Source of the DNA: Bacillus xiapuensis
Lineage (GTDB): Bacteria; Bacillota; Bacilli; Bacillales; Domibacillaceae
Assembly (NCBI RefSeq): GCF_002797355.1
Contig: NZ_KZ454940.1
Span: 310,001 to 374,000 of the forward strand
Length of the DNA stretch: 64,000 bases
Reading direction: 5' to 3'
Both the position numbers and the translations under genes were made by a program. Within the stretch, counting starts at the first letter, position 1. Every line of letters begins with the position of its first letter. The notes beneath the pieces are model-generated. The model was not told the origin of the DNA. It did not search any database and saw only the letters and a list, made by a program, of their open reading frames with translations. Shown here piece after piece: positions 1 through 64,000 of the stretch.

Positions 1-1433
1 TCGTCAAAGACGGCAAGGTCTTGCTCGTAGATATCTTCACCGGCCGGACGATGGAAGGCCGCACATTAAGTGACGGACTGCATCAAGCAATCGAGGCGAA
101 AGAAGGCCTGGAAATCACAGAGGAAAATAAAACACAGGCGTCGATCACAATTCAAAACTATTTCCGGATGTATCCGCATCTTTCCGGCATGACAGGAACC
201 GCCAAAACAGAAGAAAAAGAATTTCAGCAAGTCTATAATATGAAAGTCATCCAGGTTCCGACCAACCGCCCGAAGCAGCGGGTGGATATGCCGGATCGCA
301 TTTTTGCGACAACCGACCAAAAATATCGGGCGGTCACTGCCGAGGTCAAGAAAAGACATGAAACGGGACAGCCCGTGCTTGTTGGCACCACCTCCATTCT
401 GCAGTCAGAAAAGGTGGCGGATTACTTTGCCAAAGCCGGTCTCTCTTATGAATTGCTGAACGCTAAGAGCGTCGAGCAGGAAGTCGAACTTATCTCCAAA
501 GCAGGACAAGCCGGACAAATTACGATTGCCACCAATATGGCCGGCCGCGGAACGGACATTCTATTAGGCGAGGGCGTCGCAGAGCTTGGCGGGCTTCACG
601 TCATCGGAACTGAACGCCACGAAAGCCGCCGAGTGGACAACCAGCTGAAAGGACGCTCCGGCCGTCAAGGAGACCCCGGCTCAAGCCAGTTCTTTATTTC
701 TTTAGAAGATGAGATGTTCCGCCGCTTCGCAAGAGATGAACTGGAAAAGCTGTCGAAGAAGCTGCAAACGGATGAAAACGGACAGGTAACGAATAAGAAA
801 ATACATGAATTTGTCGATCGTGTGCAGCGCATCGTTGAAGGCGCTCATTTCTCTATGAGAGAATATAACCTGAAGCTCGATGATGTCATTAATGAGCAGC
901 GCAGCATTATCTTTACATTAAGAAATCAAATCATCGATCAAGAAGAGCATATTGAGCGCTTCCTCGATATGATGCAGCAAGCCAGCCATGATGAAATTGA
1001 CTTCATTTGTACGGACGAGCTGCTACCTGAAGAGTGGGATATGAACCGGTTAACCGCTTCTGTACGTGCGATATTAGGCGGCCGGCCGATTGAGTTCCCG
1101 CAGGATATTACCAGTGTGAAAGAAATGCATGCGATCGTGGAGAAGGAGCAAAGCCGCTATTCCGATGAATTAAAGGAGCAGCAGCAGCCGGAGTGGAATG
1201 ATCTTCTCAAGCGCATTATGCTCTCCACCATCGACCGCTTATGGGTCAGCCATTTAGAAAATATGACCAGATTAAAAGAAGGCATCGGCCTTCGCTATTA
1301 TCAGCAGGAAGATCCGATGAGGGTATACGCACGCGAAGGGCTGCAGCTGTTTACGGCTATGCATCACCAATTGCAGAAAGATGTCGCCGTTCAATTTGGC
1401 GCTCTCGTTCAAGAACTAACTAAAAAGGAGTAG
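1..1433 (+). CDS. secA2: SecA2 accessory preprotein translocase ATPase (3' part)
   Basis: The gene starts before the window; the frame is open from base 3. It encodes the C-terminal half of a SecA-type ATPase that drives export of a subset of proteins, usually S-layer proteins in Bacillus. Visible are the conserved DGLHQAIEAKEG segment, the SGMTGTA motif, the second helicase half with TNMAGRGTDI, the GRSGRQGDPGSS motif, and the helical scaffold/wing region. The protein ends in LTKKE and lacks the Cys-rich zinc-binding tail of housekeeping SecA, as expected for SecA2. The stop lies 5 nt before slaP, whose ribosome site overlaps the last codons, so the two are co-translated. SecA2 rather than SecA1 is inferred from the missing tail and the slaP neighbour. 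Confidence 0.92.
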   Translation, partial: VKDGKVLLVDIFTGRTMEGRTLSDGLHQAIEAKEGLEITEENKTQASITIQNYFRMYPHLSGMTGTAKTEEKEFQQVYNMKVIQVPTNRPKQRVDMPDRIFATTDQKYRAVTAEVKKRHETGQPVLVGTTSILQSEKVADYFAKAGLSYELLNAKSVEQEVELISKAGQAGQITIATNMAGRGTDILLGEGVAELGGLHVIGTERHESRRVDNQLKGRSGRQGDPGSSQFFISLEDEMFRRFARDELEKLSKKLQTDENGQVTNKKIHEFVDRVQRIVEGAHFSMREYNLKLDDVINEQRSIIFTLRNQIIDQEEHIERFLDMMQQASHDEIDFICTDELLPEEWDMNRLTASVRAILGGRPIEFPQDITSVKEMHAIVEKEQSRYSDELKEQQQPEWNDLLKRIMLSTIDRLWVSHLENMTRLKEGIGLRYYQQEDPMRVYAREGLQLFTAMHHQLQKDVAVQFGALVQELTKKE

Positions 1434-1438
1434 GTCTA

Positions 1439-2338
1439 ATGCTATCTTTTTTCAAAAAGAAAAAGAAGGATACAAACAGCTTGAAAACCGATGGCCAGGA
1501 AAGCGCCGTTCATTCCAGTAAGCTGACAGGTGAGAACGCGCAGGAAAGCACGGAAGAAGTCCAAACGGAGCTTTCCATCCATCCGGCCGCTGCTATACCG
1601 AAAGAGCAAATGTACGTTTTACGTTTTCTCCATAACGAACTGCCGCCGCTAAAAGCCAATCAGCTGTCCTTGTCGGGCATTGAGTGGGACGAACAGCCTC
1701 ACGGACTAGCCGTTTCCGCCTTCGTCCGCAACTCGGTCAACAAGGCGATTCAGCTTGGCGAGGTTCGGCTCATTTTGCTCAATCAAACAAAGCAGGTGAA
1801 GGCCAAGCATACGTTTAACATGAAGGAGCTCGGAGACATTCCTGCTAAAAGCAGCCGGCCATGGACCTTTATCTTCCCGGCTGAGACAGTCCGCCCGGCC
1901 ACCGTTCTCGAAAAGGAAAACTGGACGCTCGCTTTTGACTTATCCTCCACAGAGCATCAGCTGGATCTAGCGGATGCTTGGGAGCAAGCTCTCCCTGAAG
2001 CGGAAAAGCAGAAGTTAAAAGAAATAGTCAAGAAGCTCGGCGCCCCTAATCAAGACGAATTAAACTTTACCGGCCTGCAAGCGAAGCGCTCAGAAGATGG
2101 AAAACTACGCTTCACCTTGCTGATTCGCAACGGCTATGACAAGAACATTCAAATCGAACAACTGCCGCTGCAAGTGCTGGACAATAAGAAGCAAGTCATC
2201 GCTGAAGGCCAATTTAACCTCGATAACTTGGAAGTAAAAGCGAACACGACGAAACCGTGGACATTTATCTTTCAAAAAGAATTAGTGAAGCAGGAGCAGC
2301 CGGATCTATCCAGTTGGACCGTTCAGGTTAAACAATAA
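1439..2338 (+). CDS. slaP: SlaP, accessory Sec S-layer assembly protein
   Basis: 299 aa, no signal peptide, so cytoplasmic. The N-terminus is a basic Lys-rich stretch (FFKKKKK) followed by a polar linker. Two similar ~75-residue modules follow, roughly residues 78-150 and 203-285, each ending in a PWTFIF motif (RPWTFIF and KPWTFIF). This duplicated module is the SLAP domain known from B. anthracis SlaP, which works with SecA2 to export S-layer proteins. The ATG sits 8 nt after AAGGAG at the end of secA2. A strong terminator follows. Direct partner of SecA2 is established for the family; its cargo here (the SLH proteins of this window) is inference. Confidence 0.9.
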   Translation: MLSFFKKKKKDTNSLKTDGQESAVHSSKLTGENAQESTEEVQTELSIHPAAAIPKEQMYVLRFLHNELPPLKANQLSLSGIEWDEQPHGLAVSAFVRNSVNKAIQLGEVRLILLNQTKQVKAKHTFNMKELGDIPAKSSRPWTFIFPAETVRPATVLEKENWTLAFDLSSTEHQLDLADAWEQALPEAEKQKLKEIVKKLGAPNQDELNFTGLQAKRSEDGKLRFTLLIRNGYDKNIQIEQLPLQVLDNKKQVIAEGQFNLDNLEVKANTTKPWTFIFQKELVKQEQPDLSSWTVQVKQ

Positions 2339-2353
2339 ACCTGCTTCACAAAC

Positions 2354-2392
2354 AACAAAAGCGTATCCGGAATGGCCGGATACGCTTTTGTT
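2354..2392 (+). terminator. Terminator of secA2-slaP
   Basis: A 17-bp perfect stem (AACAAAAGCGTATCCGG paired with its complement) around a 4-5 nt loop, ending in GCTTTTGTT, lies 15 nt after the slaP stop. Confidence 0.9.
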
Positions 2393-2427
2393 CTATTCTC
2401 AGCACTGGATTTACCGCTGGAACCAAC

Positions 2428-2607
2428 TTAACCGTCAGAAAGTCTCCTCACTTCATCCAGCCCAATCCATGTTTTTTCACCCACGCAGCTAGTATACTCT
2501 AAGATAATGAGGATCAGGGACAAATTTCCATCATAACCTACTGACACTTTCTTTTGGTTAACTTCCTTTATAAGGAAATGAATTAGAGCTGTCTTTGTAA
2601 TTCCCAT
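2428..2607 (-). CDS. Possible 59-aa small gene or gene remnant
   Basis: An open frame of 59 codons begins with ATG at 2607 and ends TAA. The translation starts MGITKTALIHFLIKEV and ends IGLDEVRRLSDG, with a composition that looks protein-like. There is no clear ribosome site before the ATG (CTAGGCC), and a TAG lies two codons upstream in frame. It could be a decayed 3' piece of a larger gene. No function is recognised. The rest of 2393-2690 shows nothing else I can support. Confidence 0.3.
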   Translation of the reverse strand: MGITKTALIHFLIKEVNQKKVSVGYDGNLSLILIILEYTSCVGEKTWIGLDEVRRLSDG

Positions 2608-2692
2608 GGCCTAGTAGAATCACTTATTCTGAGATTAGGGCTAGTCTAAGCCTACAATCTGCACAGCTAATTTTCATTGAATATAAGAGAAA

Positions 2693-2727
2693 AAGCATTT
2701 GCTTTTAAAAAACAAAAGCAAATGCTT
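2693..2727 (-). terminator. Terminator downstream of LysM-NlpC gene
   Basis: A perfect 14-bp inverted repeat (AAGCATTTGCTTTT and complement) with a 7-nt loop. On the minus strand it is followed by TTCTC, and lies about 160 nt after the stop of the minus-strand gene. Confidence 0.7.
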
Positions 2728-2882
2728 CCTGGCCATCACCAACCGTGCCACTCTATCATCGATAACTTACAAAACGGAAAACTATACCTTTATTGTATCA
2801 TATCCACTCATTTTCACAATAAATATTTTCATTGAATACCCTATTCCTGCGCGCAGGATAGAGAATGAGCAGATAACTGCGG

Positions 2883-4709
2883 TTAATAGAACCTTTTGAA
2901 ACTGTCAAAGCGCTGCTTGAAATACGAATTATCCAAGCTGGTAATGGTAATTCCGTGAGAGGAGCTTGCTTGAATGAATTGGTTGCCGCCAATATAGATC
3001 CCCATGTGAGAAATGCCCCTCTTGTATGTATTGACAAAAAAGACCAAATCGCCCGGCTGCGGTTTGTTCACGTAATAGGAGCGGCTGTAATAGCCATCCG
3101 TGTTCGTCCGCGGAATTTTCTTGCCTGTCTGGTTAAAGACGTAATAAATAAAACCGCTGCAATCAAAGCCGCTCGGCTTACTGCCTCCCCAAACGTAAGG
3201 AGTCCCCATATGCTTCTTCGCTTCCGCTAATAAACGCGAAACCGAGAAAGACGAAGGCGCTTGGCTCGGCGGCGTCACGGATGACTTCGGAGATGGGCTG
3301 GCGGTGCCGCGGACCTTCAGCTTCTGACCCACATAAATCAAATCGGACCGCAATCCATTCAGCTGTTTCAGCTCTGCCACGCTTAACCGGTAACGGCTGG
3401 CGATTGCCCCCAGTGTATCCCCGCTCTTTACCGCATATGTATGTACGGATGGCGCAGCCGGCTTTGGAGCTGGCTTTGCCGGTGCTGGTGCGTTGCCTCT
3501 CGTTTGACCGCTCACTTTGAGCTTTTGGCCGGCAACAATCAGATCGGACCGCAAACCGTTCAGCTGCTTCAGCTTTGTCACGCTCATGTTATATCGGCTG
3601 GCGATTTTGCTTAACGAATCGCCGCTTTGCACGATATACATGCCCGAACGAGCGGATGGCTTAGGAGCCGGTTTTCTGGAAGGAGCCGGGGGTTTAGCCG
3701 CGGGTTTCCCTCCTACTCTCAGCTTTTGGCCCGGAAAAATCAAATCGGAGGTTAAACCGTTTAATTGCTTTAGCTTCGCTACGCTCAGACGATGCAAGCT
3801 GGCGATTTTGCTTAACGAGTCGCCTCCCTTCACCATATAAGCAGCAGAAGGGGCTGGCCTCACCGGCGAGCGCTTTGCTGCAGGCGGCGTCACGGGAGAT
3901 GGCTTTCCGCTGACTTTCAGCTTTTGTCCGGCATAAATAAAATGAGAATTCAGCCCATTAAGCTTTTGCAATTGAGTAACTGTGGTATGGTAAGCTCTCG
4001 CAATCGCGCTCAGCGAATCACCGCTTTGAACCACGTACGTTTTCGCTGAAACCGCCGCTCGGCTCGGACTTTGTTTCACAGCCGCTGTGCCGCGAACTTT
4101 CAGCTTCTGACCAGGATAAATATTGTAATTATTCAAGTGGTTCAATGCTTGCAACTGGGAAACGCTCATTCGATGTCTTTTGGCAATGCTAAATAGAGTG
4201 TCGCCGCTGCGAACGGTATAGACTCCAGCGGCTGAGGCGCTTGCCGCTTGTTCATGATAAATGGACGCCTGCTTAGCGGGCGCCCCAGCAGCAGGCGTCC
4301 GGCTTGGAGCGGGAGATACCCGCGCTTCGTTCACAACCGCCAGCTTCTGGCCAATCTGAAGCGTCTCGCTGGATAAGCGATTCAGCTCTTTCAGCTGCCC
4401 GACCTCCATTTGATAAAGCTTGGCAATAGCATACAGCGTCTCCCCTGCTTTTACCGTGTGCCATGAACTCGCGGCAGGAGGAGGTGCTTCCTGCTCTTCC
4501 CCGATTCGCAGTGTCTGATTGACACGCACTTGATCACTCTCAAGCTGATTTAAGCTTTTGATCACATCTGCGCGGGTCTGATATTCCTTGGCGATGCTTT
4601 CTAACGTTTCTCCCGGCTTGACGACGTGATTTTCGGCCGCTTCTGCTCCTGCGGCAGCCCCGGCTGATATCACGGCTGCTGTCGATAAGGTAAACAGAGT
4701 TTTTTTCAT
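2883..4709 (-). CDS. Cell wall D,L-endopeptidase with seven LysM domains and NlpC/P60 domain
   Basis: 608 aa with a signal peptide ending near AEA (residue ~25). Seven LysM repeats follow, separated by Ala/Pro/Ser-rich linkers; repeats have the form Y-V-SGDSL-IA and LNGL-SD-I--GQKLKV. The last ~110 residues are an NlpC/P60 peptidase with catalytic Cys517 (DCSGF), His568 (ISHMG) and probable third residue His585. The family (B. subtilis LytE, LytF, CwlS) cuts the D-Glu-meso-Dpm bond in peptidoglycan; LytF has five LysM domains, so seven is long. AAAGGAGAG precedes the ATG. The repeats are very alike at both DNA and protein level, so copy number may vary between strains. Confidence 0.92.
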   Translation of the reverse strand: MKKTLFTLSTAAVISAGAAAGAEAAENHVVKPGETLESIAKEYQTRADVIKSLNQLESDQVRVNQTLRIGEEQEAPPPAASSWHTVKAGETLYAIAKLYQMEVGQLKELNRLSSETLQIGQKLAVVNEARVSPAPSRTPAAGAPAKQASIYHEQAASASAAGVYTVRSGDTLFSIAKRHRMSVSQLQALNHLNNYNIYPGQKLKVRGTAAVKQSPSRAAVSAKTYVVQSGDSLSAIARAYHTTVTQLQKLNGLNSHFIYAGQKLKVSGKPSPVTPPAAKRSPVRPAPSAAYMVKGGDSLSKIASLHRLSVAKLKQLNGLTSDLIFPGQKLRVGGKPAAKPPAPSRKPAPKPSARSGMYIVQSGDSLSKIASRYNMSVTKLKQLNGLRSDLIVAGQKLKVSGQTRGNAPAPAKPAPKPAAPSVHTYAVKSGDTLGAIASRYRLSVAELKQLNGLRSDLIYVGQKLKVRGTASPSPKSSVTPPSQAPSSFSVSRLLAEAKKHMGTPYVWGGSKPSGFDCSGFIYYVFNQTGKKIPRTNTDGYYSRSYYVNKPQPGDLVFFVNTYKRGISHMGIYIGGNQFIQASSSHGITITSLDNSYFKQRFDSFKRFY

Positions 4710-4804
4710 CTCAACTCTCCTTTAATGTGACATAAAAAGCCCACTTTTTTACCCTTACTATCGGCTATTTCTCAGAAAGTTTTAGCGATTTCTGACTGTT
4801 TCTG

Positions 4805-4838
4805 CACAAAAGAAGACCGCCTGTATAAGACGGCCTTC
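4805..4838 (-). terminator. Terminator of pbpC
   Basis: Read on the minus strand, GAAGGCCGTCT pairs with AGGCGGTCTTC through two G-U pairs, followed by TTTTG, just after the pbpC stop. Confidence 0.75.
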
Positions 4839-4843
4839 AGCAG

Positions 4844-6856
4844 TTATTGAGCTTTGCGCCATTCGCTAAATGTGCGCTGGACTGCTTCTAAGGAAGCGCG
4901 GGTTCCTCCCTGGCCGTTCACTCCTTCAATCATGAATGCCAGTACAAAAGCAGGACTGTTCTGATCGTAGGCCACAAACAAGCCATTTTCTTTTCCTTTC
5001 GTTCCTTGAGTTTTCTTCAATTCAGCTGTTCCCGTCTTGCCGGCAAGCGCCAGTCCCGGCGTGTCTGCGGTTTGGGCTGTTCCTTTTTGAACAACAAGCC
5101 GAAGATCGCGCTGAAGGGTTTTGGCATCAGCAGGAGACATGAGATCTTTCTTCCACACTTCGGGCTTTTTTCCCGCAGATAGCTGCGGCTTCATCATAGT
5201 GCCGTTGTTGACGATGGCGCTGTATGCCGAAGCGAGATGAAGCATGCTCGAAAGAACCTCCCCCTGTCCGTAGCCCGTATCGCTGAGCAGCAGCTCTTCC
5301 TCTAATGTGCCGCTGTTGGAAATTTGCGAAGAGCGAATCGGATAGGCAAATGGCAGCTTTTCCCCAAATCCGAATGCTTTCATTCCATTCGCCAGCTGTT
5401 CTCCTCCCAATTCTAAAGCGGTTTGGGCAAAGTAAATATTATCCGAGTGAACGAGCGCATCCTGTAAAGAAACCGGATGGCCAATGTCTTTCACCCGGGT
5501 GACGCGGTAATTCCCCCAAGAAGCATCCTTCTGCCAGCGCAGCCCTTGAATGTCGCGCGTTTGTTCCGGTTCGATCACTTTTGCCTTTAAGGCGATTGCA
5601 GCGGTTAGCGGCTTAATCGTTGAACCTGGTGAATAGGTGGCCGCAAAGCGGTTGAGAAGCGGCTTTTTCGGATCGCTCTCTAATTGCTGGTAACGGCTGG
5701 ATGAGACACCGAGCACAAACTCGTTCGGATCAAATGCCGGAGAGCTGGCCAGCGCCAGCACTTCCCCTGTTTTCGGTTCAACGGCCGCCGCTGTTCCCGG
5801 CGCTCCCTGTAATTGCTGGTAAATGATCTTTTGCAATTCAGCATCAATAGCGACTTTAACATCTTTTCCGTTCTTTGCAGGGGTCTCAGCGAGCATCACC
5901 GGCTCAGCTTTCTCCTTCTCGATCCATATCCGTTTTCCGTCCTCTTCTCTCAGCTGCTCCTCCAGCAGCTGTTCCAGGCCGCGCTTGCCGATCTGATCTT
6001 CGGCGCTGTAGCCTTTTCTTTTTAGCTTCTTCAGCTCTTCCCCGGTAATGCGGCCAATATAGCCGGTTAAATGACCAAGCGCTTCTTTATAGGGATACTC
6101 CCGAATCTGAATCTCCTCTAAGGTCGCTTCAGGTATCTCTTGAACTTGAGCGATCTTTTCCCGCTGATCGCGCGACAATGTCTTCAGCGGGACGAAATAA
6201 CCGGGCTGGACCCAGCTCTGCTGCAGCTGCTCGTCGATGAAGTCTGGCGTGATGCCGAGAAGCTCTGCCAGCCGCTTCTTGACAGCCGGCTGGTGATTGA
6301 TCTCACCTGCCTTAACTCCGGCGCGATAGCCATTGCCATTTATCGCTAAAGAATTCCCATGACGGTCAAAGATCTGGCCGCGCGTTCCTTCCAGCGTTTC
6401 CAGCCAAATCTTATCCCCTTCCTCCATCTCAGGAAAAATATACGAAGCATCCCAATCGACAAACCAATTCTCTCCTTTTTCTGTCTCCTCCCGTTTGAGC
6501 ACGGCTTTCTTTTCAAAACGGATCGGGCCAGCTGATGTATCCATTTCCACTTTCACCGGAAATTCAGCACGCTTTTCTTGCTGCTCCGGCTGTTCTTTCG
6601 GTTCCGCGAGGGAAACCTTGAGATTCTCTATTTCCAAATCATCATAAATGGTTTGATAACGATCAGCGTATTCTTCTTTTTTCACTCGTTCCTTAACGTC
6701 TTCAGACAAGTACTTTTTATACATCTGATCAAATTTCTGCTCGTTCCACAGCTTCACATATTCCTGAAGTCTCTCTTTCGGCTCCGGCGTCCGGTTGCAG
6801 GCAGCCAGACTCCATACTAAAAGGACGAATCCAGCAAGATATAACAGTTTGCGCAT
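4844..6856 (-). CDS. pbpC: Class B penicillin-binding protein 3 (PbpC/MecA-like)
   Basis: 670 aa transpeptidase that cross-links peptidoglycan outside the membrane. The N-terminus is a lipoprotein signal with lipobox LAAC (Cys20). Then come an NTF2-like MecA N-terminal domain (~25-140), a dimerisation domain (~150-310) with RGQIFDRHG, and the transpeptidase domain. Active-site motifs are STIK (Ser412), SDN (471-473) and KTGT (607-610). Length and architecture match B. subtilis PBP3 (668 aa), a low-affinity PBP related to MecA. Single gene with its own terminator; RBS GGGAGAG before the ATG. Confidence 0.93.
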   Translation of the reverse strand: MRKLLYLAGFVLLVWSLAACNRTPEPKERLQEYVKLWNEQKFDQMYKKYLSEDVKERVKKEEYADRYQTIYDDLEIENLKVSLAEPKEQPEQQEKRAEFPVKVEMDTSAGPIRFEKKAVLKREETEKGENWFVDWDASYIFPEMEEGDKIWLETLEGTRGQIFDRHGNSLAINGNGYRAGVKAGEINHQPAVKKRLAELLGITPDFIDEQLQQSWVQPGYFVPLKTLSRDQREKIAQVQEIPEATLEEIQIREYPYKEALGHLTGYIGRITGEELKKLKRKGYSAEDQIGKRGLEQLLEEQLREEDGKRIWIEKEKAEPVMLAETPAKNGKDVKVAIDAELQKIIYQQLQGAPGTAAAVEPKTGEVLALASSPAFDPNEFVLGVSSSRYQQLESDPKKPLLNRFAATYSPGSTIKPLTAAIALKAKVIEPEQTRDIQGLRWQKDASWGNYRVTRVKDIGHPVSLQDALVHSDNIYFAQTALELGGEQLANGMKAFGFGEKLPFAYPIRSSQISNSGTLEEELLLSDTGYGQGEVLSSMLHLASAYSAIVNNGTMMKPQLSAGKKPEVWKKDLMSPADAKTLQRDLRLVVQKGTAQTADTPGLALAGKTGTAELKKTQGTKGKENGLFVAYDQNSPAFVLAFMIEGVNGQGGTRASLEAVQRTFSEWRKAQ

Positions 6857-7021
6857 GCTCTCCCTCCAATAGTCAGATTCGCTTTATTATACCAGAACTT
6901 TGCCGCTGCTTTTCTTTATACTTTTTTCGCTCGACACGATTCGCGGTCTGCCTGCTTTAATTAGCGGGCGGTTTCTGCAAAAATACGGGTTTATTTTGCA
7001 AAATACGGGCGAACAGCTGCA

Positions 7022-7049
7022 TAAAAAAAGCGCCCCGAAATGGAGCACT
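7022..7049 (-). terminator. Terminator of small membrane protein gene
   Basis: On the minus strand AGTGCTCC and GGGGCGCT pair (two G-U) around ATTTC, followed by seven T. Confidence 0.7.
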
Positions 7050-7057
7050 GTTTTCCA

Positions 7058-7339
7058 TTAATTGTCCCGAAAGGCATCGAAAATAAGAATAAAAGCGGTG
7101 ACGACATGCATCGCCCAGCCAAGAAACGGAATCCAGGCGATCAAAGAGGTGATGATGCCGAAAATGCTGCCGAGGCTGCTTCTTCCTGATTTAATGGAAA
7201 GAAGCAAGGTTATAATATGCAGGACGGCCATAATTCCAAGCGGCATCCATAAATTCCCGATAACGATCGAACCTCCAACCAAAGGGATCGCCAGTATGGC
7301 TTCCAGGCCGCCGGTGATCCATTTCATTACAGTGGTCAT
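7058..7339 (-). CDS. Small membrane protein, function unknown
   Basis: 93 aa from the ATG at 7339, which is preceded by AAGGAGAG at good spacing. The longer frame reaching 7426 would overlap the upstream MFS gene and has no ribosome site, so it is rejected. The sequence shows about three hydrophobic segments (residues ~6-28, 30-50, 62-90) with Gly/Ile-rich composition and the tail FILIFDAFRDN. I do not recognise the family. It lies 50 nt after the MFS stop and may be co-transcribed. Confidence 0.7.
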   Translation of the reverse strand: MTTVMKWITGGLEAILAIPLVGGSIVIGNLWMPLGIMAVLHIITLLLSIKSGRSSLGSIFGIITSLIAWIPFLGWAMHVVTAFILIFDAFRDN

Positions 7340-7389
7340 GTAATCTCTCTCCTTTTTTCTTATTCTTACGTGCAGGAAAACAAAAGGTT

Positions 7390-8601
7390 TCAATTTTCGG
7401 CTTTTTTTCCTGAGAGCCGAATCCAAAGTATGGATGGAATTAGCATCAGACTAAGCAGAGCAACGCCAATCCAGCCAATAGCCTCCCAAATAAAGGCCGT
7501 CAAGGTGCCGCCGATGGCTACACCTAAATAGTAGCTGAATAAATAAAAGCTCGAAGCTCCCCCTTTATGATGAGTGGCCCGCTCATTGACGATCGCTGTC
7601 ATTAAGGAATGGACAACGAAAAATCCCAAACAGGTGATCACCAAACCGATGACAATCCACACACCCGACGGAGACAGCGTCATTACCGCCCCGCCGATAA
7701 AGAACAGCGACCCTACCGTCAATATTCTAGTTTTTGCAAAAAACTGCGAAAGCTTGCCGGCAAGTGCCGAACCGACGATCCCGGCAATATACGCTAAATA
7801 AATAAAGGAAATGGTCTTGAGTGACCAGCCAAACGGCTCGCCATGCAAATAAAACGGCATGTACGTCCAGACGCCGGTAAAGGCGATTTGCAGCATGATT
7901 CCTGATAAAAACAGCGGAAGCAGGCGCACATCGCGCATATGCCGAACCATGCCCCGAATATCCTCCTTCAGCGTTCTTTGGCTCGGCTTAAAAAAGCGTG
8001 AAGGAGAAATCCACCAGATATAGCAGATGAATAAAACCGTCTCCGCTGCGAGCAAGCTGTACAGCGCTGCATGCCAGCCGGCTTCATCTGCTAAATAGCC
8101 GATGAAGACCCGCCCAAGCATGCCGCCTAATCCATTCGAGGCAATATAGAGCATAATGCCTAAACCCACACTTTTGCGCTCGACTTCTTCCGATACATAG
8201 GCAATCGCCGCTGCCGGAATGGCCGCTAGAAAGAAGCCTTGAATCATTCTTAATACAAGCAGGGAAGCAAAGGAAGGCAACAGCGGCATCAGCCCAATCG
8301 GAATGATCGAACAGACTAAGCCGATGTCCATAATCCTCCTGCGGCCGATCCGGTCGGAATACAGCCCAAATACTAATAAGCCCGCCATTAATGCAAGCAC
8401 TGACAGCGAAAGCGACAAGCTCGCTTCAGCCGATGAAATGGCAAAGTCGCGCACGAACATCGGCATGACCGGCTGAACAAAATACAAATTGGCATAGGTA
8501 ATCATGGAAGCGCAAACGAGCGACCCCATCATTCGCCAAAATGCTTTATCTTTCGTGGAATATTTTTCTCTCGCTCTTTCTTTGGTTGCCATGAAACTCA
8601 T
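7390..8601 (-). CDS. MFS transporter (YnfM-like)
   Basis: 403 aa with 12 predicted membrane segments and the cytoplasmic loop motif SDRIGRRRIMD after helix 2, typical of the major facilitator superfamily. The N-terminal FVQPVMPMFVRDF and SSAEASLSLS segments resemble the YnfM/YybF drug-efflux-like group. AGGAGGGAG stands ~11 nt before the ATG. It is divergent from the next MFS gene; no regulator is adjacent. Substrate unknown. Confidence 0.85.
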   Translation of the reverse strand: MSFMATKERAREKYSTKDKAFWRMMGSLVCASMITYANLYFVQPVMPMFVRDFAISSAEASLSLSLSVLALMAGLLVFGLYSDRIGRRRIMDIGLVCSIIPIGLMPLLPSFASLLVLRMIQGFFLAAIPAAAIAYVSEEVERKSVGLGIMLYIASNGLGGMLGRVFIGYLADEAGWHAALYSLLAAETVLFICYIWWISPSRFFKPSQRTLKEDIRGMVRHMRDVRLLPLFLSGIMLQIAFTGVWTYMPFYLHGEPFGWSLKTISFIYLAYIAGIVGSALAGKLSQFFAKTRILTVGSLFFIGGAVMTLSPSGVWIVIGLVITCLGFFVVHSLMTAIVNERATHHKGGASSFYLFSYYLGVAIGGTLTAFIWEAIGWIGVALLSLMLIPSILWIRLSGKKAEN

Positions 8602-8849
8602 TGAGACAAACTCCCTCCTCTCCTGGCAGTAAAGAAGCGCTGGATGGGCATCAAGCGCCCTGTCTTTATGTAATTGTCCCCATTGATGGATTCATAGCTT
8701 ACGACCATTATCATAGCATAATGGCAGCTGTTTTTTTTCAAGCGTTTGATTCTTCTCATGACAGTGATCCGGTATTTCGCTATAATGAAGGATCGAAGCA
8801 CTTCTTTTATCTAGACACTGTATAAATTTAACTTGTGAGGTTTTCATTC

Positions 8850-10004
8850 ATGCAAAAAGCGCAATCTTGGTTGTCCTTAAATTTTTTCACTTTTTTCTTT
8901 ACATGGGGAATTTTCATGCCCTACTGGACCGCTTGGCTGATTTCTGAGAAAGGGCTAACAGTAGAGTCCGCCAGCACGGTCATCGCAGCTGGTCTGCTCG
9001 TGCGTTCCTTTTCGACATTCTTCATCTTTCCTTCTTTAAGCCATAAATTCCCGATCGGCACACTCATCAAGCTCATAGCAGTATGTAGTCTGGGGCTCCT
9101 TTATTTATTTATCCCATTTGACTCTTTTTATGCCATGATTATCGCCATGTCGATATTTAGTCTTGTCTACCCGCTTATGATGCCGATGACCGAAAGCATC
9201 GGCTCGATTATGATGCATAGCGATCACATTGATTATGGAAAGAGCCGCTTATGGGGATCGCTTGGCTATACCGTTAGCTTGCTGGTCCTAGGGGCTGTCA
9301 CGGCCTATTACGGAGAAGCTTCTATCATATATGCCATGTTCGCCGGCTGCGTTCTCATGGTAATTGCCGCCTTTTACTATACGCCGGATTCTTTGAAAAC
9401 AAAGACAGAGTCAGCCGAGATGCCGCTAAGATCCCTGCTGAAATCTAAGCGCTTCATCACAGCCATGGTGATCTGCATTCTAATCCAAGGGTCACATGCG
9501 GCTTACAACAGTTACGGCTTTATTTATTTGCAGCATTTAGGTGTCAGCAATACATGGAGCGGCGTCATATTGAACGTGGCTGTACTGGCGGAAATTATCT
9601 TTTTCGCGAAAGCGGATACCATGATGAAGAATGTGCGAATCTCTTCCATGTTTCTCGGTGCGGCCATCGCCTCCATTATTCGCTGGACGCTTTTATTCCT
9701 GTTCCCAAATGTATGGATATACCTGTTTACACAGCTGCTACACTCCTTAACATTCGGTCTGGCGCATTATGCGTTTATCCGCCTGTTATACCAAGAATTT
9801 TCCACGCAGGAAATTCCCGCTGCCCAAGGTATATACGCTTCACTCGGCATGGGACTCAGCACGGCAGTCCTGACCTTTGCCGGCGGCTATTTGTATAAAG
9901 AAAGTCCAGGACTGGCCTTTCTTGGAATGGCGGTTGTCATTGTTCCTGCGGTATTCTTAAGCCTGTTCATGAAAAGGCGCTACGAATCACAAGCGGCAAA
10001 CTAA
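8850..10004 (+). CDS. MFS transporter (HcaT/nucleoside-symporter-like)
   Basis: 384 aa, about 12 membrane helices. The ATG at 8850 is preferred because the upstream in-frame GTG (8835) is itself the GTGAGG ribosome site. Helix 1 carries FFTFFFTWGIFMPYW and the loop YGKSRLWGSLGY, features of the MFS_1-like group (E. coli HcaT, B. subtilis YwbF). The gene is followed 80 nt later by an epimerase and an amidohydrolase in the same orientation, so it might import their peptide substrate; that is inference. Confidence 0.82.
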   Translation: MQKAQSWLSLNFFTFFFTWGIFMPYWTAWLISEKGLTVESASTVIAAGLLVRSFSTFFIFPSLSHKFPIGTLIKLIAVCSLGLLYLFIPFDSFYAMIIAMSIFSLVYPLMMPMTESIGSIMMHSDHIDYGKSRLWGSLGYTVSLLVLGAVTAYYGEASIIYAMFAGCVLMVIAAFYYTPDSLKTKTESAEMPLRSLLKSKRFITAMVICILIQGSHAAYNSYGFIYLQHLGVSNTWSGVILNVAVLAEIIFFAKADTMMKNVRISSMFLGAAIASIIRWTLLFLFPNVWIYLFTQLLHSLTFGLAHYAFIRLLYQEFSTQEIPAAQGIYASLGMGLSTAVLTFAGGYLYKESPGLAFLGMAVVIVPAVFLSLFMKRRYESQAAN

Positions 10005-10084
10005 CTGAAACTTTCAGCTTTTAAAAGCTTCTTTTTCCCTTATACTAAAGATGATGCATAGATCATAAGGGAGAGGACGAACAA

Positions 10085-11194
10085 ATGAAGATTGTAAAAG
10101 CAGAAATACGCGGTGTTCATTTGCCGCTTCAATCACCGTTTGTCATATCGTATGCCACTTTTCACTACATGCCGTCGATCATTGTGAAATTGGAAACGGA
10201 CAACGGAATCACCGGTTGGGGAGAGGCTGTTCCCGATGAACATGTAACGGGAGAAAGCTTCTTCGGCACGATAGAAATCTTGCGGCATGTGCTTTTGCCA
10301 AAGGTTATGGGGAAAAATCCTTTTCAAATTGAAGAAATTCATCATATGATGAATCAAACAATTACAGCGAATCCAGCAGCCAAAGCGGCAATTGATATCG
10401 CTTGCTACGACTTAATGGGCAAAGCATCCGATCTGCCAGTCTATGACTTAATTGGCGGACGGGCACATACAGAGCTGACTTATCCAAAGGTTTTGAGCAT
10501 TGATGAACCTGAAGCGATGGCGGAAAAAGCGCGCGAAGCGATAGCCTCCGGCTTTCAATCGCTTAAGCTGAAGGTCGGCTCGGATTACCGCCTGGACGTT
10601 AAGCGCATTCAAGCGGTGCGGGAAGCCGTCGGCGGCGAGGTGCCCATTCGCGTCGATGCCAACCTGGGCTGGCACAGCTATTCGACCGCCATTCAAGCGA
10701 TGAAGCAGCTGGAGCGCTTCCATCTTTCCTGGATCGAGCAGCCGATCCGCCTTGGCGATATCGACGGTCTTGCTCAATTAAAGCGGCAATCGACCATTCC
10801 GATCATGGCGGATGAATCCATTCAAACAGGCGAGCAGCTGATCGACATGATCAAAAAAGAAGCGGTGGATAAAATCAATATTAAGCTGATGAAATCCGGC
10901 GGCATTTTTCCAGCGATTCATATTGCCAAAGCGGCGGAGTACGCCGGAATCGATTGTCAGATCGGCTCGATGGTGGAATCGTCCATCGGTTCCGCCGCTG
11001 GTTATCATACCGCCATTTCCAGAAAAAATATCACAAGCACAGAATTAACCGGCCCGCTCTTGTTCAGCCAGGATATTGGAGATCTGCATTACGAAGTGCC
11101 TTTTGTCCACTTGAATGAAAAGCCTGGACTGGGACTGATCATCAACGAAGAAACACTGCAGGAATTAACGGTCATTCATGCAGAAGTTCACTAA
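10085..11194 (+). CDS. ykfB: Dipeptide epimerase of the enolase superfamily (YkfB-like)
   Basis: 369 aa. The N-terminal capping domain is followed by a TIM barrel with all acid/base and metal residues: K161-x-K163, D191, E218, D243 and K267. These align one for one with B. subtilis L-Ala-D/L-Glu epimerase YkfB (366 aa). The reaction would convert L-Ala-D-Glu from murein peptides to L-Ala-L-Glu. The mandelate/muconate family is broad, so another dipeptide substrate is possible. RBS AAGGGAGAGG. The stop overlaps the AAGGAGGA of amhX, so the two form an operon. Confidence 0.8.
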   Translation: MKIVKAEIRGVHLPLQSPFVISYATFHYMPSIIVKLETDNGITGWGEAVPDEHVTGESFFGTIEILRHVLLPKVMGKNPFQIEEIHHMMNQTITANPAAKAAIDIACYDLMGKASDLPVYDLIGGRAHTELTYPKVLSIDEPEAMAEKAREAIASGFQSLKLKVGSDYRLDVKRIQAVREAVGGEVPIRVDANLGWHSYSTAIQAMKQLERFHLSWIEQPIRLGDIDGLAQLKRQSTIPIMADESIQTGEQLIDMIKKEAVDKINIKLMKSGGIFPAIHIAKAAEYAGIDCQIGSMVESSIGSAAGYHTAISRKNITSTELTGPLLFSQDIGDLHYEVPFVHLNEKPGLGLIINEETLQELTVIHAEVH

Positions 11195-11206
11195 GGAGGA
11201 TGCGTC

Positions 11207-12328
11207 TTGGATAACACCAACCTCAGGCTGGATCGCCGCCTGCTAGACATTTTTCATTACTTGCACACCCATGCGGAAATCAGCTGGAAAGAAACCAATA
11301 CGACAGCTTATATCGCGGATATACTGAGATCAGAAGGCATTGCTTGCTACACCTTTGACGACTGCACAGGCCTTGTCGCCGAAGTGGGGAGCGGCCAGCC
11401 CGTTATTGCCGTTCGCGCCGACATTGATGCTCTGTGGCAGGAGGTAAACGGCACCTATCAGGCGAATCACTCATGCGGCCACGATGCCCATATGGCCATT
11501 GTCATCGGCACGATTTTTTCTTTAAAGGATCATGTGAAAAAAGGAACCGTGCGCTTTATTTTTCAGCCAGCAGAAGAAACCGGAGGCGGCGCCTTGAAAA
11601 TGGTCAAAAAAGGAGTCGTCGATGATGTGGATTACTTGTTCGGCATTCATTTACGCCCGGCGGAAGAGCTGCCTTTCGGTAAAATGACGCCGGCCATTCA
11701 TCACGGCGCCGTCGCTTTTCTAAAGGGGAGCATTGCCGGCCACGATGCCCACGGCGCCCGTCCGCATCAGACGGTGAACGCGATTGATGTGCTCTCGGCC
11801 ATCAACGAACAGCTGAAGTGGATCAAGTTCCCGCCGTTTGAATCCTACTCCGTGAAAATGACGTACATGGAAGCGGGCGGCCAAAGCTTAAACATCATTC
11901 CCGGTACTGGCAAATTTGGATTGGATGTCCGTGCGCAAAAAAATTCCGTTTTACTGGACATGCAAAAGGAAGTGGAAAAGAAGCTGGACGGGTTGGCCCA
12001 GCTTCTTCAAGTGAACATCGCCTATGATTGGATCGATGTGACGCCCGGAGCGGAAGTGTCACCGGAAGCGGAAGAATACCTGCGCCAAGGCATCATCCAA
12101 GCTGCAGGCAAAGACCGGCTCGCGCCGCCGCTCACCACATCCGGCAGCGATGATTTTCACTTCTACACCATCGAGCGGCCTCATTTAAAAGCCTCCATGA
12201 TGGGCATCGGCGCCGATTTAAAACCCGGATTGCACCATCCGGATATGACATTTGATAAACGAGCCATCCAACTCGGCGTGGAAGCCCTCGCCGCCACCGT
12301 GCAGCAGGCATTACAAGGGGCTGAATGA
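11207..12328 (+). CDS. amhX: M20-family amidohydrolase AmhX
   Basis: 373 aa from a TTG start with AAGGAGGA 6 nt before it. Zinc-dependent M20 peptidase/aminoacylase features: metal ligands in SCGHDAHM (~residues 85-92), the QPAEETGGG motif with the catalytic Glu pair, a dimerisation lid with GHDAHGARPH, and the distal His in GLHHPDM. Closest to B. subtilis AmhX (383 aa), a putative amidohydrolase. Together with the upstream epimerase it could degrade recycled N-acyl amino acids or muropeptides. Terminator follows. Confidence 0.85.
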   Translation: MDNTNLRLDRRLLDIFHYLHTHAEISWKETNTTAYIADILRSEGIACYTFDDCTGLVAEVGSGQPVIAVRADIDALWQEVNGTYQANHSCGHDAHMAIVIGTIFSLKDHVKKGTVRFIFQPAEETGGGALKMVKKGVVDDVDYLFGIHLRPAEELPFGKMTPAIHHGAVAFLKGSIAGHDAHGARPHQTVNAIDVLSAINEQLKWIKFPPFESYSVKMTYMEAGGQSLNIIPGTGKFGLDVRAQKNSVLLDMQKEVEKKLDGLAQLLQVNIAYDWIDVTPGAEVSPEAEEYLRQGIIQAAGKDRLAPPLTTSGSDDFHFYTIERPHLKASMMGIGADLKPGLHHPDMTFDKRAIQLGVEALAATVQQALQGAE

Positions 12329-12348
12329 TCAACATCCAGCAAAGTATA

Positions 12349-12390
12349 AAAGCCAAGAACGCTGATTTTCCAGCATTCTTGGCTTTTTTC
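12349..12390 (+). terminator. Terminator of ykfB-amhX
   Basis: AAGCCAAGAACGCTG pairs with CAGCATTCTTGGCTT around ATTTTC, with one mismatch, then TTTTTT. Confidence 0.88.
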
Positions 12391-12427
12391 TCATGGACTG
12401 AGATTCCCCTCCACTATCCTACATTTA

Positions 12428-12459
12428 AAAGCCTCTCAGCTGACGCTCGGCTGAGAGGC
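12428..12459 (-). terminator. Terminator of LysM-3D gene 1
   Basis: Perfect 10-bp stem GCCTCTCAGC/GCTGAGAGGC with a 9-nt loop; T4 on the minus strand. Confidence 0.8.
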
Positions 12460-12475
12460 ATAGACAGACTTTTAA

Positions 12476-13282
12476 TTAGTCTAAAATCGTAATGTTTACT
12501 GTGCGGACACCCCAGCTGTTTGCTTGGGATTTAGTTGGCACGTGAAGGTCGATTCTGTTGCCTTTAATCGCACCGCCAGTATCTCCTGCGATTGCTGTAC
12601 CGTAACCTTCAACGTATACTTTTGAGCCTAGCGGAATCACGTTAGGATCCACAGCGATCACTTTTGCATTGCGGTTCGCATTTAAATTAATTCCTGTAGC
12701 AGTAACGCCAGAGCAGCCGTTACATTGTGCTGTGTACGCTGTTGCTGTCACGGTCATTGTTTTTCCTTGAGCCGGTGCTGTAGCTTGAGCTTTTTGAACA
12801 GGCGCTTGAGATGCTGCTTGCTGCTTTTGCACCGGTGCTGGAGCTTGAGCTTGAGCTGGAGCAGCTGCTTTTTGAGCAGGCTGGCTCTTCACTTGAACGT
12901 TTCCAGATACGGCTAATTGGTCTCCCGGATAGATCATGTGAGAAGACAATCCATTCAGAGCTTGAAGCTTACTGACAGAAATGCCATGAGCACGAGCGAT
13001 TTTGCCTAATGTGTCTCCCGGTTTTACTGTGTATGTTCCATTATTAGAAGGTGCTGGAGCAGCAGTTGAACCGCCAACCTCTAATGTTTGATTAGGAAAA
13101 ATAAGATCAGATGATAGCTTATTCCAGTTTTTTAGTTGCTGAACAGTCGTATTATGTTTCTGAGAAATTCCCCAAAGTGTATCTCCGCTCTGTACTGTAT
13201 ATGATTGTGCGGAAGCGGCTGTGCCGAATAATCCTCCGCCGATTACTGTAGTAGCTGCAAGTGCGATAATTTGTTTTTTCAT
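12476..13282 (-). CDS. LysM x2 + 3D domain cell wall protein (YocH-like)
   Basis: 268 aa from the ATG at 13282, which has AGGAGGT 8-9 nt upstream; an earlier in-frame start lacks a site. Signal peptide ends near ASAQ. Two LysM domains bind peptidoglycan (YTVQSGDTLWGIS, YTVKPGDTLGKIA), then an Ala/Gln/Pro linker, then a 3D domain (~residues 175-268) with the acidic cluster GDTGGAIKGNRIDLHV and the CxxC-like CNGC. The 3D fold resembles the MltA lytic transglycosylase core. B. subtilis YocH has the same order and is a WalRK target; a matching WalR-like box lies upstream. Confidence 0.9.
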   Translation of the reverse strand: MKKQIIALAATTVIGGGLFGTAASAQSYTVQSGDTLWGISQKHNTTVQQLKNWNKLSSDLIFPNQTLEVGGSTAAPAPSNNGTYTVKPGDTLGKIARAHGISVSKLQALNGLSSHMIYPGDQLAVSGNVQVKSQPAQKAAAPAQAQAPAPVQKQQAASQAPVQKAQATAPAQGKTMTVTATAYTAQCNGCSGVTATGINLNANRNAKVIAVDPNVIPLGSKVYVEGYGTAIAGDTGGAIKGNRIDLHVPTKSQANSWGVRTVNITILD

Positions 13283-13544
13283 AATAGAAAAACCTCCTGA
13301 TCGTTCTGACACGCGGTCATTTCCTACATACTAAATTGAAAGAGAAACAAGAAATAACCGCCTGCGAGAATCTTTTTATAAAAAATTGTCCCGTGGCAAT
13401 AAACAAACAACTAATGAGTGAATTGATTGTAAGTTGGATTTATTTAAACAGCTGAATAACCTGCGTTATCCGCTGACGAAATTCATTGTACCACGGTTTT
13501 CCATGTAATGATTTTAAGAAGTCATTACGCTTTGGTGCGAGAAT

Positions 13545-13561
13545 ATAACGAAAGTATTACA
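13545..13561 (-). promoter_or_regulatory. WalR-like box upstream of LysM-3D gene 1
   Basis: On the minus strand TGTAAT-N5-CGTTAT, 11 of 12 to the WalR consensus TGTWAH-N5-TGTWAH. It lies about 265 nt before the start codon, implying a long leader. The same site with 18/21 wider identity precedes LysM-3D gene 2. Confidence 0.55.
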
Positions 13562-13790
13562 GATAGGAGGATGCGCTTATTTTGTAACCAAGATGAAATA
13601 AATCAGTCAATTCCCTTAATTGCAGCTGTCTGATTTCAGCAGACGAGCCGCAGCTGCCGCCTTTTTCATAGATTCATATAAAGTATGTTCTCAAACAGCT
13701 CGTGCCCGAGTGAATCAGGGATACAGGTGAATGACTGGCCAATGAGACTTCCGGTTCCCCCTCCATCTTTGATGAGAATAGGATAAAAAA
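13562..13790. other. Intergenic region with hairpin and possible decayed frame
   Basis: Between the two LysM-3D genes. A bulged hairpin (GCAGCTG ... CAGCTGC with inner GTCTG/CAGAC) lies at about 13622-13657. On the minus strand a frame of ~40 codons without ATG ends with TGA at 13666 (includes KDGGGTGSLIG), possibly a gene remnant. No full gene is supported. Confidence 0.3.
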
Positions 13791-13820
13791 AAGAAATCCG
13801 CTGACATAACGGATTTCTTT
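13788..13820 (-). terminator. Terminator of LysM-3D gene 2
   Basis: AAGAAATCCG/CGGATTTCTT stem, 9-nt loop, A-rich on one side and T-rich on the other, so it can act in both directions. Confidence 0.8.
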
Positions 13821-13835
13821 TGATCCAGTACTATT

Positions 13836-14381
13836 TTATTTTAGAACTTTCACTTTAACCGTGCGGACACCCCAGCGGTAAGCTTGTTTTTTAGTAGGGA
13901 AGAACACGTCAATCTTATTTCCCTTAATCGCTCCGCCCTTATCACCGGCCACCGCCTCGCCATATCCTTCTACATAGACTTTCGTTCCTAATGGAATGAC
14001 CTTCGGATCAACCGCAATGACTTTCGCCTTCGGATTTTTCTTTAAATTGATGCCTGTTGCTGTAATACCTGAGCATCCGCGGCATGAAGCAGTGTATGCC
14101 GTCGATCTGACACTCAGCTCTTTCACGACTTTCTTGCCGGATGCTGCCGGCTTCGCCTTGCGTACAGCTGATTTTGAAACGATTAATTTCTTGCCGATTG
14201 CTATATTATTAGACTTTAAGTTATTCCATTGTTTCAGTTGATTCACAGTTGTCTTATGTGCCCTTGCAATGCTCCATAATGTGTCTCCACGTTTTACTGT
14301 GTAGGTTGACGATGCGGCTTCAGCAACCGATGCGCTAAACACTAACAGAAAAATCATGAAAGACATGATCGCTTTTTTCAC
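13836..14381 (-). CDS. LysM + 3D domain cell wall protein
   Basis: 181 aa from a GTG start with AAGGAGGT 9 nt upstream. Signal peptide ends near AEAAS. One LysM domain (YTVKRGDTLWSIA, ~27-70), a basic linker and a C-terminal 3D domain (~90-181) with CRGCSG and GDKGGAIKGNKIDVFFP. The 3D domain is nearly the same as in the neighbouring gene, so this is a paralogue with one LysM instead of two. Probably secreted and wall-bound, acting in wall turnover. A WalR-like box overlaps the -35 region. Confidence 0.9.
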   Translation of the reverse strand: MKKAIMSFMIFLLVFSASVAEAASSTYTVKRGDTLWSIARAHKTTVNQLKQWNNLKSNNIAIGKKLIVSKSAVRKAKPAASGKKVVKELSVRSTAYTASCRGCSGITATGINLKKNPKAKVIAVDPKVIPLGTKVYVEGYGEAVAGDKGGAIKGNKIDVFFPTKKQAYRWGVRTVKVKVLK

Positions 14382-14417
14382 GGGTAATAGACCTCCTTAA
14401 TTTGTAACACGAGTCTC

Positions 14418-14450
14418 ATTCTACCACGTGAATATAACGATCATATTACA
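14418..14450 (-). promoter_or_regulatory. WalR-like box and -10 for LysM-3D gene 2
   Basis: Minus-strand TGTAAT-ATGAT-CGTTAT at 14450-14434, then TAGAAT (-10) at 14423-14418. The box overlaps the -35 position, as expected for an activator, 53 nt before the GTG. Confidence 0.55.
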
Positions 14451-14710
14451 TGGACATGTTCATTTCTTTACACAAATATTTCAAAGGATATAATTTTCTG
14501 AATATAATAGACCGCTAGCTTAAGAAGATTCACAAGCCGCCCTTTCTGCAAGCGGCGGATACAGCTGAATGAACCCCGCCGCAAAGCGGTGAAGAAAGAG
14601 GTAAATCTATTTTTTTATTCCCGCCTATTAGTTTATAATGGTATGTAGTCCCCCTGTTGTATATAATAAGGGATGATGTCATTTTATACTATTTATTGGA
14701 GGATTTTGTG

Positions 14711-15376
14711 ATGATTTATCAAATGCAGCTGATTAAAGGGCTGTTCCGTCCAAGAGACAACTTTTATTCTTTAAGTCGCGCAGAACAAATCCGGGGTTTA
14801 TGGCCTCGCATGGCTGCTTTGGTGATCTTTAGTGTGGTTCTTTCTTTTCTCAGCAGCTTTCTGGGAATTCAAGGAGAATCTGTTTCAGCCTACTTAGCTG
14901 ATGTCAATCAAACAGCCCATGAATGGCAGAAGATGCTCTTTGCAATCGGCGCTTCGATTTGGGGTCTTCTCTATCCTTTGCTGTTTATTTTCATTCCGGC
15001 TCTATTATTCTGGACCTTCTTAGAAGTGGATTTTCGCAAGGTACTTGCCTTGCAGTCTATCGTATTTTTGATTTATTTAATAGAGATGTGCCTAGTGATG
15101 CTGCTTAATTGGTATTTTGCTATCCCGAGAGAATCCTCTCCTTTTTCTTTAGGCGTGCTTGTGCAGCAGGCAACAGATAAACAGCTGATCATCAGCTTCT
15201 TTAGCAGTATCTCTATCTTTCGGATTTGGGCCATCATACTGCAATATCAATTTTTAAAAGGGGCAACCGAGAGAGAACCGCGGTTCGTTTTCCTATTAAT
15301 TATGACGATTACGATCTTCTTCTGGGTCTTTTCAGCCCTATTTACCTCAATACATATCGAAAGATTATTTTCATAA
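14711..15376 (+). CDS. YIP1-family membrane protein (YknW-like)
   Basis: 221 aa from the ATG at 14711 (GGAGG 8 nt upstream; the earlier ATG at 14657 has none). About five membrane segments after a cytoplasmic N-terminus (FRPRDNFYSL). The Yip1-domain layout and the following YknX-like gene (21 nt gap) match B. subtilis yknWX, where YknW helps assemble the YknXYZ exporter that protects against the SdpC toxin. Here no YknY ATPase or YknZ permease follows. Confidence 0.7.
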   Translation: MIYQMQLIKGLFRPRDNFYSLSRAEQIRGLWPRMAALVIFSVVLSFLSSFLGIQGESVSAYLADVNQTAHEWQKMLFAIGASIWGLLYPLLFIFIPALLFWTFLEVDFRKVLALQSIVFLIYLIEMCLVMLLNWYFAIPRESSPFSLGVLVQQATDKQLIISFFSSISIFRIWAIILQYQFLKGATEREPRFVFLLIMTITIFFWVFSALFTSIHIERLFS

Positions 15377-15397
15377 ATAGGGAGGCGGGAACGAGCA

Positions 15398-16633
15398 ATG
15401 AAACGATTGAATCGAAATATGTTGCTGGCGGCGAGCGCTGCATTTATAGCCGGCAACCTTTATTTAACATATAAAGAAGACAGTAAGGTTGAGCGGACTC
15501 AGCCCATCACCAGCTGGAAAACAGCCTCCAATCAAGATGTGGTGGAATCCTTTCGCACGACAGGAGTCATCACTCCGGCAGAAGAATACCCTGTGTACTT
15601 CAATAAAGAGCAAGGCACCTTTCAAAAGTTCCTGGTGAAGGAAGGCCAGCCCGTATCGCCCGGTACGCCTCTCTTTGAGTATTCATCTTCAGATCTTGAG
15701 CAGAAGGTCATGGAGCTGGAAGCAGAAAAGTCCAAAACCCAGCAGCAAATTCAATTAATGAATAAGCAAATTTCTCAGCTTCAAAGCATACTGTCTGAGT
15801 TGGAGCGGGAGGACAGCAAAGACGCCAAGGATAAGAAAGAAGAGCGGAATAAAGACGCGCGGGTGACGACAGAAAATGAAATAATCGATCAGGAAACCGA
15901 AAAATTCAAGCTGGAAGAGGAGCTGCGCAAATATGACAAGCTGATTGCGGAGTATGAATCCAGCAAAAGTAATTTGATCGTTAAAAGCGAAGTGGAAGGC
16001 TTCGTAAAGTCGATCGATCAAAACCTGAACAATCCGCTGATCTCCATCCGTTCGCGCAACCCGGCTATTCAAGGTGTGTTTGATGAAAAGCAAATGAAAA
16101 AAGTAACAGAAGGCTTGAAGATTCACGCAGCGGTCGATCCATTTCCGCCGGCGTTCAACGGATCTATTACGGATATTCACGAATTTCCTGAAGAGGAACC
16201 GTCCGTCAAGCGCAAAAGCTTATATCCATTTACCGCTCAGCTTGAGCAAAACGGCTTTGAAGAGGAGCTTAGCCAGCTGCTTCCCGGCATGAAAGCAAAT
16301 GTAACGGTTGTCACGAAGGAAGCGCTGCAAGCGGTCACGGTGCCGAAATCCAGCGTGGAAACAAGCGGAAAGCGTTCGTACGTTTACGTGCTAAATACGA
16401 AAGGCGATATTGAAAAGAGAAGCGTAACGCCCGGACTGCTCGTCAAGGATGTGCAGGAAATTCAAAGCGGCTTAGCGGCCGGTGAGAAGATCGTCACCAA
16501 CCCGGACAAGCTATTGGCGGAGCATGCTTCGTTTATTACACCGATTCAGCAAGAGAAGCTGGCTAAGAAAGACTTGCAGCAGCTCTCCAAAAAAGAAAAA
16601 ATCAAATTTATTTTAATGGGCGTGCTGTCATAA
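15398..16633 (+). CDS. Membrane fusion (HlyD/YknX-like) efflux adaptor
   Basis: 411 aa. One N-terminal membrane anchor (~residues 8-25), a split lipoyl/barrel-sandwich domain (FLVKEGQPVSPGTPL and later VKSEVEGFVKSID), a long coiled coil between them (~105-200) and a beta-barrel with LLPGMKANVTVV. This is the periplasmic-adaptor type used by MacB-like ABC exporters. In B. subtilis yknX is followed by yknY and yknZ; here a terminator and a convergent protease gene follow, so the ATPase and permease must be elsewhere or missing. Confidence 0.82.
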   Translation: MKRLNRNMLLAASAAFIAGNLYLTYKEDSKVERTQPITSWKTASNQDVVESFRTTGVITPAEEYPVYFNKEQGTFQKFLVKEGQPVSPGTPLFEYSSSDLEQKVMELEAEKSKTQQQIQLMNKQISQLQSILSELEREDSKDAKDKKEERNKDARVTTENEIIDQETEKFKLEEELRKYDKLIAEYESSKSNLIVKSEVEGFVKSIDQNLNNPLISIRSRNPAIQGVFDEKQMKKVTEGLKIHAAVDPFPPAFNGSITDIHEFPEEEPSVKRKSLYPFTAQLEQNGFEEELSQLLPGMKANVTVVTKEALQAVTVPKSSVETSGKRSYVYVLNTKGDIEKRSVTPGLLVKDVQEIQSGLAAGEKIVTNPDKLLAEHASFITPIQQEKLAKKDLQQLSKKEKIKFILMGVLS

Positions 16634-16647
16634 GCGCCTCTCAATAC

Positions 16648-16683
16648 AAAACAGGCGATCCTCCCAGATGGATCGCCTGTTTT
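16648..16683. terminator. Bidirectional terminator
   Basis: Perfect 14-bp stem AAAACAGGCGATCC with 8-nt loop between convergent genes; A4/T4 on both sides. Confidence 0.9.
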
Positions 16684-16691
16684 CACATTCT

Positions 16692-19600
16692 TTATTTTAT
16701 TGTTAATTGGTAAGGCTGAGCCGAAGCGCGGCCTTGTGTTTCGCTAATTTCGATAAAGTATCGGCCTTTTTTCAAATGAAGGACGGCCAGCTCCTCATCC
16801 CCGCTTCCATATTGATCGAAGCTTTGTACGAGCTTGCCTTTCGCGTTATAAATCTCGATTTTGCCATCGAGACCTTGTTCCATCTGCAAATTCATGGCGT
16901 ACTGCTTATCCTTCGCTACGTTTAAAACGAAATGATCCACATCACCAAATGGCACCTCAGCATTCATATAGCCATTGATTCCTAAACCGCCGCGCATTTT
17001 CTTTAAACTGATCGGCTTCGCCGGCACATGCTGGACAACTTTACCGTCTCCATCCTTTACGTTCCCGAACATTTTGGCCAGCTTCACTTCGTATGGCTGT
17101 ACATTCGGAGACATGGACGTGAACGGGCTGACCATTAAGAAATAACCGGCATTCTTCTTGGCTTTGAAGGAAAGATCCACTTTTGTATCAAATGACATTT
17201 CCATAAGATTCGGACCAAAAGGAACTGCTTTTAGCTTTTCTTCCTCATCTAGCACCTTATCTCCGTTCGTGTCTTCAATCAGCTGACCGCTAAATACGAT
17301 CGGCGTGCGCAAATTATAAGGAACTTTTGCTTGTTCCGCAGTCGGCTTAGGCGACCGGATCATGAGACGGTAAATATCCGTTCCTGCCCCGTTTTTGAAA
17401 TAATAGTGATCCGTATCTCCCGGACGAATAAAGAAATTATGATACGATTTGCCTTGCTTGATGCTTAGCGCCTGTTCTGGATTATTCTCGTCCTCATCTA
17501 TTTCTTTCGGCAAATCGGCCACTTTGGCTGTTTGGATCGTGTACGGATCGGCTGACAAATCATAGGATGAGTTTTCCAATTTCAGAATATATGTTTTTCC
17601 GGCGTTCAGCGCCGCGTTCGTCGCATTCTGTTGCATGCCTAACAGCTCGCCCAGTATCGCGCTTATCGTATCTGCTTCCTCGATAATCGGAATAAGGGAT
17701 TCGCTCTCCTTATCATACTCTAGAATCGAGGCTGTCGGAGTCATACTGGAGCCCTTCTTAACCTGGATATCATAGATTCCATCGGCAGAAGGCGTGAATT
17801 TATAATAATCCTCATCTCCCTCCACTTGGAAATAACCTTGCTTATCGTTTCCGAGTGTATAAGGAAGCGCATGGGCTAAGATATCCTTCGTCATATCCTC
17901 TTCCTCAAGCTCTTCTTCTGCGGACTCTTCTTCCAATGTATGATCAATTTTCTCCGCTGCTTTTTCATCTGCGTACTCTTGCGGATCAATATCTCCCTCT
18001 TGCAGGCTTGCTTCTAGATCTTCTGTAAATGGCAGCCCGTCTTCATCTTCAGGTAGCTGCTTTTCTTCCACTTTCAATTGGTATGGGTAGGCCGATGAAT
18101 CATAAGAGCTGAGCTCCATAGCATCTTCCCCCATGCCTAGTAACGACAGAATGGAATCCATTGACATATCCTCAGAGATCACTTCATTAGTTACCGCCAC
18201 TTCATATTTCACGCCTGGGACAGCTTTAAATGAAAGGACTTCCCCATCATTCAGGCCGTTATCATCGGCAGAAACCACTTCTTCCCCATCAGCAGACATC
18301 GATACGCTGATGGATGTATTGACTCCTGGCAGATCAGACAGTGAAATCGAGAGAACTTTTGGCTGATCAACCGATAAAGTGAAATAATCGTAATCCGGGG
18401 TACCTTCTTCTTCTGAAAATACAGTAAAGTCCTCTTTAATAAATGGCAGAGAGGTAATGTTCACTGGATTTTCCTGAGTGGCTTGATCTGCTTTCAAATC
18501 GGTATATTTATCGGCTTTAAAGGTATAGCTGGATTTTCCGGAAGCATCGTAGCTGCCATTGACATCCTTAATGCCAATAACCAGCGTGCCTTTTTCTTCC
18601 GCTGTGTATAGATACCCTTCCTGTTTGCCGGCTCGTCCTTTGTCCCACTCCATTAACGTGCCTTCTTCCGCTTCTGCCCCTTCAGGGATAAAATAAAATT
18701 CCATGCCATAATCATAAGATTGACTCGCTGATAGAACTGTTTGGACATGTTCCTTTTCATTTAAAGGAATCTTATACCAATGCATTTCTCCCGGCGACTT
18801 GATGCTGCCTTGCAGCGTATTTTTCTCTTTGGTTAATGCTTTCGCTGATTTGATCAGTTCATCCCCTGTATAGACAGGCTTTTTGGGCAGCTTTTTCGGG
18901 TCGAATTTCAGCGCATTCAGCGGATTAACCAGCCCGTTAGCAAATGTTAAATCATAGCCTTTCGGACCGAGGTCGGTCGCGGTTCTTTCAAGAATATTCT
19001 CCACATCATAGGATGTTAAGTTCGGATATTTGGATTTTAATAGGGAAGCCGCCCCAGCAACCATTGGAGAAGCCATGGACGTTCCAGTCAATAGAGAAAA
19101 AGTAGACCCTTTTCCCTGTTCATAGCCTGTGTTATAAATATCCTCTCCAGGAGCTACCACATCGACGGAAGCTCCGTAATTCGAGCTGTCCGAAAGCTTT
19201 TTATGGCGGTTAATATTCCCTACGCTAATGACGCCCGGATAAGCCGCCGGATAAGAATAGGTATCCGTTCTCTCATTTCCTGCTGCCGCAACGACAACGA
19301 TACCAGCATCAATCGCTTTTTCAATCGCTTCCGCTACAACTGGAGAAGAAGCCGGTCCGCCGAGGCTAAGGTTAATGACATTCGCTTTTTTAGAAATAGC
19401 GTAAAGAATCCCTTCCGCAATCGTAAAGTCGTTGGCTGCAAGATCACCGTTGAATACATCAACAGGCAAGATCTTGGCTTTAGGATTCACTCCATGGCCG
19501 CCAATGCCGTTATCCGCTTTCGCTCCAATGATCCCCGCTACATGCGTACCATGCAGATCACGAACCGGTGTTCGCGCAGGATCCGCTGCATTATATGGCG

Positions 19601-20177
19601 GCAGCAACTGCCCCTTCAAATCCGGATGCTTATAATCAACACCGCCGTCGACAACAGCGACCGTTACCTGATGTTTGCCCGCCTGCGGCAATGCCTTATC
19701 CACATTCAGCATTGGCAAATGGTACATTTTAGATTTCTTAGGGTCGCCTTTAACTGCGGCAAACTGCTTGTACTTAATGCTTGGGGTAATAGAAACGACT
19801 TCTTTTTGTTTGCGGTACACCTTTAACACATCGCTGGCTTTTGCTTTTTTCGGGATATAAACCACATCGTATCCCAATTGCGGCAAGGAGCGAACAAGCT
19901 TTACGCCCGCTTTCTTATGTATGCTTTTCGCAATAGGCTTCTTATACTTGATAACAAGCGTCTGAGCGTCGGCTAATCGGTTCATTTCTTTATTCGCTTT
20001 ATAAGCCTCCAGCTTTCTCTCTTTCTCTCCTGCTGTAATGGAAGCCGACTTGGCTGCCTTCTGAAACACTTTGACCTCTTCACTGTGAATAGGCTGATCG
20101 GCGGCAAGTGCGGCTGCCGGAAAGGCCATAATAGCTGAAACCCCGATCGCTAATCCACGTTTCCAACTTTTAACCAT
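16692..20177 (-). CDS. Secreted subtilisin-family (S8) protease with PPC-type C-terminal domains
   Basis: 1161 aa from the ATG at 20177 (GGGGG upstream; the longer frame to 20246 has no site and would mask the signal peptide). Signal peptide MVKSWKRGLAIG ... ALAA, an I9-like propeptide (~50-140), then the catalytic domain with Asp177 (VVDGGVD), His209 (HGTHVAG), oxyanion Asn301 (AAGNE) and Ser367 (GTSMASP). The remaining ~700 residues hold at least three acidic, beta-rich PPC-like domains (DTDHYYFKN, DEDYYKFTP, DVDHFVLNV). It has no SLH domain, so it is likely released. It might process surface proteins; inferred only. Confidence 0.92.
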   Translation of the reverse strand: MVKSWKRGLAIGVSAIMAFPAAALAADQPIHSEEVKVFQKAAKSASITAGEKERKLEAYKANKEMNRLADAQTLVIKYKKPIAKSIHKKAGVKLVRSLPQLGYDVVYIPKKAKASDVLKVYRKQKEVVSITPSIKYKQFAAVKGDPKKSKMYHLPMLNVDKALPQAGKHQVTVAVVDGGVDYKHPDLKGQLLPPYNAADPARTPVRDLHGTHVAGIIGAKADNGIGGHGVNPKAKILPVDVFNGDLAANDFTIAEGILYAISKKANVINLSLGGPASSPVVAEAIEKAIDAGIVVVAAAGNERTDTYSYPAAYPGVISVGNINRHKKLSDSSNYGASVDVVAPGEDIYNTGYEQGKGSTFSLLTGTSMASPMVAGAASLLKSKYPNLTSYDVENILERTATDLGPKGYDLTFANGLVNPLNALKFDPKKLPKKPVYTGDELIKSAKALTKEKNTLQGSIKSPGEMHWYKIPLNEKEHVQTVLSASQSYDYGMEFYFIPEGAEAEEGTLMEWDKGRAGKQEGYLYTAEEKGTLVIGIKDVNGSYDASGKSSYTFKADKYTDLKADQATQENPVNITSLPFIKEDFTVFSEEEGTPDYDYFTLSVDQPKVLSISLSDLPGVNTSISVSMSADGEEVVSADDNGLNDGEVLSFKAVPGVKYEVAVTNEVISEDMSMDSILSLLGMGEDAMELSSYDSSAYPYQLKVEEKQLPEDEDGLPFTEDLEASLQEGDIDPQEYADEKAAEKIDHTLEEESAEEELEEEDMTKDILAHALPYTLGNDKQGYFQVEGDEDYYKFTPSADGIYDIQVKKGSSMTPTASILEYDKESESLIPIIEEADTISAILGELLGMQQNATNAALNAGKTYILKLENSSYDLSADPYTIQTAKVADLPKEIDEDENNPEQALSIKQGKSYHNFFIRPGDTDHYYFKNGAGTDIYRLMIRSPKPTAEQAKVPYNLRTPIVFSGQLIEDTNGDKVLDEEEKLKAVPFGPNLMEMSFDTKVDLSFKAKKNAGYFLMVSPFTSMSPNVQPYEVKLAKMFGNVKDGDGKVVQHVPAKPISLKKMRGGLGINGYMNAEVPFGDVDHFVLNVAKDKQYAMNLQMEQGLDGKIEIYNAKGKLVQSFDQYGSGDEELAVLHLKKGRYFIEISETQGRASAQPYQLTIK

Positions 20178-20296
20178 ATTAATGATTCCCCCTACTAACA
20201 ATTTGTCATCATCCATCATAACGGATAAAAGGGTAAAAAGTTTCACTTTTTAAGAAATACTTAACAATTTATGAATTTTTTTCGAACAATCAATAA

Positions 20297-20346
20297 AAAA
20301 GCAGCAGAAAATCAGATCGATAAAATCCTTTTTCTCTGCTGCTTTC
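20297..20346 (-). terminator. Terminator of serC-serA
   Basis: AGAAAGCAGCAGAG and CTGCTGCTTTTTT pair at the ends of a larger hairpin just after serA on the minus strand. Confidence 0.7.
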
Positions 20347-20353
20347 TAGAGCA

Positions 20354-21529
20354 TTAAATCACGCGTACGGTGACAACACCTTCAATTTGGTTGATTTTTT
20401 CCAACAAACCTGGTATGACATCGCCGTTTACTTGATTCTCGATATCGATCATCGTGTAGGCGTAGTCGCCGCGGCTTCTGTTGACCATGTCTGCAATATT
20501 TAGATGATAATCAGACAAGGCGGCTGTAATTTGTCCAACCATGTTTGGCACATTTTTATGGTAAGCCGTTACGCGGCGTCTTCCTGTGTAAGGAAGAGAA
20601 GCATTGGGCAAGTTAACAGAGTTTTTAATATTCCCTGTTTCCAAAAACTCTTTCACTTGGCGAGAAGCCATGATTGCGCAATTTTCTTCCGATTCTTTCG
20701 TTGATGCGCCAAGATGAGGAATCGGCACGACATTTTTCATTTTCAGCACATGATCATTCGGGAAGTCGGTAATATATTTAGCCACAATTCCTTTTTCAAT
20801 CGCTGCGGCCATGTCCTGCTCATTAACAAGCTCACCGCGTGAGAAATTCAAAATGTGAACGCCCTGCTTCATGAGCGCAAAGGCATCCTCATTAAACATT
20901 CCTTTCGTTCCATCCGTCAGCGGTACATGCACCGTAATATAGTCACTGTTGGCAAACAGCTCTTCCAATGTTAGCGCGCGCTTGACATTGCGGGAAAGCT
21001 TCCAAGCGGTGTCCACGGAGATAAACGGATCGAAGCCGATGACATCCATATCGAGATTGAGCGCATCATTAGCCACGAGCGCTCCAATCGCTCCCAAACC
21101 GATAACCCCTAATGTCTTGCCTTTGATTTCCTTACCGACAAATTTCTTTTTGCCCGCTTCCACAAGCTTAGGCACTTGGTCGCCTTGTCCTTCAAGCGTT
21201 CTCGTCCATTGCACACCGGCAAATAAATTGCGGGAAGAAGCCATCAGCGTTGTCAGCACCAGTTCTTTCACGGCATTGGCATTCGCTCCGGGAGTATTGA
21301 AAACAACGATTCCCCGCTCGGTGCATGCGCTTACCGGGATGTTATTCACACCAGCTCCCGCACGCGCAATGGCTTTTGTGTTTTCAGAAATCTCCACGTT
21401 ATGTAAGTTAAAGCTTCGCAGCACGATCGCATCAGGATGGTCGCTATCATTATCAATGGTGTAGCGGTCTTGGTCAAAAACATTCAATCCGCATTGGGCA
21501 ATATTGTTTAATGTTTTAATCGTATACAC
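20354..21529 (-). CDS. serA: D-3-phosphoglycerate dehydrogenase
   Basis: 391 aa. First step of serine synthesis: 3-phosphoglycerate to 3-phosphohydroxypyruvate with NAD. Rossmann motif GLGAIGALVANDA, substrate/catalytic segments NFSRGEL, Asp in FPNDH, and His in IPHLGAST. A short ACT domain ends the protein (~320-391), unlike the ~525-aa B. subtilis form which has an extra intervening domain; this is the shorter type. 18 nt after serC, same transcript. Confidence 0.93.
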   Translation of the reverse strand: MYTIKTLNNIAQCGLNVFDQDRYTIDNDSDHPDAIVLRSFNLHNVEISENTKAIARAGAGVNNIPVSACTERGIVVFNTPGANANAVKELVLTTLMASSRNLFAGVQWTRTLEGQGDQVPKLVEAGKKKFVGKEIKGKTLGVIGLGAIGALVANDALNLDMDVIGFDPFISVDTAWKLSRNVKRALTLEELFANSDYITVHVPLTDGTKGMFNEDAFALMKQGVHILNFSRGELVNEQDMAAAIEKGIVAKYITDFPNDHVLKMKNVVPIPHLGASTKESEENCAIMASRQVKEFLETGNIKNSVNLPNASLPYTGRRRVTAYHKNVPNMVGQITAALSDYHLNIADMVNRSRGDYAYTMIDIENQVNGDVIPGLLEKINQIEGVVTVRVI

Positions 21530-21547
21530 TGGTTCATTCTCCCTTTT

Positions 21548-22630
21548 TTATTGATGATTTTTTTCGAATTCTCTCATGAAGGCGACGAGCGCTTGCACCC
21601 CTTCTACGGGCATCGCATTATAGATACTAGCGCGCATGCCGCCGACAGAACGGTGGCCTTTTAATGTCTCCAGCCCCGCCTCTTTTGCTTCCTTCACGAA
21701 TGCGGCATCTAATTCAGCAGACGGGGAAACAAACGGAATGTTCATAATCGAACGGCTGTCTTTTCTTACCGGTGAAGTAAACATCTCTGATTCTTCTAAA
21801 TAACGGTATAAAATGTCCGCTTTTTTGCGGTTTATTTTCTCGATCTCTTTCAGGCCGCCGAGCTCTTTCAGCCATTCAAAGACAAGCTTTGCCATATAAA
21901 TTCCATAGGTTGGCGGTGTGTTATATAAAGATCGTCCTTCACTATGAGTCTTGTAATCAAGCATCGTCGGACAGTTTTCAGAAGTTCGGCCGATTAAATC
22001 TTCTCGAATAATCACGACCGTTAAGCCGGCAGGCCCGATGTTTTTTTGCGCTCCTGCGTAAATTAAGCCGAATTGGGAGACATCGATCTCTTCCGACAAA
22101 ATGTTGGAAGACATATCCGCAACGAGAGGGATATTTCCTGTATCCGGAATGTCAGAGTAGGCTGTCCCTTCAATCGTATTGTTCGTTGTAATATGCACAT
22201 AATCGGCATCCGGGCTGATCAGGCTACTGTCGATTTTCGGGATGAACGTGAAGCTTTCTTCTTCCGATGAAGCAATCACCCGCACCTCCCCGAATTTCTT
22301 CGCCTCTTTAATGGCTTTCTTAGACCATGAACCCGTATTGACATAATCCGCTTTTTTGTTTTTGCCCATCAGGTTCAGCGGCACCATTGCAAATTGCTGC
22401 GAGGCTCCTCCTTGTACAAATAAGACCTTGTAGTTGTCAGGAATGTTCATTAATTCTCTAAGCAGCTGCTCCGCTTCGGTAATAATCTCCGTAAATAATT
22501 GCGAACGATGGCTTAACTCCATAACGGACATACCTGAATCCGAATAATTCACCAGTTCCTTTTGAGCTTTTTCCAGCACCGGCAGCGGCAGCATAGAAGG
22601 ACCCGCTGAAAAATTATACACTCTTTTCAT
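21548..22630 (-). CDS. serC: Phosphoserine aminotransferase
   Basis: 360 aa, PLP-dependent; converts 3-phosphohydroxypyruvate plus glutamate to phosphoserine. The PLP lysine lies in [21 protein letters not shown] at the N-terminus and the [10 protein letters not shown] motif near the end are typical. First gene of serC-serA, with a strong promoter and palindrome just upstream. Confidence 0.95.
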
Positions 22631-22669
22631 GTCAACACCCTCATTCGTTATAATTGGATATCAGAAAAT

Positions 22670-22703
22670 TTATACTTTAATATTATTCGAATTATAAAGT
22701 ATA
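22670..22703. promoter_or_regulatory. Palindrome over serC promoter
   Basis: TTATACTTTA ... TAAAGTATAA, 10-bp arms and 14-nt spacer, covering the -10 and start point. Likely repressor site; the regulator is not identifiable. Confidence 0.5.
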
Positions 22704-22719
22704 AATACATCATAATCAA
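22691..22719 (-). promoter_or_regulatory. Sigma-A promoter of serC-serA
   Basis: Minus-strand TTGATT (22719-22714), 17-nt spacer, TATAAT (22696-22691). Confidence 0.75.
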
Positions 22720-23012
22720 GAGGAACGAAGCAGATGAAATGGGGGTTCACAATGTTGGTAACGCTTACATAACCGCCATAATGGGAATTTGTTATTCACG
22801 AACATTTTTTTGTTTATTATGTTTTTTGTTCGCGTTTAAAGGTGGTCAAGTGCAAAGCTGTCCGTTTGAATAATAGCTTTAAAAAGGTGGAAAATTCTCA
22901 ATATTAAAACTTTTGTATTTTCATAGCGATTTTTTGATATTTTGATATAATATAAGACATCAAGTTGTGATTTTCGACAAAATACTTTTAATCCTTTTAA
23001 ATTTTTCAACAA

Positions 23013-23040
23013 TTGTACAGTCTTTTCAAAATGTTAAAAT
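23013..23040 (+). promoter_or_regulatory. Promoter of alanine/glutamine symporter gene
   Basis: TTGTAC, 16 nt, TAAAAT. It lies upstream of the cre box and 113 nt before the start codon. Confidence 0.5.
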
Positions 23041-23055
23041 AGATTTGAAGGCTAG

Positions 23056-23069
23056 TGAAAACGCTTTCA
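23056..23069 (+). promoter_or_regulatory. cre box (CcpA site)
   Basis: TGAAAACGCTTTCA matches the consensus TGWAANCGNTNWCA at every position. About 15 nt after the -10, so bound CcpA should repress. Between it and the start codon lies an imperfect hairpin (CTTTTTCTGCC with GGCAAAGAAAAAG, 23086-23129). Confidence 0.8.
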
Positions 23070-23152
23070 AAGATGGGGGTTATGCTCTTTTTCTGCCTAA
23101 TCCGCGAATTATGCGGCAAAGAAAAAGATGAATGAAACAAGGGGGATTGAAC

Positions 23153-24556
23153 ATGCTAGAAATTTTGGAAAAGGTCAACGGGGTGCTATGGGGAACGCCC
23201 AGTCTCATTCTCCTAGTCGGCACCGGCTTATTTCTCACTTTGCTCCTCAGAGGGCTGCAATTTCGCAGGCTTCTCTACGCCTTTAAGCTGGCTTTCTCAA
23301 AGGAGCAGGCAGAGGATGCCCAGGCGGAGGGAGATGTCAGTAACTTTAAAGCGTTAATGACCGCCCTTGCGGCTACGATTGGAAACGGGAATATCGCCGG
23401 AGTGGCAACTGCGATTACACTAGGGGGACCAGGAGCGATTTTCTGGATGTGGATCGTGGGGCTGCTGGGAATGGCAACAAAGTATGCTGAAGCGCTGCTG
23501 GCGATGAAATACAGGGTTAAAAACAGCAAGGGGGAATATTCCGGCGGGCCAATGTATTATATTGAACGAGGATTAGGGAGGAAATGGAAATGGCTGGCGG
23601 TGCTATTTGCCTTGTTTGGCGCATTCGCCGCTCTAGGAATCGGAAATAGCGTTCAGTCCAACACGATTTCTGATGTTATGACCAAAAGCTTTCATATTAA
23701 CGATTGGGTGACCGGCATAGTGCTTGTCGTTTTAACGGCTTTGATTATTTTTGGCGGCATTCAGCGAATTAGCACCGTTGCCGGCTTTTTTGTTCCGATC
23801 ATGGCTTTTCTTTATATCGGCGGCTCGCTGCTGATTATCGGAATTCATTATGATCAGATCCTTCCTGCTTTTCAATTGATTTTCCACCACGCCTTCCAGC
23901 CCGTTGCCGCCGCGGGCGGATTTACGGGAATTGTCGTGGCAGAAGCGATCCGCAACGGAGTGTCTAAAGGGATTTTCTCGAATGAAGCAGGTCTGGGAAC
24001 AGCGGCGCTTATCGCCGGAAACGCCAGGGCCGATCATCCCGTAAAACAAGCACTCGTTGCGATGACCGGTACATTTATCGTGACGATTGTCGTCTGTACG
24101 ATGACGGGGCTTGTCCTGCTGATGACAGGCTTTTGGGATCCGACCGGCGGAATGATTTCCGGAGTCGCTCATGACCCGAACCTCGAAGGCGGCGCCTTAA
24201 CGACCGCGGCTTTCGGATCGGCACTCGGCGCTGCCGGGGAATGGATCGTTTCTTTATCCGTTATTTTCTTTGGATTTTCCACCATTGTCGGCTGGTACAT
24301 GTACGGGGAAAAATGCTTTGAATATTTGGCCGGATTAAAGTACATTACAGCTTACCGCTTTATCTATGTTACGGCGACAGGGATCGGAGCCGTTGCCAGT
24401 CTTACTACCGTTTGGGCCTTCGCTGATATGGCCAACGCTTTAATGATGATCCCTAACTTAATCGGTATTCTCTTCCTGTACAAGGTCATTGTGAAAGAGA
24501 CCCAGCATTATTTCAACAGCAAAGCCAGTAAGGAAGACAAAAGAAAAGCAAGCTGA
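23153..24556 (+). CDS. alsT: Sodium:alanine/glutamine symporter (AGCS family)
   Basis: 467 aa from the ATG at 23153 (AAGGGGG 7 nt before). About ten membrane segments. Family signature regions include TALAATIGNGNIAGVATAI, GGPMYYIERGLG and SNEAGLGTAAL, which form the substrate and sodium site. Imports alanine, glycine or glutamine; B. subtilis has several paralogues (AlsT/GlnT, YrbD) and the exact substrate cannot be read from sequence. A perfect cre box suggests carbon repression. Monocistronic with terminator. Confidence 0.88.
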   Translation: MLEILEKVNGVLWGTPSLILLVGTGLFLTLLLRGLQFRRLLYAFKLAFSKEQAEDAQAEGDVSNFKALMTALAATIGNGNIAGVATAITLGGPGAIFWMWIVGLLGMATKYAEALLAMKYRVKNSKGEYSGGPMYYIERGLGRKWKWLAVLFALFGAFAALGIGNSVQSNTISDVMTKSFHINDWVTGIVLVVLTALIIFGGIQRISTVAGFFVPIMAFLYIGGSLLIIGIHYDQILPAFQLIFHHAFQPVAAAGGFTGIVVAEAIRNGVSKGIFSNEAGLGTAALIAGNARADHPVKQALVAMTGTFIVTIVVCTMTGLVLLMTGFWDPTGGMISGVAHDPNLEGGALTTAAFGSALGAAGEWIVSLSVIFFGFSTIVGWYMYGEKCFEYLAGLKYITAYRFIYVTATGIGAVASLTTVWAFADMANALMMIPNLIGILFLYKVIVKETQHYFNSKASKEDKRKAS

Positions 24557-24561
24557 CGTTC

Positions 24562-24595
24562 AAGCAGCTGACTGTGAATAGTCAGCTGCTTTTTC
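24562..24595 (+). terminator. Terminator of alsT
   Basis: AGCAGCTGACT/AGTCAGCTGCT stem, 6-nt loop, then T5. Confidence 0.9.
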
Positions 24596-24709
24596 ATGCT
24601 GCAATAAGCGCATTATTTTTTAAGAAATGCGTCTATTCATATAGAAAGCTGTATAATAATGCTGTATAATAGCTACAATTTGTGTTCAATAAGAAAAAGG
24701 AGAGTTACT

Positions 24710-25975
24710 ATGCGCACTTATCAAGTTGATGAACGCCCGCCGGCGCTGGCACTTGTGCCGCTTAGCTTGCAGCATTTATTCGCTATGTTTGGCTCCACAG
24801 TGCTCGTGCCGATTCTGTTCGGGATCAATCCAGCGACGATTTTATTGATGAACGGCATCGGTACACTCCTTTACATTGTGCTTTGTAAAGGACAAATCCC
24901 CGCTTATCTCGGTTCCAGCTTCGCCTTCATTTCTCCCGTAACGGCCGTCATGGCGGATAAAGGGTACAACGCCGCTCTTGGCGGATTCATTGCTGTCGGC
25001 ATCCTCTTTATTCTCATTGCCTGGATCATTAAAGTGGCGGGAACGAGATGGATTGACGTCGTCTTTCCTCCGGCCGCGATGGGAGCTATCGTCGCTGTCA
25101 TCGGCCTCGAACTCGTGCCCGTGGCCAGCGGCATGGCGGGGCTTGTGAATCCTGAACCCGGAAAGCCCTGGACACCCGATGCGGATACGATTACCGTTTC
25201 CCTGCTGACGCTTGGCATTACACTAGTCGGCAATGTGATGTTCAGAGGATTTTTGAAAATCATCCCGATTTTAATTGGAATTATATCCGGCTATGTGATC
25301 GCCTTTTTTTACGGTCTTGTGGACTTTCAGCCTGTCCGTGAAGCCCAATGGTTCGCCTTGCCTGACTTCTACGCGCCGGAGTTCGACATTTCCAGCATGG
25401 CGATTATCATTCCCGCCGCTCTCGTTGTGATAGCTGAACATATTAGCCATTTAGTCGTGACCGAGAAGATTGTCGAGCGCGATTTAATGAAAAGGCCCGG
25501 TCTTGGCGTCTCCTTATTCGGCAATGGGATTTCCACTGTCATTTCCGGATTCGTCGGCTCAACACCGAATACGACTTACGGAGAGAACATCGGCGTGCTC
25601 GCGATGACCAAAGTCTATTCCACATGGGTCATCGGCGGCGCTGCTGTAATGGCCATTATTCTTTCCTTCTCCGGAAAGCTTGCGGCTTTAATCTCGACGA
25701 TTCCAACAGCGGTGATGGGCGGAATTTCCCTGCTGCTGTTCGGAGTCATTGCCGTTTCTGGCTTGCGCATGCTCGTGGAATCGAAAGTGGATTACTCCAA
25801 GCCAACGAACATGATTTTAACAACGGTCGTGCTGGTGATTGGATTGAGCGGCGCGACGCTGACAATCGGAAGCCTGCAGCTAAAAGGCATGGCGTTAGCC
25901 ACCGTCATTGCCATCCTGCTCAGCCTGTTCTTTACCATCATTGATAAGCTGAAAATTTCCAACGACTATGAATAA
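24710..25975 (+). CDS. pyrP: Uracil permease (NCS2 family)
   Basis: 421 aa from the ATG at 24710 (AAAAGGAGA 7 nt before). Fourteen-helix NCS2 fold; uracil-type signature in LSLQHLFAMFGSTVLVP, YLGSSFAFISP, the substrate Glu in IAEHISHL and the GSTPNTTYGENIG loop. Close to B. subtilis PyrP (435 aa) and E. coli UraA. It stands alone, not in a pyr operon, and I see no PyrR attenuator in its leader. Two TATAAT boxes (about 24652 and 24664) precede it. The repeat element starts right at its stop codon. Confidence 0.9.
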   Translation: MRTYQVDERPPALALVPLSLQHLFAMFGSTVLVPILFGINPATILLMNGIGTLLYIVLCKGQIPAYLGSSFAFISPVTAVMADKGYNAALGGFIAVGILFILIAWIIKVAGTRWIDVVFPPAAMGAIVAVIGLELVPVASGMAGLVNPEPGKPWTPDADTITVSLLTLGITLVGNVMFRGFLKIIPILIGIISGYVIAFFYGLVDFQPVREAQWFALPDFYAPEFDISSMAIIIPAALVVIAEHISHLVVTEKIVERDLMKRPGLGVSLFGNGISTVISGFVGSTPNTTYGENIGVLAMTKVYSTWVIGGAAVMAIILSFSGKLAALISTIPTAVMGGISLLLFGVIAVSGLRMLVESKVDYSKPTNMILTTVVLVIGLSGATLTIGSLQLKGMALATVIAILLSLFFTIIDKLKISNDYE

Positions 25976-26142
25976 GCAGGGGCTGCGACGCAACTCAATT
26001 TGCTGTCATGACAGCCGAATCATTGTATGTTACTAAAAACATGAAGAACATTAAAACCGAACTATTACGAAGCTCCCGATTAGAGCTGCGGATAATAGTT
26101 CGGCTTTTTGATTAGCTGAAAACCTTTTGTTCCAGCCTCTTT
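25976..26142 (-). repeat. ~168-bp repeat element, copy 1
   Basis: Minus-strand orientation. Starts with GAAAGAGGCTGGAACAAAA at 26142 and ends in a degenerate inverted copy near 25976. The middle holds a hairpin with CCGAACTATTA / TAATAGTTCGG arms. Most of its length aligns to the copies at 50001 and 61071. It fills the gap between the pyrP and cvfB stops and probably terminates both transcripts. Confidence 0.85.
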
Positions 26143-27003
26143 CTATTCTTTCACAATATGCGTCCAGCCATCTTCTTGGTAGACTCTTTTTTCTTTCATC
26201 AGCTTGCCGAGCGCGCGTTTGAAAGCGCCCTTGCTTAAACCAAAGCGCTTTTGAATTTCTTCCGGAAAGCTCTTATCGCCATAAGGCATGGAGCCGCCGC
26301 GATGGACGAGATATTCATAAATTTCTTCTGCATCGTCCTTCTGTACTTCATGGCGGCGGCCGAGAAGTGAAATGTTGACGGATCCATCCTCTTTGACGTC
26401 AATAATCCGGCCATCGACTTTTTGTCCAAGGCGCGGCTCTTCTTGCCGCTGCGAATAATGGACAAAGCCGCGATAGCCTTCTGCCGTGATCACAAAAGTG
26501 CCCGCTTTGGCAGCGCGATACACAATCCCGGTAACATCTTTGTTATAATCTTTTTTCGTCGCTTTCGTAAACTGCTCCTGCATCACTTCTTCTGTCGCCG
26601 GTTTAGCAAACAGGCGGCCGCGGCGGTCGAGCTTCAACGTACAATACAATCTGTCGCCAACAATCGGGCGCACCGAATACAGAAACGGCAAGTCATCCTC
26701 GGACACAAGAATATCTTTCGTGATGCCGATCGATACGAATACGCCCAGCTTTTCTTCCACGCCAACGACTTCCACCCATCCGTACTGCCCCAGCGTAATC
26801 ATCGGCTTCACCATCGTAGCAGCAAGGCGGCCTTGATGATCTTGGAACAAAAACACCTCCGCCGGCTCATCCGGATCGAACTCCTCTGTTATTTGCGAAT
26901 GATGCAAAAGAACCGTTTCTTCTCCATCGGTCAAAAACCAGCCAAACGGCGCTTCATTCTTAACCTCTAGCGTTCTCACAGTTCCAGCTTGTAAATGAGA
27001 CAT
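26143..27003 (-). CDS. cvfB: CvfB-type S1 RNA-binding protein
   Basis: 286 aa from the ATG at 27003 (AAGGA ~10 nt before; the longer frame to 27123 runs through the promoter). Tandem S1-like RNA-binding domains (~1-210; e.g. GWVEVVGVEEKLGVFVSIGI and GFVHYSQ) and a C-terminal winged helix (~220-286; IQKRFGLSKGAFKRALGKLM). Family members are S. aureus CvfB and B. subtilis YitL, regulators of virulence or translation. Its first 56 coding nt and promoter are duplicated at 34535-34704 on the far side of the island. Confidence 0.9.
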   Translation of the reverse strand: MSHLQAGTVRTLEVKNEAPFGWFLTDGEETVLLHHSQITEEFDPDEPAEVFLFQDHQGRLAATMVKPMITLGQYGWVEVVGVEEKLGVFVSIGITKDILVSEDDLPFLYSVRPIVGDRLYCTLKLDRRGRLFAKPATEEVMQEQFTKATKKDYNKDVTGIVYRAAKAGTFVITAEGYRGFVHYSQRQEEPRLGQKVDGRIIDVKEDGSVNISLLGRRHEVQKDDAEEIYEYLVHRGGSMPYGDKSFPEEIQKRFGLSKGAFKRALGKLMKEKRVYQEDGWTHIVKE

Positions 27004-27117
27004 ATATGTGAAATCCTTCTTTCTTTTATATTTAGTAACCAATTTCCCCGAATTGCTTCTAATTATAACAGGAATCCGCAATCTCTGCGGCAATTTGCCG
27101 TTTATTCTGCCGCCATT
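26948..27117. repeat. Direct repeat DR1 (island left end)
   Basis: 170 bp covering the first 56 nt of cvfB plus 114 nt upstream. 168 of 170 bases match DR2 at 34535-34704 in the same orientation; both mismatches lie in the first 15 nt. Confidence 0.95.
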
Positions 27118-27162
27118 GTTCAATCTTCATTTCAGTTGATATTCGCAATGTTTCTTGGTTCA

Positions 27163-27273
27163 TCATTTTTCATCCGCTTTAAAGTATTCAACACCGCCGG
27201 TAAAGCCGTGGTCGTTGTTGGTGCTTTTATGATTATCAATCGCAGACTTTTGCTTGCGCTTTTTTCGCTTGTC
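27163..27273 (-). pseudogene. Possible remnant of a small basic gene
   Basis: A 36-codon open frame ends at TGA (27163) and reads RKKRKQKSAIDNHK ... VEYFKADEK. It is GC-richer than the island and looks coding. It has no start codon: AAAAGGAG lies upstream at ~27279-27286, but the nearby ATG (27277) is in another frame. It may be the 5'-decayed upstream neighbour of cvfB in the donor. Confidence 0.35.
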
Positions 27274-27327
27274 TCATACTCCTTTTATAAAGCTTTTAAG
27301 CGGGCTGTCTCATAAGTCCCCTTTATC

Positions 27328-27993
27328 TCATAGATTCACATTAATAATTCCCATCCGCACCGCCTCGGCTAAGGCTTCTGATCGGGAGTTGACTTTAAAT
27401 TTCTTGTAGATTTTCGTTAAATTATATTCAACTGCACGGACACTCATAAACAATTCTTCAGCAATTTCTTTATTCCCTCTTCCTTTTGAAATACCTTCAA
27501 GTATCTCCACCTCTTTTTGAGTAACAGAAATATTTGCTGGTTTCTTTTTGTTGGAGTTTGTTGTTTGAATCGTAACATCCGAAAGTCTTAATTGACTTAA
27601 TAATGATATAGGAATAAGCGTGTACCCATGTAATACAGCTTGTATAGCCATCAAAAGTTCCTGTTTAGAAGCAGATTTACTAATAATTCCACTGACCCCG
27701 GAGTCAATTAATAAATTAAATTGAGAAGTATAATCAAACCCTGTATAAAGAATGATTTTTGCATCTTTATGAAATTTAAAAATCTTTGGGGCCAACTCAA
27801 GTCCAGAGCAATCAGGCATATTCATATCTAATAAGTAAACATCAAAAGGCTTTTCTCGGCTCATATTGATAACGTCATCAATAGACATAAGATAGGTAAC
27901 ATCAAACTCTTTTTCCTGCTCAATCATATTCTTCGTTCCTTCACCCACCAATTGGTGGTCATCTACAATTAAAACGCGTGTCAACTTTATCAC
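27328..27993 (-). CDS. ComA-like LuxR-family response regulator
   Basis: 221 aa. Receiver domain (~5-120) with acidic pocket VDDH, phospho-acceptor Asp in LLDMNMPD (~57) and Lys in ISKSAS; C-terminal LuxR/NarL helix-turn-helix (~150-215) with GRGNKEIAEELFMSVRAVEY. The receiver and HTH resemble B. subtilis ComA, which activates quorum-sensing genes. Overlaps the kinase gene by 4 nt (ATGA), so the pair is co-translated. Predicted to bind the two TTGCGG-type sites in this island. Confidence 0.88.
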   Translation of the reverse strand: MIKLTRVLIVDDHQLVGEGTKNMIEQEKEFDVTYLMSIDDVINMSREKPFDVYLLDMNMPDCSGLELAPKIFKFHKDAKIILYTGFDYTSQFNLLIDSGVSGIISKSASKQELLMAIQAVLHGYTLIPISLLSQLRLSDVTIQTTNSNKKKPANISVTQKEVEILEGISKGRGNKEIAEELFMSVRAVEYNLTKIYKKFKVNSRSEALAEAVRMGIINVNL

Positions 27994-30373
27994 CTCGGTA
28001 TTGTAATATAAACTTGTAAGCCTTTCCCCTTGCTAGTGATAAACTCCACTTTCCCATTTAAGCTGAGGATCCGCTCTTTTAAACCAGATAATCCCATATG
28101 ATTCTTTTTAGTAGGTGGTGATTTTATATCAAACCCTTTCCCATTATCACGGTAGTCAATAAAAATCGTTTGATCATCTTCCCACATACTGACGGATACA
28201 CGGGTAGCTTCCGAATGTTTATCAGCGTTATTAAGGAGTTCTTGAAAGACGCGATAGATTGATAATGTTGTATTATAATCCTCAAATGTAACTGAAATAT
28301 TATCAAACTGATAATCAAGATGATATTTAACTCGCATTTGGATCTGGGAAAATAATTCGTTCAATGATTTAATAAGTCCACCCTCTAATAAGAGGTTGGG
28401 TCTTAATTCATTACAAGTACTGCGAATTTGTTTAATAACATCAACCATCCCATTTTTGATTTTTACTAATTGCTCTTGTACATCACTTGGGATGTCTTGA
28501 TTTTCTTGAATTACATTTTCCAATTTTCGATACCAAACAATCTGATCCTGCAAGGCGGAATCATGCAAATCTGAAGCCAACCGTCTTCGTTCTCTTTCAG
28601 CCAATTGAAATAAAAATCGCGATAATGAAACAGATGCAGGGTGATCCCCAATGTTCGGCTTTTGCAATGACTGGATTAAGTTATTAACAGCATGTAAGTT
28701 CTCGTAAACAAGGCGAACATATTTTACGATAGTAATCATCCAAGTTTTTTCATTGATATTAAAGCTTGTTTGGTTCCTTTTATGGCCTATCCAAACATAG
28801 ATCATTTTTTGATCCTTATGATAAAGCCGGATTCCAAGTGAATCTTTAAGTTCCATTAAATCCCCATTCGTATCGCTTTGAATTAGCCATTCTTGATGTT
28901 TACGAAGGGTAAACTGATCATTATCACCGTGAACTACCCTTGTAGTATATTGGGACGTTTCCGAATCATATTCAACAAAGGTAATGATTGAGGGATTTAA
29001 AACAGAGACTACTTCTTTCACTAAAAGTCTATCTAATTCCTCTTCCTTCATAACGGCAGATAATTTTTGGGTAAACTGTTCAATGTTTTGGGTTAAATTT
29101 GTTTTATCCCTGAAGAGTTGATTTCGAAAAGAATAATCAACCTTTTCCTTCAGCAGTAAAAAGATAATATTTAACGTAAGTATTAAGAAAAAATTCTGTA
29201 GAAAACGGCTATATACATTACTCTCATGATTGACCGTTCCACTGACCACGAAAGAAATAATAATCGTTGGTATCAAGGATAAAACGGTATAATATCGAAT
29301 CCGATTCAAAATAAAATTAATATCCAACAGCTGCTTTGTTAAGATCAAATAAGAATAACCTATTGGAATGGCAAAAAGAAACAAAGCTGCCACATCATCT
29401 GGTAAATATGGCAGTCCTATTATATAAGGAATGGCATGAAAAAAATAAAAGGAACAAACGCAACAGTTGGAATTACTAACATCCATTTTAGAAAAGGTTC
29501 ATGTAAAGAATCCCGCTTTTTTATGTATATATAAATTAAAAGTCCAATGGAATAAACGATATTAAAAGAAAAGTAGATCAGCATTAAATTGTCCGTAAAT
29601 AAACCTGATAATTCCTTAATAATCAAGCTATATAAATTGAGCAAAATAATTAGAATAGCAAGGATGATATTGATTGTTAACATAACTTTGGGCTTTTTTT
29701 GAATAAACCCCTTCTCCAAAAAGGTCGAATATACAAAGCAAAAAAAGCTAAGTGCTCCAAGTTGAAAAGAAAAGATTAAAATGAGATCAGCAACAAAATC
29801 CCTATGCGTTGCATTTGATGATAAAAAGCTGAGAGATGCTAACATCATAAAACCTAGCATAAAGTTAGCTGTTGCATTTTTTTTCTGAAAAATTAAAACC
29901 GATAAAAGCAACGTTAGGATTGAAAAAACACCTGGTATATAGAGTTCCTGCAAAAAATCTGAAACCTTTTTATCCGGTGCCATGAAGCGGATTACTTTAT
30001 CATTATGTTCAACTGTTAAATCATCAGCATATTTAAGCGTATTCTGAACACCAGTCCCTTTTAATTCCTTCCCATCAATCTTTTTAATAATATCTCCCTT
30101 TTTAATATCTGTATTGTTCACCCAACCATTCTTGTTGATATGCTCAACAATAAAATTTTGGTGTTGATCTATGGATATTGTTACTCCACTAAAGGGACGT
30201 ACCATCTGTGCAATCAAATACGTGTGTAAGGCTATATATACAATGAAGATAAAAATAGCCATGACTCTTCTAATTTTTATAACCATGCCTTCTTGTGTTC
30301 CTTCCAAAAAATTACAAATATACTTTGCGGTCATTACAAACTCGTTTTCGGTAATTACACCCAAGTTATCCAT
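27990..30373 (-). pseudogene. ComP-like sensor histidine kinase, split by a frameshift
   Basis: Two frames together make one ~780-aa ComP-type kinase. The N-terminal piece (29420-30373, 317 aa) has a first membrane helix, an extracellular loop with a PDZ-like segment (NNTDIKKGDIIKKIDGKEL) and more helices. The C-terminal piece has further helices, a GAF-like region, HisKA_3 with DLHDSALQDQ and an HATPase with DNGKGFD. The frame breaks at a run of seven T (minus strand, about 29439-29445): eight or five T would restore it. Minus-one ribosomal slippage at T-TTT-TTC would also join the frames. The true start is uncertain; no good ribosome site precedes 30373, 30334 or 30286. Confidence 0.8.
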
Positions 30374-30379
30374 TATAAT
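30325..30379 (+). promoter_or_regulatory. ComA-like activated promoter of the ComX-like gene (P1)
   Basis: TTGCGG (30325-30330), 15 nt, TTTCGG (30346-30351), 22 nt, TATAAT (30374-30379). Half-sites resemble the TTGCGG/TTTCGG recognition elements of ComA, here 21 bp (two turns) apart in direct orientation. Confidence 0.6.
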
Positions 30380-30411
30380 GAAATCATAAAATATGAAAGG
30401 TGCGATAAATG

Positions 30412-30576
30412 ATGGTTATGGAAATCGTTGAACTATTAATAGCAAATCCAAATATTCAAGAGTGGAGTCAATCAAGCACACAACTTCTTAAAGAATTTAC
30501 AAGTTCAGAAATAAAACCATCTCCCCTTTTAATCCATCCTCGATCTTATTATGGTTCCTTCAGTTCAACCGCATAA
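30412..30576 (+). CDS. ComX-like pheromone precursor (54 aa)
   Basis: Starts at ATG 30412 with GAAAGGTG 9 nt before; the third codon is also ATG. The N-terminal part (MEIVELLIANPNIQEW) has the ComX-family pattern EIV-x2-L-x2-NP. The C-terminal part, where the mature pheromone lies, ends HPRSYYGSFSSTA. ComX peptides are prenylated on a Trp near the C-terminus by ComQ; here the only Trp is in the N-terminal half and no comQ is present. It is divergent from the ComP-like kinase. The identity rests on the N-terminal pattern and position, so moderate. Confidence 0.6.
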   Translation: MVMEIVELLIANPNIQEWSQSSTQLLKEFTSSEIKPSPLLIHPRSYYGSFSSTA

Positions 30577-30753
30577 ATTGGAAGAAAAATCCCTTATTTT
30601 ATATATTTCGACATTAGGATTATTTTCCCTTTAAAGTTTTTTGTAAAGTAATTCCTAAGAATATGGGTACCTATAAGACCTTTATTTGCTGCTTTTTATC
30701 CAAATACTCCTGGTCGGAAACTGCAGTTTTTTGAGTGTTTTAACAAACAAATA

Positions 30754-30808
30754 TTGCGGTTTTCCCTGTTTGGTTGGCGGTTAATACTTGCTGTTATCAA
30801 GATATGAT
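30754..30808 (+). promoter_or_regulatory. ComA-like activated promoter of the exporter operon (P2)
   Basis: TTGCGG (30754-30759), 15 nt, TGGCGG (30775-30780), 22 nt, TATGAT (30803-30808). Spacing is identical to P1. Transcription should start near 30815, right at the edge of the protease fragment. Confidence 0.6.
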
Positions 30809-30820
30809 GTTAGTAAGTAA

Positions 30821-31765
30821 AATCACAATATAAAAATTGGAATCGTTGATAGTGGGGTAGATATTCATCACCCAGACCTTAAACACAATATCATCAGTCC
30901 AGGAAAATCCCTTGTCCCAGGCGTTTCCTCCATGGTAGATGAAATTGGTCATGGAACGATGGCAGCCGGATCGATAGCAGCTAATGGAAATATTACAGGG
31001 GTATCTCCAGAGGTCGGCATTGTCCCATACAAGGTATTTCAAGGATATTCCGCTGACTCCAGCTGGATCATTAAAGGCATTATTGATGCTGCCAACGATG
31101 ATATGGACATCATTAACCTAAGCTTAGGAACGTACAAGTCGCTAAAAAATAAGGAAGACCGTGCAACCTATCTTTCCTATATGCGTGCCATTGATTATGC
31201 CAATAAAAAAGGAAGCTTGCTAGTAGCTTCATCTGGTACAGATGGATATGACTTAACAACCCCTAAGAAACTTGCTGAACAAATGGGATTGAAAAACGAT
31301 CTTCAGCTTCATATGCCTGGTGGATTACCGAATGTAGTTACTGTATCCGCAACCAATCTGAATGATCAACTAGCCTACTATTCTAATTATGGAACCAATG
31401 TTGATATTGCAGCTCCGGCTGGAGACTATGGACCAAACTTTGCAGATCAACAGAAAGTAGAATTGGAATATATGACGATCACAACTCATCCTACTACACT
31501 ACCGCAATCCGAACTTAGTCAATACATGGGATTTGCACATGGTTATGAATTTATGATTGGCACAAGCTTAGCAGTACCTAAAGTTTCAGCTACAGCAGTC
31601 CTAATCATAGCTGAATATCAAGAGAAATATGGGAAAAAGCCATCTCCACATGTAATTAAAAGATACCTTTATGGCGGAACTGTTCAAGGAAACGGAACCA
31701 CAAGACAATTAGGAAATGGAATTGTAAATGCTAAAAACTCTTTAGATCTTGTAAATAAACGATAA
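30821..31765 (+). pseudogene. Truncated lantibiotic-type subtilase (LanP-like)
   Basis: The frame is open from 30821 after a TAA and begins inside the catalytic domain. Present are Asp (IVDSGVDIHHPDL), His (GHGTMAAGS) and Ser (MIGTSLAVPKVSATAV), the last segment resembling LanP leader peptidases. The oxyanion Asn is replaced: SSGTDG where SSGND or AAGND is usual. Signal peptide and propeptide are absent, and no ATG/GTG/TTG precedes the catalytic Asp in frame; the first ATG (30932) would lose it. Most likely non-functional, but still inside the transcript of the exporter genes. Confidence 0.75.
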
Positions 31766-31779
31766 CGGAGGAAAACAAA

Positions 31780-31857
31780 ATGAAAATGAAATCTTTATTA
31801 ATGACAGCTTTAGGTGTGCTGATAGGTGCCGCAATTATTTACTTCATTAAGAACTAA
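31780..31857 (+). CDS. 25-aa hydrophobic peptide
   Basis: Encodes MKMKSLLMTALGVLIGAAII followed by YFIKN. CGGAGG is 8 nt before the ATG. One membrane-spanning helix with Lys at both ends. Lies 15 nt after the protease stop and 16 nt before the ABC ATPase, so it is in the operon. Could be an immunity peptide, a toxin-like peptide or an exporter subunit; unknown. Confidence 0.6.
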   Translation: MKMKSLLMTALGVLIGAAIIYFIKN

Positions 31858-31872
31858 GAAAGGATGTATAAA

Positions 31873-32763
31873 ATGGCCTTTGAAATCCAAGGATTAAATA
31901 AATCATTTGGAAATTATCAAGCTGTGAATAATTTAAATATTAAACTTGAAGAAGGAAATATTTTGGGAATGCTTGGACGAAATGGGGCTGGAAAAACCAC
32001 AACCATTCGAATGATTCTAGATATTATTAAGCCGGATAGTGGCTCTATTCTCTGGAATGGGCGTCCATTGTCCAAAAAAGAGTTATTGATCGGCTATCTT
32101 CCCGAGGAAAGAGGCCTTTATCCAAAGATGAATGTCGTAGAACAATTGGTATTTCTAGCTAGATTAGAGGGTATTCCTTCAAAAATTGCGAAAAAACAGG
32201 CATTGAACTGGTTAGAAAGATTGGAAATGACCCCTTATGTTAAAAAGAAAACAGAAGAACTATCGAAGGGAAATCAACAGAAGGTTCAGCTAATTAGCTG
32301 CTTAATCCATGATCCGGATTTCATCATTTTAGATGAACCATTCAGTGGCTTAGACCCTGTAAACGCTGAAATGCTAAAGGATGTAGTCAAGGACCTAATA
32401 AAGAAGCGAAAAACAATCATATTTTGCAGTCATCAAATGGATAGTGTTGAGACCTTCTGCGAAGAAATATGCATCATGAAAAACGGAATCAAGGTATTGT
32501 CAGGATCCTTATCTGAAATCAAAAAAAGCTATGGATATCGTTATTTAGATGTACAGTCTGATGAAGATCTAGAGCCAGTTTTAGCCCAGAAAGATTATCG
32601 ATACAAACGAAATAACCAGGGCTACTCCATTAAACTGACGAAAGATCAGGCACCTCTGAAGCTTATACAGGAAATTGATCAACTATATGGAGTACGAAGC
32701 CTTTACCTAAGGGAGCCTAGCCTACATCAAATATTCATCGAAAAAACGGGGGCGAAAATATGA
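31873..32763 (+). CDS. ABC transporter ATP-binding protein (NatA-like)
   Basis: 296 aa from ATG 31873 (AAAGG 9 nt before; the ATG at 31864 is too close). Walker A GRNGAGKTT, signature LSKGNQQKV, Walker B FIILDEPFSGLDP, H-loop CSHQM, then a C-terminal ~80-residue extension (DUF4162-like) common in NatA and antibiotic-export ATPases. Overlaps the permease by 4 nt. Powers the adjacent permease, possibly for peptide export or self-immunity. Confidence 0.9.
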   Translation: MAFEIQGLNKSFGNYQAVNNLNIKLEEGNILGMLGRNGAGKTTTIRMILDIIKPDSGSILWNGRPLSKKELLIGYLPEERGLYPKMNVVEQLVFLARLEGIPSKIAKKQALNWLERLEMTPYVKKKTEELSKGNQQKVQLISCLIHDPDFIILDEPFSGLDPVNAEMLKDVVKDLIKKRKTIIFCSHQMDSVETFCEEICIMKNGIKVLSGSLSEIKKSYGYRYLDVQSDEDLEPVLAQKDYRYKRNNQGYSIKLTKDQAPLKLIQEIDQLYGVRSLYLREPSLHQIFIEKTGAKI

Positions 32764-33977
32764 GAAGCTTTGGGATCATACTGCAACAGACCTATCTTCA
32801 AGCTATACGATCTAAGCCGTATGTATGGATAACCATTGTGTTGATTTTCATTGGAGCTTTCATCTTAGCTCTCCCAAGTATAATGGAGAAATTCTCAGAC
32901 AAAGAGGAAGCTGGAAATTTTGTTTTAATTACGAATGATGATTTCCAAATGAGTCAGCAACAATTGGATACCTTCCCATCAGATCATCTCTTTAAACTGG
33001 GCGATAGCTCGAATGTTGAAAGTTATAAAGAAAAGATTATTAATAACAAACTTGATGGATTGTTTGTTTTAAAGAATGGAGCGAATCCATCATCCATCCA
33101 ATTAGATTATTATATGGAAAAGGATGATCCTTTACTTGTTCAAAATATGAAAGCTTTTGTGCAAAATTTTCACTTCCAACAAATTATTACTGAGAAAAAT
33201 ATAGATCAGGACGTAGCAAATATGCTTTCGGTTCAAATTGAACCAACAATGCAGCCATTAAGGGATACAGACACCCATTCATTTCTTATGATTTATTTAT
33301 TAATCAGTATAATGTTCTTGGCCATTACCACCTATGGAAATAATGTGGCAACAGCGATCACATCAGAGAAATCATCGAGGGTGATGGAAGTCATGATTAC
33401 AAAAATCTCTCCAGTTCCGATGATGTTTGGAAAAATCCTCGGTATCGGTCTAGCAAGCTTGACACAGCTGTTCATATTCTTCGCCAGTACGATCATGATG
33501 GCGAGAATGGAAATTTTCAAAATTAAAGAAGGCAGTATTGCCGATACATTGATGAATATGCTGACTGTTTCTTATACCCTTTACTTTTTACTAATCTTTA
33601 TCCTTGGCTACTTTATTTACGCAGCACTCTTTGCGGTCATTGGATCGATGGCAAGTCGGCCAGAAGAGTTATCCAGTAGTACATTACCGATTACCATTAT
33701 TTTAATGGCAAGTTTATTAGTAGAAATGATCTTTGTTATAGATCATCCAGAAGGATTAACAGCGAAAATCACATCGTATATTCCATTTACAGCTCCCATT
33801 AGTTTAATGGTTAGAATCGTAAACGAGGTGGTTTCACCGTTAGAAATTGTGCTGTCGATCGGGTCCATGCTAGTGAGCATCGCACTCTTCTCCTTATTAG
33901 CAGCGAAAATCTACCCGAAAGGCATTCTCAAAACCGATAAGCGATTAACATTTGGTCAACTAATTAAAAGTCATTAG
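32760..33977 (+). CDS. ABC-2 type permease (NatB-like)
   Basis: 405 aa. One N-terminal helix (~22-42), a ~140-residue external domain, then five or six C-terminal helices, the NatB/ABC-2 layout. The conserved ATAITSEKSSRVMEVMITKISP coupling segment follows the second helix. ATGA overlap with the ATPase gene. In NatAB and related systems such permeases expel sodium, peptides or antibiotics; here the flanking small peptides point to peptide export or immunity (inference). Confidence 0.88.
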   Translation: MRSFGIILQQTYLQAIRSKPYVWITIVLIFIGAFILALPSIMEKFSDKEEAGNFVLITNDDFQMSQQQLDTFPSDHLFKLGDSSNVESYKEKIINNKLDGLFVLKNGANPSSIQLDYYMEKDDPLLVQNMKAFVQNFHFQQIITEKNIDQDVANMLSVQIEPTMQPLRDTDTHSFLMIYLLISIMFLAITTYGNNVATAITSEKSSRVMEVMITKISPVPMMFGKILGIGLASLTQLFIFFASTIMMARMEIFKIKEGSIADTLMNMLTVSYTLYFLLIFILGYFIYAALFAVIGSMASRPEELSSSTLPITIILMASLLVEMIFVIDHPEGLTAKITSYIPFTAPISLMVRIVNEVVSPLEIVLSIGSMLVSIALFSLLAAKIYPKGILKTDKRLTFGQLIKSH

Positions 33978-33996
33978 TGTGAGGAGGAATCAAAAA

Positions 33997-34179
33997 ATGA
34001 AATTGTTTTTTCAATCGAGACGAAAAAAATTGCGGGGCCAAAATGCACACAACCACTCATCTCTGAAAGAATTAACTGTTGATGAAATGAAGCTCATTCA
34101 AGGGGCATCAAATGATAAGAACGAAAGCCTATACCGCTCCTATACCTTAGCTACAGAACATAAGCGAATGTTGCCGTGA
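33997..34179 (+). CDS. 60-aa peptide with double-glycine-like leader
   Basis: GAGGAGG lies 9 nt before the ATG. The basic N-terminus (FFQSRRKKLRG) is followed by LKELTVDEMKLIQGAS, the pattern of bacteriocin and pheromone leaders (L--EL---EM--I-GG/GA). Cutting after GA would release a 23-residue core, starting SNDKNESLYRS and ending EHKRMLP. No Cys, so not a lantibiotic. Last gene of the operon, before a terminator. No dedicated C39 peptidase transporter is seen. Confidence 0.65.
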   Translation: MKLFFQSRRKKLRGQNAHNHSSLKELTVDEMKLIQGASNDKNESLYRSYTLATEHKRMLP

Positions 34180-34181
34180 GT

Positions 34182-34209
34182 AAAAAAGCCTGGACTCCCA
34201 GGCTTTTTG
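34182..34209 (+). terminator. Terminator of the island operon
   Basis: AAAAAGCCTGG/CCCAGGCTTTTT stem with a 3-nt loop, 3 nt after the peptide stop. Confidence 0.9.
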
Positions 34210-34534
34210 ATTTTACTTTAATTTAGATAATTTCATTTTATTTTCTACTGTTGATTACTTTTTCATAGGCAACTTTACTTGCCAAATTGCTTTTATCGTA
34301 TAAATGGGGCATGAAATGACGTGCAGGTGCCTGTCCCATTTTTAATGATAGGTTTCTGGAAAAAATGGACCTAACAGGAGCGGACATGTGATATAAACCT
34401 CACTAAAGGATGATAGGAGTAGATCCGAGCAATCGCTTTTTGAGCTAACGAAGCAGTATAAAATAGGGAAGGCAGATGATGGATAACCAATACTTTGTAG
34501 GCTGGGGGCACTGGCGTTGATAACTTATACATAT
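34210..34534. other. Island right-end noncoding stretch
   Basis: No complete gene. A short plus-strand frame near 34411-34483 reads RSRSEQSLFELTKQYKIGKA and ends soon after, perhaps a gene fragment. Nothing else supported. Confidence 0.3.
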
Positions 34535-34704
34535 GGCGTTTCATTCTTCACCTCTAGCGTTCTCACAGTTCCAGCTTGTAAATGAGACATATATGTGAAA
34601 TCCTTCTTTCTTTTATATTTAGTAACCAATTTCCCCGAATTGCTTCTAATTATAACAGGAATCCGCAATCTCTGCGGCAATTTGCCGTTTATTCTGCCGC
34701 CATT
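34535..34704. repeat. Direct repeat DR2 (island right end)
   Basis: Copy of 26948-27117. Holds the first 56 nt of cvfB (minus strand) as a stub and the upstream region; beyond it stands the small gene at 34747. Confidence 0.95.
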
Positions 34705-34746
34705 TCGGGAAAAACAACAATAGCAGAATATAAAGGTGGGAAAGAG

Positions 34747-34857
34747 ATGAAAGGTCCAAGCAAACTCAAATCGCTTTTTAAGCTGGCCGTGAAATACGGC
34801 CCTGTGATCTACCCGATCATCAAAAAATTTCTTTCAAAACGCAAAAAAACTGCCTAA
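34747..34857 (+). CDS. 36-aa cationic small protein
   Basis: ATG preceded by AAAGGTGG at 7 nt. Reads MKGPSKLKSLFKLAVKYGPV then IYPIIKKFLSKRKKTA, a Lys-rich amphipathic helix. It is probably the original divergent neighbour of cvfB before the island inserted. Function unknown; short conserved-looking proteins of this kind are common in Bacillus. Confidence 0.6.
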   Translation: MKGPSKLKSLFKLAVKYGPVIYPIIKKFLSKRKKTA

Positions 34858-34861
34858 CTCC

Positions 34862-34893
34862 ACACCTCCCAGTCTTCGTGCTGGGAGGTGCTG
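34862..34893 (+). terminator. Hairpin after the 36-aa gene
   Basis: CACCTCCCAG/CTGGGAGGTG with an 8-nt loop; weak T tract (CTGTT). Confidence 0.65.
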
Positions 34894-35038
34894 TTCGTTA
34901 GAAAGCGGACTGGGATCTTCTTTCCTTCCCCGCTGCATCGCGCAGCCCCGAACAAATCGGACATGCAGGGGACGAAAAGCCTATTGCACGCAGGATAAAC
35001 GCTTCTTTCAGCTTTGCCGAAATGGTTCAATATAAATA

Positions 35039-35064
35039 AGCGAGGGAGCAGGAACTCCCTCGCT
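35039..35064 (-). terminator. Terminator of the 1854-aa surface protein gene
   Basis: AGCGAGGGAG/CTCCCTCGCT, 6-nt loop, followed by TTATTTATATT on the minus strand. Confidence 0.85.
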
Positions 35065-35075
35065 GGCTTAAGCTG

Positions 35076-38000
35076 TCATTCTTCTGTCAGCTTGTTTAAC
35101 ATGCGATACAGCATAACGGCTGTTTCAGCTCTTGTTGTTTCGTGTTTCGGATCGAATTTTCCGCTTTTGCGCCCTTGGATGATGCCGAGCTTGGCCGCTT
35201 GTTTCACTGCTTTCTTGGCGTAGCTGTTGATGCGGCGCTCGTCTTTGAAAGCTGAGTCGAGCGGCAGGGAATCCAGCATTCCCGGCTTTTGATGATGGAT
35301 GGCGCGGACGATCATCGCCGCCATTTGCTCGCGTGTAATGTTGGCGTCGGGATCAAAGCGTTCCCCTTCTTTCCCAAGGACGATGCCGGCGCGGTATGCT
35401 GCTTCAATCTGCGCAGCGGCCCAATCCTTTTTCGCAGGCACGTCCTTAAAGATGCCTTCATATTCTTTCGTCGGGATTTGCATCGCTCTTACTAGCAGAA
35501 CGGCAAACTCTGCCCGGGTCAGCTTTTGTTCCGGCGCGAATAATTCCTCTGTTTTCCCGCTTGTCACTAATTTAGAAGCAAGCGAATGAATTTCAGCTTG
35601 AGCCCAGTGGCTTTTCGTGTCCTTAAACTGCTTATTGTTCGACAGCACGGTGAAAGCCGATAGGTGTCTCGCCGGGATGATCCAATGCTCACCTTGCAAA
35701 TAGCCGCCAGCGTACTCCCATTTCTTCTGCCGTTCATTGTAATAAGCGCCTGTTGTTTGTTCCGCTTGAATTGGGCCATTCACCTTCAGCTTCAATTGCA
35801 CGGGCTCCGGAAGGGTCAGCTCCTTCTGATTGTCCGCTGAAATAGCTAGGTCGACAACAGCTGAACGGAATTGGGCGGCAGCATTTCCTGAATCATCCGC
35901 TTTCTTCTGCGCTGCTTCTATCTTCACCGCATCTTCCGCTTGCGACTCCAAATAAGCAAGATGGGCAGCGGTTAATGTGAATTCCACTCCTCCGGATAGA
36001 CGCACATTCAGCGGCTGCTTGCTTGCGGCTGCTTTTGCCAGCAGTGCTTTTGGCAGCTTAAACTGCAGGCGCTCCGCTTCCTCCTTCGTCATATCCATCG
36101 TCCATTGCTTCGGACCGCGCTCAATATTCTCTTCTTTAATCTCGATGACTTTCCCCGAATCGTTCGGCAGCGATGGTTCGGCAGGCTTCGTCGTGCCGCC
36201 TCCATGATGATCACTGCTGTTGCCGCTTGATACTTTGTCCTTCGTTACGAAAGTCCAAACATCCGAGCGGGTCTCCCCTTGATGCTTATCCTTGACGGTG
36301 ACGTACCAGCCGTGTTCTTTATTGCTTTTAAGATCGTTCCAAGTCACTTCAGGCGTTTGCTGATCTTTCACACCCTTTTGCTCGCCAATTTTTTCATCCG
36401 TGTAGACATTGGCTTCAAATCGATCAGTTGCGACGACCTTTTCCTTCGGCGTTAAGTCTGTTTCAATCACAAACTCGTCCTTGCCCGGATATTCCTTCGC
36501 ATCGTAATAATTATATTGATCCAGATACGGAGAGTAGGTCTTCATATAGATCTTGTTCTCCACCGGGTTCACTTGCATAATGCGCAAGAAGCCTTGACCG
36601 CCTTCCGGACCGCCTTGGTAATCAGCCAGCATTTGATATACTTTTCTGTCTGGCTTGCCGTCCTTGTTGTCATCTATTTCATCCACTAATGTTTCACTGT
36701 CATGATAATGGCCGGATAAAACAGCAATGATGTTTTTATTAGGCAGGACGACTTGATTGTATACTTTATCGCCAATCGGACTGCGGTTTCCGGACACAAG
36801 CAAGTACTCGTGAAAGTTTAAAATCGCTTTTCTTTCCGGATATTTAGCGAGCACCTCATTGATCCAGGCAATGTCCTCATCATTGACTCCCCAGCCCATA
36901 TACAGCATGATAAAATCATTGCCGTTCGCGCTGATGAGATCATAGTGCCCGCGGTTGTTTTTATAGGATTCTCCATAATAGTCCTTGTCTTGAAAGCGGT
37001 CTGCTCCGAAGTATTTCCCATATTGGTTATAATCGCCTGTTTTATGGCCGACATCATGGTTGCCCGCCAAGACGCCGTACGGGATATTTCCCTTATCCAA
37101 GTAGCCCATATATTCATCGGCGTGCTTCCATTGATAATCCTGATCCGCCTCATCAACAAGATCACCGGTATGGAATAAATATTTAATCTTCAAAGCCTCT
37201 TTCTGCTCTACCGCCCACTTGGTCATGCGCTTAAAAATATGCGGATAGCTTTCAGCGTAATATTGCGTATCGGACATCCAAATAAAGGAATAATCAAATT
37301 GCGTGGTGGATGCCAATTCGTCCTGCACCATCACTTGCACTTTTTGATCCTTCGCATAGTCGGCGCCTTTGACAGAACCGCGCAGTGTAAAGTTCTTGTC
37401 GTCTTCCGCCACCTTCCATTCGGTCAGTTCCCATTTATCAGCTTTATAGTTCCACACATACATGGAGACTTTGCGTCCAATGAGTGACTTTCCTTCCCAA
37501 TTAAGCTCTATTTCGTCGTTCTCGTCCACTTCCTCATCCACAGTCACTTCAAAGCGGTGATAAGGGAACTTGTCCTTTGATTTCGTCGTGACATACTGCT
37601 GATCAGCCTTTGCTAGCTTATCAGTGTCTATCACCTTCGTTTCGCCAGCCGGTTTCAGTTCTTTTGGAGGCTCACGATCGGCGTTGTTTTGGAAAATCGC
37701 AATATGCTGCTCTTCATTGGCTTTGTATTGGTAGCCTTTCATAAAGGCCACATCCAGATCATCCTTTGTCGGATCAGATACCTTGACTTTCAGCTTCGCA
37801 GAGGCGGATACATTGGTCGCTCCATCCTTCGGCGTGATCGCTGTCGGCTGATGCGGCTTTTCTTCCGGAACGGTGAATGTCACAGTTTCGGATGATTCAT
37901 TTCCGACCTGGTCAACGGCTGTCACCTTGAGCTTATGCTCCCCTGGGGCCAGCTGGGCAGACGATGTATCCAGCGGCAAAGTAATTTCCTTGCCGTCCAG

Positions 38001-40640
38001 CTCAGCTGTTACTTGATCAACGCCGGATAAAGGATCTTCTGCTTCCGCATTGATTGTGAAAGGACCTTGATAATTCTCTCCATCCTTCAGTGAAGGCGTA
38101 ATGACCGGACCGCTGTTGTCCACTATTACATCCGCGGCAGCTTTGTCCGAACCGTTGACTGCTTCAATGGTGTGCTCTCCTTCTTTCACTTTCGTTGTGT
38201 CCCATTGATAGGCTTTCGCTGTAAATTTGTCATCCGGGACTTCAAAGGAGAAATCAATCACCGGGGTGGCGGATGAACCATCTCCTACCGCCAGCTCTTG
38301 TTCGGGATTTTTGAATTTCGGATCGTAAATAACGGTTCCATCTTTTAGAACAAGGCGGACATTCTTAACGTAAAAGTCATCTCTGTTCTCTTCTGACTCT
38401 TGATCGAAAGGAGATACTTTCGTTCCTGAACGGATGGAAATAACGGCGTCTTTGCCTTTTTCAAAATACTTCGGATCGACGGGAACTGTTTTCGTCTTAT
38501 ATGTGTCGATCGTATCATCAAAAATATGCAGGGTTTCATCGCCGATGGTGACGCCGTTTTTAAAATAAAGATTGACCTTTTTCACATCAAAGGCGAAATA
38601 GGCGGGCTCCGCCAATGCTGGAAACGTCTCTTCTGTTACATCTTTTCCATCAATCAGCAGTTTGGTTTGATTATAATTTTGCGAGTGAGCTGCCTTTATT
38701 AAAGCGGTCTTATTCAATAACGATTGGTCTTCCACATTCATCTTCAGACCTGCTTGCTGCTCATCCTGTAAAATCTTCAGCGTTTTAGGCTCCGTTTTGA
38801 TTTCATTTTTGCCGTCTGACACAACAAGAAAATACTCAATCGACTGCTTGCCGATCAGGCTCGGCGAATAAATCGTATGATGGTATAATTGATCATCAAA
38901 GTTTTCTGTCAAATCAACGGGATGATAATCCGCTTCCAAATCGCTTTTGTAGAATAACCGAGCCGTTTTGACCGACTGATTATCTTGAATATCAAAGGTC
39001 AGCTTCATGTCGTTCATCTCAGATACAGGATTGGCCTCTGTTAAATCCTGAAAAACAGGCTTTTCTGAGTCGTTCGGCACGTTGACTTTTTGCGAAGGCA
39101 CCTGAATGCTGGAAACCGCTCCCGGTGTAGCGTCCGCAGTAGCGCTGCTATATTTCTTCATCACGGTGTCACCGGGTGATTGCGGAAATGAATAATGGAT
39201 TCCTTTATTCGCCGCCGTATCATCCTTCGCTCCTTCATCGTTGTAATAGCCTACCGAAATATCTTTTCCTGTATTGGTGGCAATCGCCACACCCCGTGCT
39301 CCGCCGTTCGCCATGCCCCCGGAATAGACTTTGACAATTTGTTTGTTCTCTGTTAAATCCACGCCGTAATGCTTGTTAAAATCTTCTACCGTTTTATCTT
39401 GATTGCCGGCATTGATGATCCAGAAAACCATCGTTTCGCCTGAAGCAAGTGTGAGATTCTCTTGATCGGGACTCCATATTAAATCCCCTTGGGGTCCCTC
39501 TGACGGATAGCGGTAGCGAATCTTATAATCCTTCAGATTGACGGTTTCATTCGTGTTATTGTACACTTCGATAAATTCATAGCCGTCTAATTTCCCGATG
39601 TTTGTCGAATCAGGCACCAGCTCCGTCATCAAGAGCGCCGGCACTTTCTGGGCATCATAGGATTGCTCCTCTACGGCCGCTTGATATTCTTCTGTTTTAA
39701 CCGTATTGCTGCCGTCATATGCCAGAATTTGATAAATGAATTCTTGGCCTATGAGATCGTCTTTCGGAATCGTTGCATGATATGTATGCGGGTCACTGTC
39801 AGAAGCCGTCAATTCGATTTCTTTTGCCGAACTGCCGGGGCTGAAGCGGTAGAGGGCTTTGACGTTTTTGACAGCTGTTTCATCCGTCACCTTAGCCGTT
39901 AGCCGGATATCCTTCCCTGCTTGAATGGCTTTGACAGGCGTGTGTTCAATAACCGGCGCTTTCGTGTCTTCTACTTGGCGCACCGGCTTGCTCGGCACTT
40001 GTTCGGGGGTGAGCTTTCCCGGTGTGGCCGCCTGATTGGAATGAATGATTTCCATACTCTTCTGATCGGCGCTCACTTTATACTGAATCCCCTTATCCTC
40101 CTGGACGTTTCCTTTGTCATAACCGGCTTGGGAAATTTCATTTTGATATGTATCAGCGATCACAAGCGTGCGCGAAGAATCGTTGGCCATGCCATCTGAT
40201 TCCACTGTTGTCACTTGATCGGCGCTCAAATTCGTCTGAAAGTGCTTATTGAAGTCTTCCAGTGTCATTTCTGTATTGGCGCCATTCTTCACCCAGACTA
40301 CCATGGTTCCTTGAGCGGGAATCGTTTTGTCTTCGGTAAATGCCCATTCCGCATCCGGCCGATTCTCCCCTTCCGGATAACGGTAAAGCAATGTGTAATC
40401 CTTCAGTGATACCGGCTGATCACTATTGTTATAGATTTCAATAAACTCATAACCGTCTTTACTGTTCACATTAGCAGAGTTGGGAACAAGCTCGGTAATG
40501 AGCAGAGCCGGGTTTTTCTGCGGATCCAAAGCAGAAGCATCTTTAACGCCGCTCGCTTCTTCAGCTAATGCAGCCGGAGCGAACGGTGAAACGGAGAGAC
40601 AGGTAGCTAAAGCAATAGAATAAAAGGCTTTCTTCTTCAT
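35076..40640 (-). CDS. SLH-anchored surface protein with lamin-tail, Ig-like and metallophosphoesterase domains
   Basis: 1854 aa; signal peptide ends ALAEE; GGAGGAAATT before the ATG. Two lamin-tail-like domains (ALLITELVPNSAN ~46-200 and ALLMTELVPDSTN ~335-490), Ig-like or bacterial-surface repeats up to ~1050, then a calcineurin-like phosphoesterase (~1150-1420) with metal motifs SDTQ, HTGDLVDEAD, AGNHD and SGHYHD. Three SLH domains form the last ~180 residues (TRAEFAVLL, TREQMAAMI, TRAETAVML), binding pyruvylated wall polymer. Likely an extracellular phosphatase or nuclease for phosphate scavenging; substrate unknown. Confidence 0.9.
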   Translation of the reverse strand: MKKKAFYSIALATCLSVSPFAPAALAEEASGVKDASALDPQKNPALLITELVPNSANVNSKDGYEFIEIYNNSDQPVSLKDYTLLYRYPEGENRPDAEWAFTEDKTIPAQGTMVVWVKNGANTEMTLEDFNKHFQTNLSADQVTTVESDGMANDSSRTLVIADTYQNEISQAGYDKGNVQEDKGIQYKVSADQKSMEIIHSNQAATPGKLTPEQVPSKPVRQVEDTKAPVIEHTPVKAIQAGKDIRLTAKVTDETAVKNVKALYRFSPGSSAKEIELTASDSDPHTYHATIPKDDLIGQEFIYQILAYDGSNTVKTEEYQAAVEEQSYDAQKVPALLMTELVPDSTNIGKLDGYEFIEVYNNTNETVNLKDYKIRYRYPSEGPQGDLIWSPDQENLTLASGETMVFWIINAGNQDKTVEDFNKHYGVDLTENKQIVKVYSGGMANGGARGVAIATNTGKDISVGYYNDEGAKDDTAANKGIHYSFPQSPGDTVMKKYSSATADATPGAVSSIQVPSQKVNVPNDSEKPVFQDLTEANPVSEMNDMKLTFDIQDNQSVKTARLFYKSDLEADYHPVDLTENFDDQLYHHTIYSPSLIGKQSIEYFLVVSDGKNEIKTEPKTLKILQDEQQAGLKMNVEDQSLLNKTALIKAAHSQNYNQTKLLIDGKDVTEETFPALAEPAYFAFDVKKVNLYFKNGVTIGDETLHIFDDTIDTYKTKTVPVDPKYFEKGKDAVISIRSGTKVSPFDQESEENRDDFYVKNVRLVLKDGTVIYDPKFKNPEQELAVGDGSSATPVIDFSFEVPDDKFTAKAYQWDTTKVKEGEHTIEAVNGSDKAAADVIVDNSGPVITPSLKDGENYQGPFTINAEAEDPLSGVDQVTAELDGKEITLPLDTSSAQLAPGEHKLKVTAVDQVGNESSETVTFTVPEEKPHQPTAITPKDGATNVSASAKLKVKVSDPTKDDLDVAFMKGYQYKANEEQHIAIFQNNADREPPKELKPAGETKVIDTDKLAKADQQYVTTKSKDKFPYHRFEVTVDEEVDENDEIELNWEGKSLIGRKVSMYVWNYKADKWELTEWKVAEDDKNFTLRGSVKGADYAKDQKVQVMVQDELASTTQFDYSFIWMSDTQYYAESYPHIFKRMTKWAVEQKEALKIKYLFHTGDLVDEADQDYQWKHADEYMGYLDKGNIPYGVLAGNHDVGHKTGDYNQYGKYFGADRFQDKDYYGESYKNNRGHYDLISANGNDFIMLYMGWGVNDEDIAWINEVLAKYPERKAILNFHEYLLVSGNRSPIGDKVYNQVVLPNKNIIAVLSGHYHDSETLVDEIDDNKDGKPDRKVYQMLADYQGGPEGGQGFLRIMQVNPVENKIYMKTYSPYLDQYNYYDAKEYPGKDEFVIETDLTPKEKVVATDRFEANVYTDEKIGEQKGVKDQQTPEVTWNDLKSNKEHGWYVTVKDKHQGETRSDVWTFVTKDKVSSGNSSDHHGGGTTKPAEPSLPNDSGKVIEIKEENIERGPKQWTMDMTKEEAERLQFKLPKALLAKAAASKQPLNVRLSGGVEFTLTAAHLAYLESQAEDAVKIEAAQKKADDSGNAAAQFRSAVVDLAISADNQKELTLPEPVQLKLKVNGPIQAEQTTGAYYNERQKKWEYAGGYLQGEHWIIPARHLSAFTVLSNNKQFKDTKSHWAQAEIHSLASKLVTSGKTEELFAPEQKLTRAEFAVLLVRAMQIPTKEYEGIFKDVPAKKDWAAAQIEAAYRAGIVLGKEGERFDPDANITREQMAAMIVRAIHHQKPGMLDSLPLDSAFKDERRINSYAKKAVKQAAKLGIIQGRKSGKFDPKHETTRAETAVMLYRMLNKLTEE

Positions 40641-40796
40641 AATTTCCTCCTACTATTTTGAAAATCCCTATTATTCTATAAAATTTCTATATTGACACTG
40701 TGAATATAGAGTTAAGTAATTGTAAAGGTTTACTTCCTTTACCCAATAAAAGGAATAAACGCATGCGCGCGCCCTTTATTATCAGAAAAATTATGT

Positions 40797-40802
40797 TATA
40801 AT
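40797..40802 (+). promoter_or_regulatory. -10 box before the 52-aa gene
   Basis: TATAAT with TG two bases upstream (extended -10); weak -35 (TTTATT, 40775). The 40641-40915 gap also has a GTAAAGG/CCTTTAC inverted repeat (40722-40742), possibly an operator of the divergent surface-protein gene. Confidence 0.45.
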
Positions 40803-40915
40803 GAAATAGAATATTTTTTCTCATCTGTTACATACAACAAAAGCAATTTTTGTTTTTCGGACGGCTATTGAGTATATGGACCTGTACCAATTTTTAAGGA
40901 CGGAGATGAAGAAAG

Positions 40916-41074
40916 ATGAATGCAAAGAAATTAATGACTTACGGGCTGATACTCGCTGTTGTACTGCCCAAGCTTAAAGAACGCTTAGACAAGCAGCAGC
41001 TGCGCAAATCCTACCAAAATTCTCATCGCTTGCGCATGAATCATAACAGTATTTTGGACAAGCTCCCTAAATAA
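40916..41074 (+). CDS. 52-aa small membrane protein
   Basis: Begins MNAKKLMTYGLILAVVLPKL with one short hydrophobic helix, then a basic polar tail. CGGAG lies ~10 nt before the ATG and a terminator follows. Not recognised; resembles other short Bacillus membrane proteins such as the one at 45293. Confidence 0.6.
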   Translation: MNAKKLMTYGLILAVVLPKLKERLDKQQLRKSYQNSHRLRMNHNSILDKLPK

Positions 41075-41089
41075 ATCTTCACAGAAAGA

Positions 41090-41122
41090 AAGTGCCCAAT
41101 CATCCAGCATTGGGCACTTTTT
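41090..41122 (+). terminator. Terminator after the 52-aa gene
   Basis: AAGTGCCCAAT/ATTGGGCACTT stem, 8-nt loop, T5. Confidence 0.9.
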
Positions 41123-41269
41123 ATTTGATGCGGCAGCGAAGAGGAAAAAGCTAAACAATAGGAACTTTTTTCCGATATAACTATTAATCGAAAATCAATC
41201 GAACCATCCCGCTTATTATTCGGAAAACGATTGGGGCTGTCCCCCGGGAGGTTTTTATGGAGGGTTTAT

Positions 41270-41560
41270 ATGGCTGTAAAAAATGTTATGGAAGATATTG
41301 TGAAAGAAGTGATTGAGGAGCATTTGGACCACTTGCATCTGTCCTGCAGATGTGAACGCTGCTTAGATGATGTATTGGCGCTTTCATTGAACCATCTTCC
41401 GGCGAAGTATGTCGTAAATGACAGCAGAAGCCCCTACATTAAAGCAATGTATATGGTGCACACCCAGGAGCATGCCAACATTTTAACCACCATCACCCGC
41501 GCCAGTGCCAAAGTCTCGCAAAATATGCACTGTCAAAATCAAACCGATGCAGAACAATGA
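41270..41560 (+). CDS. ComFB-like late competence protein
   Basis: 96 aa from ATG 41270 (GGAGGG 5 nt before). Short N-terminal helix (NVMEDIVKEVIEEHL), then Cys cluster CRCERCLDDVLALSLNHLP and YVVND, the ComFB family pattern. In B. subtilis ComFB is encoded with ComFA and ComFC; in other bacteria homologues bind cyclic dinucleotides. Here it stands alone, without comFA or comFC. Confidence 0.8.
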   Translation: MAVKNVMEDIVKEVIEEHLDHLHLSCRCERCLDDVLALSLNHLPAKYVVNDSRSPYIKAMYMVHTQEHANILTTITRASAKVSQNMHCQNQTDAEQ

Positions 41561-41600
41561 TGTGCTCTTGCACCGGTTTTTCTGTCTCTTGCAAAAGGAA

Positions 41601-42971
41601 TTAAGCTTCGACCACTGCGGAGGAACTGAAAAATTCCTTATAAAGCTCTTTTAATACTTTTTCGGTGTCTTCTTCATGAATCCCAAAGACTAAGCTGACT
41701 TCGGAGGAGCCTTGGTTAATCATTTCGATATTGGCGCCCACGCGCGAGATAGCTGCCGTAGCTCTCGCTGATAATCCCAGTGTATTATGCATACCTTCCC
41801 CCACAAGTACAACCATCGCAAAGTGATGCTCAATATGTACATCATCCACTAATAATTCTTTGCGGCATCTGGAAATAATCCGTGCTTCTTTCTCAGGAGT
41901 GAGCTGATGGCTGCGCACGATCACCGATAAATCGTCAATGCCGGACGGAGTGTGTTCGAAAGAAATATGCTCATCCTCTAAAATTTGCAGCAGGCGGCGG
42001 CCAAAGCCAAGCTCTCGGTTCATTAAGTACTTTCTGACATAAATGGTCGAAAAGCCTCCATCCGCCGCAATGCCGCTCACCGGGCTATTGGAATATTCAC
42101 GCTCCGCCACGATCAGCGTTCCTTCTGCTGACGGGTTATTGGTATTTTTAATGCATACAGGCACAGAATGCCGGAATGCTGGCATGAGGGCTTCATCGTG
42201 GAAGACAGAGAATCCAGCGTATGATAGCTCGCGCATTTCCCGATAGGTCATCCGTTTAATTTCGGCGGGGCGATCCACTACCTTTGGATTGGCCGCATAA
42301 ACGGAATCCACATCCGTGAAGTTCTCATATAACTCCGCTTCCACAGCCGCCGCAAGAATGGACCCGGTAATATCTGATCCCCCGCGAGCAAACGTCATCA
42401 TCACCCCATCTGGCGTATAGCCGAAAAATCCGGGAAACACGACAATGCCTTTTTTTCCGCGCAGATGGCTTAAATTTTCATAAGCCTCCGGCAAGGCACG
42501 GGCGCGGCCAGGCTCATCACTCACCACCAATCCGGCTTCCTTTGGATTGACATACTCCGCCTCCAAGCCGACGCTTGAAAAATAGGCCGCGATCAATTTA
42601 GCATTGTTGTCCTCCCCGCTTGCTTTTAATTGATCGACAAACAAGTCGCGGTTCTCGCGGCTGTGGGTGAGACGGTCACGAAGATCGCTTTCGATCACTT
42701 GCACAATTTGATGATCCAGCCCGAGCCCGGCAGCGATTTCTGCATAACGGTTTACGACTGCTGCAAGCTCCCTATCGACTTTCTCTTGCGCCAGAGCAGC
42801 CTCGGCCAGGCAAATGAGTAAATCTGTCACTTTCACATCATCGTCCGAACGTTTTCCCGGCGCGGAAACGACCACGATTTTTCGTGAAGCATCCTGCTTA
42901 ATGATCGCGGCAACTTTTTTGATCTGCTCAGCGCTTGCTACTGATGTTCCCCCAAACTTACATACCTTCAT
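41601..42971 (-). CDS. yclM: Aspartokinase III
   Basis: 456 aa. Phosphorylates aspartate, first step of lysine, threonine and methionine synthesis. Catalytic motif KFGGTSVAS at the N-terminus, FARGGSDITGS in the kinase domain, and two C-terminal ACT domains for feedback control (IDDLSVIV, GANIEMINQGSSEVSLVF). Length and motifs match B. subtilis YclM/ThrD. A TATAAT lies at 43035-43030 on the minus strand; no lysine riboswitch is visible in the 200-nt leader. Confidence 0.92.
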   Translation of the reverse strand: MKVCKFGGTSVASAEQIKKVAAIIKQDASRKIVVVSAPGKRSDDDVKVTDLLICLAEAALAQEKVDRELAAVVNRYAEIAAGLGLDHQIVQVIESDLRDRLTHSRENRDLFVDQLKASGEDNNAKLIAAYFSSVGLEAEYVNPKEAGLVVSDEPGRARALPEAYENLSHLRGKKGIVVFPGFFGYTPDGVMMTFARGGSDITGSILAAAVEAELYENFTDVDSVYAANPKVVDRPAEIKRMTYREMRELSYAGFSVFHDEALMPAFRHSVPVCIKNTNNPSAEGTLIVAEREYSNSPVSGIAADGGFSTIYVRKYLMNRELGFGRRLLQILEDEHISFEHTPSGIDDLSVIVRSHQLTPEKEARIISRCRKELLVDDVHIEHHFAMVVLVGEGMHNTLGLSARATAAISRVGANIEMINQGSSEVSLVFGIHEEDTEKVLKELYKEFFSSSAVVEA

Positions 42972-43123
42972 TACACTTTCACTCCTTGCTCACTGGTTAC
43001 CTTCTACGGTGAAATGATTTATTTGAAAAATTATACCACTCTTAGCATAAAAAAAGAAGAAATAATCTGATATTTCCTGTCCGTTAAAACCTTCATTTTC
43101 GCCTATTAGCTGCCAATTAAAAA

Positions 43124-43150
43124 GAAGCTGACCACTATAGGGTCAGCTTC
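43124..43150 (-). terminator. Terminator of the chemoreceptor gene
   Basis: GAAGCTGACC/GGTCAGCTTC, 7-nt loop, then TTTTTAATT on the minus strand. Confidence 0.88.
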
Positions 43151-43169
43151 CTAATCACTTATTTTACTT

Positions 43170-45125
43170 TTACACTTTAAAACGGAGAATAGACTGATGA
43201 AGTTCGCCTGCCAGATGATTCAGCTGCTCTACCGCCTTTGTGTTATCCTTTGTCGATTGCAGCTGCTCTTCAGACAATTGCACCACATCTTCTGTCGCTT
43301 GCGCGGATTTTCTGGCGATATCCGCCATCTCTTCTACAGAAGCGGTCACTTCTTCGGAGCTTGCAGACATCTCTTCTGCTGTAGCAGATACCTCTTGAAT
43401 TTGGGATGTGACCGCTTCAATCGACTGCAGAATCTCCTCGAATGCCTGCGCTGCATCCGCTGTGAGCTGAATGCCATCCTCCACTTCACTTTCATTCTTT
43501 TCAATGATAGCTGCCGAATAAGCGGTCGCCTTTTGAATGGCCTTAATTAAAAGCGCCACTTGACCAGCCGACTCCTTCGACTCCTCCGCCAGCTTGCGGA
43601 CTTCATCAGCGACCACAGCAAATCCTTTGCCGTGCTCTCCGGCCCTTGCGGCTTCAATCGCTGCATTTAAGGCCAATAAATTGGTCTGTTCGGAAATTTG
43701 CGTAATAACAGAGATAATTTGTCCAATTTCATCAGAATGAACGTTTAATTTCTTAATTTCCGTAACGCCTTCATGAACCGATGCCTTAATCGTATTCATC
43801 TGCTGAAGGACATTTTCAAGCTTCTCACGGCCATTCTGGGCTTCTCTCGTCGTTTGCACCGAGGCCTCAGACACTTCTGCCGAGCTTTCCGCCACTCGCT
43901 GAACCCCGGAGGATATTTCCTCCATCGCCCGTGCGGTTTCTTCAGCACTCTCCATCTGTCTTTGAGAGCCATCGGCAATATGGGCAATTTTTTCAGCTGT
44001 AGCGCTCATTGATTGCTCCGTTTGCCGGGAGTGAGCGGACATTTGTTCACTGGCTGACGCTAGATGATCCGAGCTATCGCCAATATGGCCCACAATCGAC
44101 TTTAATGAATCGACCATGGCGTTAAAGGTTTGGGCGACCTCCCCTAGCTCATCTTTGGATGTAATATCCACATTTTTCGTCAAGTCGCCAGCACTCACTT
44201 CCTTCGTTGCTTTCACCAGCTTTCTTAGCGGCTTCGTAATGCTTGCGATTAGAAAATAAGTGAAGACTCCGCCGATAAGCACTGCCAGAATGATAACCAA
44301 TAAGGTGATATTAAAGATCGGCTGAGCTTTTTCTTCTATTTCGGCAAGCGAATAAGCGCCTGCTACTTTCCAGCCCGTTGCTTCATTGCTATCAAATATA
44401 AAGCCTTTCTCTGCGCCGTTTTCTTGGGCTGTAAACGCTCCCTTTGCCTGATTGCCTAATTTGCCTGCGATGCCTTCATTTAATGAATAGCCATCATCGC
44501 CCCACTGAGGGTGGAATAACACTTCATTCTCTTCGTTCGTAACGAATAAATAGCCCTTCTTCCCGATTTTACTATTTAAGATTTGCTCCTTGATATGCTC
44601 GACATTATAATCAAAGGCAACAACTCCGCTGCCGTCCGCGAGCTGGTGCGCTACGGTTACGACCGTCGCATTTGTGATAGCATCTTTATAAGGAGCCGTG
44701 ATAATCGGCTTTCCCTGATGCTTGACTGCTTCTTGATACCAAGGGCGCTCCTTGGCCACAAAGCCGCCAGGCACTTTATTAGCGGGCTCATTTTTGTATA
44801 CCCCGTTTTCATAGCCGATAAAGACCGCTTTAATGTTCGGGTTCGTCTTTTTGAACTTGGCCAGATGCGCCCGCAGCTGGGCAGCGTTCTTCTCCGTTGC
44901 CATAGACTGATTCATTAATTCGCTTAGAAAAGATGCCTTTTCCTTCTCCTGCAAGAAGGATTGATTCACTAAACGGTTCGCCAATTGCACTTGAGACTTC
45001 GCTTGTTCATTAAACTCTTGTTCAATTTGCTTTTTGGCTGATATATAAGAAAAAGCACCTATACTGATACACGGAACTAGTAAAATGATAATAGCGAATA
45101 TGATTAATTTCTTCCTAATACTCAT
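43170..45125 (-). CDS. Methyl-accepting chemotaxis protein
   Basis: 651 aa. N-terminal membrane helix (~8-28), extracellular dCache-type sensor (~35-275; [19 protein letters not shown]), second helix (~280-300), HAMP (~302-355) and a long cytoplasmic signalling domain. The hairpin tip contains the conserved [19 protein letters not shown] segment. Similar to B. subtilis McpA/McpB/TlpA receptors, which sense amino acids and pass signals to CheA. Ligand unknown. No neighbour chemotaxis genes. Confidence 0.93.
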
Positions 45126-45292
45126 ATGCGACCCCTCCTACTTTAGTATGTATAGCCGCTAAATTTTACCGCAAACGCTTCACTCTTTCAAGCATTTATA
45201 GAATAGTCAAACTATTCGGATAGTTTCCGCTGCATGGTTTCGTTTAATTTACGCCTCTGGAGGGAAAGACTAACTAAAAAGGAGGACTCCAT

Positions 45293-45403
45293 ATGAAAAA
45301 TAAAACACTCTTAACGACCGTGGCCCTCGGCGCTGCCTATCTGCTGCGAAACCAGAAATCACGCGACAAGCTGATGAACCAATTGAAAGCCATGAGAAAA
45401 TAA
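45293..45403 (+). CDS. 36-aa small membrane-associated protein
   Basis: AAGGAGGA 6 nt before ATG. Reads MKNKTLLTTVALGAAYLLRN then a basic tail ending KAMRK. One short hydrophobic helix. Strong ribosome site and terminator make it a real gene; function unknown. Confidence 0.65.
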   Translation: MKNKTLLTTVALGAAYLLRNQKSRDKLMNQLKAMRK

Positions 45404-45419
45404 CAGATTTCCCTAAAAA

Positions 45420-45471
45420 ACAGCCGGCAGGCCATCCCGATATTCCCCGGGTGTGCCCGCCGGCTGTTTGA
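45420..45471 (+). terminator. Terminator after the 36-aa gene
   Basis: CAGCCGGCAGGC pairs with GCCCGCCGGCTG (one bulge), then TTTGATTGGTTTTT. Confidence 0.8.
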
Positions 45472-45533
45472 TTGGTTTTTCTTGGTTCAATAAGCGATTA
45501 AGCGAATAAAATGGCAGCCTTTAAAAAATAAAA

Positions 45534-45570
45534 CACTGGAAAAGCCCGCCTAATGCGGACTTTTCCAGTG
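45534..45570 (-). terminator. Terminator of SLH protein gene
   Basis: CACTGGAAAAG-CCGC pairs with GCGG-CTTTTCCAGTG, 5-nt loop; T-rich on the minus strand. Confidence 0.85.
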
Positions 45571-45575
45571 TTTAT

Positions 45576-46559
45576 TTACTTTGTTGCTTGCGTTGCAGGC
45601 AGGCCATCTGTATAGGTAAACGAAGAATCCACATTGGCACTTGAAGAGGTTTTCACCGCTGTAAAATCAAAGGAAGCTTTTGTTTCAGTTTCTTGATCAT
45701 CAATGATCACCGTTCCTTTTTTACCGGCTAATGATAGATTCGTATGGTCGATGATGAGCGTTTTACGGTCTGCTAAAAGAGAATAAGAAGCCGGTTCAAA
45801 TTCTGCTTCACTTCCGTTACTGTATTGAACGCGGAAATACAGGTAAGCCAGTACATCATCTGCTGTGTATTCCTCCGGCACTGCTTCAGTCAAGTGAATT
45901 TTCGTCTGGGCAGCAGAAGTTACCTGCGCCTTGGAAACGGATGGGAAATAAGAATTTTCTAGCACAAAGAGATAGGTTCCATATAACAAATTGGCAAATT
46001 CGCCGCGAGTAATATGAAGGTTTGTGCCGTATGATGTGCTGGTCTTGCCTGATGTAATGCCTGCTCCATACAGCGATTCAATATAAGGCTTAAATACGCC
46101 ACCAGCATCCGTAAATGGTGTTTTCTCCGCATATTCTTCCAGCTCAAATGCTGTCGCAAGAAATTTAGCCATCGCGCCGCGGCTCAGTGTTAACCCCGGC
46201 TTAAACTCGGTTTTTGTCACACCAGAAATCACCCCAATTTCAGCAAGGGCATTAACAGATCCTCTTATACGGGCATTTAAATCTTTAAATCCGGCATCTG
46301 GTGCGTTCTCTGTATCAAGCATGAGCATATTAGCTAAAATAACAGCCGCATCGCCGCGTGTTAACGTTTGGCTTGTACCAAATTTTTCGGACGAAATCCC
46401 CCGCACTATTTCGTTTTCATATAAAAAACTAACCGCTTCATCGTATCGTTTCCCAACGTCTGTAAACGGATGGCCAGACTCCGCACTCACTGGTGTGGCT
46501 AAACTAGAAACAGCTACTGTAGCCGCCGCCGTAGCGGTGAATAAAGAATACTTGTTCAA
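45576..46559 (-). CDS. SLH-domain surface protein
   Basis: 327 aa; signal peptide ends near VSAES. Three N-terminal SLH domains (~30-75, ~90-135, ~150-195; motifs LTRGDAAVILA, LSRGAMAKFLA, ITRGEFANLLY) that anchor it to the wall polymer. The C-terminal ~130 residues form a beta-rich domain with VLAYLYFRVQYSNGSEAEF. The third SLH is weaker. No enzyme motif. A possible SecA2/SlaP substrate. Confidence 0.88.
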   Translation of the reverse strand: MNKYSLFTATAAATVAVSSLATPVSAESGHPFTDVGKRYDEAVSFLYENEIVRGISSEKFGTSQTLTRGDAAVILANMLMLDTENAPDAGFKDLNARIRGSVNALAEIGVISGVTKTEFKPGLTLSRGAMAKFLATAFELEEYAEKTPFTDAGGVFKPYIESLYGAGITSGKTSTSYGTNLHITRGEFANLLYGTYLFVLENSYFPSVSKAQVTSAAQTKIHLTEAVPEEYTADDVLAYLYFRVQYSNGSEAEFEPASYSLLADRKTLIIDHTNLSLAGKKGTVIIDDQETETKASFDFTAVKTSSSANVDSSFTYTDGLPATQATK

Positions 46560-46855
46560 AAGTCTATCTCCTCTTCTTCAATTTATTAAAAAAGATTCTA
46601 TCACCTTCCAAATGGTTCGTAAATAATAAATGGTTGGCAGTAATGGGTTTATTTTCATTAATTTTTCAGAGTAGAGAAGTTTTTTCTTCCCGATGTTGAG
46701 TGAATCAATTGTGTAAGACTTGTTCCGGAAGATCTGACTTCTGAGCTGCTTGTCCTGCTTTTTCCCCTCTTCACAGTGTATAGCTTATTTCTCTTTTCAG
46801 ATCCCCTAAATGCGGGGGATTATAGGCAAGACCATTGCATTTTTTTGATCCATTA
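46560..46855. other. Intergenic region before the ABC operon
   Basis: Upstream of the divergent SLH gene and the ABC operon. I see a CCCCTAAATGCGGGGG hairpin at 46803-46818 but no gene. Confidence 0.35.
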
Positions 46856-46884
46856 TATAATATATGTATATAAACATATATACA
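46856..46884 (+). promoter_or_regulatory. Promoter and operator palindrome of the ABC operon
   Basis: TATAAT at 46856-46861 followed by TGTATATA-AACA-TATATACA (46865-46884), perfect 8-bp arms, over the start point. A likely self-repression site for the YtrA-type regulator encoded in the operon. Confidence 0.6.
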
Positions 46885-46906
46885 GTAAACCTAAGGAGGC
46901 TATGAA

Positions 46907-47635
46907 ATGATGAATGCCGGCTGGCGCGAGGCTTGGTGGTTAAGCCGAATGGAGCTCAAGAAGATGACCAATTTGTTTTCCTCTGTTTTCATTCTGCTTA
47001 TGTACATCATCCTACTCATTGTATTAACCCCTGTTTCCGATCAGGTTGGTGCAAATATTCTATATGATGGTTTCTTCATCGGAGCCATTGCGATGCTGCC
47101 GATTTCCTGCCGCAAGAAAGAGTACCAAGTCACCCGTATCTCAGGAGATTTCTGGGGGGTAAGCTATTTTAACTTTTTGCTGCAACAGCCCATTCCAGAA
47201 GAAGTGCTCGTGAAAAGCCGCTTTCTTTCCAACTCGGTACTGTACCTTTTGACAAATGGACTTTTAATAGGGGGATTGCTTGTTTGGCAGACCGATCCCA
47301 ATACTTCTTTATCGCTAAGCGAATCCTTAAGCTTTTTCCTCTTTTGGCTGCTGATCGGTTTGCTCATCGGCTCTGCTATTCCGACATCAGAAGTAGGCGA
47401 CCTTCTTCCCCGCAATAAATTGATTGCAGTCTCTGTTTTATCTTATGGGAGTTTCTTCGCAGCAGCAGCCTTATATTATTTTTTGGCCAATCAGGGGATC
47501 GTAGAAGGCTCCATTGCTCTTTTGAAAAGCGCTCCTGCTGTGACGGTTGCGGTCACAGCGATCGCAACCGTCATCAGCTATCGGCTAGCCTATTGGTATG
47601 CCATAAAAAAAATCCGTACGAATGATTACTTTTAA
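46907..47635 (+). CDS. ABC transporter membrane protein
   Basis: 242 aa, six hydrophobic segments. AAGGAGG 7 nt before ATG. First gene of an operon with a GntR regulator (15 nt gap) and an ABC ATPase. Looks like a permease of YtrC/D type, but shows no strong family motif. Possibly cell-envelope antibiotic export or sensing (inference from neighbours). Confidence 0.75.
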   Translation: MMNAGWREAWWLSRMELKKMTNLFSSVFILLMYIILLIVLTPVSDQVGANILYDGFFIGAIAMLPISCRKKEYQVTRISGDFWGVSYFNFLLQQPIPEEVLVKSRFLSNSVLYLLTNGLLIGGLLVWQTDPNTSLSLSESLSFFLFWLLIGLLIGSAIPTSEVGDLLPRNKLIAVSVLSYGSFFAAAALYYFLANQGIVEGSIALLKSAPAVTVAVTAIATVISYRLAYWYAIKKIRTNDYF

Positions 47636-47650
47636 AGGGGAGATGCTCTT

Positions 47651-48043
47651 ATGACATTGCCGATTCAGATCTCCCAGAATAGCAGAGAACCGATTTATCA
47701 TCAAATCGAAACTCAAGTGAAAGCGCTGATATCTGGAGGACAGCTGCCGGCGGGAACGGCACTTCCTTCCATCAGGACACTTGCAAAAGAATTAGGATGC
47801 AGCGTGATTACGACGAGAAGAGCTTATCAGGACTTAGAGCAAAAGGGATTTATTCAAACAATTCAAGGGAGAGGAACATTCGTGGCAGAAGTCGCTTTAT
47901 CAGTAAAAAAAGAGATCAAAGAAAAAACGGTATACGAAGCCATGGAGCGCGCTATTGAAGTCGGGCTTCAGCACGATTATTCCTTATCAGAGATTGCTCA
48001 GCTATTCAGCGAACGACTGAACGAAAGGAGGAGAAAAGAGTGA
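47651..48043 (+). CDS. YtrA-family GntR transcription regulator
   Basis: 130 aa. N-terminal winged helix (~10-75) with PIYHQIETQVKALI, LPSIRTLAKELGCSVITTRRAY and GFIQTIQGRGTFV, then a short ~45-residue helical tail rather than a ligand domain, which is the YtrA subfamily. Members repress neighbouring ABC genes and are induced by cell-wall antibiotics. Its stop overlaps the GTG of the ATPase gene. Confidence 0.9.
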   Translation: MTLPIQISQNSREPIYHQIETQVKALISGGQLPAGTALPSIRTLAKELGCSVITTRRAYQDLEQKGFIQTIQGRGTFVAEVALSVKKEIKEKTVYEAMERAIEVGLQHDYSLSEIAQLFSERLNERRRKE

Positions 48044-48942
48044 GTATCATAAGGATGGAGCAAGTAAGCAAACAAGTGGGAGAACTCAGTATTGGACCGA
48101 TGAACGTAGACATTCCAGCCGGCAGCACAGTCGCCGTGATTGGCGACAATGGATCAGGAAAAAGCACGCTGCTGAAAATGATCCTCGGGCTGATCAAAGC
48201 TGATTCAGGCTCTATTCAGCTTTTTGGAAAAGAAAGACAGCTCGGCGATCACAGCTGGAGAGAACGAATCGCTTATCAGCCTCAAGTCATGACTGGCTGC
48301 GGCCGATTAACTGGGGAGGAAATCTTGGCCTTAACCGCTCATTTTTCTCCAGCTTTTGATCACCAGCGCTTCAACCGTTCAATGCAGGCACTCCAGATTT
48401 CTTTAAATCGTCGTTTGGACAGTCTTTCTCCCGGCTCCCAGAAAAAATGGATGCTGGCCTTGACAATGGCACAGCGGAAAGATTTGCTGCTGCTTGATGA
48501 GCCCGCTGCTTCAATTGACTTATTGGCTCAAAAATTCATCATTGACGAACTCGTCGATCTCATGGAAGAAGACGCCGAACGCACCATCCTATTCACAAGC
48601 CACCAGCTGCATGATATTCACAAACTGGCGGATTATTTGCTGTTCATTCGCCAAGGCGCCTTGCTTGGCCTGTTTGAAAAAGATGATCTTGCCTCAAAGT
48701 TTGTCCGCTATTGGCTTGATCGCCCTCTTGACTGCAGGCTGCCCGGCGTCATTCGAACCAGCCAAGACCGACGCGAAGTGATTTCTTACCATGCCCATGC
48801 CTTCGAACAAGAACTGAACCTAACCGATAGCCGCGTCATTCGCAAAATAAACATCGGATTAGAAGAAGTCATTCCTGGCATCCTCTCAGGCGAGCTGGAT
48901 CTGTCCGGCTGTCATGACCAGCAGGATGCCGTCACAGTGTAG
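48040..48942 (+). CDS. ABC transporter ATP-binding protein
   Basis: 300 aa from GTG 48040 overlapping the regulator stop; AAGGAGGAG upstream. Walker A GDNGSGKST, signature region LSPGSQKKW (variant of LSGGQ), Walker B LLLDEPAASID, H-loop TSHQ. A ~90-residue C-terminal extension follows. Pairs with the membrane protein two genes upstream; resembles YtrB. Confidence 0.88.
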   Translation: MSIIRMEQVSKQVGELSIGPMNVDIPAGSTVAVIGDNGSGKSTLLKMILGLIKADSGSIQLFGKERQLGDHSWRERIAYQPQVMTGCGRLTGEEILALTAHFSPAFDHQRFNRSMQALQISLNRRLDSLSPGSQKKWMLALTMAQRKDLLLLDEPAASIDLLAQKFIIDELVDLMEEDAERTILFTSHQLHDIHKLADYLLFIRQGALLGLFEKDDLASKFVRYWLDRPLDCRLPGVIRTSQDRREVISYHAHAFEQELNLTDSRVIRKINIGLEEVIPGILSGELDLSGCHDQQDAVTV

Positions 48943-48964
48943 CATTGACTTCCCCCCCTTCCCG

Positions 48965-49008
48965 AATATGGAGAGAAAAGCAATCCGTTTTTCTCTCCAT
49001 ATTTTTTT
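48965..49008 (+). terminator. Terminator of the ABC operon
   Basis: AATATGGAGAGAAAA/TTTTCTCTCCATATT stem then TTTTTT. Confidence 0.9.
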
Positions 49009-49186
49009 GAAATTTTTTGAATTAACCAGTTACACAGCGAGTATATAAATCTTTGTAGAGAACAAAAACTGTTTTTCCTCTCTCCATTTTGACAAATAGC
49101 GGATTCGCTTATCCGCAGGATTTTCTCTAAGATGAAGATCACCCGGGAATAATGGGATGGCGCGCTTTCCGCTAAGGATGTTGAAA

Positions 49187-49693
49187 ATGGAACGCTTTGA
49201 AGATTTGCTGGAGACGTATTCGCCGATGATTCACCATGTGATGAAGACCCTCCGTATTTACAAAAACCGCGAAGAATTTTTGCAAATTGGCCGCATTGCC
49301 CTTTGGGAAGCCGATCAAAATTTCGATCAAGCGAAAGGAAAGTTTTCCAGCTACGCCTATACGTGTATAAGGGGGCGGATGCTGGATGCCTTAAAGAAGT
49401 CGGCGCGCCGGGAACAGCGATATGTCTATCCCAAGGAATGCTTTTGGGAGGGCACAGCCGATGAGCAAGGCGAAAAAGCACTCGAACTAGAGACGTTGCT
49501 CGCGTACGCTCGTGGCTTAACGGACAGAGAAACAACCTGGCTTCTGCTGACATTCTACAAAGGAATGACGATGGCGGAAATCGCCGCTCAGCAAAACGTC
49601 TCTCTCTCAGCCGTCAAGAAGTGGAAAAAGCAAGCCGTCGGGAAAATAAGAAAAAGGCTTCTTCCACTTCGGCAAGTAGATCCAAATAACTAA
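49187..49693 (+). CDS. Sigma-70 family RNA polymerase sigma factor
   Basis: 168 aa from ATG 49187 (TAAGGAT ~6 nt before; the ATG at 49157 lacks a site). Region 2 (~1-75) with FLQIGRIALWEADQNFD and FSSYAYTCIRGRMLDALKK; region 4 (~110-160) with helix-turn-helix MTMAEIAAQQNVSLSAVKKW. No region 3, so an ECF/SigH-like alternative factor. No anti-sigma gene is adjacent. Exact group not determined. Confidence 0.85.
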   Translation: MERFEDLLETYSPMIHHVMKTLRIYKNREEFLQIGRIALWEADQNFDQAKGKFSSYAYTCIRGRMLDALKKSARREQRYVYPKECFWEGTADEQGEKALELETLLAYARGLTDRETTWLLLTFYKGMTMAEIAAQQNVSLSAVKKWKKQAVGKIRKRLLPLRQVDPNN

Positions 49694-49826
49694 TTCCACC
49701 CCTCTATTCTTCTTATACTCCTGTCCGATTTTTAAATTTTTTAGCATCATATAACTATTTTGTAACTTTCTGTATGAATCAGCTGAAACAATTGCTAGAA
49801 TGATAGCGAAATACAGTGAACCTTCA

Positions 49827-49855
49827 AACAGCGGGGGCTTTCCTCCCCCGCTGTT
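49827..49855 (+). terminator. Hairpin after the sigma factor gene
   Basis: AACAGCGGGGG/CCCCCGCTGTT, 7-nt loop; poor T tract, so perhaps a weak terminator. Confidence 0.55.
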
Positions 49856-49873
49856 GCAAAGTAGAATAAAGGC

Positions 49874-50002
49874 TTATAATCCCGCATCATGCAGGCTTGA
49901 ACGGATCGGATATTTAGGTGTAGTGAGCTCCCGCTTAACCATTAGTTCCACATGCCATTCTGGAAGAGGGAGTTTACGGCGCTTGCTTGCGGGATAAAAC
50001 AA
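49874..50002 (-). pseudogene. Gene remnant cut off by repeat element
   Basis: Minus-strand frame of ~42 codons ending TAA at 49874. It reads ... KRRKLPLPEWHVELMVKREL, then TTPKYPIRSSLHDAGL, which looks like real protein. The upstream end runs directly into the terminal repeat at 50001, where only a TTG is available. Most likely the 3' part of a gene whose start was lost when the repeat arrived. Function unknown. Confidence 0.45.
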
Positions 50003-50169
50003 AAGAGGCTGGGACAAAAGGTTTTCAGCTAATAAAAAAGCCGAACTATTATTTAGAACTCTCCTTTAGAGTTTCGTAATAGTTCGGTTTTATCGTTTTT
50101 CATGTTTTTTATTAAACACAATGATTCGGCTTTCATGACAGCAAATTTAGTTATGTCCCAGACTCTTTT
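50001..50169 (+). repeat. 169-bp repeat element, copy 2 (most complete)
   Basis: Ends are near-perfect inverted repeats: AAAAGAGGCTGGGACAAAA at 50001-50019 and its near complement at 50151-50169 (17 of 19). Interior has a hairpin with CCGAACTATTA/TAATAGTTCGG arms. No coding frame. MITE-like or a mobile terminator. The right end forms the last codons of the neighbouring yfkH-like gene. Confidence 0.88.
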
Positions 50170-50969
50170 GGCTTCCCGTTCTGCACCCGCTCTACGTTGA
50201 TCAGTCCGCCAAGAAGCAATACGGCGGCTGTTAAGTAGAACCAAAGCGTCAAAATAATAATCCCCGACAGTTGGCCATAAATGCGCGAGTAATTAACGAT
50301 ACCGGCATATTCCCCAAAGATGACGGATACAGCCTGCCAGCCAACTGCGGCGAACAAAGCTCCCGGCATAACGGAGCGTAGCGGCTGTTTTCCATTAGGG
50401 AGCACTTTATAAAACACGATAAAAAAAAGAAATAAAAAGACGGTGCCCAGTCCCCATTTAAGCGATGTCCAAGTCATGAAATAGAAGGAGAGCCCATCAA
50501 AGAGCAGCTGATGAAGAAATTCCTCCGCCAGCGGAATCAGCCAGGATAGCGGCACGAGAAACATGAAGATCAATGTCACACCTAAATCCCGCAGAAGTCC
50601 TGCAAAAAAAGAAAGGCGTTTCTGTACATTATATGCATCATTGAGAGAGCGGACGAGCGACTGAATGGCCATAGAAGATAGCCACAGAGTAGATAGAAAG
50701 CTGACTGAAAGAATCTTCGCTTTATCCCTCTTCAAAATCGCCTGCACATTCTCCTGAATAAGTGCAGCCGTATCAGCCGGAGCATATGGCTTAACAAAGC
50801 CCAAAATATCTCCTTCTTTTACCGGAAGAAAACTGAGCAAAGACAGCATAAAAATAAGAAAAGGGATGACAGATAACAGCAAATAATAAGCTGTTTGCGC
50901 CGCCTGATCAAAGAAACGCTCCGCAAAGAAACGGACCGCTATTCTCTTAATAAGCTTTACATATTTCAA
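50151..50969 (-). CDS. yfkH: YihY/YfkH-family membrane protein
   Basis: 272 aa from a TTG at 50969 (GGAGGG 6 nt before); the ATG at 51008 has no clear site. Six membrane segments with the family markers FFDQAAQTAYYLLLSVIPFL, LWLSSMAIQSLVRSLNDAY and YSRIYGQLSGIIILTLWFY. Formerly called RNase BN or BrkB; it is a membrane protein of unknown function. The last five residues (KESGT) and stop are encoded by the terminal repeat of the adjacent element. Confidence 0.88.
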   Translation of the reverse strand: MKYVKLIKRIAVRFFAERFFDQAAQTAYYLLLSVIPFLIFMLSLLSFLPVKEGDILGFVKPYAPADTAALIQENVQAILKRDKAKILSVSFLSTLWLSSMAIQSLVRSLNDAYNVQKRLSFFAGLLRDLGVTLIFMFLVPLSWLIPLAEEFLHQLLFDGLSFYFMTWTSLKWGLGTVFLFLFFIVFYKVLPNGKQPLRSVMPGALFAAVGWQAVSVIFGEYAGIVNYSRIYGQLSGIIILTLWFYLTAAVLLLGGLINVERVQNGKPKESGT

Positions 50970-51427
50970 ACTGTGCCCTCCAGATTTCAAAATTTTAATC
51001 ATATACAATGGCGTGCAACTTTACAAGCGAACTCTAGCACAGCTGATTTCAGTAAAAATCCAAACCTTGCTCAATGAACGGATGACAGCTTATGTAAGTC
51101 TTCATTCCACGCCTCGTTCCGATTTATATGTTCAATAGAATGATTTCAAGCAATAGAAATGATTAAAGCAAAGAAAACAATCTCCCTCCTGAATAAATGC
51201 TTAATCCGCCTTTATAATCAAGAGAGAAAGTGATTACGACTTATTGGAGACTCATTAGAAATGACTGGCTAGCGGGTGGGGAAAAATTGAAGCAATAAGT
51301 CAAATGGAGTTCTTTCGTTTTCCTTTAAGCGGACTGGAGCTCAATACAAACCTGATACACAGCCACATCATGAAGCACGATTATGCGTTCTATAGAGTGC
51401 ACTATTTTTTCAACAGCGTTATAAACT
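50970..51427. other. Noncoding stretch
   Basis: No gene or convincing signal found. Confidence 0.3.
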
Positions 51428-51809
51428 TATAAAATAACCACTGCGTGGGCACCTTTCACCCAAGAACTGCTCCCCAAACCACACCAACCATCTTTTTCTG
51501 CATATACAGTCAGCGTATCTTCATCATTAAACCCTCTTCTTATACTTACCGTTTGACACATCCATATACGTTCACTCCATAGTCTTCGGAATAGCTGATG
51601 TAAACTGTTAAAGAATGAAATTTATTTTACACTGCCTTTATAGCCTCTATTTGGTTTATTATACACCTCTGCTTCATACCTGGAAGGGTACTAAATTTCC
51701 ACTGCACCATATGGTCCATTCACCGCTTTCCAATAGAATCCTGCAGGGGACCTACAATAAAACCAAACTCATCAAAAGGTGAGATTTTGGGTATCGTGGC
51801 AACATCCAT
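51428..51809 (-). pseudogene. Decayed gene with SH3-like repeats
   Basis: Pieces in different frames read like one protein: MDVATIPKISPFDEFGFIVG (from ATG 51809), GFYWKAVNGPYGAVEI, YEAEVYNKPNRGYKGSVK, LTVYISYSEDYGVNVYG, and RRGFNDEDTLTVYAEKDGW ... WVKGAH near the end. Several stops and frameshifts break it. The repeated LTVY motif and spacing suggest small beta-barrel (SH3-like) units. Function lost. Confidence 0.5.
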
Positions 51810-52056
51810 TTTTCCTGCACCTCACTTGAAAAAATGGCGTTGATTTTGTCTCCCTGACTTTTGTTGCTAAGCTAAGTTTATACAGATATTCTATTTATTC
51901 ACTTATAAGAAGGTACTTTCGGAGTGATTTATTATTTGGGAAGTCAAATTATTAGGATAAAAGAACTCATTTTGTTTTTTATAAAGGAAAACTTTTGATT
52001 AACTGCTAATTATAAATGACAGGGAAAGAAATATAATTATTTTATAGGAGGAACCA
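51810..52056. other. Upstream region of SLH gene
   Basis: AT-rich leader; TATAAT at 52032-52037 lies 20 nt before the start, otherwise no gene. Confidence 0.3.
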
Positions 52057-53043
52057 ATGAAAAGACCTGTCCGATTTTTATTCACCGCCGTTCTAATGTT
52101 TACGCTCTTTATTTCAGCAGCTGCAAGCCCTTCCGCAGCCGCTCAAGAAGCAGGAAAAATCACTGGAACTGCGATCGTTAAAGAAGCGGCTCACCAATTT
52201 GCCGCAAAAAAAGCGTCCAAATTCAAAGATGTGCCCTCTAACTACTGGGCAAGAAAAGAAATTGATTACTTGATAAATAAGGGATACATTCAAGGCTATA
52301 AAAATGGAAGATATGGAGCGAAGGACTCCATAACCCGCGGACAAGCTGCACGCATTCTAGCCAAAACCTTGAATTTAATGAATGTACCAGCACCCAATCC
52401 CGGTTTCCGCGATATTCCAACGAACCATCCCGCTTATAAAGAAATAGCCGTCCTCACTAAGTTCGGTGTATTCAGCAAAGCTCCCTTCTTTAAGCCGGAC
52501 GGGAAGCTGACTAGATCGCAAATGGCAAAGATTCTTACAGAAAGCTTTGGCTTAAAATCGTTTTTTACAGCGTCATTTAAAGATGTGAAAAGCAATATGT
52601 GGTATTACAAATATGTACAAGCTTTATACGGAAACGGAATTACTCAAGGCAGCAACGGATACTTCCTGCCGAACAAATCTATTAACCGCTCTGAATTTGC
52701 CGTATTTGTAGCACGAACATTAGAAGCCCGTTTTCGTTTAGGAGTGCAAGCGGATGTGACAGGCGCTCAAATGCAATCAGATGGACGTTTAAAGATGAAC
52801 TTGATTCTCTATAACAACTCCAACAATACCGTTCAGAATATTAAAGGGAGATATGCCCTTTACATTAACGGTAAGTTAATCGCTCAAGCCCGGACAGCAA
52901 GAGAATACCAAAATCTTAAACTGGCACCAAAACAGCAAAAAGCAGTCTCTTTCTACTTCTCACCAAGTGAAGTGAAAAACAAATCCGGTTTTAATAGCAC
53001 AGCGGCTATCTTCTACGAGCATTACTGGAAATACTACAAGTAA
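52057..53043 (+). CDS. SLH-domain protein with SlaP-like C-terminal domain
   Basis: 328 aa; signal peptide ends near AAAQE; GGAGGA before ATG. Three SLH domains (~55-98, ~117-158, ~174-215; ITRGQAARILA, LTRSQMAKILT, INRSEFAVFVA). The C-terminal ~95 residues (GRLKMNLILYNNSNNTVQNI ... KQQKAVSFYFSPSEV) follow the same pattern as the two modules of SlaP in this window (GKLRFTLLIRNGYDKNIQI ... TKPWTFIF). This suggests a SLAP-type domain on an S-layer cargo. Followed by a terminator shared with the convergent gene. Confidence 0.85.
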   Translation: MKRPVRFLFTAVLMFTLFISAAASPSAAAQEAGKITGTAIVKEAAHQFAAKKASKFKDVPSNYWARKEIDYLINKGYIQGYKNGRYGAKDSITRGQAARILAKTLNLMNVPAPNPGFRDIPTNHPAYKEIAVLTKFGVFSKAPFFKPDGKLTRSQMAKILTESFGLKSFFTASFKDVKSNMWYYKYVQALYGNGITQGSNGYFLPNKSINRSEFAVFVARTLEARFRLGVQADVTGAQMQSDGRLKMNLILYNNSNNTVQNIKGRYALYINGKLIAQARTAREYQNLKLAPKQQKAVSFYFSPSEVKNKSGFNSTAAIFYEHYWKYYK

Positions 53044-53082
53044 GTGGACGAATCGCTTCTCCGGTCGTGTAAATTCTGTCAA

Positions 53083-53114
53083 AAAAGCACTTTCCTTGAA
53101 GGAAAGTGCTTTTG
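53083..53114. terminator. Bidirectional terminator
   Basis: AAAAGCACTTTCCTT/AAGGAAAGTGCTTTT, minimal loop, between convergent genes. Confidence 0.9.
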
Positions 53115-53115
53115 T

Positions 53116-54564
53116 TTACGCTTTGTCCAATTGTCTTTGGTGGTATAAAACATAGGCTAACATAGGGAAATAATAGATAGTGAATGTTTTGTCTTCCCAA
53201 ATGTTATAAAGAAGGCCAAGGAAGAAAATACCGAGTAAAATTGAAATCATTAGGAATGATCCATCTTTATTGACCGTCCGGTTTTTCCACAGTGCCCCCA
53301 GCATGCCAAGTAAAAACACTGCAAAGGCAATAACCCCCAAAATACCTGTTTGAGCCATAACTTGAATATATTGATTATCTGAATAAATATTTGGCGGTAT
53401 GTCGTACTCTTTATATATTGGCGAAGAGTAGGATTTGGTTGCTGAGTCACCAAATGTGGCGAAGCCTGTTCCAATAATCAAGTGATCCTTAAACACTTCT
53501 AGTCCCTTTTTCACGATAAATAGTCGGCCTGAACTTTTACTTAACTCAATTGTCTCTTTGTCGAATGTGGTCTCCATGCGGGTTTTTTCACTTAATTCAT
53601 CCCCATCTTCGGGACTTGTATTCCCCTGTGGATTGTCATCTGTTAAAAGATTTGACTTTTCGACCCACTGGGTAATTTGCGTAACTGGATACAAAATAGC
53701 CACAAAACTGATGGCAATCAAAACAATTGATTGCACGGCTCTTTTTGTGTAGCGTGTTAACAGCCAATAAACGGCTAATCCGATACAGAATGCTAACCAT
53801 GTTCCTCTCGAGTAAGTTAACAGCCATGTACCTGTGACGAATACTGCAAGCACAGTCAACGGAAGCTTTTTGCCCTTTGGAACCTTATTAAACACGTACA
53901 CAAAAAACATGATAGCAAATGTTAAATAGATTGCTAGCCTATTTGGATTATTAATCAATCCGTAAATACGGACTTTGTTGTTGGGAGATAGAACCATGTT
54001 CACCCAAGCTTCAGGCATGAGAAGTGTTCTCAAGGACATCTTTTCCACAAGCCCCTGAATTGTAAGCATAGCGGCTACAAGAATAGTTATCCAGATGAAC
54101 TGCCGCACATCTGTCTTTTCTATGTTCACACGCTTCACTATGTAAAAGAGCAAATATGTGATAACGAACGCTCTAATCTGGAAGATAATTGCAGGAAGGC
54201 TTACATCTGAGAGAATAGCAGAGATTGAACCGATTCCTATAAATGCAAAGAACGCCCATTCAAATATTGAAAATTTAAATAATGAAGGGATATCTTTCCT
54301 CCCCATCCAAACAACCCTCATAAATGCTGCTAAAATGATTACATCTCCGGCTATTTTCATCGCAGGATTGAACTCTATCACCATTGAACGGAAAGGAAAA
54401 TAGATCAGTAACAAATAAATCCCAATCTTGGGGCGCATAAACGCGACAAAAGCTAAAACTGCACACACTGCTGAGCCTACTAATGAATGGGGAATCACAG
54501 TTCCCAAACATAATAAACAAACAGAGGCTATGAGAATAATATGACGCTTAAACTGTTCTGCCAT
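53116..54564 (-). CDS. O-antigen ligase-like (Wzy_C) membrane protein
   Basis: 482 aa with about 12 membrane helices and a large external loop (~300-400) holding the Wzy_C region: GTGFATFGDSA and SDNQYIQVMAQTGILG, which carry the family His/Arg-type ligase signature in variant form. Such proteins polymerise or transfer glycans outside the membrane. Neighbouring SLH genes suggest a role in S-layer glycosylation or secondary wall polymer (inference). No other glycan genes nearby. Confidence 0.8.
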   Translation of the reverse strand: MAEQFKRHIILIASVCLLCLGTVIPHSLVGSAVCAVLAFVAFMRPKIGIYLLLIYFPFRSMVIEFNPAMKIAGDVIILAAFMRVVWMGRKDIPSLFKFSIFEWAFFAFIGIGSISAILSDVSLPAIIFQIRAFVITYLLFYIVKRVNIEKTDVRQFIWITILVAAMLTIQGLVEKMSLRTLLMPEAWVNMVLSPNNKVRIYGLINNPNRLAIYLTFAIMFFVYVFNKVPKGKKLPLTVLAVFVTGTWLLTYSRGTWLAFCIGLAVYWLLTRYTKRAVQSIVLIAISFVAILYPVTQITQWVEKSNLLTDDNPQGNTSPEDGDELSEKTRMETTFDKETIELSKSSGRLFIVKKGLEVFKDHLIIGTGFATFGDSATKSYSSPIYKEYDIPPNIYSDNQYIQVMAQTGILGVIAFAVFLLGMLGALWKNRTVNKDGSFLMISILLGIFFLGLLYNIWEDKTFTIYYFPMLAYVLYHQRQLDKA

Positions 54565-55129
54565 TCTGTTAAACCATCCTTTAAATACTGTAAATTAGAA
54601 GATTTTATCAACTTGAACGTACTGTCAACGAGATTATACGATTTTGCACAATTGCTTATCAATTATAAAATATCCCTAGGTACTAGTCAAACAAGATTCT
54701 GGACTGCTCCTCGTGATACTTTCGTATCACCAGACAATAAGAATCCCTTGCAAAAATAAGTCCCAACTCTCGTCCTTAACGCTCCAGGAATCCCCACTTC
54801 AAGCGCGGCTAAGTGGCATGTAGTTCCATACTGATAAATATTAGACTGATCATTTCTCCAATTATATCACGAAATCCTTCCCTTAAATAATGTCTCCTCT
54901 GCTGCCCAGTTTGCCATCCGTTCCCCTCTTGGCATCCACAGCAAAGAACCGCACAAACACTTCATTCCACTACACAACCTCTAGTTAAAAACACCTATCC
55001 AAGCCTCTTTTATCAAACAAAAGGATCATCTTTCCTTCGTTTACAACATTTACACAATAAATTAATAGTTTTCATAAATTCACTTGCTAGAGTATTCATG
55101 AATCATTTACTAGTTTAGGAGGAATGAAT
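54565..55129. other. Intergenic region
   Basis: No clear gene. A minus-strand frame of ~90 codons with one internal stop (about 54690-54965) may be a remnant, low support. Otherwise AT-rich promoter sequence for the downstream gene. Confidence 0.3.
54861..54869 (-). promoter_or_regulatory. Extended -10 upstream of ligase-like gene
   Basis: Minus-strand TGATATAAT (TGnTATAAT), ~300 nt before the start; implies a long leader. Confidence 0.4.
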
Positions 55130-58100
55130 ATGCAGTTACGCCGAAAGTATGCCGTTCTGTTATTGGCGTTTGTTCTCAGCTGGCAGACGCTTGGGATGCC
55201 GCTTGCCGGCACAGAACCATCCGCTCATGCGGAGATCGGTGAGCAGAATACGCTTGGTACAATTATAGATGAATGGACGAGAACGATTGCGCCCGGAGTA
55301 ACGGAGACGAGCTTAATGCTGGACGGGACGGCGGGACGGCAAAGCGCATTTGTCATGGACATTGACCCGTCCAATCCCAACATCCATTTGCAGGCGGGCA
55401 TGCCGAATAAGAGTGAATTTGGCATGCAAACCGTGCGCCAGCAAGCGAGCCATGTTTCCAAACCGGGACATATTATAGAAATCGGCGCTGTCAATGCCGA
55501 TTTCTATAATATGTCCAATGGCATTCCGCTCGGGGCAGTCATCCAGGACGGCCGCGTGCTGAAGCCTGGAACTTCAGAATCTTTCGGCATTAAGGCCAGC
55601 GGTGAGGGAATCATTGGCTATCCGAATCCTTCCCTTTCATTTAAAACAGCAGGTGCGCAGCAAGCGATTGACGGCATCAACATGCCGCGCCGCGCGAACC
55701 AGCTGATCGCCTACACAGCCGATCAGCAAACGACCAAAACCGACTCTAACGGAACAGAGGTTCTTGTAGAAGGTATAACAGAAGACATCCGGCATATCGG
55801 CCAGGCAAGCGGCCGAGTAGCAAAAGTGATACATAATGAAGGAAACCAGCCGATCCGGGAAGGAGAAATCGTTCTGTCAGGCAGCGGTGCAGCAGCGGAC
55901 TTTCTTGATACGCTTACCCCTGGCGAGTCCATTGAACTCCGAACGAGCGTAGCTAAAGGTTGGGAGGATGTCGAGCAGGCGCTCGGCGGCAACATCCTTC
56001 TCATGAAGAACGGAACTAAAACACCGATTCAGGAAAACAGCTTCACTGCGGCTAAAGCTCCGCGGACAGCGGTTGGCATTCGGGAAGACAGCAGCATTTT
56101 CTTCGTTGTCATAGACGGACGCCAGCCCGGGTACGCGGAAGGCATCACGATTTTCGAACTTCAAAATGTCATGCATGAACTCGGCGCTAAGGATGCGCTG
56201 AACCTAGACGGCGGCGGCTCCTCGACCTTTGCCAGCCGCACTCCGGGAGAGGCCGCGCTCTCTGTAAAAAACATCCCTTCAGACGGCAAAGAGCGGCCGG
56301 TGGCCAACTCTTTCTTCGTTGTTTCAACAGCCAAAGAAAGCGCACTGAGTCAGCTAGCCGTTCAGCCTGATCACACCCTGATGCTCGCCGGCAGCACGAA
56401 ATCCTTCACAGCTAAAGGAATGGACAGCGGGTACAATCCGGTCAAACTGGAGACGGAGCCTGAATGGTCAGTGAATGACCGGTCTTTAGGCACCATGGAC
56501 GAGAACGGGCAATTCACAGCGGGCAGCGTCTCCGCTAGCGGACGAATTACAGCCGATGCCAACGGTGCCAAAGGCGATGCCAGCATCGCCGTGACGGATC
56601 AATTATCCGAGCTGAAGCTTTCACAGCAAGCACTGACGGTCAAAAGAGGAGAAAAGGTTCAGCTGAAAGCATCCGCCTTCTTGAAGGGAAGAGCCGTGCA
56701 TGCCAATGCTGATGACTTCCGATGGAAAGCAAGCGGCAATATCGGCTCAATCGACCGCCATGGCGTTTTCCAAGCGGCTGATCAAATGGTCAGCGGCACG
56801 ATCACGGTGCAATACGGCGGCGTATCGGATACCATGGATGTCCAAGTCGGCAAGCTGCCCGTGGTTCTGGAAACATTTGAAGAGGGCCTTGACCAGTGGA
56901 CCTCAAGCGGGGCCCGCTACAACTCCGCAACCATTCGCCAAACCACTTATCCCGAGCCGGCACGCTTCGGCAATCACGCGCTTCAGCTCGATTATGACTT
57001 CACCGGAACGATCGGCACTTCAGGCGCTTACGCTCACACGAAGGAAGATATTGAAATAGAAGGATACCCTGAAAAAATCGGCATGTGGGTATATGGAGAC
57101 GGCGCAGGCCACTGGCTGCGGGCACAAATGCGGGACAGCAACGGCAATGCCTTTGCGCTCGATTTCACCCCGGCCATGGACTGGAAGGGATGGAAGTACG
57201 TGGAGGCTGCTGTTCCAGCCGGAAAAGCGACACCGCTTAAACTTGATCTTGCTGTCCGGCTGATGGAAACAAAGAACGATAATAAGAATGCTGGAACTAT
57301 CTACATCGACAATATTCGTGCCGTCTACGGAGAAACGAACGATGATTTACTGAACCCGGAGCTCTCACAGGAATTTCCATCGAATCATGAAGTCCTTGCC
57401 ACAAATGAACTGAAAATTGCCGTTACCGCCAAGGATAATGAAGGCGGAACAGGGATCAACCCCAAACGGACCTATTTGGAGCTGGACGGGAAGAAGGTCG
57501 ACGCCGTCTTTGACGAAAAAACAGGCGTCCTCTCTTACGTGCCTGAAGAGCCCTTGCTTGACGGGTATCATCAAGTCAAAGCCGTTACCCAAGACCGCTT
57601 CGGCAATGAAAGCGAGAAAACATGGCAATTTGAAATCGACAGCGGCCATGCCGGTGTAAAACCCGTATTTACAGAAAACGCCTACGTCGGCAGTCCGTAT
57701 CCGATACAGCTCACCGGCAGCCAGCTTCAGAACGTCAGCCGCCTAAAGCTGGAGTATGCCTTCGATCCAAAACAGCTTAACGCCGAACCGGCTCTTCAAT
57801 TGAATGAAGCCATCCCTGCCTCTCACATCGTTCGAAATGAAATCGATGCCGATGGCCGTGTCTATTTAGAAATAAAAGATTTACACACCATCCCCCGGAT
57901 TGACCGCATCGAAGAAATCGGCGTGATTCCATTGGAAACAGCGATGGATGCCAAGGATGGCCTGACCGTTGAATTCGTGGAAGGGCAGCTGCAGCTCACT
58001 GGGAAGCAAGCGCCTATATCGGTGTTCATGCCATCCATTCAAGCGAATGTAAAGGCTCATTTATCCATGGATATTGACCGCGCGTCGGTCGGATTCCCTT

Positions 58101-59650
58101 CCAAGATCAAGGTGAAAAATGAGGCAGGTGATCCAGTCAAAGACGCCACCATACAAGTCGTCCCGGCCGGCAAGGACTTAGCTAAAGTGAAGGCAAAAGA
58201 AGTGAACATGTACGCCGAAGCCGATTCATCAAGCAAGGTGATCGTCAAGCTGGCCAAGCATGATTATGCGGTCGTCCTCGAGAAAAAGGGCGGATGGCTC
58301 TTAGTGAAACGGGGCGGCCAAACGGGCTGGATCAGAGCCAGTCAAGCGACGGTTGAACCTTGGCAGCTCGGAACAACCGACCGCAAAGGAGAAGTGAAAA
58401 CGGACAAGCTTGCCCTTGTACCGGGGGAGCTCATCATCCAGGCAAGCAAAGGCTCTCACTATAGTTACCAAACGAAGGTCCAGGTACTCAAGCACTTAGG
58501 AACGCACAAACCGGAGCGGACGAATATCACTTTTGCCGGCAAAGAGAAGGCCATGAACATCACCTGGACTACTTCGCCTGCAACGACTGCCTCCATCGTA
58601 GAACTCGTTCCGTCGGATCAATACACACGCACAGGTTTCTCCGGAAAAAAAGTACGCCGCATCAAAGGGCATAGCGAGCCGCATCCCTTCGATGCTGGTG
58701 AAATCCAAGTCCACTATGCCGCGATCAGCGGACTGAAAGCAAAGGAAGCTTACACTTACCGAGTAGGAGATGGGACGGAGCAAGGCTGGAGCAAGCCGGC
58801 CGAGTTCACAGCCGCCGCCAAGCAGGAAGAAGCCTTCAGCTTTATCTTGATGGGGGACACGCAGGCACCGCCGGACCAAACGGAAAATGGCTTCGGCATT
58901 TTCACAGAGCTGCTTAAGCAATCGAAAAAAGACGACCCTGATGCCGCTTTTATGATGCACGTAGGCGATATGATTGATGACGGCAATCTCTATTCGCATT
59001 GGAATGCCTTCTTTGAATCAATGAAGGAGCAAAATCTTGCCGCCTCCACGCCTATCGTTCCCGCAGTCGGCAACCATGAAAACATCGGAAACGGCGTAGA
59101 GACTTATAAAAAACTGTTCCGCATGCCGCAAAACGGGCCAGAGGAATTCAAGGGAACGGTTTATTCCTTCGACTATGGCAGCGCGCACTTCGCCGTTCTG
59201 AACACCGAAACGACAAAAGAAGGGCTGAAAACCCAAGCCCGCTGGCTGAAAGAAGATATGGCCCGCTCGAAAAAACAATGGAAAATCGTCGTCTTTCACC
59301 GGGCCCCTTATTATTCCAACCCGCAAGGCGGCAGCGGCAGCGTCCGCGAAGTGCTTCCGGAAGCGATTGATGAAGCTGGCATTGATTTAGTTATCTCCGG
59401 ACATGATCATGCTTACGTCCGCACCTTTCCGCTGAAAAACGGGAAAAAAGCGGCAGATGGCACAACCTACATCATCGCCGGATCAACCGGAAAGAAGTTT
59501 TATCCAGCTACACCTCAGAGCTACATGGATCAATACTTTGACGAGAAAACTCAAGTCTACACAAACGTAGCAATTAGCAGCCGGGGCATTCGTCTGTTCG
59601 CCAAAGCACGCGACGGCCGCATCATTGATGACTTCACCATTTCTAAATAA
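55130..59650 (+). CDS. yvnB: YvnB-like phosphodiester glycosidase / metallophosphatase
   Basis: 1506 aa from ATG 55130 (AGGAGG 7 nt before; ATG 55124 is too close). Signal peptide ends SAHA. Domains: NAGPA-type phosphodiester glycosidase (~45-410; GAVNADFYNMSNGIPLG, ALNLDGGGSSTF), Ig-like domains (~415-580), a carbohydrate-binding-like module (~585-740), a cohesin-like region (~850-980), an SH3b module (~1025-1085) and a fibronectin plus purple-acid-phosphatase domain (~1125-1500; metal motifs GDTQ, HVGDMID, GNHEN, SGHDHAY). Links glycosidase and phosphatase in one secreted enzyme, like B. subtilis YvnB. Possibly degrades teichoic-acid-type or nucleotide-sugar phosphodiesters. No SLH domain. 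Confidence 0.85.
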   Translation: MQLRRKYAVLLLAFVLSWQTLGMPLAGTEPSAHAEIGEQNTLGTIIDEWTRTIAPGVTETSLMLDGTAGRQSAFVMDIDPSNPNIHLQAGMPNKSEFGMQTVRQQASHVSKPGHIIEIGAVNADFYNMSNGIPLGAVIQDGRVLKPGTSESFGIKASGEGIIGYPNPSLSFKTAGAQQAIDGINMPRRANQLIAYTADQQTTKTDSNGTEVLVEGITEDIRHIGQASGRVAKVIHNEGNQPIREGEIVLSGSGAAADFLDTLTPGESIELRTSVAKGWEDVEQALGGNILLMKNGTKTPIQENSFTAAKAPRTAVGIREDSSIFFVVIDGRQPGYAEGITIFELQNVMHELGAKDALNLDGGGSSTFASRTPGEAALSVKNIPSDGKERPVANSFFVVSTAKESALSQLAVQPDHTLMLAGSTKSFTAKGMDSGYNPVKLETEPEWSVNDRSLGTMDENGQFTAGSVSASGRITADANGAKGDASIAVTDQLSELKLSQQALTVKRGEKVQLKASAFLKGRAVHANADDFRWKASGNIGSIDRHGVFQAADQMVSGTITVQYGGVSDTMDVQVGKLPVVLETFEEGLDQWTSSGARYNSATIRQTTYPEPARFGNHALQLDYDFTGTIGTSGAYAHTKEDIEIEGYPEKIGMWVYGDGAGHWLRAQMRDSNGNAFALDFTPAMDWKGWKYVEAAVPAGKATPLKLDLAVRLMETKNDNKNAGTIYIDNIRAVYGETNDDLLNPELSQEFPSNHEVLATNELKIAVTAKDNEGGTGINPKRTYLELDGKKVDAVFDEKTGVLSYVPEEPLLDGYHQVKAVTQDRFGNESEKTWQFEIDSGHAGVKPVFTENAYVGSPYPIQLTGSQLQNVSRLKLEYAFDPKQLNAEPALQLNEAIPASHIVRNEIDADGRVYLEIKDLHTIPRIDRIEEIGVIPLETAMDAKDGLTVEFVEGQLQLTGKQAPISVFMPSIQANVKAHLSMDIDRASVGFPSKIKVKNEAGDPVKDATIQVVPAGKDLAKVKAKEVNMYAEADSSSKVIVKLAKHDYAVVLEKKGGWLLVKRGGQTGWIRASQATVEPWQLGTTDRKGEVKTDKLALVPGELIIQASKGSHYSYQTKVQVLKHLGTHKPERTNITFAGKEKAMNITWTTSPATTASIVELVPSDQYTRTGFSGKKVRRIKGHSEPHPFDAGEIQVHYAAISGLKAKEAYTYRVGDGTEQGWSKPAEFTAAAKQEEAFSFILMGDTQAPPDQTENGFGIFTELLKQSKKDDPDAAFMMHVGDMIDDGNLYSHWNAFFESMKEQNLAASTPIVPAVGNHENIGNGVETYKKLFRMPQNGPEEFKGTVYSFDYGSAHFAVLNTETTKEGLKTQARWLKEDMARSKKQWKIVVFHRAPYYSNPQGGSGSVREVLPEAIDEAGIDLVISGHDHAYVRTFPLKNGKKAADGTTYIIAGSTGKKFYPATPQSYMDQYFDEKTQVYTNVAISSRGIRLFAKARDGRIIDDFTISK

Positions 59651-59657
59651 AAAAACA

Positions 59658-59688
59658 GAGCGGTTCCTTTTGTATCAGGAACCGCTCT
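59658..59688. terminator. Hairpin after yvnB
   Basis: AGAGCGGTTCC/GGAACCGCTCT stem, 9-10 nt loop. The T tract (T7) is on the minus strand, so it mainly blocks transcripts from the LCP gene side. Confidence 0.75.
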
Positions 59689-59735
59689 AAACATTGCTGG
59701 TTCAAAAAAGCATTTCACTTTACAAACCCCGCCTT

Positions 59736-59915
59736 TCATTCATTAAGAGCCTCTAAAACCTGGATTGTCCAGCTCCCATTTCGATAAGAAGGCAGGGCTT
59801 CATGCTTGAATCCCTTCAAGTTTTCTTATATATCAAAAGCTCGCTGAAGATCCATGCAGATGTTGAATTTTTCATCTGTCTCCTTTAAAAGAGCGTTATA
59901 ACTTTTGCTGATCAT
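59736..59915 (-). pseudogene. 60-codon gene coupled to LCP gene, with internal stop
   Basis: ATG at 59915 overlaps the LCP stop (ATGA). The frame reads MISKSYNALLKETDEKF, continues to AFDI, hits TAA at codon 30, then goes on as ENLKGFKHEALPSYRNGSWT ... ALNE to a TGA at 59736. One base change separates it from an intact small gene. Translational coupling suggests it once was a functional partner of the LCP protein. Family unknown. Confidence 0.5.
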
Positions 59916-60844
59916 TTCATATTCAAATGCTGCTTTAACTGAGAAGAGACTTTTTCCCTTTCATCATCCGGGACGTTGTAATAATAAACGCCTCCCTGCT
60001 TCTCCCCGCTGCCTTTGATTGGCACTTGTTCTATCTGATGCCGGGCCGCGGCGTAGTTCTTGCGAATGGTCATCACCTCATCGGCCGTCAAATTGGTTTG
60101 GACATTCCTTTCCAGCGCTCCTAGAATATCATTGTATTTCCAAACGGACTGGATGCTCGCTCCTTTATTGAGAATGCCCTCAATAACTTGGCGCTGGCGG
60201 GCTTGGCGTCCGAAATCTCCTTGGGGATCGTCATAGCGCATGCGCGTGTACTTGAGAGCTTCCTCCCCGTTCAAAGTAATTTCCCCAGCCGGGAAACTGG
60301 CTCCTTCATAGGAAAAAGCAAATTGGCTGTTGACCGTTACGCCTCCTACGGCATCAACTAAATCTTTAAAGCCGTCCATATTGATTTCAACGTAATAATC
60401 CACAGGCACATCGAGAAATGCTTCCACTGTTTTGGCCGCCATATCCACTCCGCCAAAAGCAAAGGCATGATTGATCTTATCTTCCGTACCCTTTCCAGCA
60501 ATCTCTACTCGCGTATCTCTAGGGATGCTTACCATTTTCACTGAATTTTCCTGGCCGTTGACAGAGGCAAGGATCATCGTATCCGAGCGGCCTTTATCCC
60601 CTTTGCGCTCATCGACACCTAATAACAAAACAGTAAACGGCTCCTTCCTTTCCAGTGAAACATCCTGCGAACGCTTATCCGATTCTTTCAGAGAAGCTTT
60701 ATCCACGATTCCATCCAGCGCATTTTGAACAGAGGAATATACGCTGTAGGCAAACACCCCTCCGCTAATCAAAAACAGCAAAAAAACCGCTAACAGAATA
60801 TTTTTCTTCCCTTTTTTCTTTCGAGATCGGCTTCTTCTCTCCAT
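59912..60844 (-). CDS. LCP (LytR-CpsA-Psr) family wall polymer ligase
   Basis: 310 aa from ATG 60844 (AAAAGGAG ~9 nt before; the frame to 60967 lacks a site). Basic N-terminus (RRSRSRKKKGKK), one membrane helix (~14-35), then the extracellular LCP domain with VLLLGVDERKGDKGRSDTMI, SIPRDTRVEI, INHAFAFGG, and RMRYDDPQGDFGRQARQRQV. LCP proteins attach teichoic acids or secondary wall polymers to peptidoglycan. Next to SLH genes, it may attach the SLH-binding polymer (inference). Confidence 0.93.
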   Translation of the reverse strand: MERRSRSRKKKGKKNILLAVFLLFLISGGVFAYSVYSSVQNALDGIVDKASLKESDKRSQDVSLERKEPFTVLLLGVDERKGDKGRSDTMILASVNGQENSVKMVSIPRDTRVEIAGKGTEDKINHAFAFGGVDMAAKTVEAFLDVPVDYYVEINMDGFKDLVDAVGGVTVNSQFAFSYEGASFPAGEITLNGEEALKYTRMRYDDPQGDFGRQARQRQVIEGILNKGASIQSVWKYNDILGALERNVQTNLTADEVMTIRKNYAAARHQIEQVPIKGSGEKQGGVYYYNVPDDEREKVSSQLKQHLNMK

Positions 60845-61070
60845 TTCCTTTGCTCCTTTTAAATCGACCTTATTTAGAAAGCTATCTTCCTTCCCTATGC
60901 TTCTAATCATAGCACGTTGAAGCAAATGAGCGATACCACTTCGTACAAATGTGTTTGTAAAGATCATTGCTCGATCAAGAGATGGATAGTGATACAGCCA
61001 TCCGCAAAAACTTCCTCTCCTAATTATCTCTTTTTGAAGTTCTTAACTTTCATTTCAAATCATAAAAAAT

Positions 61071-61233
61071 GGATCCGGGACAAAGAGTTTTCAGCTCATA
61101 AAAAAAACCGAACTATTATTTAGAACTCTCCTTCAGAGCTTCGTAATAGTTCGGCTTTATTGTTTTTCATGTTTTTATTAAATATAATGATTCGGCATTC
61201 ATGACTGCAAATTTAGTTATGTTCCAGCCTCTT
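61071..61233 (+). repeat. ~163-bp repeat element, copy 3
   Basis: Same family as 50001-50169; right end TTATGTTCCAGCCTCTT is well kept, the left end (GGATCCGGGACAAAG) is degenerate. Contains the CCGAACTATTA/TAATAGTTCGG hairpin. Sits 10 nt beyond the stop of the SLH gene. Confidence 0.85.
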
Positions 61234-61243
61234 GTAATATTAA

Positions 61244-62263
61244 TTAAAGGGAGCTACCTTTTAAAAAGATGGTATAGATTCGTGATTTGCTGCTATCGGC
61301 ATACATGAGAATGCTATATTGGCCTGCATCATAATGTAATAGCCATCTTTTATCCATTTCACTTTCTCCTTCATCAGTCGGTTGGCCAATCACTTGCTTC
61401 ACTCTCGCCGGAGTCAGGTCGGCATCATTTGGATAATACTTAATACCTGTCATTTTAGAATCAAGCATTTTGTCATGGAAGAAATAAGCGCAGTTTCCAT
61501 AATACTGGCCGTAACCGCCTTCATAGTAGTCTTGTTTCTTCGGTTTGCCGAGCTTTTTGTGCACGTCCGCAATGGTTGTTGTTTTATTGAATGGAATGGA
61601 ACACCCCGGAAGGATGCCTTGTTGCGCTTTTTTCAAAAAGTCAGACTTAATAGCTAGCGGTCGGTATTTTGGCTCCATGGCACGGGCTAAGAAAACGGAA
61701 AATTGTACACGTGTTAACGGGATAGACGGTTTGAATTGCCCTCTTTCATCAATGGTTGTAATCTTATTGGCAGCTAAAGCATGCACCGCGCTGGATAAAG
61801 CAGTGTTTTCCGGCACATCATAGATAGCCCCAGTATAGGTGCCGCTCAGTTTAAACGCTCTTTTCATGACAAGAGCCATTTCCGCTCGGCTCATCTGGTT
61901 ATAGGGATTGAACTTCTTTGCTTTAGCAAAAATTCCTTTCTCTACTAGGGGTGCCACATACTTATATAAATAATGACTCTTCGGAAGATCAGTAAATCCT
62001 AAATCCGGCGCATGGCTTGTTTCCAATTCCAATGCCCGTGCCAGCATGATCGCCGCTTGGGCTCTCGTGACTTGACCATGCAGTCGGAAGGTGCCGTCTT
62101 TGTAACCGTTGATCACTTCTTTATTCACCAAATATTCAATCTCTTTATAAGCCCAATAAGAAGACGGTACATCCTTAAAACGAGTCGCCGCAGATGCCTC
62201 CATGCTAACGGAGCTAATGATCATTAAAATGGCCAAACCAAAAGAACATAAAAACTTCTTCAA
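61244..62263 (-). CDS. SLH-domain surface protein
   Basis: 339 aa from TTG 62263 (GGGAG 9 nt upstream); the GTG at 62272 abuts the site. Signal peptide ends MEASA. Three SLH domains (~27-70, ~90-135, ~150-192; VTRAQAAIMLA, MSRAEMALVMK, LTRVQFSVFLA). The C-terminal ~130 residues include a repeated VHKKLGKPKKQ and VKQVIGQPTDEG motif, resembling DUF4309-like domains. Function unknown; wall-anchored. Confidence 0.87.
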   Translation of the reverse strand: MKKFLCSFGLAILMIISSVSMEASAATRFKDVPSSYWAYKEIEYLVNKEVINGYKDGTFRLHGQVTRAQAAIMLARALELETSHAPDLGFTDLPKSHYLYKYVAPLVEKGIFAKAKKFNPYNQMSRAEMALVMKRAFKLSGTYTGAIYDVPENTALSSAVHALAANKITTIDERGQFKPSIPLTRVQFSVFLARAMEPKYRPLAIKSDFLKKAQQGILPGCSIPFNKTTTIADVHKKLGKPKKQDYYEGGYGQYYGNCAYFFHDKMLDSKMTGIKYYPNDADLTPARVKQVIGQPTDEGESEMDKRWLLHYDAGQYSILMYADSSKSRIYTIFLKGSSL

Positions 62264-62499
62264 TTCCCTCACTCCCTTTAGTTAACTTCTGCAAAGTTGG
62301 CCTGTGGAAAGCCAATCGTTACAGAACATATTGTGAATTAATTGTAGCATATTTATGTCAAATATTTAACTTTAAAGTTAAAAAAACCCTAAAATATTAC
62401 TTTTATATTACATTAACAACATAACCATTACTTTTGAATTACTAAATGATTGCAAAATTAATAGGTAATCAAGAAATGTTTAAAGCGAAGACAACCGCA

Positions 62500-62949
62500 C
62501 TAGGCACGTTTACACACCTGCCGGCATAAAGCAGTGATTTTTTCCAAAAACAACCGATCGTTTTCTTTATTCCTTTTCTTGGGACCCTTCAAACGTCCAC
62601 CGGCCTGGCGGATTTTCTTCGCTGTGTGGCGGCTGTGCAGCAGCTGATCGATATTGCCGGCTGTGTACAGTCTTCCGTTTTGATCGATGGCATGACCTTG
62701 TTTCGCCAGCACCATCGCGGCCAGTCCATAGTCTTGTGTCACGACGATATCTCCTTTCTCGACGCGATTGACGATGGCAAAGTCAGCCGCATCCGCTCCT
62801 TTTGAGACTGTTAACGTTTGCACCCCTTCCCGCGTGATCAAATGCGCGGTATCGCAAATGAGCAGAACGGGGAGCTGAAACATTTCTGCTGCCTGGCATG
62901 TTTCATCAACGACCGGGCAGCCGTCTGCATCGATCAAGATCTTCGTCAT
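62500..62949 (-). CDS. yqxD: YqxD/YaiI family protein (UPF0178)
   Basis: 149 aa from ATG 62949 (AAAGGGTGG 8 nt before; GTG 62961 is less likely). Family motifs ILIDADGCPV, DYGLAAMVLAKQG and ARRTAKKIRQAGG-like HTAKKIRQAGGR with RLKGPKKR. PIN-like fold with conserved Asp residues, suggesting nuclease activity; role unproven. Confidence 0.9.
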   Translation of the reverse strand: MTKILIDADGCPVVDETCQAAEMFQLPVLLICDTAHLITREGVQTLTVSKGADAADFAIVNRVEKGDIVVTQDYGLAAMVLAKQGHAIDQNGRLYTAGNIDQLLHSRHTAKKIRQAGGRLKGPKKRNKENDRLFLEKITALCRQVCKRA

Positions 62950-63101
62950 ATTGTTTTCCACCCTTTTGTTTAGTTATTGTACAGCTATTCTATCCACCGT
63001 AACCTGGAAGGCTTCATTGAACTTTCACCGTTGAAGTTCTTTTTCCCGAGAAAAACTGCTATAATTCAATGTAGTGAAAAAGTGAAAAAGGAATGATATG
63101 A

Positions 63102-64000
63102 GTGTCTGATTATCGCCAGTTTTTCGATAAATTACAAGCAGTCGTGAAGAAGGAAAATGTTCTTCTTGATGAATATTTGAAAGATCATACTTACACGCGG
63201 CTGGGCGGCAAGGCGGATTTATTCGTCACACCGACCACCTATGAAGAAGTGCAAAACGTCGTCCAATTCTCAAATGAATATAACATACCGCTTACGTTGC
63301 TCGGCAATGGCTCCAACCTCATTGTTAAAGACGGGGGCATTCGCGGCATTGTCATGCAAATGGCCCGCTTGGATCAGATCTCGGTCAGCGGCCATTTGCT
63401 CAAAGCGCAAAGCGGAGCGGCCATTATAGATGCCTCCCGGGAAGCCTTGAGGGCCGAACTGACCGGCCTTGAATTCGCCTGCGGAATCCCGGGCACAGTC
63501 GGCGGCGCCTTATTTATGAACGCCGGCGCTTACGGCGGGGAAATTAAAGATGTGCTCGATTATGCCCTCGTTGTCGACCGCAAAGGAGATTTGCTGAAGC
63601 TTCCGGCGGCTGAATTAAATCTTTCCTACCGGACGAGCAATATTCCCGACAACGGCTATCTCGTGCTGGAGGCGGGGTTCCAGCTAAAGCCAGGAAACCG
63701 GGAAGAGATCAAAGCAGTCATGGACGATTTAACCTTCAGAAGAGAATCCAAGCAGCCGCTTGAATATCCATCATGCGGCAGCGTCTTTAAGCGGCCGCCG
63801 GGCTACTTCGCCGGCAAGCTTATTCAAGACAGCGGCCTGCAAGGAACCAGAATCGGCGGCGCGGAAGTCTCAACCAAGCATGCCGGCTTCATCGTCAACG
63901 TCGATCATGCGACGGCCAATGACTATATCGCTCTTATTAAGCATGTTCAAAAAACCGTAAAAGAGAAATTCAACGTCCAATTAGAACGCGAAGTGCGGAT
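63102..64000 (+). CDS. murB: UDP-N-acetylenolpyruvoylglucosamine reductase (3' end outside window)
   Basis: 299 codons from GTG 63102 (AAAGGAA 8 nt before) to the window edge; the family is ~303 aa, so only a few residues are missing. FAD-binding motifs [11 protein letters not shown] and [29 protein letters not shown], substrate region YRTSN and [10 protein letters not shown] with the catalytic Ser. Reduces UDP-GlcNAc-enolpyruvate to UDP-MurNAc for peptidoglycan. Type IIb MurB as in Bacillus. Confidence 0.95.

Follow-up and report, generated by a model that had tools for sequence, protein, structure and literature searches.

Among the described systems that come closest to the locus reported here are comQXPA quorum sensing and the class II lanthipeptide clusters with a nearby comX. 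In Bacillus subtilis, according to the accessible part of PMC7794433, ComX is produced without feedback, and how a feedback-less pheromone yields a sharp switch is posed there as an open question. The B. subtilis ComA core promoter, as laid out in the accessible text of Wolf et al. 2015 (PMC4797271), combines an inverted repeat (IR) with a direct repeat (DR). The presence of comX next to class II lanthipeptide genes is already published: clusters of this class with a nearby comX were reported from 22 genomes (PMC12715929), in a source whose accessible portion deals with co-location as well as competence and does not take up a ComA operator for a lan operon. In our own literature search, which covered mostly papers outside subscription and these sources in part, we came across no description of a comX gene or a lan operon that carries ComA sites.

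In this study, we have analyzed a 64-kb stretch of DNA (the window, taken at its full length) from a 3.26-Mb genome (G000) and have compared an island within it with a same-genus relative, G080, and with Metabacillus fastidiosus. It is probable (roughly 0.8, on our estimate) that two sites in this island, P1 and P2, are ComA-type activator-dependent promoters with a degenerate RE2 and that they are part of a class II lanthipeptide cluster, acquired and under comQXPA control, that has been cut down in the window.

The island and its counterparts

The island, which has cvfB on one side and a large secreted-protein gene on the other, is low in G+C content (about 31-38%, compared with 44-51% outside it). 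In three of the four other genus genomes (G040, G163 and the G080 chromosome), cvfB and the large gene are separated by approximately 1.9 kb; in the fourth, G199, the large secreted-protein gene was not found in the 10.5-kb stretch searched. Direct repeats of 175 nt, consisting of the cvfB promoter and 5' end, bracket the island on both sides. A protein search with the comX-like ORF returned no plasmid copy of the island, and searching plasmid DNA with the island produced nothing longer than short matches; these came from six records, in five of which they lay over an annotated ABC ATPase. The features are as follows.

26943..27117, no strand: 175-nt repeat on the left side of the island, made up of the cvfB promoter and 5' end
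27328..27993, minus strand: comA-like response regulator gene, the island paralogue, open throughout
27990..30286, minus strand: comP-like histidine kinase gene in two frames, the frame being lost in an A-rich stretch at ~29.42-29.49 kb
30325..30379, plus strand: P1, with RE1 TTGCGG at 30325-30330, a degenerate RE2 at 30335-30340, RE3 TTTCGG at 30346-30351 and the -10 TATAAT at 30374-30379
30409..30576, plus strand: comX-like ORF, homologous to the G080 comX only to about 30515
30515..30525, no strand: comX/comQ deletion junction, with the comX 3' end and the comQ coding region gone
30754..30808, plus strand: P2, with RE1 TTGCGG at 30754-30759, a degenerate RE2 at 30764-30769, RE3 TGGCGG at 30775-30780 and the -10 TATGAT at 30803-30808
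30821..31765, plus strand: lanP-like subtilase remnant with the catalytic domain; the junction with the P2 leader is at 30821-30834
31780..31857, plus strand: ORF for a 25-aa membrane-type peptide; similar 25-aa ORFs precede natA in G080 and M. fastidiosus
31864..32763, plus strand: natA-like ABC ATPase
32760..33977, plus strand: natB-like ABC-2 permease
33997..34179, plus strand: gene for a 60-aa peptide that has no Cys and whose match to a mersacidin-type leader is weak (below the Pfam cut-off)
34530..34704, no strand: 175-nt repeat on the right side of the island, with 98% identity to the left copy

The window does not hold the adjacent comQ, comX with a C-terminal Trp, intact comP and comA of a comQXPA system, comA alone being open, and the island has neither lanM nor a Cys-containing precursor of the class II lanthipeptide type. 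No Trp occurs in the last 30 residues of the comX-like ORF, and the lanP remnant has no in-frame ATG, GTG or TTG start before its catalytic domain. The island ComP-like kinase gave a PDZ match below the cut-off, and VraR, DesR and other solved response regulators matched the island regulator at the family level only.

In G080, a class II lanthipeptide cluster that looks intact and includes comQXPA lies on a 62.9-kb contig (C3), alongside a ParA-like gene, integrases and a transposase; this contig may be a plasmid. A TnpB-like (OrfB_IS605) gene also lies on it (L180 5849-7039). In the orientation of the window, the left part of the cluster reads lanA, lanM, comA, comP, comX and comQ, and from P2 onwards there follow genes for a 78-aa LuxR-type HTH protein, LanT (a C39 ABC transporter), LanP (a 491-aa S8 protease), the 25-aa peptide, natA, natB and the 60-aa peptide (L014 2912-3097), the last of which is thus common to both genomes. 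All four comQXPA relatives are present: comP is a single 766-aa ORF, and ComX, which scores 24.7 bits against Pfam, just below the cut-off of 25, has a Trp next to last. Both lanM and a Cys-containing precursor are found, and the precursor peptide (L014 17063-17293) matches the Pfam entry Mersacidin, two-component enterococcal cytolysin, at 54 bits (cut-off, 27.6); the other Pfam names on the cluster are polyprenyl synthase, GerE, Peptidase_C39, Peptidase_S8 and DUF4135 with LANC_like. G080 therefore resembles the clusters in the accessible part of PMC12715929 in having lanM, a C39 transporter, a protease, a precursor and comX, whereas the window copy is decayed. It differs from known comQXPA quorum-sensing systems in that comX is divergent from comP and convergent with comQ. 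It also has a ComA-type site in front of comX, whereas ComX production in B. subtilis lacks feedback according to the available part of PMC7794433.

Two short ComA peptides, used to scan 84,980 species genomes, retrieved 28 loci, the closest being that of M. fastidiosus NBRC 101226 (75% identity), followed by Paenibacillus and two 'Bacillus sp.' records (44-49%). The island ComAs of three species have FMSVRAVEYNLTK in common in the HTH. In M. fastidiosus, comPA faces natAB across TTGCGG-N4-CCACAT-N5-TTACGG-N22-TATGAT, and this promoter is followed by the 25-aa peptide and the natA and natB genes. When the 20.7-kb stretch was searched by tblastn with G080 proteins, neither comX, comQ, any lan gene nor the 60-aa peptide turned up. 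This layout points to a common core of comPA and the 25-aa peptide-natAB genes behind a ComA-type promoter. The NatAB pair of the island is presumably comparable to LanFE/NatAB-type ABC exporters, with which it shares an ATPase and an ABC-2 permease downstream of lan genes; unlike those exporters, the island natAB genes are accompanied by the conserved 25-aa membrane-type peptide, and their role in immunity is putative.

The window copy compared with G080

When G000 was searched with 17 kb of G080 cluster DNA, nine matches were obtained: three were the island itself (comX/comP/comA, the P2 region, and lanP'-natAB-peptide), five were short, and one, at 94%, lay beyond lanA in G080. No DNA counterpart of the G080 lanM or lanA was found in G000 at E 0.001; homology to G080 stops just past comA, and both genes are absent from the window side. 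At the comX junction, homology extends to about 30515, and from 30525 the DNA corresponds to the stretch just upstream of the G080 comQ start, with ~1.07 kb (the end of comX and the whole of comQ) absent between them. At the P2/lanP junction, the alignments of the P2 leader and of mid-lanP to G080 overlap by 14 bp at 30821-30834, and ~2.95 kb, comprising the HTH gene, lanT and the front of lanP, is absent. In view of this junction, a frameshift was dropped as the explanation for the protease start. The two frames of comP may reflect an assembly error; the deletions are independent of the comP frame.

Judged from these alignments, the window copy is a remnant of a G080-type cluster, with at least three losses in addition to that of the comP frame, and we infer that these are losses in G000 rather than gains in G080, whose state would be ancestral. 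With comQ and the 3' end of comX missing from the island, and with its comP split over two frames, the island pheromone loop cannot close. The losses do not by themselves mean that the corresponding activities are gone from the cell, because another lanM and another comQ are present on contig C1 of the same genome. The C1 ComQ, which is part of a second comQXPA and 34% identical to that of G080, is the only clear ComQ relative found in G000 by protein search, and the different LanM on C1 (1059 aa) is 32% identical to the G080 LanM. A separate lanthipeptide-type locus at C1 ~218.3-228.1 kb (L188 2794-12582) comprises a C39 transporter/LanT-like gene, a LanM relative and ABC genes; no ComA core site was detected there at the thresholds used.

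The transporter retained in the window looks like left-over immunity. It could also be read as part of a selected orphan-immunity module, in which comPA would sense a foreign lanthipeptide directly and induce natAB. The minimal locus of M. fastidiosus, where the promoter stands directly before the 25-aa peptide and natAB, would suit such a module, as would natA, natB and comA, which are open in the window and have dN/dS values of 0.03-0.09 relative to G080 (0.03-0.14 with the 60-aa peptide, whose gene is likewise open); however, comP in the window is no longer in one frame, and the lanP remnant, which lacks a start, has an equally low dN/dS (0.09). With dS at 0.79-0.96 for natA, natB and comA, low dN/dS mostly reflects the time before decay, which cannot be dated from it. 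We consider a selected orphan module rather unlikely.

ComA-type sites at P1 and P2

The first-pass annotation of this DNA had proposed that two island promoters share TTGCGG-N15-TKKCGG-N22-TATRAT, with the same 21-bp half-site phasing and the same distance to the -10, and this description was borne out. The window contains two exact matches, both on the plus strand (30325-30379 and 30754-30808), compared with 0 in 100 shuffles, and a search of the 3.26-Mb genome for the uniqueness of the pattern placed exact matches at P1 and P2 only. At two mismatches G000 gains two more places, both on contig C1; the backwards pattern gives one match at up to 2 mismatches. In a scan of five genus genomes (<=1 mismatch), the pattern was confined to G000 and G080, with two sites in each, all inside the same element, and a tighter P2 pattern (up to 3 mismatches) matched only these two among 397 order genomes. 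P2 is identical to its G080 counterpart at 50/55 positions, and that counterpart is an exact pattern match; for P1 the figures are 38/55 and one mismatch. In G080 the sites are placed before comX and before the processing/exporter operon, matching P1 and P2. In the window, the proposed positions survive in part: a comX-like ORF does lie downstream of P1, but it lacks the pheromone-encoding end, and P2, which precedes the whole processing/exporter operon in G080, here adjoins the start-less protease remnant.

In other genera, ComA-type promoters have the form TTGCGG-N4-CCGCAA-N5-TTKCGG, and many of them have a -10 at N22. With no more than 1 mismatch allowed, this three-element sequence occurred in 35 of the 397 order genomes scanned, and its backwards control in 2. 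Among 39 distinct canonical sites in the loci examined, 22 had at N22 a hexamer resembling a -10 with at most 1 mismatch; it was untied in 4, tied with N17 in 16 and tied with N27 in 2. In 53 comX loci (L069-L121; 763 kb), with both strands taken together, CCGCAA (<=1 mismatch) followed an exact TTGCGG at N4 22 times, compared with 0-4 times in 20 shuffles. A second TTGCGG (<=1 mismatch) stood at N15 in 10 cases (0-5 in the shuffles), a count exceeded by the TTGCGG repeats at N27 (17) and N3 (11).

A scoring matrix restricted to RE1, RE3 and the -10 was derived from the 22 canonical sites, which had been selected for a -10 at N22. It ranked P1 first in the window (30.1) and P2 second (15.1), with the next two others at 15.0; both G080 sites came first and second in their locus (L014), and the natAB promoter came first in the M. 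fastidiosus locus (L152). A TTGCCG-N15-TTTCGG pair at 34682 (+), on the island-facing end of the right repeat, scores 15.0, close to P2, and is probably due to chance. The full profile (R1), which includes RE2, recovered neither P1 nor P2 when the whole window was searched, and neither was among the matches of a further search in which 150 of 2266 first-look candidates were scored. Its best match was the inverted-repeat site before the host comQ, and it touched the region of the M. fastidiosus site on the other strand (11.7 bits).

Alignment of five island-type sites showed where they depart from the canonical arrangement. RE1 is an exact TTGCGG in all five, and RE3 occupies its canonical place, 5 nt after the RE2 position and beside the -35. 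The canonical RE2 (CCGCAA, 4 nt after RE1) is not seen, with RE2 scores of -7.8 (P1), -9.2 (P2) and 1.3 (M. fastidiosus), and the RE4 position (TTGCGG-like, 5 nt after RE3) holds ACACCC, ACTTGT, ACTTGC, ACTTGC and ACTCAA, with a WAWTAC block following RE3. In the known ComA site, RE1 and RE3 are likewise separated by N15, and the N22 spacing to the -10 is kept; therefore, the earlier "direct repeats rather than inverted" are RE1 and RE3 of an element whose inverted partner, RE2, has been lost or changed. The resemblance to ComA elements itself was upheld, both by the register shared with core promoters of other genera and by the matrix ranking in the window. Compared with the B. subtilis core promoter in the accessible part of PMC4797271, the island sites are alike in their TTGCGG hexamers, an element beside a poor -35 and the class of regulator; they differ in the degenerate RE2 and in having WAWTAC instead of a recognizable RE4, an element that is degenerate in B. 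subtilis promoters too.

On the sequence comparison, P1 and P2 are derivatives of the ComA core promoter, not canonical members, and binding by ComA is predicted. According to the available portion of the same study (PMC4797271), B. subtilis ComA failed to bind in vitro either to one RE by itself or to a pair of REs at n = 15; two-half-site binding at P1 and P2 is therefore not to be assumed, and RE2/RE4-like contacts, cooperativity or a changed ComA would be needed. We tentatively suggest that such sites may constitute a separate operator class belonging to the ComA that lanthipeptide elements of this clade carry, namely, two half-sites 21 bp apart without RE2 and with WAWTAC, used on the pheromone gene and the exporter operon and giving positive feedback insulated from the host comQXPA.

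Cross-talk between the host comQXPA and the island promoters is a live rival reading. A second comQXPA lies on C1 at ~259.7-263.6 kb (L064 4215-8108), with comQ, comX, comP and comA all open, an inverted-repeat ComA-type site upstream of comQ and a further site, TTGTGG-N4-CCGCAA-N5-TTGTGG-N22-TAGAGT, just after comA. P1 and P2 might now answer to this host ComA, which belongs to the same LuxR-type HTH family as the island ComA; however, the host sites retain RE2 and the island sites do not, and the two ComA proteins are only 38% identical and differ in the recognition helix, so we regard a takeover by host ComA as unlikely. Coincidence, with two matching sites having arisen by chance in an AT-rich island, was rejected as very improbable: the pattern was picked after both sites had been seen, and the matrix score of P2 is thin, but it is unique in the genome, absent from the shuffles and conserved at matching places in G080 and M. 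fastidiosus, and comQ promoters of other genera show the same register.

Proposed regulation of the pheromone and exporter genes

Sites are kept before comX and the exporter operon in G080, and a similar one stands before natAB in M. fastidiosus. For the intact system, these positions are therefore best explained by an island ComA that controls both the pheromone gene and the exporter operon. In the form represented by G080, prenylated ComX would activate ComP, and phosphorylated ComA would bind both P1 and P2, where RE1 and RE3 lie 21 bp apart, with RE3 against the -35 region and 22 bp before the -10. Activation of P1 would raise comX expression and so generate positive feedback, and activation of P2 would switch on the HTH-lanT-lanP-membrane peptide-natAB-peptide operon. 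No ComA core was found in the region upstream of lanA in G080; that the small HTH gene in the P2 operon relays control to lanA would be no more than a guess. What the losses would have left in the window are the promoters, comA and a probable immunity transporter. The first-pass prediction that the island regulator activates its own pheromone gene and the exporter operon thus probably held in the ancestor and in G080, where the placement of the sites, together with the natAB site of M. fastidiosus, agrees with it, and not in the window genome, where the loop is broken by the loss of comQ, the comX end and the comP frame.

ComA cores also precede comQ elsewhere. Among 47 comQ-bearing order loci, 7 had such a core when as many as 4 mismatches were allowed and 4 when the limit was 1, whereas random windows of those loci gave expectations of 0.5 and 0.18, respectively; the seven are L078, L082, L086, L091, L095, L087 and L097. 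This distribution suggests that feedback on pheromone genes exists in other lineages.

In conclusion, the G080 and G000 copies provide an intact-looking and a decayed version of one lanthipeptide element. If the proposed operator class is real, this element would have possessed a pheromone positive-feedback loop that is absent in B. subtilis and that is insulated from a host comQXPA, with its inverted-repeat sites, in the same cell. The ComA cores before comX here and before comQ in 7 of the 47 loci predict that feedback operates outside B. subtilis.
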